Assembly: GCA_024636935.1 (NCBI GenBank)
Contig: JAGXGC010000001.1
Location: 1-37,190 of the forward strand
Direction: 5' to 3'
DNA: 37,190 bases
Origin: Sideroxydans sp.
GTDB lineage: Bacteria > Pseudomonadota > Gammaproteobacteria > Burkholderiales > Gallionellaceae
In this document: positions 1-37,190 of the stretch, in pieces
Layout: each line of letters opens with the position of its first letter
Position numbering within the stretch: the first letter of the stretch is position 1
Translations under genes and position numbers: made by a program
Notes under the pieces: model-generated
Database searches by the model: none
Seen by the model: the letters and a program-made list of their open reading frames with translations, nothing else
Told to the model about the DNA's origin: nothing

Positions 1-1
1 C

Positions 2-406
2 AAAGGGGAGTCCCCCTCCAAAGGCATGTTGCCTTATTCCACGGATTGGTTCATGAGCTGGCTGCCGAATATCCACTCTTCTTTGTTCATGGGAATCCAC
101 CAGTTCTTGGTGAAGAATGCGAATGTGTCAGGTGTCGAGGCACTGATCAAGAGTTACCGTTTATATCTGGAGCAGGCTGAAGTGACCGATGATGAGCCGA
201 CTTTGAGCATCACCCGTGCCTGGTTTCTGATCCGTTTCTTCGAGGCGGGCATGATGCAGCTGACGAGTTGCAAGGAATGCGGCGGTCAGTTTGTGGTGCA
301 TACCAACGAGTTATGTGATGAATATAGTTGTGGTATTTGTCGTCCTCCCTCGCGGGCTGGCAAGACCCGCAAGGCAGCACAGGCCGCCGCCGCCGCAATG
401 GCATGA
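2..406 (+). CDS. flhC: Flagellar master regulator FlhC, 3' part (gene starts upstream of window)
   Basis: FlhC pairs with FlhD in the FlhD4C2 activator that switches on class II flagellar promoters. The frame is open from base 2. The codons before the first in-frame ATG (base 26) already match the family, reading PSKGMLP like the PPPKGMLP stretch of E. coli FlhC, so the true start lies outside the window. The four zinc-binding cysteines are present as CKEC and CGIC (residues 82/85 and 102/105 counted from the ATG at 26). The segment STDWFMSW and the LYLEQ helix are also typical. The C-terminus is alanine-rich and ends soon after the PPSR motif, so the tail is shorter than in enterobacteria. 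Identification is firm; only the N-terminal third is missing. Confidence 0.95.
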   Translation, partial: KGESPSKGMLPYSTDWFMSWLPNIHSSLFMGIHQFLVKNANVSGVEALIKSYRLYLEQAEVTDDEPTLSITRAWFLIRFFEAGMMQLTSCKECGGQFVVHTNELCDEYSCGICRPPSRAGKTRKAAQAAAAAMA

Positions 407-440
407 TCGACTGTTAAATAGACTTGATGCAGATAATCCT

Positions 441-490
441 TCGCCGCTACCTCCGAGTCCATTTTCGGGTGTAGCGGCGATTTGCTTTGA
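441..490 (+). terminator. Probable flhC terminator hairpin
   Basis: A perfect 10-bp inverted repeat (441-450 TCGCCGCTAC with 471-480 GTAGCGGCGA) encloses a 20-base loop that can pair further (CCGA 453-456 with TCGG 465-468). It is followed by the T-rich stretch TTTGCTTT. It lies 34 bases after the flhC stop and before motA, as expected for a rho-independent terminator separating the two units. The T-run is interrupted, so termination may be partial. Confidence 0.55.
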
Positions 491-604
491 TGGTGTCGAA
501 AAGCTCGAATAGCTGTAGATATGCTGGTTTGTTCGGGTAATGAAGCCAAAATGCTCCTGCTAGGATACGATTGAGCCTTGGATAGGCATAAGTAGAGGTG
601 AACC

Positions 605-1459
605 ATGCTGGTGATTGTTGGATATTTGGTGGTATTGGGCGCAGTTTTTGGCGGTTACGCGATTGCCGGTGGCCATCTGGGGGGCTTGTACCAGCCAGTG
701 GAATTGCTGATGATCGGCGGCGGCGCCGGCGGTGCATTCTTGGTTGGCAACAACATGACTGCTATCAAGGCGACTTTAAAGTCCATCCCTACATTGTTCA
801 AAGGCGCCAAGTACAACAAGCAAACCTATATGGAGTTGATGGCGCTCATGTATGAGTTGCTCGGCAAGGTGCGCAAGGAAGGCATGATGTCCATTGAGGG
901 TGATGTGGAAACTCCCCACGAAAGCGCGATCTTCGCCAAATATCCCAAGATACTTGGTGACCATCATGTGGTGGAATTCATCACCGATTATCTACGCATC
1001 ATGGTCAGCGGAAACTTGAACGCGATGGAGATCGAGAACTTGATGGATGTGGAGATCGAGACCCATCACCATGAAGCGATGGTTCCCTCACATGTCATTG
1101 CTAAGCTGGGTGATGGTATGCCTGCATTCGGTATCGTTGCCGCAGTGATGGGCGTGGTGCACACCATGGAGTCGGTGGGTATTCCCCCGGCAGAGCTGGG
1201 TATCTTGATCGCGCATGCGCTGGTGGGAACCTTTTTAGGTATTTTGCTGGCTTACGGTTTTGTGGGGCCATTGGCCGGATTGTTGGAGCAGAAGGCGGAC
1301 GAGGAAAGCAAGATATATCAGGCGGCCAAGGTCGTACTGCTGGCAAATTTGAACGGGTATGCGCCGGCGATGGCAGTCGAGTTTGGCCGTAAGGTACTTA
1401 ATTCTGTTGACCGGCCAGGTTTCATCGAGCTGGAAGAGCACGTCAAGCAGAAACGCTGA
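605..1459 (+). CDS. motA: Flagellar motor stator protein MotA
   Basis: MotA forms, with MotB, the proton-conducting stator around the flagellar rotor. The 284-residue protein aligns position by position with E. coli MotA at its key sites: R90 and E98 in the cytoplasmic loop, which contact FliG, and P173 and P222 in the channel helices. Four membrane segments are visible, near residues 3-20, 33-50, 170-190 and 198-222. The start at 605 is preceded by an AGAGGTG ribosome site. The gene is followed after 19 bases by motB in the same direction, the usual operon. I found no convincing sigma-28 promoter in the 198 bases upstream. Confidence 0.96.
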   Translation: MLVIVGYLVVLGAVFGGYAIAGGHLGGLYQPVELLMIGGGAGGAFLVGNNMTAIKATLKSIPTLFKGAKYNKQTYMELMALMYELLGKVRKEGMMSIEGDVETPHESAIFAKYPKILGDHHVVEFITDYLRIMVSGNLNAMEIENLMDVEIETHHHEAMVPSHVIAKLGDGMPAFGIVAAVMGVVHTMESVGIPPAELGILIAHALVGTFLGILLAYGFVGPLAGLLEQKADEESKIYQAAKVVLLANLNGYAPAMAVEFGRKVLNSVDRPGFIELEEHVKQKR

Positions 1460-1478
1460 TTTGAGATGCCTTTGAATC

Positions 1479-2507
1479 ATGAGTGAAGACAAGAACAAAC
1501 GCCCCATCGTCATCAAGCGCATCAAAAAGGTGGCGGGCGGTCATCATGGCGGTGCATGGAAGATCGCATATGCCGACTTCGTGACGGCAATGATGGCGTT
1601 CTTTCTGTTGATGTGGTTGCTGGGTTCGACGGCTAAGGGTGATCTGGTGGGCATCGCGGAGTATTTTAAGACGCCCCTCAAAGTGGCACTGATGGGCGGC
1701 TCGGGAAGCGGTGATAGCTCCAGCATAATCAAGGGCGGCGGTCAGGATCTGACACGTACGGAAGGCCAGGTGAAGAAGGGGGAGATACCGGCCGAGAAGA
1801 AGATCATCAATCTGAAAGCTGCCAAACAGGAATTCCTGCGGCTGGAGGCGAAGAAAGAGATCGATCAGTTGCGACAGTTAAAGAAGAATATTGAAGCGGC
1901 CATAGAAAACAACAAGAAGCTTGAGAAATTCAAGAACCAGATATTGCTGGATCTGACAACGGAAGGGCTGCGCATCCAGATCGTGGATGAAAAGAACCGT
2001 CCCATGTTCCAAAGCGGCAGTGCGCAACTCGAAGATTACACGCGCGATATTCTGCGCGAGATCGGCAAAACGTTGAACGAGATGCCGAACAAGGTCAGCC
2101 TGTCAGGTCATACAGATGCGCAACCCTTCGGTGCAAGGGGAGGGCGATACAGCAACTGGGAACTATCGGCTGACCGCGCCAACGCATCGCGCCGTGAATT
2201 GATCTCCGGCGGTCTTGTAGATGACAAGATTGTGCGAGTGGTCGGACTTTCTTCAGCAGTGTTGTTCGACAAAGAAGAGCCGCTGAATCCGATCAATCGA
2301 CGTATCAGCATCATCGTGATGAACAAGAAGGCTGAAGAGGCGGCACAACAGGATGGCGGTACGGTGCAGATTGATGCCGAGAATGGAGATGCGGTTGATA
2401 CGTTAGGTGCTTCAGGAGTCAAGGCGGCCTCTTCAGAGATGGTTCCGGCCACGAATGGGGGGCAAGGAACCCCGCCACAAGAGACTTTGCCTGAGGGTAT
2501 GAATTAA
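1479..2507 (+). CDS. motB: Flagellar motor protein MotB
   Basis: MotB anchors the stator to peptidoglycan and carries the proton-binding aspartate. The 342-residue protein has a basic cytoplasmic N-terminus and one membrane helix (about 30-49) with the essential aspartate D33 in the motif YADF. A lysine/glutamate-rich linker follows, then a C-terminal OmpA-like peptidoglycan-binding domain (about 175-285) with SGHTDAQPF and NWELSADRA motifs. The last 60 residues are acidic and low in complexity. It directly follows motA. The ribosome site before the ATG is weak, which suggests translational coupling to motA. Confidence 0.96.
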   Translation: MSEDKNKRPIVIKRIKKVAGGHHGGAWKIAYADFVTAMMAFFLLMWLLGSTAKGDLVGIAEYFKTPLKVALMGGSGSGDSSSIIKGGGQDLTRTEGQVKKGEIPAEKKIINLKAAKQEFLRLEAKKEIDQLRQLKKNIEAAIENNKKLEKFKNQILLDLTTEGLRIQIVDEKNRPMFQSGSAQLEDYTRDILREIGKTLNEMPNKVSLSGHTDAQPFGARGGRYSNWELSADRANASRRELISGGLVDDKIVRVVGLSSAVLFDKEEPLNPINRRISIIVMNKKAEEAAQQDGGTVQIDAENGDAVDTLGASGVKAASSEMVPATNGGQGTPPQETLPEGMN

Positions 2508-2568
2508 AGAAGCATGGGAAACAGCCGTTAGCTAGCTACAGACGACAAAAATCGTAGGGGGAATAAAA

Positions 2569-4194
2569 ATGAATAAATGGTGGAGCAAACTTTCACTGAA
2601 GAGCAAACTTCAGATACCTATCCAACTGATTCTGTTGGCTATCATGGTGCTCGCGCAGCGTTCGGCATTGAACACTTTTGAAGAGCGAATCCTTGAGGAG
2701 GCGCGCCAAAAGGCGGTTGTTTCTGCAGATGGTGTGCTGAACGGACTCAATATGTTGATGCTTAACGGCATCATCAGTGATGCAGATCAGCGCAAGCTGT
2801 ATGTGGAGAAGATGGGGGCTTCGAACAGGGTCCTCAATCTTCGCGTGATGCGCCATACACCGGTTATCGAGCAGTTCGGTCCCGGTTTGCCTTCAGAGAT
2901 GGCAAAGGATGAGATGGACAAGGAAGTGTTGGCCACCGGAAAGCAACAGACGCGCGTAGAAAAGCAGGGTGACCTGCATACGTTACGTGTCGTCGTACCG
3001 TTCATCGCTCAGGCTGATTTCCGAGGCACCAACTGTTTGATGTGTCACATCGTGCCTGAAGGTTCGGTGAACGGTGCGGCCAGCATTACACTTGATGTTT
3101 CCGAAGAATTCGACTTGATGGCTCATGCGAACACAGTGCTGTGGGGCATACAGATCGCGATTCAGGTGTTCCTGTATTTCATGATCGGCTGGCTGATCAG
3201 TTTCGTCACCGGTCCGACACGCACGTTGCAGCAGGCTATGCTGGCCATGCAGGCGACAGGTGACCTATCTAGGCGCGTGCCGGTGAATACGGAAGACGAA
3301 GTAGGGCAGACCGTGCGAGCATTCAATGCGCTTGCCAACAATTTCCAGTCGATCGTTTCGCAGGTGGATGGGCAGGCCTCGCAAGTGGCGAGTGCAGCAC
3401 ATTCCCTATCTGGGGATGCCGCCACGCTTGCTACGAGTGTGAAGAATCAGAGTGATGCTGCCACAGTAGTTGCGAGTGCTGTTTCACAGGTCAGCGACAG
3501 TATCGGGCAGGTTGCGGAAAGCACCGGCCGGGTAGCCAAGCTGTCGCATGAAAGTCTGGCGCGTGCCAACCGTGGCCAGGAAAGCTTGCAGGATATGGTG
3601 CAGGAATTGAGTAATGTCGAACGCGCTGTAGAAGAGATAGCCAACTCGGTCAACCAGTTCGTGGCTAATACACAGAGCATCACCAGCATGACACAACAGG
3701 TGCGAGACATCGCCGAGCAGACCAATCTGCTCGCACTGAATGCGGCGATTGAGGCTGCACGTGCTGGTGAGCAGGGACGCGGTTTCGCCGTTGTGGCAGA
3801 CGAGGTGCGCAAGCTGGCCGAGAAATCTGCGCAGTCTGCAACCCAGATCGATGAGGTGACGCAATCCCTAGGGAGTCAGTCCGAGCAGGTCGAGCGTACG
3901 GTGCAAAGCGGTATGAGTGCATTGCAGACCAGCCAGGCGCATGTGAATGACGTGACCAAAATATTGATCGAATCCAACAAATCAGTTGGCGGGGTGAATG
4001 ACGGTCTGGAAGAGATATCTCGTTCCATCAATTCGCAGCGCGATGCTGCGCAGGAGATCGCCCGCAACGTGGAGAACATCGCTGCCATGGCTGAGCAAAG
4101 CAATGCCGTGGTGCAACGCACGGTGTCATCTGCGCAAACGATGGAGCAGGTTGCCGAAAGCCTGAAATCGACAGTGGGCAAATTCAAGGTGTGA
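2569..4194 (+). CDS. Methyl-accepting chemotaxis protein with periplasmic c-heme motif
   Basis: This 541-residue receptor has a first membrane helix (about 15-32), a periplasmic domain, a second helix (about 189-212), a HAMP domain (about 213-266) and a signalling domain whose tip (about 381-416) has the canonical [18 protein letters not shown] sequence. Near the end of the periplasmic domain is CLMCH (C156, C159, H160), a CXXCH site for covalent heme c attachment. Known family precedent is the Geobacter heme-c chemoreceptor sensor domain (GSU0935/GSU0582 type). The role is therefore inferred to be redox or gas sensing that feeds CheA. The ribosome site is AGGGGG. The next gene has a homologous periplasmic domain, so the pair probably arose by duplication. 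No C-terminal CheR-tethering pentapeptide is seen. Confidence 0.9.
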
Positions 4195-4221
4195 TGCCAC
4201 GCCAGAAACAGGAGAAAGAAC

Positions 4222-6306
4222 GTGCAAAATAAAAACGCATATGTGTCACAGAAAGAGGTCCCCTTTCAGGATGGAGAGGTGCTGATTTCCAAGACCGATA
4301 CCAAAGGCATCCTCACTTACTGTAATGATGCTTTCGAGCGGATATCTGGCTATTCACGTGAAGAATTGATCGGCAAGAGTCATAACATCGTTCGCCATCC
4401 GGATATGCCGAAACAGGCGTTCAAGTGGCTCTGGGATACCTTGAAAGCTGAACGTCCATGGCGCGGGTTGGTCAAGAATAGATGTAAAAGTGGTGACCAC
4501 TATTGGGTGCGTGCCACGGTGGCCCCTATTATGGAAGGTGGCAGCATCGTCGGATACGTCTCTGTGCGTCGACCACCTACACGCGCACAGATTGCTGAGG
4601 CGGAATCTCTGTATCGCGATTTAAATCAACATAGCGGGGAAGTCGTTTCACGCTTTGAGCGTTTTAAGATCAAGAACTGGTCTTTGAAAACCAAATTGCA
4701 AGCGGCAATCCAGATCCCACTGCTGCTCATCCTGACTGTGGCACAGATGTACCTGACAGGGAGCATGCAGGATGAAGCGATGCTTCAGGCTGAATCCAAG
4801 GGAACGCAGATCGCTACCCAGATCATCGACAACGCGAACATGTTGATGGTGACTGGTCAGATCGGGATGGAAGAAAATCGCAAGTTACTGCTCGAGAAAG
4901 TCACCGCCTCGGGGCATGTGAAATCTGCGGTCATTCTGCGCTCTGATCTATTGGTATCACAATACGGCGCAGGTTCGCCCGAGCAGAAAGTTAAGGATGA
5001 TGTGCAGCGCGAGGTTTTAAAATCCGGACAAGCTCAGGTGATATTCGGAAAAGACAATGCCGGTTCACCGGTCATGCGCATCATCACGCCTTATCTGGCC
5101 AGCAAGGACTTCCACGGCACTGATTGCACTTTATGCCATGCAGGACCTGACAATTGGGTGACTGGCGCGTCCGATGTTTCGATCGATCTCAAAGAAGACT
5201 TCGAGCGCATCGATTCGATGGAAATGAAAGTGCTGGCTGGGCAGATCGTCTTGCAGTTATTCCTGTTCTTCTTCATTGGATATTGTGTGGATCGATTCAT
5301 TCATCGCCCGTTGTCGCAGGTGGAGAAAGAGTTTCGCAATATCATGGAAGGGAATCTGGATACTGAACTGGATATCACCATTCAAGACGAGATGGGCTCG
5401 CTGTTGTGCGCGATCCAGACTATGCAGACTTATCTACGTACCATGGTGGATGAGATTGTCACGCCGGTAAGCAAGATGCGAGAGCGTGTGCGGGCTGTTG
5501 ACGAGAAGGTCGGCGTGGTGGCGAACAACGCGGTGACCGAACAGGAGCAGATCCAGAGCATAGCGGCGACCATGGAGGAATTTAGCCAGTCCATCGCGGA
5601 AGTGGCGAACATGGCGGCCGACTCGTTGACCGAGATGAAACGTACCCAGAGCATCGTCGAGCAGAACGACAAGAATATGGGTCTGAGTATCGATGCGACT
5701 ACCAAGGTTGCAGAAACAGTGCAACGTTCCAGTAAGACGATCTCCGATCTTGGTGTTTCCATCGAGCGTATCGGGAAAATTGCAAACACGATCAAAGAGA
5801 TCGCGGATCAGACCAACTTGCTGGCATTGAATGCCGCCATCGAAGCGGCACGGGCAGGTGAGCAGGGTCGCGGTTTTGCGGTGGTGGCGGACGAGGTGCG
5901 CAAGTTGGCGGAAAGAACTGCTTCCAGCACCAAGGACATCACCAAGACCATCGCCGATATCACGTCGATTTCAGAAGAAGCTGTCAAGTCCATGGGCGAG
6001 GCAGTGACCGAGGTGGAGAGCGGCATCAAACTCATTCGAAGCAACGGCGAGCAACTGAAGGAAGTGATGGAAGCGACGATCAGCATGTCGCAGCGTATCG
6101 ATCACATCACCGTATCCTCCAAGGAGCAGTCGGAGGCGGGTGAGAATGTGGCCAAGAGTCTGGAGCAGATCACTGGACTGGTGGATGAAAATGCGCAGTC
6201 GTCGCAGGCGACGCGCGCTGCGGCGGTAGAATTGGCAAAATCGGCCGATGAATTAAGCAAAGCAGGTTATCCGCTTACCAAGTGTGGCATGCGGAACCGT
6301 GGCTGA
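4222..6306 (+). CDS. Chemoreceptor with Aer-type FAD PAS domain plus periplasmic c-heme motif
   Basis: This 694-residue protein starts at a GTG with AGGAG seven bases upstream. Its N-terminal PAS domain (about 18-118) keeps the Aer FAD-pocket residues: N35, R58, H59, D61, W71 and W80, and a GDHYWVRA strand. Then come a membrane helix (about 163-180), a periplasmic domain homologous to that of the previous receptor with CTLCH (C302, C305, H306), a second helix (about 336-357), HAMP, and a signalling domain with the conserved tip at about 527-565. It should therefore carry two redox groups, FAD inside the cell and heme c outside. The extreme C-terminus may be altered by a one-base indel near 6259. 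Ligand and signal polarity are unknown. Confidence 0.9.
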
Positions 6307-6320
6307 GCGAGGAGAGCGTA

Positions 6321-7265
6321 ATGTCTGAACTGTTAAAAAATATCGATGCGCGTACCAAGCTGGCGGGTACCAACAAGCTGGAGATCCTGATGTTTTCGCT
6401 GGGCAAGGATCTGCGTACCGCCCGCGAGGAGACCTTCGGCATCAACGTGTTCAAGGTGCGCGAAGTGATGCGTATCCCAGAGATCACTCGTGCACCTGAG
6501 ATGCCGCCCTCGGTAGAAGGAATGGTGAGTCTGCGCGGTGCGTTGGTACCTGTAATCGATCTTTCCAAATACATCGGTATGGAATCGGACAGTAAACCGG
6601 GCATCATGATCGTTACCGAATACAACGGTCATACCCAAGGGTTTCTTGTGAAGTCGGTGGACAACATCTTGCGTCTTGACTGGTCTGCGATGCGAGTACC
6701 GCCCGAGATGCTGGTGGCTGAGATGGGGGGGTTGGTGACTGCCATCACTGAGTTGAAAGACAAGCGCTTGGTGATGATGTTGGACGTAGAGAAAGTGCTG
6801 GCAGAGACGGGGCATTTTGGCTCTGATGAGATGATCTTCAAGGCAGTCCAACCTATCAACAAAGAGAATCGCACTGTGTTCTTTGCCGACGACTCATCTG
6901 TCGCACGTAACCAGATTGCTCGTACGCTAGAGGCGATGGGTGTCAAGTCCATCTCTGCTATCAATGGGCGCAAGGCATGGGAAGAGTTGGCGCGGATGGC
7001 GGACTATGCAGAATCATCCAATACGCCCTTGAAAGAGATGGTGCAGGTGATTCTGACCGATGTCGAGATGCCCGAGATGGACGGCTACATGCTGACGCGG
7101 AAGATCAAGGCCGACAAACGGTTTAACGGTATTCCGGTGCTGATGCATTCTTCGCTGTCTAGCAACTCCAACCAGCAGTTGGGCAAGGCGGTGGGGGTGG
7201 ATGAGTATGTGCCCAAGTTCGAGCCGCAAAAATTATCGCAGACGTTGGCGCGTCTGCTGGGATAA
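6321..7265 (+). CDS. cheV: Chemotaxis coupling protein CheV (first copy)
   Basis: CheV joins receptors to CheA through a CheW-like domain and adjusts coupling by phosphorylation of a C-terminal receiver. The 314-residue product has the CheW-like domain at about 20-165 (GINVFKVREV, SLRGALVPVIDL) and a receiver at about 184-312 with D190/D191, the phospho-acceptor D247 in LTDVEMPEMDGY, and K299. I start it at the ATG at 6321 because a GAGGAGAG ribosome site lies just before it; the frame is open further upstream to 6282, but that would overlap the receptor. It is followed 11 bases later by a second cheV. Confidence 0.94.
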   Translation: MSELLKNIDARTKLAGTNKLEILMFSLGKDLRTAREETFGINVFKVREVMRIPEITRAPEMPPSVEGMVSLRGALVPVIDLSKYIGMESDSKPGIMIVTEYNGHTQGFLVKSVDNILRLDWSAMRVPPEMLVAEMGGLVTAITELKDKRLVMMLDVEKVLAETGHFGSDEMIFKAVQPINKENRTVFFADDSSVARNQIARTLEAMGVKSISAINGRKAWEELARMADYAESSNTPLKEMVQVILTDVEMPEMDGYMLTRKIKADKRFNGIPVLMHSSLSSNSNQQLGKAVGVDEYVPKFEPQKLSQTLARLLG

Positions 7266-7276
7266 GGGGGTTCAAG

Positions 7277-8227
7277 ATGGCTTATAACGAAGACATGCTG
7301 GCATCCAGTCAAGACGACGGTCTGCTTGATCATATCAATGCGCGCACGAATCTGGCGGGCACCAACAAGATGGAGATTCTGCTGTTCAATCTGGGAACAG
7401 AGGAAAAGTTCGGCATCAATGTGTTCAAGGTTAAAGAAGTGTCGCAAGCCGGCAAGATCACACGCACCCCCAACATGCCGCAGGGGGTGGACGGTATCAT
7501 CAGCTTGCGCGGTCACGTGATGCCGGTGTTGAACCTGGCGAAGTTCATCGGGGTACACGAAGAAGAACCCCACCAGACCATGATGGTGGCTGAATATAAC
7601 AATCACATCCTCGGATTTCTGGTGAAGGACGTAGATAGGATCATCCGTGTTGACTGGGATAAGGTGCGCCCGACCGAAGGCATGCTGTCGGACAAAGACG
7701 CGCTGATCACAGCCATCACCAATCTTGATGACGGATCTCTGGTTTCTATCCTCGATGTTGAGCAGATACTTTCCAATGCCTTTGGTGAAGCGATCGTTGG
7801 CAACGTTGAGCGTATCGAATCCCCGCATGATCTTTGCGTGTTCTTTGCGGACGATTCTATGGTGGCTCGTCGCAAGATCGCAGAAGTGCTGGACCGTATG
7901 GGTGTCAAGCACATTCAGTCCAGCAATGGCCAAGAAGCATGGGATCGTTTGCGATCGATGGCGGATGCCGCGCAAAGCAGCGGGCAGAATCTGCATGATC
8001 AGATCCAGGTCATTTTGACTGACGCTGAGATGCCAGCCATGGATGGTTATGTGCTAACCCAGTACATCAAGAATGACAGACGTTTTGAAGGTATCCCAGT
8101 CGTGATGCACTCATCTCTTTCATCCGATGCAAATCGTGCGATGGGTACCCGAGTGGGTGTGGATTACTACGTGCCGAAGTTCGACTCGATGGTGTTGTCG
8201 TCCACCTTGAGGCCGTTGCTGACATAA
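7277..8227 (+). CDS. cheV: Chemotaxis coupling protein CheV (second copy)
   Basis: This second CheV of 316 residues lies tandem to the first and shares the motif ARTNLAGTNKMEIL, the CheW-like core (GINVFKVKEV, SLRGHVMPVLNL) and a receiver with D192/D193 and phospho-acceptor D249 in LTDAEMPAMDGY. Compared with the first copy it has an 11-residue longer N-terminus and lacks a short insertion before GINVF. The ribosome site is AAGGGGG, just after the previous stop. The copies are clearly diverged in the CheW-like part, so they may serve different receptors; this is inference. Confidence 0.94.
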   Translation: MAYNEDMLASSQDDGLLDHINARTNLAGTNKMEILLFNLGTEEKFGINVFKVKEVSQAGKITRTPNMPQGVDGIISLRGHVMPVLNLAKFIGVHEEEPHQTMMVAEYNNHILGFLVKDVDRIIRVDWDKVRPTEGMLSDKDALITAITNLDDGSLVSILDVEQILSNAFGEAIVGNVERIESPHDLCVFFADDSMVARRKIAEVLDRMGVKHIQSSNGQEAWDRLRSMADAAQSSGQNLHDQIQVILTDAEMPAMDGYVLTQYIKNDRRFEGIPVVMHSSLSSDANRAMGTRVGVDYYVPKFDSMVLSSTLRPLLT

Positions 8228-8260
8228 CAAGCTGTATTGAAGTTGTATTAGGAGATTGAA

Positions 8261-8659
8261 ATGGGCATAGAAAACACAAAATTTTTGGTGGTGGATGATT
8301 TCTCCACGATGCGACGCATCGTGCGTAATCTCCTTAAGGAACTGGGTTTCGTCAACGTACAGGAGGCGGAAGACGGTGTGGATGCGCTGAATAAATTGCG
8401 CGGTGAGCCTTTCGAATTCGTGGTCTCGGACTGGAATATGCCGAATATGACCGGTATCGAGTTGCTGCGTGCCATTCGTGCAGACGCCTCACTCAAACAT
8501 TTGCCGGTATTGATGGTGACGGCAGAGGCGAAGAAAGAGAACATCATCGAAGCTGCCCAGGCAGGTGCATCGGGATACGTGGTGAAGCCATTCACCGCCG
8601 CCACCCTGGACGAAAAATTGAAAAAAATATTTGCGGCCAACCCGCATCTGAATAAGTGA
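8261..8659 (+). CDS. cheY: Chemotaxis response regulator CheY
   Basis: CheY is the diffusible receiver that, once phosphorylated by CheA, binds the flagellar switch protein FliM. The 132-residue single-domain protein has every active-site residue at the E. coli number: D12, D13, D57 (phospho-acceptor, SDWNMPNM), T87, Y106 and K109. The ribosome site is TAGGAGA. cheZ follows after 8 bases, the enterobacterial-style cheY-cheZ arrangement, so the signal is switched off by a dedicated phosphatase. Confidence 0.97.
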
Positions 8660-8667
8660 GGTGAATC

Positions 8668-9390
8668 ATGGCAAATCCAGCAAATAACGATTCTGACGAT
8701 CTCGAAGCATTATTCGACAGCATCATCTCGGCAAATACGGATGAACCCAAGGCTCCAGCCAAGGTGATTCAGTTTAATGCAGATGCGGAACCTGCAAAGG
8801 TCATTAATCAAGTCGGCCAGATGGCGCGCAAGCTGCACGACACATTACGCGAGTTGGGTTTGGATAAGGGGATCGAAAAGGCGACTGCCACCATCCCTGA
8901 TGCACGTGATCGCCTCAACTATGTGGCGACCTTGACGCAGCAGGCAGCGGAGCGCGTGCTGAATGCGACCGAGTCAGCCCAGCCGTTGGTCGACAAAATG
9001 GGGGACGAATCTCAGCGTCTGGCCATGCAGTGGGATTTGCTGTTCCAGAAGAAGCTGGATGTAAAACAGTTCAAGGATCTTGTTACTCAGACGCATGCCC
9101 ACCTGCATGAGGCACCCAAACAAGGCAAGGAAGTAAATGCCTATCTTCTGGAAATCATGATGGCACAGGATTTCCAGGATCTGACCGGGCAAGTGATCAA
9201 GAAGATCATCCAGCTAACGCAAGAGATGGAAACGCAACTGGTCGAGTTGCTGCTGGAGAACGCACCCGCTGCGGTGAGGGCGGAGAACGCCGGTTTGCTG
9301 AATGGTCCAGTGATCAGCGCAGCAGGCAGAGATGATGTGGTCACCAACCAGGATCAGGTAGACGATCTTTTGGAGAGTTTAGGATTTTAA
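8668..9390 (+). CDS. cheZ: CheY-phosphate phosphatase CheZ
   Basis: CheZ speeds dephosphorylation of CheY-P. The 240-residue protein has an acidic N-terminus, a long helical hairpin (about 45-195) with the catalytic motif QDLTGQ (D171 and Q175, equivalent to D143 and Q147 of E. coli), and the C-terminal CheY-binding tail DDLLESLGF. It is slightly longer than the E. coli protein, mostly at the N-terminus. It is translationally close to cheY. A 105-base gap with two hairpins separates it from cheA. Confidence 0.96.
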   Translation: MANPANNDSDDLEALFDSIISANTDEPKAPAKVIQFNADAEPAKVINQVGQMARKLHDTLRELGLDKGIEKATATIPDARDRLNYVATLTQQAAERVLNATESAQPLVDKMGDESQRLAMQWDLLFQKKLDVKQFKDLVTQTHAHLHEAPKQGKEVNAYLLEIMMAQDFQDLTGQVIKKIIQLTQEMETQLVELLLENAPAAVRAENAGLLNGPVISAAGRDDVVTNQDQVDDLLESLGF

Positions 9391-9458
9391 TGTGGGGCAG
9401 CCTTTAGTTCGGCGCCCTACATCGTAATGCAAGCTGACTTGTCGGACTGTAGTCCGAC
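9391..9458. repeat. Pair of adjacent hairpins, REP-like, between cheZ and cheA
   Basis: Starting immediately after the cheZ stop, 9391-9421 forms a 11-pair stem (TGTGGGGC, bulged A, GCC with GGC, GCCCTACA; one G-T pair) around the loop TTTAGTTC. Twenty bases later, 9441-9458 forms a perfect 7-bp stem GTCGGAC/GTCCGAC with loop TGTA. Neither has a T-run. Paired hairpins with such arms resemble repetitive extragenic palindromes, which are common in proteobacteria. Only one copy is in this window, so its repetitive nature is untested. Confidence 0.5.
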
Positions 9459-9495
9459 CCACGCAACAAAGATGATTGCAGTCGAGGAGAAGAAT

Positions 9496-11352
9496 ATGAA
9501 CGACTTTGCCGGAATGGAAGATCTGCTGAGCGACTTTCTGATGGAAGCGGGTGACATGCTGTCAGACGTGGACAGCAAGCTGATGGAATTGGAAAAAACC
9601 CCGAATGACGGTGGATTGCTGAACGAGATATTTCGAGGCTTCCACACGATCAAGGGAGGGGCCGGTTTCCTGAATGCCAACGAGTTGGTCACCTTGTGTC
9701 ACCTGACCGAGAACCTGTTCGACAAATTGCGCAATAAGGAATTGACGCTCAGTGCAGAGCTCATGGATGTGATCTTCGCTGCAACTGCAGAAGTGCGCCA
9801 TATGTTCAGCGCCTTGCAACAGAATCAGCAGCCTCAGGCCGCGCCCGGCGAGATCATTAGTGCCCTGAAGGATGCGCTGGAAGGTAAAGCAGTGGCCGCG
9901 ATCAACTCGAAAAATACATCAGCCTCAGCACCTGCGGTGAAAGAAGACAAGCCAGCCTTGCCCAATATTGAAGCTGAGAATGTGGACTGGGATGCTTTGT
10001 ATAACGTTCTGACCGGAACGGATATCGTTGCGCAAGTGGGCGCCAAGCGGGATGTGGAAGAAATCAAGCAGGCGATCAATGAAGAAGAGTCGACGCGCAA
10101 AGCGTTTGGTCGACGCTCTAGCGATGTGCCGGGAAGCACGGTAGGTCGCCGTGGTGGAGATGTGCCTGCTGTTGAAGCAAAAGAAACCACTATTCGCGTG
10201 GATACTGAGCGTTTAGATCAGGTGCTGAACCTGTCCGGCGAGATCGGACTGACCAAGAATCGCCTGACTCATCTGCGTTCAGACATCTTACAAGGTCGCA
10301 GCGATGCAGATGTCCTGCGGGAGTTGGATCTTTCCGTGACCCAACTCGATATGCTGGTCGTGAATCTGCAGAACGCGGTGATGAAAACGCGCATGCAACC
10401 CATCGGCCGCCTGTTCAAGAAGTATCCCCGCTTGGCGCGCGATCTGGCTCGCTCATTGAGCAAGGATGTCGAGCTGGTGTTGGTCGGTGAAGAGACCGAG
10501 ATGGACAAGACCATGATTGAAGATTTGAATGATCCGTTGGTGCACTTGGTGCGCAATGCGGTCGATCATGGTGTCGAGACGATCGAAGAGCGGCGCGCCG
10601 CCGGTAAGCCGGAAAAGAGCATGGTGGAACTGTCTGCCCGGCAAGAGGGAGATCACATCCTGATCACTATAACCGACGACGGCAAGGGTATGCGCCCCGA
10701 GGTGATTCGCAACAAGGCCGTGGAAAAAGGCCTGATCACCAATGAGATGGCCAATACGCTGGATGAGAACCAATGCCTGGAGCTGGTGTTCCTGCCCGGC
10801 TTCTCTACCAAGGATGAGATTTCCAGTGTGTCCGGACGTGGTGTTGGTATGGATGTGGTGAAGACGAACATCCAAAGATTGAACGGTAGTATCCAGATCC
10901 AATCCGAACCAGGTAAGGGCTCTGTGTTCTCTATATCGCTACCTTTGACGCTGGCCATCCTGCCGGTGCTGGTGCTGCGATTGGGCGACCAGTCTTTTGC
11001 AGTGCCGCTGTCTATGGTGCGCGAGATCCTGCCGGTCACGCTGGATGCACTACAGCAAGTTTCTGGTAAGGCGACGATGATCGTGCGCGGTGAAGTGCTG
11101 CCGGTGTTGCCGCTTACCCAGCTCATCGGCTGGGGTAACAATGAGCGTTCCGAAGTAGGTGTGCTGATGCAGTTCGGCAGCAACAGTTTCATCCTGACTG
11201 CGGACGGCTTCGTTGGCCACGAGGATGTGGTCATCAAGTCGCTGGAGACTTTCCGTCCCAAAGGCGTTGCTGGAGTCACCATGTCCAGTGAGGGCGATAT
11301 CGTGCTGATACTGGATATCAAGGAACTTCTGAGTGACGTGCGCGGAAGCTGA
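9496..11352 (+). CDS. cheA: Chemotaxis histidine kinase CheA
   Basis: CheA autophosphorylates under receptor control and passes phosphate to CheY and the CheV receivers. I start at 9496 (618 residues) because GAGGAGAAG lies just before that ATG; the frame is open back to 9427 but runs through a hairpin element. Domains: P1 with phospho-histidine H50 (FHTIKGG), a long linker (about 120-230) in which I cannot recognise a standard P2 domain, P3 dimerisation (about 231-300), P4 ATP-binding domain with HLVRNAVDHG (N box, about 350), DDGKGM (about 394) and GRGVGMDVV (about 448), and P5 CheW-like domain (about 485-615). The linker contains a small repeated GRR..DVP motif near 206-223. Confidence 0.96.
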   Translation: MNDFAGMEDLLSDFLMEAGDMLSDVDSKLMELEKTPNDGGLLNEIFRGFHTIKGGAGFLNANELVTLCHLTENLFDKLRNKELTLSAELMDVIFAATAEVRHMFSALQQNQQPQAAPGEIISALKDALEGKAVAAINSKNTSASAPAVKEDKPALPNIEAENVDWDALYNVLTGTDIVAQVGAKRDVEEIKQAINEEESTRKAFGRRSSDVPGSTVGRRGGDVPAVEAKETTIRVDTERLDQVLNLSGEIGLTKNRLTHLRSDILQGRSDADVLRELDLSVTQLDMLVVNLQNAVMKTRMQPIGRLFKKYPRLARDLARSLSKDVELVLVGEETEMDKTMIEDLNDPLVHLVRNAVDHGVETIEERRAAGKPEKSMVELSARQEGDHILITITDDGKGMRPEVIRNKAVEKGLITNEMANTLDENQCLELVFLPGFSTKDEISSVSGRGVGMDVVKTNIQRLNGSIQIQSEPGKGSVFSISLPLTLAILPVLVLRLGDQSFAVPLSMVREILPVTLDALQQVSGKATMIVRGEVLPVLPLTQLIGWGNNERSEVGVLMQFGSNSFILTADGFVGHEDVVIKSLETFRPKGVAGVTMSSEGDIVLILDIKELLSDVRGS

Positions 11353-11480
11353 TCGGAAAGGCCTGTTGCAGTTGGTGACAGAACTGAAAGGTGAGGCCGG
11401 CGCAGTCAGAAAATCAGTCGAAGGATTCAAAGTCTGATCAATTTTTGGTCAGCAATATAACAATAATTTTGGAGGCTCTG

Positions 11481-12608
11481 ATGTTTTGCGGAAAATTGAA
11501 GCAGGAGAATAAAACGGCCCAACTTCGCTTGGTGGAGACGGAACGTGACATCGGTAGTCTTCGTGAAGAACTGGCAAGGCTGGAGCGCCAGCGCGATAGT
11601 TTGCGCGAGGAGACTGAGCAAGCCAAACTGAAGTGTGCAGTGGCAGATAGAATTTTCGCCAACATGCAGGGCTTCGGGGAATCATTTATTTCTTTGCAAA
11701 CTTCCCAGGTTCAAGCGGCCACTTCCTTGCGCGAAGAAAAGCAGCATGCGGTCGAAGCGGCTAGTGTGTCAGTGAATAATCGTGAAGCCGTGCTGAATAT
11801 TGCCTCCAGTCTGGAATCTCTATCCGGTGATACCTTGCAGACATCCAAGAACGTGCAAGGCCTGACGGAACGTGCAGCGCAGATCGGTAGTATCGTGCAG
11901 CTGATCAAGGAGATTGCCGATCAGACCAATCTGCTGGCCCTGAATGCAGCGATCGAAGCGGCGCGTGCGGGTGAGCAGGGGCGCGGTTTTGCGGTGGTCG
12001 CTGATGAGGTGCGTAAACTAGCTGAACGCACTGCCAAGGCGACCAGCGAGATATCGGTGATCGTCACTGCCATTCAAGACGAGACGCACCATGCCCGCAC
12101 CCAGATGGAGGATTGGGCCAAGAAATCTCAGATGTTCAGCAGTGATGTAGGTACGGTGATGGAGAACATGAAACACCTGCTGGATTTGTCGCACACCATG
12201 GAGGGCACCATATCAGCCGCCGCACTTCGCAGCTTCGTCGAAGTCGCCAAGCTCGACCACATTCTCTACAAGTTCGAGATATATAAGGTATTCATGGGTA
12301 TCTCCGAGAGGGATGCAGGCAGTTTCTCTTCCCATACTGCATGCCGTCTGGGTAAGTGGTATTTTGAAGGTGAAGGCAAGGATTGCTTCTCCAAACTGGA
12401 CGGCTATCAAGCGGTGGCTGCCCCACATCAGGGATTCCATCAGAACGGCAAAGAGGCGGTGGCAGCGTTTCATGCAGGTGATCCACTGCGCGGCATGGGG
12501 TTGGTGAGCAAGATGGAGGCAGATAGCATGGCTGTCCTGTCTGCATTGGAGCGTATTGCAATCGCTGGGGAAGCCGACAACAGCCTGTTGTGCGCTTCAC
12601 CGAGCTGA
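11481..12608 (+). CDS. Soluble chemoreceptor with C-terminal zinc-binding CZB domain
   Basis: This 375-residue receptor has no membrane helix, so it should be cytoplasmic. The start at 11481 is set by GGAGG five bases upstream; the frame opens earlier, at a GTG at 11391. Residues 5-55 form a charged coiled coil. A short signalling domain follows with the conserved tip (about 144-180, [19 protein letters not shown]). The C-terminus is a CZB domain with ligands H260, C288, H316 and H320 and the CRLGKWY motif. CZB domains bind zinc by three His and one Cys and have been linked to zinc or hypochlorous acid sensing. It lies between cheA and cheR, so it is part of the core cluster. Confidence 0.9.
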
Positions 12609-12668
12609 AGTCTAAACTGAGTTCAGACTGTCGGATGTTCGTTAACCGGGACCTGTTACGGGCGTTCT

Positions 12669-13481
12669 ATGCATCGTGAATTCTCTTTCACCGATCAGGA
12701 TTTCCAGAAGATACGGACGCTGATCCATCGCCACGCAGGGATAGCGCTGGCGGATAGCAAGCAGGAATTGGTATACAGCCGCCTAGCGAAGAGATTGCGT
12801 GCGACCGGGCTTAAGACCTTTGCCGAATATCTGGATTTTCTGCAGAAGGGGCACGAGGATGAATGGGAGGCCTTCGTCAATTCCCTGACCACCAATCTCA
12901 CTTCGTTCTTTCGCGAAGCGCATCATTTTAAATTACTAGCTGAATTCCTACTTCAGTTAGACAAGTCACATACCATCCATCTATGGTGTTCAGCCTGTTC
13001 GACGGGGGAAGAGGCATATTCGATGGCGATAGCCGCGGTCGAGACATTCGGCCGTTTTGACCACCCAGTACGTATCACAGCCTCAGATCTGGATAGTCAT
13101 GTACTTGAGACTGCCAAAGCAGGACGCTACAAGGCGGATGAGGTAAACAAACTGGGTAAGGAGCGGGTAGAGAGATTCTTCATTCCTGACGGTGTCGGAT
13201 ATTTCAAAGTGCGCCCAGAGTTACAGCGTTGCATCGAATTCAAGCGCATCAACCTGCTGGATGCGCAATATCCGATCCAGCACAAGCTGCATGGGATCTT
13301 CTGCCGTAATGTGATGATCTATTTCGATAAGGAAACTCAGTTCAACATTCTCAAGAAGTTCGCCCCATTGTTACACCCGCATGGCTTGTTATTTGCAGGT
13401 CATTCGGAGAGTTTCTATCACGCCGCCGTCTATTTTAAATTGCGTGCTCAGACCGTTTACGAGTTGGCCAAAAATGCCTGA
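12669..13481 (+). CDS. cheR: Chemoreceptor methyltransferase CheR
   Basis: CheR transfers methyl groups from S-adenosylmethionine to receptor glutamates during adaptation. The 270-residue protein has the N-terminal helical domain (about 5-75), the motif TTNLTSFFRE (about 74-83), the SAM-binding motif CSACSTGEEAYSMA (about 107-120) and the later FCRNVMIYF segment. The ribosome site is poor, and a 21-base dyad lies in the 60-base leader. Its stop overlaps the start of the following methylesterase gene, so the two are translationally coupled. Confidence 0.95.
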   Translation: MHREFSFTDQDFQKIRTLIHRHAGIALADSKQELVYSRLAKRLRATGLKTFAEYLDFLQKGHEDEWEAFVNSLTTNLTSFFREAHHFKLLAEFLLQLDKSHTIHLWCSACSTGEEAYSMAIAAVETFGRFDHPVRITASDLDSHVLETAKAGRYKADEVNKLGKERVERFFIPDGVGYFKVRPELQRCIEFKRINLLDAQYPIQHKLHGIFCRNVMIYFDKETQFNILKKFAPLLHPHGLLFAGHSESFYHAAVYFKLRAQTVYELAKNA

Positions 13482-14052
13482 AGGACGCATCATCGTCGTA
13501 GGATCTTCTACAGGTGGGACAGAAGCATTACGTGAATTTCTGACGCGGATGCCAGTGAATTCCCCCCCCATTTTGATCGCCCAGCACATGCCGGTGAGCT
13601 TTGTACCTTCATTCGCCGCACGATTGGATGGGCTGTGTACGTTGCGTGTGAAATTAGCCGAGCAAGGAGAAGATCTCGCTAGTGGAACGGCATATCTCTC
13701 ACCCGGCCATGCCCATCTGGAGATTGAAAAATATGGCGCGGGGTATCGTGCCGTGTTGAATAGCGGCCCCCCGGTAAATTTCCACCGCCCTTCAGTGGAG
13801 GTGCTGTTCCGATCCGCGGCCAAGGTATTGGGTGCCCGTGCTGTCGGTGTGATGCTCACGGGAATGGGGAAGGATGGAGCGGTTGCCATGCTGGAGATGA
13901 AGCAGGCAGGCGCCATCAATCTTGCGCAGAATGAAGAGAGTTGTGTGGTGTTCGGCATGCCGCGTGCTGCAATCGAACTGGGGGCGGTAGATGAGGTGCT
14001 GCCACTGAACAGGATCGCCGAACGGGCAATCATACGCAGTCGGGAAAGTTGA
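13474..14052 (+). CDS. cheB: CheB-type methylesterase domain protein without receiver
   Basis: CheB removes methyl groups from, and deamidates, chemoreceptors. This 192-residue product contains only the catalytic domain: nucleophile S12 in GSSTGG, H38 in AQHMP, and D134 in GMGKDG form the triad. The receiver domain and linker that normally precede it are absent. The ATG at 13474 overlaps the cheR stop by 8 bases, and the sequence before it is cheR coding sequence, so no hidden receiver exists here. The methylesterase therefore probably cannot be activated by CheA phosphorylation unless a separate receiver partners it. The gene converges on the reverse-strand receptor after 39 bases. Confidence 0.88.
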   Translation: MPEGRIIVVGSSTGGTEALREFLTRMPVNSPPILIAQHMPVSFVPSFAARLDGLCTLRVKLAEQGEDLASGTAYLSPGHAHLEIEKYGAGYRAVLNSGPPVNFHRPSVEVLFRSAAKVLGARAVGVMLTGMGKDGAVAMLEMKQAGAINLAQNEESCVVFGMPRAAIELGAVDEVLPLNRIAERAIIRSRES

Positions 14053-14091
14053 GCGGGAGGCAAGGCGCGGACGCATCCCCCCCGATAAAAA

Positions 14092-15561
14092 TCAGTTGCG
14101 TTTGCTTGCAGCCGGATGTTTTTCGGCGACCATCTGGTCGATGATTGTCATTACATCCAGGCTAGCTTCTTCTGCTGTCTTCAATTGATTCATGATTTTA
14201 TCCTGTAGCGACTCGTCATGTGCCCAATCCCGCTCCATCAGCGTCAGCATGCCATGCACTGAACCATGCACCTTGCTATGCGGAACATCCAGCTTGCGGA
14301 ATGATGAAAGTTCGCCGAACACCTCTTTGCCTGCACCTGCATACCACTTGCCGAGGCGGCAGTTGTGATGGTCAATGCCGGCTGCCTTCTTGTATTCTTC
14401 GTTGTCCCACTCATTGACCAGTACATAGGCGCGTTGTTTGTAAATGACGTGGTCGACTTTAACTAGCGAGGCAAAACTCAGATCCTGTGCGTAGCGGGCA
14501 CTGGCCAATGAGGTCACCGCTGATTCGTAGAATTGGCCAAACTTGTGTTCCAACTTGCCGATGACGCTCTGCGAAGAATTGGCGATCTCATGCATCTCCT
14601 GCGAGTCCGTCAACATCTTGGCTGATTCACTTTGCAGCATCAACATGATGCGTCCAATCGATTCGGATGCATTCTTGGTGTTCTCAGCTAGCTTGCGCAC
14701 CTCGTCTGCCACTACCGCAAAACCGCGTCCCGCCTCGCCTGCGCGTGCCGCCTCAATGGCTGCATTCAGTGCCAAGAGGTTGGTTTGATCGGCAATGGAA
14801 GTGATCAGTCCGACGGCCTTGGTGATCTCGCTGCTGCGTGCATTGAGCTTGGTGATCGCCTCGTTGGCATGATTAACCCTTGCCACGATGCCAGACAGAC
14901 GCTGTACTACATCCTTGACGGATTCGCGACTCTCTTCCGCATCTTCGCGCGTGCGGCGTGAAATGCTGGCCAGCTCTTCCATGTTGTCAGTGATGACCTT
15001 CAGATCATTCTGGTTGGAAACAAGGTTCTTCAACAGGTTGTCGGTATTCAGATGGTGCGCACGTGACAGCATATGCGTACGCATGGCATTGCGCTTCTGC
15101 TCAGCCATTCCTTCAATCAGGATGTTCTGATTGGCCAGACCTTTCTTGAAGCCGCCGTGCACGCCGCCGTTCAGTGCCTGCCGGAAGAAGTTGCCGGCTA
15201 GATTTGCCCGGAAGCTGGTCTCCTGTTCGCGGAAGAAGGTAGCCAGTTGGTCCAACATGTCGTTCACATCCCAGCACAGCAGACTGATCTCGTCGCGTGA
15301 ATTGCCGATGCCGGTCACGCGCGAATTGAATTTTCCGGCTGCAACATCATTGATCACGGTCACGACTTTCTTCAAGGGCGCTAACCACCGGCGCACCAGC
15401 CATTGGCCCGCTGCAGAAGCGGCGATACCCGCGGCCAGGAAGGTGATCATGAATGCATCAAAGCCATGACGGGCAAAGCTGGTCAGAATGATGAGCAGCG
15501 TGCCGAAAGAAAATGCCCACAACAGGGCGGAGAATCTAGATTGCAAGGACCAGTTCGTCAT
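14092..15561 (-). CDS. CetA-like membrane chemoreceptor with HAMP and C-terminal CZB domain
   Basis: This 489-residue receptor has two closely spaced membrane helices (about 11-29 and 36-56) with almost no periplasmic loop, as in Aer and Campylobacter CetA, so it cannot sense an external ligand directly. A HAMP-like region (about 57-110), a signalling domain with tip [19 protein letters not shown] (about 257-290), and a CZB domain with H371, C401, H428 and H432 follow; the 30/27/4 spacing matches that of the DgcZ zinc site. The start overlaps the end of the upstream PAS gene by 26 bases, which implies coupled translation and a shared complex. The CZB fusion adds a zinc or oxidant input. Confidence 0.9.
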
Positions 15562-16054
15562 AGCTCATTCCTTTGTCTTTCAGTACATCCACCAGAATCT
15601 TGGTCGAGGTTGCGATGGCATTGGCGGGGCCTGCCTGCCGTTCGGCTTCCAGCATGGCGGCATAAAGCGGAGTCACGACATCGATACCGCTGCGCTTGGG
15701 TTTGCGGCGCACCGAGAAATAGCCATTGACATTGCCAGACGAATCGAACGTTGGCGTCACGTTGGTGAACACCCAATAGAAACCACCATCCTTGGACATG
15801 TTCTTCACGTAAGCGAAGCACTCTTCCTTCTTCTGGATCTTGTCCCACAACAACTGGAACACCGCACGCGGCATATCCGGATGGCGCACGATATTGTGCT
15901 GGCTGCCTAGAAGTTCTTGTTCGCTGTAGCCTGAGAATTCGATGAAGATGCGGTTGCCGTAAGTGATGCGCCCTTTGAGATCTGTCATGGAGACGATGAA
16001 ATCGTCATCCCGCATCACCCTTTCGACCGTGGTCGGTGTGATATTTCGTTTCAT
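15536..16054 (-). CDS. CetB-like PAS sensor protein (energy taxis)
   Basis: This 172-residue protein is essentially one Aer-type PAS domain (about 15-118) with a helical tail. It keeps the FAD-pocket residues N34, R57, H58, D60 and W70 at Aer numbering, in the motif [10 protein letters not shown], but the Aer tryptophan 79 is replaced by C79 (sequence ECFAYVKN). That variant resembles CetB of Campylobacter, which binds FAD and signals through the separate receptor CetA. The adjacent overlapping receptor gene fits this split-Aer model. The gene diverges from flhB. FAD binding is inferred, not shown. Confidence 0.85.
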
Positions 16055-16256
16055 ACTCCCCTCTGTGGAAATTTGCCTCTATATGTCTTTATGGCGACTT
16101 CTGTAAGTGATCGAGTCGCCTACCGCAATGATGCCATCTTATGTTCGTCAAGGGCACCGGAATCTGTGCAATAGGACGGTAAAACCCCTTTAATTCCTCT
16201 GCTTGTTGAGGGTGTGCGTAGCCCATAATCGCCGCACCGATTAAAGGATGGATGAC

Positions 16257-17420
16257 ATGGCCGAGCAGGACAGCGATCTCGAAAAAACAGAATCGCCCTC
16301 GCAACGAAAATTAGACAAGGCACGTGAGGACGGGCAGGTTGCGCGCTCGCGCGAGCTATCTACGTTTATGGGTTTGGCGGCGGGCGGTGCCGGCTTATGG
16401 GCGATGGGCGAGGCGCTGGGCCAAGGCATGTTGCGTCTGTTACATAACGGTCTTACGCTGGATCGCTCCCTTGCGTTCAATATAGAACTGCTGTTGCCGC
16501 GACTGCGGGATTTGTTCGTGGACATCCTACTCACATTTATACCCTTCCTCGGTTTGTTGGTGTTGGTCGCACTGTTCTCTCCTATGCTGATGAGTGGCTG
16601 GCTTTTTTCTACCAAGGCTCTGCAACCGAAGTTCGGCAAGCTCAATCCGTTCAATGGCATCAAGCGCATGTTTTCCGCCCACAGTCTCATCGAACTGATC
16701 AAGGCGCTGGGGAAGGCGATACTGGTCGGTGGCATTGGAGCCTGGGTGGTATGGACTAATCGCGATGAGGTGTTGCAACTGGTGAGTGAACCAGTCGTGA
16801 GTTCTATTCCGCATTTGAACAAGATGATCTGGTGGAGCTTTGCTGCCATCATGTCGGGCATGGTGTTGATTGTGATTATTGACGTGCCTTTCGTGCTGTA
16901 TGAACACACCAAGAAATTGAGGATGACCAAGGAAGAGGTGCGTCAGGAATCCAAAGAGACGGAAGGCGATCCGCAGGTCAAGGGACGCATCCGTAGCATG
17001 CAGCGTGAGATCGCCCGCCGCCGCATGATGTCTGAGATACCGACTGCTGACGTGGTGGTGACCAACCCGACCCACTACTCGGTCGCACTGAAATACAGCG
17101 AAGACAAGATGCGCGCGCCTATCGTGGTGGCAAAGGGCTCGCACTTATTGGCTGCCAAGATCAAAGAGATCGCCAAGGAACACAATGTGCCCATCCTGGA
17201 AGCGCCGCCGCTGGCACGTGCTTTGCACAAACACAGCGAGTTAGGTGCGCCTATTCCTGAGGCGCTGTACACCGCTGTCGCTGAAGTTTTTGCCTATGTT
17301 TATCAGCTGCATCGCTATAAGAAGCAGGGCGGAGCCAAGCCGGTGTTGCCGGGAGAACTACCTGTGCCCAAGGAGCTTGACCCGCTGACCAAGCAGCAAG
17401 CCGAAGAAGTGGCGGATTGA
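16257..17420 (+). CDS. flhB: Flagellar export apparatus protein FlhB
   Basis: FlhB is the substrate-specificity switch of the flagellar type III export gate. The 387-residue protein has a charged N-terminus (ESPSQRKLDKAREDGQVARS), four membrane segments between about residues 35 and 215, and a cytoplasmic domain with the self-cleavage motif NPTH (N270). The start at 16257 has AAAGGA eight bases upstream; an in-frame ATG at 16248 overlaps that ribosome site and is less likely. The C-terminus runs about 40 residues beyond the usual core with a proline-rich tail. flhA follows after 145 bases. Confidence 0.95.
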   Translation: MAEQDSDLEKTESPSQRKLDKAREDGQVARSRELSTFMGLAAGGAGLWAMGEALGQGMLRLLHNGLTLDRSLAFNIELLLPRLRDLFVDILLTFIPFLGLLVLVALFSPMLMSGWLFSTKALQPKFGKLNPFNGIKRMFSAHSLIELIKALGKAILVGGIGAWVVWTNRDEVLQLVSEPVVSSIPHLNKMIWWSFAAIMSGMVLIVIIDVPFVLYEHTKKLRMTKEEVRQESKETEGDPQVKGRIRSMQREIARRRMMSEIPTADVVVTNPTHYSVALKYSEDKMRAPIVVAKGSHLLAAKIKEIAKEHNVPILEAPPLARALHKHSELGAPIPEALYTAVAEVFAYVYQLHRYKKQGGAKPVLPGELPVPKELDPLTKQQAEEVAD

Positions 17421-17565
17421 TGCAGTGCTCAGGTACTTCTGTTAATAGCCGCCCAATTCCCCTTCTATTCCTTACTTTGATTTGACGCGCACTCAAGATA
17501 ATACGTATGAGCCATGAAGCCCTGTTTCGGGGCAAGGCGAAACGGATATCAAAACGAGGCGCGAC

Positions 17566-19650
17566 ATGAACGACTTCATCAATACACTCAAGGGATCACT
17601 GCTCAGTACCGGTATGCGCGGATTGGCTGGACCGTTACTGATCGTGATGATCCTGTCGATGATGGTGTTGCCGCTGCCGCCTATCCTGCTCGACATCCTG
17701 TTCACTTTCAATATCGCGCTGGCGATCATGGTGCTGCTGGTGGCGATGAACACCACCAAGCCTCTTGATTTTGCAGTGTTCCCCGCAGTGCTGCTGATAT
17801 CCACGCTGTTGCGTCTGTCGCTCAACGTCGCCTCCACTCGCGTGGTGCTGCTGGAAGGCCACACCGGTCCGGCTGCGGCAGGTAAGGTCATCGAATCATT
17901 CGGTCACTTCTTGGTCGGCGGCAACTACGCGGTCGGTCTGGTGGTGTTCATCATCTTGGTCATCATCAACTTCGTGGTCATCACCAAGGGTGCGGGCCGT
18001 ATCGCCGAGGTTGGTGCACGTTTCACCTTGGATGCGATGCCCGGCAAGCAGATGGCGATCGATGCCGATTTGAATGCAGGCCTGATCGGTGAGGATGCAG
18101 CTCGCAAACGCCGTGCCGAGATTTCGCAGGAAGCTGAGTTCTACGGAGCCATGGATGGTGCCTCCAAGTTCGTTCGCGGAGATGCCGTGGCCGGCATCAT
18201 GATCATGCTGATCAACGTGATCGGCGGTCTGGTGGTCGGTATGTTGCAACACGATCTGGACCTGGCGACCGCTTCCAAAAATTACACACTACTCACCATC
18301 GGTGACGGCCTAGTGGCACAGATCCCTGCACTGGTGATCTCCACTGCGGCCGGTATGGTGGTCAGTCGCGTCGCGTCTGACGAGAACATCGGTCAGCAAC
18401 TGAGCAAACAATTGGTCTCCAATCCGCATGTCATCGTGCTGACGGCTGCCATCATTGGCATGATGGGCATGATTCCCGGCATGCCGCATTTTGCATTCTT
18501 GATGCTGGCTGGTGCATTAGGCTGGTTCGCCTACTACTTGATGCAGAAGAGCAAGCGAGCAGAAGTACAGGAACAAACGGTGGATACGCAGGAAGTCGTT
18601 ATCCCAGAAGCGGCTGAAGCGAGCTGGGAAGATGTTTCGCAGGTGGATGTGCTGGGACTGGAAGTGGGTTACCGCCTGATCGCGCTGGTGGACAAGACGC
18701 AAGATGGTGATCTGCTGCGTCGTATCAAAGGCATTCGCAAGAAATTCACACAGGACATGGGCTTCCTGCCACCACCGGTGCATATCCGTGACAACCTCGA
18801 TCTATCACCTAATAGTTATCGCATCACACTCAAAGGTGCTGAAATCGGTAGCGGCGAGGCTTATGCACAGCAATTGCTGGCGATCAATCCCGGTAATGTG
18901 AGCGGCATGCTGCCAGGCACCCCGACCAAGGATCCTGCATTCGGCCTGCCTGCGATCTGGATCGAGCAGAACCTGCGCGATCAAGCACAAGCCATGGGCT
19001 ACACCGTGGTGGATGCCGGCACTGTGGTGGCGACACATATGAGCCATTTGATTCAGACCTACGCCGCCGAATTGCTGGGCCGTCAGGAACTGCAACAACT
19101 GTTGGATCATCTGGGCAAGCTTGCACCCAAGTTGACCGAAGACCTGATCCCCAACCTGCTGCCTTTCACCACAGTGCAGAAGGTATTGCAGAACCTGCTC
19201 GATGAAGGCATGCACATCCGTGATATGCGCACCATCCTCGAGACACTGGCCGAGCATGCACCGAGATCGCAGGACGCTACCGTGCTTACTTCGCTGGTGC
19301 GCGTGGGACTGGGTGCCGCCATCGTTCAGCAGTTCTATCCATCGTCGCAGGAATTGCAGGTCATCGGTATGGACAAGGAACTCGAATACGTACTCGGTCA
19401 GGCATTGCAGGCAGGCGGTTCTGCCATCGAGCCGGGGCTCGCAAACACGCTGTTGAACGAAGCGCGTGCCGCCACCGAAGCGCAAGAGCGTTTGGGCCTG
19501 CCCACTGTTTTGCTGGTTCCCGGCGGCCTGCGTGATCTGTTGTCTCGTTTCCTGAAACGCGCAGTACCGCAACTCAAAGTGATTTCCCAAGAAGAAGTGC
19601 CCGGATTCAAAACGATCCGGGTAACAGCCATGGTAGGAGGTAGAGCATGA
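17566..19650 (+). CDS. flhA: Flagellar export gate protein FlhA
   Basis: FlhA forms the nonameric ring and proton-driven gate of flagellar protein export. The 694-residue length is typical. The N-terminal half has about eight membrane helices (residues 15-330) with the conserved cytoplasmic loop containing GARFTLDAMPGKQMAIDADLNAGLI-type sequence around residues 145-170. The C-terminal cytoplasmic domain (about 350-694) binds export chaperones. The 3' end overlaps flhF by four bases (ATGA) and contains the GGAGG ribosome site for flhF. A weak promoter-like TTTGAT...GATAAT lies in the gap upstream, but its spacing is poor. Confidence 0.96.
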   Translation: MNDFINTLKGSLLSTGMRGLAGPLLIVMILSMMVLPLPPILLDILFTFNIALAIMVLLVAMNTTKPLDFAVFPAVLLISTLLRLSLNVASTRVVLLEGHTGPAAAGKVIESFGHFLVGGNYAVGLVVFIILVIINFVVITKGAGRIAEVGARFTLDAMPGKQMAIDADLNAGLIGEDAARKRRAEISQEAEFYGAMDGASKFVRGDAVAGIMIMLINVIGGLVVGMLQHDLDLATASKNYTLLTIGDGLVAQIPALVISTAAGMVVSRVASDENIGQQLSKQLVSNPHVIVLTAAIIGMMGMIPGMPHFAFLMLAGALGWFAYYLMQKSKRAEVQEQTVDTQEVVIPEAAEASWEDVSQVDVLGLEVGYRLIALVDKTQDGDLLRRIKGIRKKFTQDMGFLPPPVHIRDNLDLSPNSYRITLKGAEIGSGEAYAQQLLAINPGNVSGMLPGTPTKDPAFGLPAIWIEQNLRDQAQAMGYTVVDAGTVVATHMSHLIQTYAAELLGRQELQQLLDHLGKLAPKLTEDLIPNLLPFTTVQKVLQNLLDEGMHIRDMRTILETLAEHAPRSQDATVLTSLVRVGLGAAIVQQFYPSSQELQVIGMDKELEYVLGQALQAGGSAIEPGLANTLLNEARAATEAQERLGLPTVLLVPGGLRDLLSRFLKRAVPQLKVISQEEVPGFKTIRVTAMVGGRA

Positions 19651-20936
19651 ACGCAAGAAAATTCATCGCAGGTAGCTCACGCGAGGCCCTGAAACTGGTG
19701 CGCATCGAACTGGGTACAGATGCAGTCATCCTGTCCAACCGCAAGGTGGCTGAGGGTGTGGAGATCGTCGCCATCCCGGGTAGCGAGTTGGCTAACTTGA
19801 ACGAAACGCGCGTGGTTGAATCCCGCCCCTCATCCAAATCACGTGTCGAACAACGCATCGAGTCGCGCCCCGGTCTGTCCCTGCGGGCGCAGAACCAAGC
19901 CTCTACGTTAGGCGCGAAAATGATCGAGGCGGAAGCTCAACGTGTTGAGACACCTATAGCGCCGGTGGCAGCAAAACCGGTCGAAGAGCCTGCCGAGCAG
20001 CAGCGCATGCTGAGCGAACTTAAAGTCATGCACAAGCAGATGCAGGAACAGATGGCCACGCTGACCTGGGGCAATATCCAGCAGCAAGACCCGAAACGTT
20101 CTGGTCTGATGCGCGACATGGTCAACGTCGGCTTCAGTCCAGCGCTGTCGCGTCGCTTGCTGGATAAGATGCCAGCCAATGCCGACCTGGGCTGGGTCAA
20201 GCGCATCCTCGCACACAATCTGCGTGTAGCCGGTGTACAGGACGATGTGGTGACGCGCGGCGGTGTATATGCGCTGGTTGGTCCTACCGGCGTGGGCAAG
20301 ACCACCACCACGGCCAAGTTGGCCGCACGTGCCGTGGTGCGCTACGGTGCAGACAAGGTGGCACTGGTCACCACTGATAGCTACCGTGTTGGCGCATTCG
20401 AGCAATTGCGTATCTACGCCAAGATCCTCGGTGTGAGCGTGCATGCCGTGCGCGATGCCAACGACCTGAAGCTGACCTTGTCCGGCTTGAAGCATAAGCA
20501 TCTGGTGCTGATCGACACCATGGGTGTGGGGCAACGCGATAGTCGCGTAGCGGAGCAGAATCGCATGTTCGACGAAGCCGGCATCGGCCGCCTGTTGCTG
20601 CTGAACGCTACCAGCGCCGGCGGTACATTGGATGACGTGGTGAAGATGTATGGTGGTCCCGGTGTGATCGGTTGCATCCCGACTAAGCTGGATGAGGCAG
20701 TCACGTTGGGTACGGTGCTCGATGTGGTGGCGCGACACAAACTGAATATGCATTACATCGCCAGCGGTCAGCGCGTGCCGGAAGATCTGCACGAAGTGAA
20801 GCTCGACTATCTGCTACATCGCACTTTCAAGGATGTCGGCAAGGCATCGAGTTTCGCCATGCCGGAGATGGATTTCCCAGCCTTTATGGCTGGACTGACC
20901 AGCAGCGTAGCTGCGGGGGGGGAATATGCGCACTGA
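19647..20936 (+). CDS. flhF: SRP-type GTPase FlhF, flagellar placement
   Basis: FlhF is a signal-recognition-type GTPase that sets the site and number of (usually polar) flagella. The 429-residue protein has the N-terminal B domain (MNARKFIAGSSREALKLVR), a linker, an N domain (about 150-205) and a G domain with P-loop GPTGVGKT (212-219), TTDSYRVGAFEQL (about 242-254) and a DTMG motif (290-293), where most relatives have DTAG. It overlaps flhA by four bases and flhG by eleven. A run of eight G at 20915-20922 near its end doubles as the flhG ribosome site. Confidence 0.95.
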   Translation: MNARKFIAGSSREALKLVRIELGTDAVILSNRKVAEGVEIVAIPGSELANLNETRVVESRPSSKSRVEQRIESRPGLSLRAQNQASTLGAKMIEAEAQRVETPIAPVAAKPVEEPAEQQRMLSELKVMHKQMQEQMATLTWGNIQQQDPKRSGLMRDMVNVGFSPALSRRLLDKMPANADLGWVKRILAHNLRVAGVQDDVVTRGGVYALVGPTGVGKTTTTAKLAARAVVRYGADKVALVTTDSYRVGAFEQLRIYAKILGVSVHAVRDANDLKLTLSGLKHKHLVLIDTMGVGQRDSRVAEQNRMFDEAGIGRLLLLNATSAGGTLDDVVKMYGGPGVIGCIPTKLDEAVTLGTVLDVVARHKLNMHYIASGQRVPEDLHEVKLDYLLHRTFKDVGKASSFAMPEMDFPAFMAGLTSSVAAGGEYAH

Positions 20937-21849
20937 TAGCCAAACCTTCGGCTTCGGCGATCAAGCCGCCGGTCTACGCAAGCTGCTGGCACGCGGCAAT
21001 GCTCAGGTGATCACCGTATTGGGCGCGCGTGACGGACTGGGTGCCACCAGCATTGTCACCAATCTGGCGGCGGTGTTTGCGCATGCTGGCAAGGATGTAT
21101 TAGTGCTGGACGAAAATCTGTCCCATGACAACGTGGCCAACACGCTCGCGCTGCGGCCGCGTTATGACCTGCTGCATGCCGCACGCGGCGACAAGAACTG
21201 GCAGGACGTGCTGTTGCAGGGCATGGCCGGTCCCGGTGTGTTGCCGGTGGCGCGTGCGATGCAATCACTGCCAAAGATGGATGAGACCGAGCGGGAGCGC
21301 TTGCTGGAATCACTTTTGGGTGCGGCGGTCGGGCGCGATGTGGTGCTGGTGGATGCGGCACGTGAAGGCAATTCGGTATGTGCAAGCCTGTCCGGCGATG
21401 AGCCCCTGTTGTTGGTGCTGAACGCGACTGCCACTGGCATCACAGAAAGCTACGCGTTATTGAAACAGATGGCGGTTCATAATGGTCGCCAAGCCTTCCA
21501 TATCGTGGTCAATCGCGTCGGTAGCGAACGCGAGGCGATGTCAGTGTTCGACAACATAGAAAAGGTCGCGCGTCATCATTTGCAAGTAAGTCTGTCGTAT
21601 CTGGGCTATATTCCGGTTGATGAAAAGCTGAAACGTGCGACACAATTGTGCCGTCCGGTCGTGGAGGCGTTTCCGTCGGCAGCATCGTCAATGGCGATGC
21701 GCGAAATTGCTCAGGGACTGTTGCGCGCACCAACTGCAAGTGAGCACGTGCAGGATCGATTGAGCAGTGTCATGCAAAGACTGATGAGGATGTCACAGCC
21801 GCGTGCGCACCATGGGGTGCATGCAGGCGGCATGGCAGCGCTGACATGA
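20926..21849 (+). CDS. flhG: MinD-like flagellar number regulator FlhG with degenerate Walker A
   Basis: FlhG (FleN/YlxH) is a MinD-family ATPase that stimulates the FlhF GTPase and limits flagellar number. The 307-residue protein keeps the N-terminal FlhF-activating helix with DQAAGLR (12-18), the VITV strand, NLAAVFAHAGKDVLVLDENL and VVLVDAA. The deviant Walker A, normally KGGVGKT, reads RDGLGAT (35-41), so both signature lysines are missing. The rest of the fold looks intact and there is no frameshift. ATP hydrolysis may be lost or altered. The gene overlaps flhF by 11 bases and abuts fliA. Confidence 0.92.
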   Translation: MRTDSQTFGFGDQAAGLRKLLARGNAQVITVLGARDGLGATSIVTNLAAVFAHAGKDVLVLDENLSHDNVANTLALRPRYDLLHAARGDKNWQDVLLQGMAGPGVLPVARAMQSLPKMDETERERLLESLLGAAVGRDVVLVDAAREGNSVCASLSGDEPLLLVLNATATGITESYALLKQMAVHNGRQAFHIVVNRVGSEREAMSVFDNIEKVARHHLQVSLSYLGYIPVDEKLKRATQLCRPVVEAFPSAASSMAMREIAQGLLRAPTASEHVQDRLSSVMQRLMRMSQPRAHHGVHAGGMAALT

Positions 21850-21926
21850 GTCCCGTCGCGGTCGCTGAGGCGCCGGTAGCGCGCCAGGCAAAGTCCACCG
21901 CAGGCAAGATTGGAAGAATAAAGAAA

Positions 21927-22637
21927 ATGTATACGCCCTATGGACTGAACGATAAGAACCAATGCCTGCAGGAACATGCGGCATTGGTGAAGCGTATCGC
22001 TCACCATATGATGTTAAAACTGCCGGGCAGTGTGGATGTTGACGACCTGATCCAGGCCGGCATGATCGGTCTGCTGGATGCCGCTAGTCGCTATGATGAA
22101 CTGCGCGGCGCACAGTTCGAGACCTATGCTGCGCAGCGCATCCGTGGCGCTATGTTGGATGAATTGCGCGGGGCCGACTGGTTGCCGCGCAGTATGCGCC
22201 GCGACACGCGCCGTATCGAGACCGCCATCAGCAAGTTACAGCAAAAGCTGGGCCGTGCACCGACCGAAACCGAGATTGCCAAAGAGATGTCAGTCAGCCT
22301 GACCGAGTATCAGCAATTGTTGCAGGAAGCACGCGGTGCGCAACTGGTCTATTACGAAGACTTTCACAACGAAGACGATGAGAGTTTCTTCGATCGCCAT
22401 GACTACAGTACCGAGGCTAATCCGCTCGAACTATTGCAGGATGAACGCTTCCGTGGAGCCTTGATACAGGCAATAGAACGTCTGCCGGAGCGAGAGCGAT
22501 TGTTGATGGGTATGCATTACGAACAGGAGATGAACTTGCGCGAGATTGGTGAAGTAATGGGAGTGTCGGAATCCCGCGTGTGCCAATTGCATAGTCAGGC
22601 CGTGGCGCGTTTGCGCACCTCATTGCGGGGACATTGA
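21927..22637 (+). CDS. fliA: Flagellar sigma factor FliA (sigma-28)
   Basis: FliA directs transcription of late flagellar and chemotaxis genes. From the ATG at 21927 the product is 236 residues, the usual length, and begins MYTPYGLNDK, matching the family N-terminus; GGAAGA lies upstream. The frame extends back to an ATG at 21846 that overlaps the flhG stop (ATGA), which would add 27 residues not typical of FliA, so both starts are possible. Regions seen: sigma-2 (DDLIQAGMIGLLDAASRY and the TYAAQRIRGAMLDELR stretch), sigma-3, and sigma-4 with LPERERLL and NLREIGEVMGVSESRVCQL. The last base is shared with motC. Confidence 0.95.
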   Translation: MYTPYGLNDKNQCLQEHAALVKRIAHHMMLKLPGSVDVDDLIQAGMIGLLDAASRYDELRGAQFETYAAQRIRGAMLDELRGADWLPRSMRRDTRRIETAISKLQQKLGRAPTETEIAKEMSVSLTEYQQLLQEARGAQLVYYEDFHNEDDESFFDRHDYSTEANPLELLQDERFRGALIQAIERLPERERLLMGMHYEQEMNLREIGEVMGVSESRVCQLHSQAVARLRTSLRGH

Positions 22638-23377
22638 TGGACATACTCACCCTGTTTGGACTGGTCATTGCCGTCGCAGGTATCTTGGGTGGCCAGTTTC
22701 TCGAAGGCGGTGAGATCAGTGTGCTGCTGCAAACTGCGGCCTTCCTTATCGTGTTTGGCGGTACCTTGGGCGCAGTGATGGTGCATCATCCGATGAATGT
22801 TTTCGTTGCTGGTCTTAAGATGGCAAAGTGGGTGTTAGTCACTCCCAAGAACGATGCACAGCAGCTGGTCTATCGACTCACAGCTTGGGGCAATGCATCT
22901 CGCAAGGACGGTATTCTTTCCCTTGAGAGCCAGATCAAGACGGTGAACGATCCCTTCGTACAGAAGGGATTGCAACTGCTGGTGGATGGCCACAGTGCAG
23001 AAAAGGTGCGCGAAGTACTGGAAATAGACCTCAATACTTACGAGACACTGCGCTGGCAAAGCGCACGCGTGTGGGATGCTGCGGCAGGATATTCCCCGAC
23101 CATTGGCATCTTGGGCGCGGTGCTGGGACTGGTGCACGTGATGCAAAGTCTCGGTGAGCCGGCAAAACTGGGTGCAGGTATCGCGGTTGCCTTCATCGCC
23201 ACCATCTACGGTGTAGGCTTTGCCAATCTGGTTTTCCTGCCCATTTCGGGCAAACTCAAGATCCTTATCCAACGCGATGTGACCACACGCGAGATGGTGA
23301 TCGACGGTCTGTGCATGATCGCCAATGCTGAGAATCCGCATTACATAGAGAACAAGCTCAAAGGTTACCTCGGTTGA
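22637..23377 (+). CDS. motC: Second stator MotA-family protein (MotC)
   Basis: This 246-residue protein belongs to the MotA/PomA family, with four membrane helices (about 3-21, 31-48, 145-165, 177-200) and the channel motif SPTIGILGAVLGLVHVM. It is shorter and clearly different from the first MotA. The ATG at 22637 overlaps the fliA stop by one base (TGATG). The order fliA...motC-motD recalls the Pseudomonas second stator. Whether this pair conducts protons or sodium cannot be told from the sequence. Confidence 0.92.
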   Translation: MDILTLFGLVIAVAGILGGQFLEGGEISVLLQTAAFLIVFGGTLGAVMVHHPMNVFVAGLKMAKWVLVTPKNDAQQLVYRLTAWGNASRKDGILSLESQIKTVNDPFVQKGLQLLVDGHSAEKVREVLEIDLNTYETLRWQSARVWDAAAGYSPTIGILGAVLGLVHVMQSLGEPAKLGAGIAVAFIATIYGVGFANLVFLPISGKLKILIQRDVTTREMVIDGLCMIANAENPHYIENKLKGYLG

Positions 23378-23378
23378 T

Positions 23379-24143
23379 ATGGCACGCCGGACTAAAAGAC
23401 AAGGGCCGGACAATCACGAGCGCTGGATGGTCTCCTATGCCGACTTTATCACCCTGTTGTTTGCATTCTTTGTCGTGATGTACGGTATCTCCTCAGTCAA
23501 TGAGGGCAAGTACAAGGTGTTTAGTGTGTCAATGAACCAAGCTTTTGGCACCAATGCTGGTACTGGAGATCAAGGCACCGGTCTTAGCGAAGAGGAGATT
23601 TACTTCAAGGCTTTGATCGAACGCCGCAATGCGCGTCTAGCCGAAAAATACATCAAACAGCAGGAACGCATGAAACGGTTGAGCGAGGCGCTCAATAGCA
23701 AGCTGGCGAGCTTCGTCAACAAGGGGGCGATGAGCGTTACCCAAACTGAGCGTGGCGTTACGTTGGATATCAACGCCAGTATGCTGTTCCTGCCAGGAGA
23801 TGCCGCATTGCAAGCGGTGGCGGTGGGGACTTTAACGGATGTCGCCAAGATATTGGCGGCTGAAGATATGCCGGTGGAGGTCGAGGGCTATACCGATAAT
23901 CTGCCTATCGCGACCGTGCAGTTTCCTTCCAATTGGGAGTTGTCTTCCGCGCGTGCCAGCAGTGTGGTGCGTCTGTTCGTCGAGCAAGGTTTGTCTCCGG
24001 AACGTCTCAAGGCCATCGGCCATGCCGACAATGATCCGGTCGCTTCCAACGGCACTTCCGAGGGCCGTGCCCGCAACCGCCGTGTGACAGTAACCGTGCT
24101 CGCACCCCCACCCGAGGCGGCGGTTTCAACCAGCGCTAACTGA
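23379..24143 (+). CDS. motD: Second stator MotB-family protein (MotD)
   Basis: This 254-residue partner of the preceding gene has a short basic N-terminus, one membrane helix (about 18-37) with the ion-binding aspartate D22 in SYADFITLLFAFF, and a C-terminal OmpA-like peptidoglycan-binding domain (about 125-240) with VEGYTDNLPI and NWELSSARA. The start codon follows the motC stop by one base. The last 18 bases overlap the 3' end of the convergent lipB gene, so transcripts from the two strands are complementary there. Confidence 0.93.
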   Translation: MARRTKRQGPDNHERWMVSYADFITLLFAFFVVMYGISSVNEGKYKVFSVSMNQAFGTNAGTGDQGTGLSEEEIYFKALIERRNARLAEKYIKQQERMKRLSEALNSKLASFVNKGAMSVTQTERGVTLDINASMLFLPGDAALQAVAVGTLTDVAKILAAEDMPVEVEGYTDNLPIATVQFPSNWELSSARASSVVRLFVEQGLSPERLKAIGHADNDPVASNGTSEGRARNRRVTVTVLAPPPEAAVSTSAN

Positions 24144-24779
24144 GTCCTGCGTCTTTGTGAGCAGATGGTGCTGTAAGCCGTGCACAAGATTCTGCGTCAA
24201 CTCCGCTTGCAACTCTTCAAGCTCCGGTGAGATACCCAGTTCCAGGCATTGCGTGACGCGCAGGCCCTGATAGCCACATGGGTTGATATTGTTGAACGGC
24301 GTCAGGTCCATGTCTACATTGAACGACAGGCCGTGGTAGCAACAACTGTTCTTGATCTTCAGACCCAGCGCGGCAATCTTGGCATTGTTCACATACACAC
24401 CGGGCGCATCGGTCCTTCCTTCCGCCTTGACGCCATGTTCAGCCAGCAGATCGATCACCGCCTGCTCGATCAGTCGCACCAGATCGCGCACATTGATCTT
24501 CCAGCGCCGCAGGTCGAGCAATAGGTAGATCACGATCTGACCGGGACCGTGGTAGGTGATTTGTCCGCCACGATCTATCTTTACGACAGGGATCGATGTC
24601 GGGTTCAGCAAGTGTTCAGGTTGGCCTGCTTGCCCCTGCGTATAAGTCGGTGGATGTTGTACCAGCCATATCTCATCCACGGTTTCTATGCTGCGTTCCT
24701 TGGTGAAGCGCTGCATGGCACGCCAGGTTGGCTCGTAGTCGACCAGACCCATAGCGCGGATGTGAAAGGGGGGCGTCAT
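24126..24779 (-). CDS. lipB: Octanoyl-[ACP]:protein octanoyltransferase LipB
   Basis: LipB moves octanoyl from acyl carrier protein to lipoyl domains, the first step of lipoate assembly. The 217-residue protein has RGGQITYHGPGQ (70-81), the catalytic K134 in AKIAALG and the catalytic C168 in NPCGYQGL. Its start overlaps the ybeD stop (ATGA). lipA, the usual next gene, is not downstream; instead the gene ends inside motD on the other strand. Confidence 0.96.
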   Translation of the reverse strand: MTPPFHIRAMGLVDYEPTWRAMQRFTKERSIETVDEIWLVQHPPTYTQGQAGQPEHLLNPTSIPVVKIDRGGQITYHGPGQIVIYLLLDLRRWKINVRDLVRLIEQAVIDLLAEHGVKAEGRTDAPGVYVNNAKIAALGLKIKNSCCYHGLSFNVDMDLTPFNNINPCGYQGLRVTQCLELGISPELEELQAELTQNLVHGLQHHLLTKTQDSVSAG

Positions 24780-25045
24780 AGCACCATCTTCACCATCGGG
24801 TGCGCGCTGAGTACACGATAGATATCATCGAGCTGTTCGCGCGAGATGACGTGCACAGTGCAAGTCAGGCTCAGATATTTCGCACCGCTACTTGTACGCA
24901 TCTCGATATTTGATGCGTTGAAATCCGGTGCGTGTATCTGCACGGCCTCCGCTACCGCTTCCGCGAAGTCTTGTTGTGCGATGCCGAACACTTTGATGGG
25001 GAAGTCACAGGGAAAGTCGATCAGGGAGTCTTTGGGCTCGATCAT
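24776..25045 (-). CDS. ybeD: YbeD family protein (DUF493)
   Basis: This 89-residue protein has the compact ACT-like ferredoxin fold pattern of YbeD: DFPCDFPIKVFG at the N-terminus, QIHAPDF in the middle and the terminal VKMVL. The ATG at 25045 overlaps the dat stop (ATGA), and its own stop overlaps lipB, so the three are translationally coupled. A GTG two codons earlier is a less likely start. Family members lie next to lipB in many proteobacteria, which suggests a link to lipoate metabolism, but the function is unknown. Confidence 0.9.
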   Translation of the reverse strand: MIEPKDSLIDFPCDFPIKVFGIAQQDFAEAVAEAVQIHAPDFNASNIEMRTSSGAKYLSLTCTVHVISREQLDDIYRVLSAHPMVKMVL

Positions 25046-25896
25046 TTGCACATAATTTCCTTTTTGAATGTTTGGTATAGCGGGTACAGGCGCGCGAACA
25101 TCGCTCCGGGTTCTCCACTTCCGATAGATCGTCCGTCCAGCGAGGTGATGGGCATCACTTCGCGGGTGGAGGAAGTGAGGATCAGTTCGTCCGCGCTGAA
25201 TAATTCCTCTTTCATGATCTTGCGTATCTCGGTCTTAATGCCGTGGGCGGCTGCAAGCTCGAGGATCACGTCGTAGGTGATGCCGGGTAGCATCAGATGG
25301 TCCTTCGGTGGCGCCAGCAGTGCACCGTTTTTCACTACGAATATATTGCTGGCAGAGCCTTCTGTCATAAAGCTGTCATCACGGATCAGGATTGCTTCGC
25401 CGCAGCCCGCATCGACCGATGCTTGCCGCATCAATACGTTGGGCAGTAGCGAGATGGATTTGATGTCGCAACGCAGCCAACGGTTGTCTGCCACTGTGAT
25501 GCATGCAACACCGCTAGCAATCGCTTCAGCCGGAGGATGTGTCAGCGGGCTGCTCATCACGAACACCGTGGGCGGCACGGGCGGATTGGGAAAGGGGTGG
25601 TCGCGCTTGGCAACGCCGCGCGTGATGTGCAGGTAGAGGTATTGGTCGTCCAGCGGCAGTTGCGAGATCAGCTCATCCAGAATGGCTTCCCATTCTTCCA
25701 CGCTATGCGGGTTTGGCAGGCGGATACCGTCCAGACTGTGTTGCAGACGTTGCAGGTGATTGCGCATGCGGAATGCATTCCGCGCATATACCGGGATGAC
25801 TTCATACACACCGTCGCCGAATAGAAAGCCGCGATCCAGCACAGATACGCTGGCTTCTTCGATGGGCATGAATGCCCCGTTCAGATAGACAATCAT
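25042..25896 (-). CDS. dat: D-amino acid (D-alanine) aminotransferase, fold type IV
   Basis: This is a PLP enzyme of the branched-chain/D-amino acid aminotransferase family, 284 residues, probably interconverting D-alanine and D-glutamate with their keto acids for peptidoglycan supply. Motifs: FLFGDGVYEVIPVY (24-37), the PLP lysine K146 in CDIKSISLL, and the MTEGSASNIF cofactor-phosphate segment (177-186). AGGAGA precedes the ATG. It lies 9 bases after dacC, a D-alanyl-D-alanine carboxypeptidase gene, so released D-alanine could be its substrate. Aminodeoxychorismate lyase or branched-chain activity cannot be strictly excluded. Confidence 0.88.
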   Translation of the reverse strand: MIVYLNGAFMPIEEASVSVLDRGFLFGDGVYEVIPVYARNAFRMRNHLQRLQHSLDGIRLPNPHSVEEWEAILDELISQLPLDDQYLYLHITRGVAKRDHPFPNPPVPPTVFVMSSPLTHPPAEAIASGVACITVADNRWLRCDIKSISLLPNVLMRQASVDAGCGEAILIRDDSFMTEGSASNIFVVKNGALLAPPKDHLMLPGITYDVILELAAAHGIKTEIRKIMKEELFSADELILTSSTREVMPITSLDGRSIGSGEPGAMFARLYPLYQTFKKEIMCK

Positions 25897-25905
25897 CGGT
25901 GTCTC

Positions 25906-27042
25906 CTATTGGAACAACAACCGTATCGCATCCACGCCGCGCGAAAACACATTGGCAAGCGGCACCTTCTGCAAGGCTACGAGCGGCAGATCCAGATAGG
26001 GCTTACCGTTCAGCGACAGATGTAGCGTGCCGACCTGTTGTCCGGCATTCACCGGGGCCAGCAGTGGCTGCATCGTTTCTAATTGTGCGCTCAACTGCTC
26101 ACGTTGTCCTGCCGGAATGGTGACATAACGATCCTCGCGAAATCCGATGTTCAGTGTGTCCGTCGTACCTTTCCATACCGGCATGTCGCGCACTGGTTGC
26201 AGTTTTTTGTACAGAAGTAGCGATTCGTACTGACGGAAGCCGTGGTTGAGCAGACGTTGAGTTTCTGTGGTGCGTTGCGTCTCTTTGTCGGCACCGATCA
26301 CCACCGCGATCAGGCGGCGCGGTTCACGTAAGGCCGAAGCTGCTAGCGAAAATCCCGTCTCGTCGCTATAAGCAGTCTGCATACCGTCCACATGCGGATC
26401 CAGCCACAAAAGACGGTTGCGATTGAACTGATTGATGCCGTTGTAGCTGAATTCGCGCAAGGCATAAAGTGTGTATAGCTCGGGGAAATCACGTACCAGT
26501 GCCGCAGCAATCAACGCCAGATCGTGTGCGCTGCTGTAATGCATGGGATCGGCTACGCCGGTCGCATTGGTGAAATGCGTGTCGTGCAGTCCCAGTCGTT
26601 GCGCTTCGGCATTCATATGGTCTGCAAACGCGATCTCATGGTTGGCGACACCTTCGGCCAGTACCCGCGCAGCATCATTGGCAGATTGCACAATCAATCC
26701 GCGCAGCAACACTTCGACTGTCACATCCTTGTCCGTTTCCAGAAACATTCGGGGTTCTTCATTTTGCAAACGCAGCGCATACGTTGTGGGAGTCAAGCGC
26801 TGTCTGGGCGACAACTCTCCGCGCTTGATTGCGCCGAACGCCACATAAGCCGTCATCAGTTTGGTGAGCGAGCCGGGCGCAACATGCTCATCGGCTGCCA
26901 CAGCTACCAGCATCTGGCCGCTGCTGGCGTCATACAGTGCATAGTGTTTGGCTGCCAGCGAGGGGGCGAGGGGAAGTGCATGGGCAGGGCAGAACAAGCC
27001 GAATAGCAAAAACAGCAAAAAGGCAGAGAATCGCATAATCAT
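25906..27042 (-). CDS. dacC: D-alanyl-D-alanine carboxypeptidase (PBP5/6 family) with altered KTG motif
   Basis: PBP5-family enzymes trim the terminal D-alanine from peptidoglycan pentapeptides. From the ATG at 27042 the product is 378 residues, with a signal peptide cleaved near PAHA-LPLAP, the SxxK motif SLTK (58-61), SAN (120-122), a C-terminal beta domain (about 275-365), and an amphipathic C-terminal end (FSRGVDAIRLLF) like the membrane anchor of PBP5. The third active-site motif, normally KTG, reads QTA (222-224) in VDGMQTAYSDETG. This could weaken or abolish catalysis. It heads the dat-ybeD-lipB operon. A TTG one codon upstream is also possible as a start. Confidence 0.88.
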   Translation of the reverse strand: MIMRFSAFLLFLLFGLFCPAHALPLAPSLAAKHYALYDASSGQMLVAVAADEHVAPGSLTKLMTAYVAFGAIKRGELSPRQRLTPTTYALRLQNEEPRMFLETDKDVTVEVLLRGLIVQSANDAARVLAEGVANHEIAFADHMNAEAQRLGLHDTHFTNATGVADPMHYSSAHDLALIAAALVRDFPELYTLYALREFSYNGINQFNRNRLLWLDPHVDGMQTAYSDETGFSLAASALREPRRLIAVVIGADKETQRTTETQRLLNHGFRQYESLLLYKKLQPVRDMPVWKGTTDTLNIGFREDRYVTIPAGQREQLSAQLETMQPLLAPVNAGQQVGTLHLSLNGKPYLDLPLVALQKVPLANVFSRGVDAIRLLFQ

Positions 27043-27062
27043 CAAGATCGAGTGAGGCGCGG

Positions 27063-27091
27063 ATTATACAGCAGCCATTGCTGCCTCTAAG
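27063..27091 (-). promoter_or_regulatory. Possible sigma-70 promoter for dacC-dat-ybeD-lipB
   Basis: On the reverse strand a perfect TATAAT (27068 down to 27063) lies about 21 bases before the dacC ATG. A weak -35 (CTTAGA, 27091 down to 27086) has a 17-base spacer. The region also holds a 9-bp inverted repeat (ACAGCAGCC 27068-27076 with GGCTGCTGT 27091-27099) that overlaps both elements and could be an operator. This is inference from pattern only. Confidence 0.4.
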
Positions 27092-27122
27092 GCTGCTGTT
27101 CCCACCGACGAGCTTGAGTTAA

Positions 27123-28052
27123 ATGCCGTCTGCACGTATTCTCTGCACCACTATGACAGTAGATAACTCAAGCACACTCGATTTCACACAGAAGAGCAGT
27201 TCTGTGGATCTGCGTAAAGGTATCCGCCATCTGGATTCTCTTCCGGCCATGCCTGTCATCGCCCAAAAGCTGATGACCCTCGATCTTGAAAGCGAACAGG
27301 GCGAGCAGCAGATGATGCTGCTGATTTCGCAAGACCCGCTGATCTCGGCCAAAATCATTGGCTTATCCAACTCGCCGTTGCTCGGAACTTCCCGTAAGTC
27401 CAGCTCCGTCAAGGAGGCCGCCATGTTACTCGGTCTGAATCGGGTTAAATCTGTGGCCACCGGCATCGCTGTGATGTCACTGATCAGCAAATCTATCGGT
27501 CGCTTTGATCCACAAGAGTTATGGTTACACAACCTGAGTGTCGCTTTTGCCATGTTGCCAGTTGTGCGCGCCATGCCGTTCAGAGCACGCCCCCAAGACG
27601 ATCTAATCTTCCTTGCGGGTATGTTGCACGATATCGGTTATCTAGCTTTGGCGCATTTGGATGCGCAACGCAGTGATGATCTGTATATGCGGATTGCGAT
27701 TGAGCCGGAGCGTCCTGCTATTGAGATCGAACGCGAGTTGTTGGAGGCGACGCATGATGAATTGGGTGCAGAGCTGGCAAAGTACTGGAATCTTCCGGAA
27801 GAGCTGGTTGCAGCTATTCGTTATCACCACACACCGGATGCTCCTGAAGCCGCTTCGGATGGGCCATTAGCACGAATCATCAACGTTACGGAAAAACTGA
27901 TTCCTTCCATGGGGCTGCAAGAGTTTGTCGGTAGTCAGGTTACCGATGAAGAGTGGGCGGCGCTGGGGATCAACCCGGATCAGGCTGAGGAAATATCAGA
28001 GCAAGCCGCCGAGCAGGCTGAACAGGCGATACAGTTCGTCAGCTCACTTTGA
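27123..28052 (+). CDS. HDOD domain protein
   Basis: This 309-residue cytoplasmic protein has an HDOD domain spanning about 30-230: LDSLPAMPVIAQKLM, ISQDPLISAKIIGLSNS, the LGLNRVKSVATGIAV helix, and HD-like residues in MLHDIGYLAL and in RYHH. HDOD proteins are usually non-enzymatic signalling partners linked to second messengers, stress or motility. The C-terminus (about 255-309) is acidic and rich in Glu, Gln and Ala. Two starts are possible (27123, or 27153 giving 299 residues); neither has a clear ribosome site. It is divergent from dacC. Confidence 0.85.
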   Translation: MPSARILCTTMTVDNSSTLDFTQKSSSVDLRKGIRHLDSLPAMPVIAQKLMTLDLESEQGEQQMMLLISQDPLISAKIIGLSNSPLLGTSRKSSSVKEAAMLLGLNRVKSVATGIAVMSLISKSIGRFDPQELWLHNLSVAFAMLPVVRAMPFRARPQDDLIFLAGMLHDIGYLALAHLDAQRSDDLYMRIAIEPERPAIEIERELLEATHDELGAELAKYWNLPEELVAAIRYHHTPDAPEAASDGPLARIINVTEKLIPSMGLQEFVGSQVTDEEWAALGINPDQAEEISEQAAEQAEQAIQFVSSL

Positions 28053-28420
28053 ATTAAATCTCCCTTTAACTTGAGTTCCTTGAAGCTATGAAATTCTGAA
28101 TATCGTTGTTCAGAAAAATATTCTATTAATTCGAGCCTATCCTATTTAATCGGTTATTTGCTTGCGTGGTATATCTCAGCTGGATATTATCCACAAACCT
28201 TAAGGGGTCGATGGGGAGCGACATCATAATCACCCACGTATATAACTTTGAGACTAAGGGGTAATTTCTTTTTGGGTCGAAGTCGGAGGAGTAGTTAGCG
28301 ATTGCGAATGAAGTGAGTGGAGTGTTCCCAAAATTTTTATAAGTTTTACGGTTCCATTCCCTATATATTCATCGCATGAGATAAGTTGCATACCTTAAAT
28401 TCGAACAGGAGAAATTGATT
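28053..28420. other. AT-rich intergenic region without a recognisable gene
   Basis: The 368 bases are visibly richer in A and T than the surroundings, and I find no open frame of note. Seen: a 7-bp hairpin TTCTGAA/TTCAGAA (28094-28115) after the HDOD gene with no clean T-run; the octamer TAAGGGGT twice (28201-28208 and 28255-28262); a run of A/T with TATATATT before the next gene; and AGGAG at 28407-28411, the ribosome site of the DUF4870-type gene. It probably holds that gene's promoter, but I cannot choose a -35/-10 pair. Confidence 0.5.
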
Positions 28421-28780
28421 ATGGAAGCATCTAGTGCCACGATGGACGCCTCGAGTATTGCAGTGTCGCAGGACAGTAAAAATACCGGCTTGCTGATTTG
28501 GATACTGACCTTGTTTTTCGGATTCATTCCCGGCTTGATATTTTTCTTTGTTAAGAAGGACGATCAGTACATTCAAGCTCAGGCAAAAGAGTCCCTTAAT
28601 TGGTCTATCACTGCAATTATTGGCTACATAGCTGGGATGATTCTTTCATTGGTGTTGATCGGGATTTTCGTCATCATTGCTGTGGGTATAGCGCAACTCG
28701 TTTTTTGCATTATGGGTGCGATTGCAGCATCTAAAGGTAAAGACTTCAAGGTGCCGTTTGCGATTCGCTTGATAAAGTAA
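28421..28780 (+). CDS. Small membrane protein, DUF4870 type
   Basis: The product is 119 residues from the ATG at 28421, chosen because AGGAG lies nine bases upstream; a TTG at 28415 is too close to that site. A polar Ser-rich N-terminus of about 25 residues precedes three hydrophobic segments (about 26-45, 58-78 and 80-105), with the family-like sequence DDQYIQAQAKESLNW in the first loop. Proteins of this type (DUF4870/Tic20-like) are common small inner-membrane proteins of unknown function. It stands alone with its own terminator. Its AT-rich upstream region suggests separate acquisition or regulation. Confidence 0.8.
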   Translation: MEASSATMDASSIAVSQDSKNTGLLIWILTLFFGFIPGLIFFFVKKDDQYIQAQAKESLNWSITAIIGYIAGMILSLVLIGIFVIIAVGIAQLVFCIMGAIAASKGKDFKVPFAIRLIK

Positions 28781-28814
28781 TTTAGGCAATCACTAAAGCA
28801 TCAAGGCATCAGAG

Positions 28815-28842
28815 ACTCCCGCGCATGCGGGAGTTTTTGTTT
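28815..28842 (+). terminator. Rho-independent terminator of the DUF4870-type gene
   Basis: A perfect stem CTCCCGC (28816-28822) / GCGGGAG (28827-28833), loop GCAT, closed by an A-T pair, is followed by TTTTTGTTT. It lies 35 bases after the stop codon. Stem, short loop and T-run are all canonical. Confidence 0.9.
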
Positions 28843-28905
28843 CTGGCTTGTGAAGTTTTCTAGAGGGAGACAGTATGGATGTGGCAGCGGAATTATGTTG
28901 CTGCA

Positions 28906-29439
28906 TCAATCCACCACGTGTCGTTTCGCCAGCTTGCGCTGCAAGGTGCGGCGGTGCATGTTGAGCAAGCGAGCTGTGGCGGAGATGTTACCGCTCTGTT
29001 CCAGTAACACACGGTTGATATGCTCCCATTCCAGCCGGTCGACAGTGGCGGGTTGCGCTTCTACTGCTTTGTCCGGATCGGCACTATGGCCGAACGCGGC
29101 CACGACTTCGTTGGCGTTGGCAGGCTTGGAAAGATATTGTGTCGCACCAAGTTTAATCGCTTCCACTGCGGTGGCGATGCTGGCGTAGCCGGTGAGCATG
29201 ACGATGCGTGTGTTTGGGTCGAGTTCGTGCAGACGCTGTACCAACACCAAGCCTGAAGCGCCATTCATCTTGAGGTCAATCACTGCGAATTCGGGCGGAT
29301 TCTCTTCCGCCAATGGCAACGCACTTTCCACACTGTTTGCATCGCTTACGGCGTAACCGCGTTTTTCCAATGCACGCTTCAAGACGCCACGGAAAGTGTC
29401 GTCATCATCTACCAGCAACAGGGTAGGCAGGTCGCTCAT
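28906..29439 (-). CDS. regA: Redox response regulator RegA/PrrA/ActR
   Basis: RegA is the DNA-binding partner of the redox kinase RegB and controls respiration, carbon and nitrogen fixation and photosynthesis genes in proteobacteria. The 177-residue protein has a receiver (about 5-115) with acidic D11-D13, phospho-acceptor D55 in VIDLKMNG and K105, and a C-terminal Fis-like helix-turn-helix (about 135-173) with NISATARLLNMHRRTLQRKL, a motif highly conserved in this family. Its start overlaps the regB stop (ATGA). Confidence 0.93.
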   Translation of the reverse strand: MSDLPTLLLVDDDDTFRGVLKRALEKRGYAVSDANSVESALPLAEENPPEFAVIDLKMNGASGLVLVQRLHELDPNTRIVMLTGYASIATAVEAIKLGATQYLSKPANANEVVAAFGHSADPDKAVEAQPATVDRLEWEHINRVLLEQSGNISATARLLNMHRRTLQRKLAKRHVVD

Positions 29440-30815
29440 ACGTTCACTTTGGTTCGGGGTAGGACTACTTCAGTGGTCGCGCCACCGCCTTCGCGGTTGG
29501 ATAGTTGCACGCTGCCGCCCAGCCGTTCCAGCGTGGCGTTGGCGAGGAATAGCCCGAGTCCACGTCCTTCTTCTTTGGTGGTGAAGAAGGCAGCACCGGC
29601 ACGTTCCGCCGCTTCCGGTGTGAGCCCGGGGCCGTGGTCGCGTATCTCCAGCACGGTGCGCTCATCGTTCCAATGCAGCAGTACATCCATCTCGTCTGGC
29701 GAAGCATCGGCAGCATTGTTAAGCAGGTTCAGCAAGGCGGCACGCAATGCCGGATCGGCACTCAAATGTGGTGCGGGTTGCACGCCATCGACCTGATATT
29801 GGTATTGCACGGTGGGACGCAGCAACTGCCATTCGTCCAGCACTTCATGCAGGAAAGTCTCCACATCCACTTCGTCCGGAGTCTCCTGCGCGTGGCGGAT
29901 CAGTGTGTCGAGGATGCGCTTGCAGTTCTTCACCTGATCGTCGAGCAGATTCAGGTTTTCTTTCTGCTCTGGGTTGTCACATTCGTTGCGCATTTCGCCG
30001 ATCACTACCGACATGGTGGAAAGCGGCGTGCCCATCTCATGCGCGGCGCTGGCGGCCAGCGTGCCGAGCGCCACGATACGTTCGTTTCGCAACGTGTCTT
30101 CGCGCACGCGGTTGAGCTGCGCATCACGCAAACGAACCGCCGCCGCCATCTCCACCGCGAAATAGGCGATTACCGCCGCGCTGATGAGAAAGCCCAGCCA
30201 CATGCCTATCACGTGCGTATTGAATGCATCTCCCAACGGTGTGGTATCAGGTGCGCTGGCGACGATGGGGGCGGACTCGGTGCGGCAGTAGTCCGGATCG
30301 GGGCTATGCATCGCATGCTGGTCGGGTGCGATCTGCGCCATCGGCTGCTGCATATCGTGTTGCGCATGCATGTTGCCGATAGGGAGCGGCACGTACCACA
30401 CCATCAGCAAGCTGTAGCAGGCCAGCGTCAATGTCGCCATGCCCCAGGTGTAGCGGCGCGGCAGGATGGCGGCAGCCAATACCAGTGGCAACAGGTAGAA
30501 CGAGATGAAGGGGTTGGTCGAACCGCCCGCGTAGTAGAGCAATACGCTGAGTATGGTCACGTCCAGCGTTAGCTGTACGAACAGTTCCAGATGGCTCACC
30601 GGATAATCGCGCGACAGTCGCCACCAGGTGAAACCGTTCGCCAGTGCCAGCGTTGCCACGGTGCCTAGCATCGGCAGCCAGGCGAAATCCGTGCTGAGGA
30701 AGCGGTGCACCAGGAGCAGCGTAGCCAGCTGCGCGAGGATGGCCCAGTTGCGCAACATGAATAGTCGGCGCAGGTGAGAGTGTCCGGTCTGGGAGGAGAG
30801 CAGTGAAGAATGCAT
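29436..30815 (-). CDS. regB: Redox-sensing histidine kinase RegB/PrrB with Met/His-rich periplasmic loop
   Basis: RegB senses the ubiquinone pool and thiol redox state and phosphorylates RegA. The 459-residue protein has six membrane helices (about 23-37, 46-64, 78-95, 105-118, 122-141, 204-222), the quinone-site motif GGSTNPF (97-103) between helices 3 and 4, phospho-histidine H259 in AAHEMGTPL, the redox cysteine candidate C298 in VKNCKRIL, and N and G boxes (LLNLLNNAADASP, DHGPGL, GRGLGLFLA). The loop between helices 5 and 6 (about 142-203, predicted periplasmic) is long and rich in Met and His (M149, H150, H153, M155, M159, H167, M169, H170) with C177. This loop is unlike the short one I expect in RegB. 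Confidence 0.92.
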   Translation of the reverse strand: MHSSLLSSQTGHSHLRRLFMLRNWAILAQLATLLLVHRFLSTDFAWLPMLGTVATLALANGFTWWRLSRDYPVSHLELFVQLTLDVTILSVLLYYAGGSTNPFISFYLLPLVLAAAILPRRYTWGMATLTLACYSLLMVWYVPLPIGNMHAQHDMQQPMAQIAPDQHAMHSPDPDYCRTESAPIVASAPDTTPLGDAFNTHVIGMWLGFLISAAVIAYFAVEMAAAVRLRDAQLNRVREDTLRNERIVALGTLAASAAHEMGTPLSTMSVVIGEMRNECDNPEQKENLNLLDDQVKNCKRILDTLIRHAQETPDEVDVETFLHEVLDEWQLLRPTVQYQYQVDGVQPAPHLSADPALRAALLNLLNNAADASPDEMDVLLHWNDERTVLEIRDHGPGLTPEAAERAGAAFFTTKEEGRGLGLFLANATLERLGGSVQLSNREGGGATTEVVLPRTKVNV

Positions 30816-30933
30816 GGCGCAGATTCTACCGGAAGCCCGTGTTTACAAGCGTGCGACAAAATGACGCAGGGTTGTGCAGTGCGAAATCCCTACAATCTTT
30901 TCCGGTTGGATTTCAAAAACTGGAGGAGATGAA

Positions 30934-32955
30934 ATGAAGTTGAAGTTGATCGCAGTAAGCGTTGCACTGGCGTTGAGTAACCAAGTATTGGCAGTAGAGG
31001 ATGCGCTGGATGAAGTTGTGGTGACCGCGCCGCAGAGCAGCGCACCGCTGACCGTAAAGACCGATCCCAAGAAGCCGCGCCAGCCGGTTCCCGCCCATGA
31101 CGGTGCTGATTATCTCAAGACCATCCCCGGTTTCTCGGTGATCCGCAAAGGCGGCACGGACGGCGATCCGGTGCTGCGCGGTATGGCCGGTTCGCGCCTG
31201 AATATCTTGCTCGACGGCGAGCAGATATTCGGCGGTTGCGGTGGCCGTATGGATCCACCGACAGCCTATGTGTTCCCCGGCTCCTACGACCGAATCACCG
31301 TGCTGAAAGGCCCGCAGACCGTGCTGTATGGCGCAGGTAATTCGGCGGGTACGGTGCTGTTCGAACGCAGCATCGATCGCAGCGCGCAAATCGGTACGCA
31401 TGGCCAAGTATCGCTGATGCTGGGCAGCTTCGGTCGCAATGACGAGATGCTGAGCGCCACCACCGGCAGTGAAAAATACTATGTGCGTGCTGATGCGACA
31501 CGCTCACATGCCAACGACTACAAAGACGGTAGTGGTGTCGCTGTCCATTCTTCCTACACACGCTGGAGCGGCAATGCCGCGCTGGGTTGGACGCCGGATG
31601 ACAATACGCGCATGGAAGTGACACTGGCCAAGAGCGACGGTGAAGCAGCTTATGCGGATCGCAGCGTGGATGGTTCAAAGTTCGCGCGCGACAATTTCGG
31701 TGCGAAGTTCGAGAAGCAGAATCTGGGCGGCACGCTGGAAGCCGTCGAAGCGCAGGCGTATTACAACTACGTCGATCATGTGATGGATATCTACACCTTG
31801 CGTACCGGCAATCCCGCTTCGATGATGGCGGCAATGAATCCGGACCGCAAAACGACCGGAGGCCGTGTCGCTGGCACGCTGCAACTGGCAGATGATAGCC
31901 AGCTCAAGCTGGGACTGGATACGCAGAACAATGTGCACACCAATCGCAGCGGCGCGGCACCGGGATACAGCGGCGATTACACGCTGAAGGCGCGCAGCAA
32001 AGATGCCGAGTTCAAGAACGTCGGTGTGTTCGGTGAATGGCATCAGGATGTGAGCGACTCACGCCGCGTGATCGCCGGTCTGCGCGCTGATAGTTGGCTG
32101 GCGACCGACTCCCGCACCATGATCATGCGCGGTATGACCTCGGTGATGAATCCAACTTCCAACCAGACGCGCAAGGAGACGCTTTCCAGCGGATTCCTGC
32201 GCTATGAGCAAGATACCTCTGCGACCCATACTTGGTATGTCGGAGCAGGGCGCACTTCGCGCGCACCGGACTACTGGGAACTGTTCAACAAGGAAAGTCT
32301 GACCACCGCCAGTTCTTTCAATACTCGCAGCGAGAAGACTTCGCAGCTCGACATCGGTATGAACTACCGTGCGGGTGACTATTTGTCCGGTTCTGTGTCT
32401 GCGTTCTATAGCAAGGTCACCGACTTCAACCTGATCCAGTCGAACGTGATGAAGGGAATGACGGCCGTGACCGTGACGCGCAATGTCGATGCGACGACCT
32501 ATGGTGCCGAGGCGGGTGTGGCTTATGCGTTGATGGATAACTGGAAGGTGGACGGCAGCTTGGCCTATGTGCACGGCAGCAATGACACCGACGGCACAGC
32601 GCTGGGGCAGATGCCGCCGCTGGAAGTGCGCCTAGGCCTGAACTACGATGATATGAAATGGTCGTTCGGTGCCTTGTTGCGTGCAGTGGCCGCGCAAGAT
32701 CGTGTGGCTGTGAATCAGGGCAACATCGCCGGTCAGGACATCGCGGCTTCGAGCGGTTTCGGCGTGTTCTCACTGAATGGAGGGTGGCATCCGACCAAGG
32801 CGCTGAAGGTAAGTGGAGGCGTGGATAACCTGTTCAACAGATACTATGCCGAGCACATCAGCCGTGGCGGCGCGATGGTGACGGGATACACGCAAACGAC
32901 ACGCGTGAATGAGATGGGGCGCAATCTGTGGCTGAAAGGTGATTTTGCTTTCTAA
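30934..32955 (+). CDS. TonB-dependent outer-membrane receptor, copper type (OprC/NosA-like)
   Basis: This is a 673-residue beta-barrel receptor. The start at 30934 has GGAGGA six bases upstream; the frame is open to 30874 but the extra residues are not a signal peptide. The signal peptide ends at VLA-VEDA, followed by a TonB box-like DEVVVTA (26-32), the plug domain (about 40-150) and a barrel ending in phenylalanine. The plug has CGGRMDPPTAYVFPGSYDRI and the VLKGPQTVLYG stretch, with C102 and M106 in a CxxxM arrangement like the copper site of Pseudomonas OprC. The next two genes are PCuAC-like copper-chaperone homologues, which supports copper import. A TACAAT at 30891-30896 could be a -10 element. 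Confidence 0.88.
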   Translation: MKLKLIAVSVALALSNQVLAVEDALDEVVVTAPQSSAPLTVKTDPKKPRQPVPAHDGADYLKTIPGFSVIRKGGTDGDPVLRGMAGSRLNILLDGEQIFGGCGGRMDPPTAYVFPGSYDRITVLKGPQTVLYGAGNSAGTVLFERSIDRSAQIGTHGQVSLMLGSFGRNDEMLSATTGSEKYYVRADATRSHANDYKDGSGVAVHSSYTRWSGNAALGWTPDDNTRMEVTLAKSDGEAAYADRSVDGSKFARDNFGAKFEKQNLGGTLEAVEAQAYYNYVDHVMDIYTLRTGNPASMMAAMNPDRKTTGGRVAGTLQLADDSQLKLGLDTQNNVHTNRSGAAPGYSGDYTLKARSKDAEFKNVGVFGEWHQDVSDSRRVIAGLRADSWLATDSRTMIMRGMTSVMNPTSNQTRKETLSSGFLRYEQDTSATHTWYVGAGRTSRAPDYWELFNKESLTTASSFNTRSEKTSQLDIGMNYRAGDYLSGSVSAFYSKVTDFNLIQSNVMKGMTAVTVTRNVDATTYGAEAGVAYALMDNWKVDGSLAYVHGSNDTDGTALGQMPPLEVRLGLNYDDMKWSFGALLRAVAAQDRVAVNQGNIAGQDIAASSGFGVFSLNGGWHPTKALKVSGGVDNLFNRYYAEHISRGGAMVTGYTQTTRVNEMGRNLWLKGDFAF

Positions 32956-32978
32956 TGCGGAATCGGGGCTAAAATAGT

Positions 32979-32998
32979 GCGCCGCAAAAATGCGGCGC
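32979..32998. repeat. Perfect 8-bp hairpin between receptor and PCuAC gene
   Basis: GCGCCGCA (32979-32986) and TGCGGCGC (32991-32998) form a perfect stem around AAAA. No T-run follows on the forward strand, so it is a weak terminator at best. It could act as an RNA-stability hairpin that sets different expression of the receptor and the periplasmic proteins. Confidence 0.55.
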
Positions 32999-33019
32999 CT
33001 CAATTTCAAGGAGCATCAA

Positions 33020-33526
33020 ATGCGTAAGGTTATTTTTGCAGTCTTGTTCGGTTTGACGTTTGCGGCGCAAGCGGCTGATGTGGAAGTCTCTCAAGCCTGG
33101 ACGCGCGCCACAGCGCCGGGGCAGGATAGCGCGATGGTGCAGGCAGTCATCACCAGCAAGCAAGCCGCCGAGTTGGTCGGTGTGAGTTGTTCCTGTGCCA
33201 ATACGGCCGAGCTGCACAGCATGGTGCATGACGGCGGCATGATGATGATGCGTCAGGTGGAAGCGATCACTTTGCCCGCTGGCGAGGCGGTCGACTTGGG
33301 AAAAGCCGGATACCATGTGATGCTGATCGGTCTGAAGAAGCAGATCAAGGAAGGCGACAAGGTCGATGCCGTATTCACCGTGCGCTTTGCAGACGGCAAG
33401 GAGGAAAAGATGAAGTTCACCGCCAAAGCTAGATCCTTGACCGCAAGTTCGAACAAGCCCATGCACGATATGCCCGCCGCAGGTGGTCATGATATGGGTA
33501 ACATGCACGATCACATGCAACATTGA
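33020..33526 (+). CDS. Periplasmic copper chaperone, PCuAC family (DUF461)
   Basis: PCuAC proteins carry Cu(I) in the periplasm, for example to the CuA or CuB site of cytochrome oxidase. The 168-residue product has a signal peptide (cleaved near AQA-ADVEV) and the full Cu(I) motif: H66, ten residues, M77, twenty-one residues, H99, one residue, M101. A C-terminal tail (148-168) is rich in His and Met, which suggests a second metal site. An extra cysteine pair C57/C59 is present. The start at 33020 has AAGGAG six bases upstream. It is followed 14 bases later by a paralogue. Confidence 0.9.
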   Translation: MRKVIFAVLFGLTFAAQAADVEVSQAWTRATAPGQDSAMVQAVITSKQAAELVGVSCSCANTAELHSMVHDGGMMMMRQVEAITLPAGEAVDLGKAGYHVMLIGLKKQIKEGDKVDAVFTVRFADGKEEKMKFTAKARSLTASSNKPMHDMPAAGGHDMGNMHDHMQH

Positions 33527-33540
33527 TAACGGAGGGCGGC

Positions 33541-34014
33541 ATGCGCAGATTCCTTTTCCTTATCCTGACAATGCTGGTTGCGCCGCAAGTATTCGCGGCC
33601 AGAGATGTGATCGTGGACAAGGTGTGGATGCGTGAAAGCGTACCTGGGCAGACCGCCGCTACCGTGCAACTCAATTTGTATGTAACCAAGGATGCGAAAC
33701 TATTGGGCGTCAGCAGTCCGCTGGCGGCCGGTGGCGAGATACGCCACATCATGAAGCGCGGTGGCAAGATGCAGCAACGCATATTGCGTGATCTGAAGCT
33801 GGCCGGGCACAGCAATACCTTGTTCGGTGAGCGTGGTTTGTACCTGATGCTGACTGGGCTCAAGCAGCCGCTCAATGTGGGAGATCGCGTACCTGTGAAG
33901 CTGGAGCTTAAGGTCGGCGGCGAAGTCCGCATGATCGAGACCGTGGCCGAAGTGCGACGGCTTGAGCTAAGTTACAAGCACTACAACGATCCGGCTGTGA
34001 TGGATCACCAATAG
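33541..34014 (+). CDS. PCuAC-family paralogue with mostly lost copper motif
   Basis: The product is 157 residues, with a signal peptide (cleaved near VFA-ARDV) and the same fold pattern as the previous protein (VDKVWMRESVPGQTA, GGEIRHI, LYLMLTGLK, RVPVKLEL). When aligned by the conserved GG and LMLxGL segments, the ligands H66, M77 and H99 of the neighbour fall on R68, Q79 and Y101, and only the last methionine (M103) is kept. Nearby H69, M71 and M77 could form a different site. The start at 33541 has GGAGGG just upstream. The role may be structural or binding of another ligand. Confidence 0.82.
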   Translation: MRRFLFLILTMLVAPQVFAARDVIVDKVWMRESVPGQTAATVQLNLYVTKDAKLLGVSSPLAAGGEIRHIMKRGGKMQQRILRDLKLAGHSNTLFGERGLYLMLTGLKQPLNVGDRVPVKLELKVGGEVRMIETVAEVRRLELSYKHYNDPAVMDHQ

Positions 34015-34060
34015 TTCTTGGTGGTGAAGCTGTCTCGCATTTGAAAAATTCTCAAAGTAA

Positions 34061-35700
<1,640 letters not shown>

Positions 35701-35713
35701 GAGAGGAAGAACG

Positions 35714-36304
35714 ATGGCTACCAAACAAACAGGCGAAAGAAAGCTACAGATTCTGCAGACCATCGCCGAGATGCTGGAGCAACCGAAGGGCGAGAAGATC
35801 ACCACCGCCGCACTGGCCGGGCGCCTACAACTGTCGGAAGCGGCGCTGTACCGCCACTTCCCCAGCAAAATGATGATGTACCAAGGCTTGATAGATTTCA
35901 TCGAGCAGACCGTGTTCGGCCTGATCAACAAGATCGCCACGGAAGAACAGGATGGGCTGAGGCAGGTGGAAGGCATACTCGCCCTTTTGCTGGGTTTTTC
36001 GCAGAAAAACCGTGGTATGACACGTGTGCTGATCGGAGATGCGTTGGTGAACGAGGACGAACGTCTGCAACTGCGTATCAACCAGTTCCTCGATCGAGTA
36101 GAGGCCACCCTCAAGCAATCGCTGCGCATCGCCTCCACACAAGGCCGCTTGGCTGCGGATGCTGATATCGGAGCCCATGCCAACCTACTGTTATGTTACG
36201 TGGTCGGCCGCTGGCAGCAGTTTGGCAAGAGTGGCTACAAGCGCCTGCCGATGGAGCAGTGGCCGCAACAGTGGGCGATATTAGGGATAGGGTTCGCAAA
36301 TTAA
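35714..36304 (+). CDS. slmA: Nucleoid occlusion protein SlmA (TetR family)
   Basis: SlmA binds chromosomal sites and blocks FtsZ ring assembly over the nucleoid. The 196-residue protein has an N-terminal TetR helix-turn-helix (about 28-53, ITTAALAGRLQLSEAALYRHFPSK) and an all-helical C-terminal domain ending with RWQQFGKSGYKRLPMEQWPQQW-type sequence, typical for SlmA. AGAGGAAG lies before the ATG. Placement after argB and a phosphatase gene fits SlmA (formerly Ttk), which in many genomes lies close to pyrimidine-related genes. Confidence 0.93.
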   Translation: MATKQTGERKLQILQTIAEMLEQPKGEKITTAALAGRLQLSEAALYRHFPSKMMMYQGLIDFIEQTVFGLINKIATEEQDGLRQVEGILALLLGFSQKNRGMTRVLIGDALVNEDERLQLRINQFLDRVEATLKQSLRIASTQGRLAADADIGAHANLLLCYVVGRWQQFGKSGYKRLPMEQWPQQWAILGIGFAN

Positions 36305-36310
36305 AATCAA

Positions 36311-36340
36311 ACGCCCAACACAGGCTGCTGTGTTGGGCGT
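36311..36340. terminator. Strong bidirectional hairpin between slmA and the reverse gene
   Basis: A 13-bp perfect stem ACGCCCAACACAG (36311-36323) / CTGTGTTGGGCGT (36328-36340) with loop GCTG lies between two convergent genes. On the reverse strand it is followed by TTTGATTTTAATTT, a good tail for the reverse gene. On the forward strand the following bases are TGGGTTGT, less ideal, but the stem is strong and follows slmA by six bases. Confidence 0.85.
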
Positions 36341-36370
36341 TGGGTTGTGCTTGAAAATTGAGTTGGAAGG

Positions 36371-36826
36371 CTATTTTGCAGTGTAGCGTTTTCCTTCTAT
36401 CGAGATGGCATGTACACCAGCATAACGAGGGAATGCACCGGTCATAGCTCCAGAAATAGAACCGAGCAGAACAAATCCGAAAGCTAATACAAGTACTACG
36501 CCAATAGGCCCTACCGCCCACATAGATACACCCATCCCGGCGAGAAGAGCAAGAACTGCAAAAGCAATGAGCATCATTGTAAAAAACCAGCCTATTTGGC
36601 TAAGCATTTGCCCGCCTTTAGTCGGTTTTGGATGAATTTCCAACTCCACCTCTCCTTCATGATTTAGCGCGCGTTGTAAGTAGTTGTCTAGTTTGTCGAA
36701 GCAGAGCACATCTTCGATTGTGTCATCTCCAATTTCAATTACGGAATACACTCTTCCGCCTCTATCTGTTGTTGAATTTCCGAGCATTGTGAGTGGCCCT
36801 TTATACGTTACTGTTCGAGCAGACAT
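36371..36826 (-). CDS. Unrecognised two-helix membrane protein
   Basis: I do not recognise this 151-residue protein. A soluble N-terminal part (1-75), with a possible beta-rich segment and the sequence VLCFDKLDNYLQRAL, is followed by two hydrophobic segments (about 80-97 and 103-127, glycine-rich) and a short tail ending in ISIEGKRYTAK. AAGGGG eight bases before the ATG supports the start. Base composition is more AT-rich than in the flanking argB-slmA block. It lies downstream of another small unknown gene in the same direction and ends at a strong terminator. Confidence 0.75.
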   Translation of the reverse strand: MSARTVTYKGPLTMLGNSTTDRGGRVYSVIEIGDDTIEDVLCFDKLDNYLQRALNHEGEVELEIHPKPTKGGQMLSQIGWFFTMMLIAFAVLALLAGMGVSMWAVGPIGVVLVLAFGFVLLGSISGAMTGAFPRYAGVHAISIEGKRYTAK

Positions 36827-36867
36827 CTAGTTATCCCCTTCAGTTAAGTGATTATTTGAAATTGTTG

Positions 36868-37104
36868 TTACTTGCTGCCGATACTTTGAATCGCAAAAGT
36901 GATTTGCAATATTTCGTGCTCAATAAATGCTTTGTCTTTTGGTAATTGAAGTGCGTCTACGTTGACTACTTTTCCGTCGTGTTTTACGGAGGTGCCTTTG
37001 TCTGTATCTACGACGATGTTGTACGTATTCGATTTATTGGGGTCGTTCTCATCGGGTACGCAAACGATGCTCGAAACAACACGGGAAACGATGTGACTTG
37101 GCAT
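36868..37104 (-). CDS. Unrecognised small soluble protein
   Basis: The product is 78 residues from the ATG at 37104, chosen because GGAG lies six bases upstream; an ATG at 37116 would add four residues. The sequence is soluble and mixed alpha/beta by eye, with VVSSIVCVPDENDPNKSNTYN, a DTDKGTSVKHDGK turn and a C-terminal helix-like EHEILQITFAIQSIGSK. I know no family for it. It is AT-rich, lies 41 bases upstream of the two-helix membrane protein gene in the same direction, and has a 15-G run about 65 bases upstream of its start. Confidence 0.65.
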   Translation of the reverse strand: MPSHIVSRVVSSIVCVPDENDPNKSNTYNIVVDTDKGTSVKHDGKVVNVDALQLPKDKAFIEHEILQITFAIQSIGSK

Positions 37105-37169
37105 GTGGTTCTCCATTAGTTGAAAAGTTAATTTCCCGTACGACGAAAAATTGGCGTGATTCTGTATGA

Positions 37170-37184
37170 GGGGGGGGGGGGGGG
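37170..37184. repeat. Homopolymer run of 15 G near the window edge
   Basis: Fifteen consecutive G bases are seen at 37170-37184, in the region upstream of the reverse-strand small gene. Long G/C homopolymers are prone to slippage in replication and are also a common sequencing or assembly artefact at contig ends. The real length is uncertain. Confidence 0.7.
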
Positions 37185-37190
37185 AAGTTC

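Follow-up and report, generated by a model that had tools for sequence, protein, structure and literature searches.

Does a single chemoreceptor at this Sideroxydans locus combine an Aer-type, FAD-binding PAS domain with a c-type heme domain in the periplasm, and if so, what might it sense? The initial annotation had placed such a receptor at 4222-5290 of the window, by which we mean the whole stretch of 37,190 nucleotides analysed. The start and the residues named in it are correct, but the end at 5290 cuts the gene, with HAMP and MCP regions continuing to 6306. Here we describe the architecture of the complete protein, which we call heme-Aer, its residue conservation, its predicted fold and its distribution, and we propose how it may signal.

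Architecture of heme-Aer and its PAS domain

The features of the gene and its immediate neighbours are as follows.

2569..4194, + strand: chemoreceptor directly upstream, with a related CLMCH periplasmic domain and without PAS (PF21563 16.7 bits, below the cut-off of 27)
4222..6306, + strand: heme-Aer chemoreceptor gene (694 aa, GTG start; Pfam PAS_3, HAMP and MCPsignal above cut-off)
4315..4566, + strand: Aer-type PAS, probably FAD-binding (residues 32-115, Pfam PAS_3 match)
4702..4758, + strand: transmembrane helix 1 (residues 161-179, from hydropathy)
4759..5229, + strand: periplasmic domain, probable c-heme single Cache (residues 180-336; AF2, Foldseek and wider-family profile)
4846..4848, + strand: Met209, candidate distal ligand of the heme (opposite Met60 of GSU0935 in the alignment)
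5125..5139, + strand: CTLCH c-heme attachment motif (residues 302-306; His306 is the expected proximal ligand)
5230..5286, + strand: transmembrane helix 2 (residues 337-355, from hydropathy)
5293..5439, + strand: HAMP domain (residues 358-406; Pfam 34.6 bits against a cut-off of 25)
5710..6180, + strand: MCP signalling domain (residues 497-653; Pfam MCPsignal 152 bits)
6282-7265 and 7277-8227, + strand: two CheW-receiver (CheV-like) genes directly downstream (Pfam)

Pfam and hydropathy together give the domain order PAS, TM, TM, HAMP, MCP, as in E. coli Aer. The PAS_3 match scores 65.8 bits, above the Pfam cut-off, and residues 118-358 gave no Pfam match. The two predicted transmembrane helices are 157 residues apart, and the CTLCH motif does lie in the periplasmic loop, at residues 302-306 between the hydrophobic segments 161-179 and 337-355. 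E. coli Aer shares with heme-Aer the N-terminal PAS domain with the same FAD contacts, the two transmembrane helices, HAMP and MCP, but is described as having only a small periplasmic loop (PMC2628428), where heme-Aer has 157 residues with a c-heme motif. The HAMP of E. coli Aer is described as pairing an amphipathic helix with a hydrophobic one (PMC13401364), whereas that of heme-Aer passes the Pfam cut-off.

When the first 146 residues were compared with the PDB, the best matches were the aerotaxis receptor chains 31cj (4e-41) and 8dik (6e-41), followed by 3ewk (MmoS) and 2gj3 (NifL). We take 31cj and 8dik to be E. coli Aer, from PMC9668731 together with our own reading. The PAS domains of heme-Aer and the 31cj chain are identical at 66 of 133 aligned residues, and the PAS families of MmoS and NifL are FAD binders (PMC10468136). 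The residues previously named as those of the Aer pocket, N35, R58, H59, D61 and W80, are all present and correspond to N34, R57, H58, D60 and W79 of E. coli Aer, but the list differs from the contact set described for the Aer crystal structure, namely T27, H53, M69, R57, W70, N85 and R115 (PMC9668731). We compared six of these contacts, leaving out T27 (the printed sequence has Gln there). Five are identical in heme-Aer (H54, R58, W71, N86 and R116) and the sixth differs, M69 of Aer being L70; all six positions are invariant in a 26-row alignment. FAD-PAS families, of which the Aer type is cluster 14, have a conserved Trp on helix F-alpha and an FAD-binding His and Asn (PMC10468136), and W71, H54 and N86 (E. 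coli W70, H53 and N85) would be these three marker residues. In 44 hand-chosen rows from related loci, second copies excluded, N86 and W80 were kept in every row, H54, R58 and H59 in 43, and N35 and D61 in 42. The exceptions are L058, which is out of frame at its N-terminus, L037 with Asp35, and L016 with Glu61.

These contacts bear on whether the PAS domain could lack FAD and act as a relay, leaving the heme as the sole sensor. There is a precedent in DcrA of Desulfovibrio vulgaris, which resembles heme-Aer, by description only, in having a periplasmic c-heme and a cytoplasmic PAS in one MCP, and whose PAS is described as heme-free and a possible output relay (PMC8396549). With five of the six compared contacts identical to E. 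coli Aer and all six invariant, and with PAS the only recognisable sensor in the short sister receptors described below, we regard a relay as very improbable for heme-Aer.

Identity of the periplasmic domain

The periplasmic domain of the window protein has no Pfam match of its own, PF11845 and PF21563 included, and a direct PDB sequence search with it gave no match. A narrower profile (A1) found only cytochromes, at E 0.12 or worse, and no solved sCache_heme member. A wider-family profile of 39 rows including the window domain (A5) matched GSU0582 (3b47, 1.7e-6) and GSU0935 (3b42, 5.8e-4), and did not match Tll0287. Among the 39 related domains, 12 match PF21563 and 8 match PF11845 at E 0.1; the best one scored singly reached 25.0 bits, where the cut-off is 27. 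In the sister domains from neighbouring chemoreceptors, 6 of 36 matched Mcp40H-20_sensor (best 2.4e-5) and 6 of 36 Tll0287-like (best 0.0039), those scored singly falling under the cut-offs, and neither family was matched by the PAS-bearing receptors L059, L037 and L055 when scanned singly.

An AF2 model of the domain, built with 36 sequences, has a pLDDT of 88.8. Strands at 104-114 and 133-143 of the 160-residue modelled domain flank CXXCH, placing the motif between the last two strands; sCache_heme is described as having its CXXCH segment in this position, ahead of the final strand (PMC12889525). The best Foldseek matches in the PDB were the Cache domains of WalK (1e-5 to 6e-5) and CitA (9e-4), the WalK match being moderate (TM 0.64-0.66, rmsd 5.4); Tll0287, GSU0582 and GSU0935 were absent among the best 50 matches listed. 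The model gives no support to a 4HB fold. As the window domain has no Pfam match of its own, its placement rests on the family profiles and the model, which together make it a probable c-heme single Cache (sCache_heme) of the kind found in Geobacter GSU0582 and GSU0935.

In the wider-family alignment a Met that is invariant stands opposite residue 26 of the 3b42 chain, which is Met60 when reckoned from the numbering of Cys140, Cys143 and His144. Met60 is the distal heme ligand of GSU0935 (PMC8396549). GSU0582 and GSU0935 of Geobacter sulfurreducens (Mcp40H-20 sensor) likewise hold a periplasmic c-heme between the two transmembrane helices of an MCP, and their CXXCH His and Met60 align with the corresponding His and M209 of heme-Aer. 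They are described as having a periplasmic domain, two transmembrane helices, HAMP and MCP; an N-terminal PAS does not form part of that description (PMC8396549).

The motif is present in all aligned domains, 59 Aer-type and 72 others. Two rows counted among the 72, L016 and L021, are truly Aer-type, their PAS motif being variant or incomplete. M209 is invariant in the 59 Aer-type domains and present in 55 of the others, the remaining 17 being gapped there. In the 44 chosen rows CTLCH was kept in 41; of the exceptions, L026 carries another periplasmic domain and L062/L027 (one protein, seen twice) lacks the domain. The motif is also missing from three receptors outside the 44 rows, namely L060, the second receptor of L055 and the broken second copy in L010. 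A chance occurrence of CXXCH was rejected on this conservation and on shuffling of the 157-residue loop, in which the motif arose in 20 of 100,000 shuffles.

Two positions adjoining the heme motif distinguish the Aer-fused domains. His298 occurs in 58 and Asp301 in all 59 of them (window 5113-5115 and 5122-5124), whereas the other 72 domains mostly have Arg298 (61) and Asn301 (62), a pattern that suggests adaptation to the Aer fusion. The host genome has three PF01578 (cytochrome c assembly) matches above cut-off.

Distribution, and gain and loss of the domain

We found 33 related loci in genome contigs, many of them named Sideroxydans, Gallionella or Ferrigenium. CXXCH stands behind the PAS match in 30 of the 33; of the other three, L060 and L062 lack the periplasmic domain and L063 is a fragment. 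The start of PAS in L058 and the end of MCP in L046 are out of frame. Whole or partial matches to the entire protein were obtained in 31 of 61 genomes, the host's own and others of its genus, family and order (E 1e-60). In the order, at least 22 of 399 genomes, from three families, gave a nearly full match to the 410-residue N-terminal profile in a search that scored at most four candidates per genome. Among the 22 matches listed, eight are from the own family, nine from family f37 and five from family f42, and all 22 loci fetched from the order contain both PAS and CXXCH. We rejected a gene fusion or assembly artefact on this recurrence of PAS followed by CXXCH across loci and genomes. The combination of an Aer-type PAS and a periplasmic c-heme motif in one receptor is thus real, and both parts are conserved.

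Heme-Aer was not found outside the order at E 1e-72. At this threshold, where distant versions could be missed, the only match among 369 genomes of the class was the own genome, and 398 genomes of the phylum gave only two matches, both from the own genus. The heme domain by itself was found in 93 of the 398 phylum genomes (E 1e-6), and none of the 28 loci fetched (L097-L124) has an Aer-type PAS.

The host genome contains six such heme domains, two of them in heme-Aers. The second heme-Aer is 62% identical and lies on contig C22 of the host genome G000 (L132:6838-8928, - strand), with neighbours resembling genes for malate dehydrogenase, succinate dehydrogenase and citrate synthase and no visible chemotaxis cluster. 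Two further proteins, at G000:C36:176195-177352 and C19:21338-22486, combine this c-heme domain with a PAS at the C-terminus and show no MCP signature; they may belong to the diguanylate-cyclase type listed as cluster 400 (PMC10734462).

An MCP gene lies upstream of the receptor in 24 of the 27 loci with at least 2.5 kb of upstream sequence, and in 17 of the 27 it bears CXXCH. Elsewhere in the window, on the - strand at 14092-16054, a 172-residue Aer-type PAS protein (15536-16054) is followed by an MCP (14092-15561), the ends of the two genes overlapping. This MCP has HAMP, MCPsignal and a CZB zinc-binding domain, and the pair resembles a CetB/CetA-like split Aer with CZB added. A further MCP, at 11391-12608 on the + strand next to a cheA-like gene, ends in a CZB zinc-binding domain and gave no match to HAMP.

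Some close relatives of heme-Aer have no periplasmic domain. L060, L062/L027 and a second receptor in L055 align to the window protein on either side of residues ~180-332 and lack the intervening segment, leaving a short transmembrane hairpin as in Aer. PAS is the only recognisable sensor of these short sisters (Pfam was run on one of them). At L055:2980-6767, a Gallionella locus, a heme-Aer and a heme-less Aer stand in tandem, and in L010 a heme-less copy broken over two reading frames adjoins an intact heme-Aer. Some other Aer-type receptors of the order (L086, L090) have 4HB/TarH in the same place.

A tree was built from the PAS and HAMP-MCP parts of 70 rows (58 heme, 6 short and 6 other), with L046, L058 and L028 left out before counting. 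The label "heme" requires four changes on this tree, at least three of them forced by well supported branches, though the count is approximate because long branches were flagged (L092, L059, L089 and others). L088 pairs with the heme form (99/96), L062 and the L055 copy fall inside the main heme clade (100/99), and L060 has no settled place. On a tree of the heme domain itself, with 61 Aer-type and 52 plain rows, two changes are needed, and a single Aer-type clade is mildly rejected (p-AU 0.04), so that one fusion event is not established. The existence of close sisters without it points to repeated gain or loss of the domain, and its absence from several of them indicates that it is dispensable to an Aer.

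Such dispensability raises the question of whether the FAD-PAS might be the only live sensor and the heme domain a structural or vestigial insert. The short sisters, the four changes on the 70-row tree and the 4HB/TarH domains that occupy the site in other Aer-type receptors all fit that idea. A vestige would hardly keep both CXXCH and M209 in all 59 Aer-type domains, however, and we consider this explanation improbable.

The claim that no receptor of this kind had been described holds in part. We found no paper analysing the combination of Aer-PAS and c-heme among open-licence PMC papers, but a 2023 pangenome already lists, as cluster 40, a "Methyl-accepting chemotaxis sensory transducer with Pas/Pac sensor; Aerotaxis receptor" (Table 1) that has a single heme motif and occurs in 43 of the 87 iron oxidisers of the Gallionellaceae (PMC10734462). 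Cluster 40 very likely comprises the same proteins as heme-Aer; it is given there as a table row, and the passages bearing on it describe neither an FAD pocket nor the identity of the domain nor a mechanism. Aer genes are also reported from iron oxidisers as Slit_0546, Galf_0774, Galf_1969 and Galf_2093 (PMC3770913) and from two further strains (PMC4643136). Novelty is narrowed further by DcrA, with its c-heme and PAS, and by the Aer-type PAS with 4HB/TarH in the same order. In CetA/CetB, as described, the Aer domains are divided over a PAS protein and an MCP, making two proteins, with no heme. Each half of heme-Aer is therefore of a known kind, and the combination is unusual, listed yet, as far as we found, not analysed in print.

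A possible two-cofactor receptor and its significance

On balance we favour, from sequence, models and analogy, a receptor with two live cofactors in which the heme input is mainly of a redox type. We infer the cofactor binding, ligand switch, signal and integration as follows. The cytoplasmic N-terminal PAS would bind FAD and track the state of electron transport as in E. coli Aer, and the periplasmic single Cache would carry a covalent c-heme through Cys302, Cys305 and His306, with Met209 as the probable sixth ligand. Oxidation or a gas ligand would free Met209 and shift the domain. The FAD/PAS signal would reach HAMP from the side and the heme signal would reach it through TM2; a single HAMP-MCP unit would sum the two inputs to set CheA activity, and the cell would hold to a band where cytoplasmic chain and periplasm are both suitably poised. 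Aer is thought to signal directly from PAS to HAMP, nothing pointing to a part for the small loop, and classical MCPs signal through transmembrane shifts (PMC2628428); by analogy, heme-Aer may have both routes. A model of the full N-terminal region was rejected as a guide to domain contacts such as that of PAS with HAMP because of its low confidence (pLDDT 70.9, pTM 0.42).

The heme input could be redox or NO, because relatives show either a Met switch (GSU0582/0935) or NO binding (PMC12889525). In GSU0582 and GSU0935 Met is bound when the heme is reduced and released when it is oxidised, and both NO and CO bind (PMC8396549). If the domain were instead a nitric oxide sensor, the receptor would pair intracellular energy sensing with avoidance or tracking of NO. 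NO displaces the Met ligand of GSU0582 and GSU0935 (PMC8396549), and a signalling-fused sCache_heme of P. azotoformans is reported to bind NO tightly and to form no stable oxy complex, although that preprint's NO-binding test covers one signalling-fused member only (PMC12889525). In the host genome there are genes for a cytochrome cd1-type protein and for two COX1-family proteins, one COX1-superfamily protein being encoded ~0.7 kb upstream of the cd1-type gene on the same contig. We presume this neighbour to be NorB; NCBIfam naming of it as NorB gave no matches. With these genes the host may make and remove NO. Against this, the copper nitrite reductase model had no match in the host genome, the coupling of denitrification to iron oxidation is described as rare among Gallionellaceae (PMC10734462), and redox-linked switching has likewise been measured in the sCache_heme family (PMC8396549). 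We judge NO sensing rather unlikely, while keeping it as the main competitor of a redox input in our own thinking.

Returning to the receptor with two live cofactors, a more specific form of it would be a transmembrane redox comparator, in which FAD on the inside and a c-heme with a Met/His switch on the outside act on one HAMP and report the difference or the coincidence of cytoplasmic and periplasmic poise, the outer channel being added or removed by evolution as a cassette in otherwise similar Aers. We offer this tentatively, and lean slightly against it.

To judge from its named relatives, the host is probably a microaerophilic Fe(II) oxidiser. How such organisms find the narrow zone where O2 and Fe(II) meet is poorly known, and as of 2013 specific chemotaxis assays had not yet been done for strains ES-1 and ES-2 (PMC3770913). 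Heme-Aer, which probably has one redox cofactor inside the membrane and another outside it, is an obvious candidate for locating that zone. The natural sisters with and without the periplasmic domain, which in one case (L055) stand in tandem, provide a ready test of what the outer sensor contributes, and the same pairs could test how HAMP sums lateral PAS and transmembrane inputs. If heme-Aer functions as proposed, one protein could follow electron supply on both sides of the membrane.
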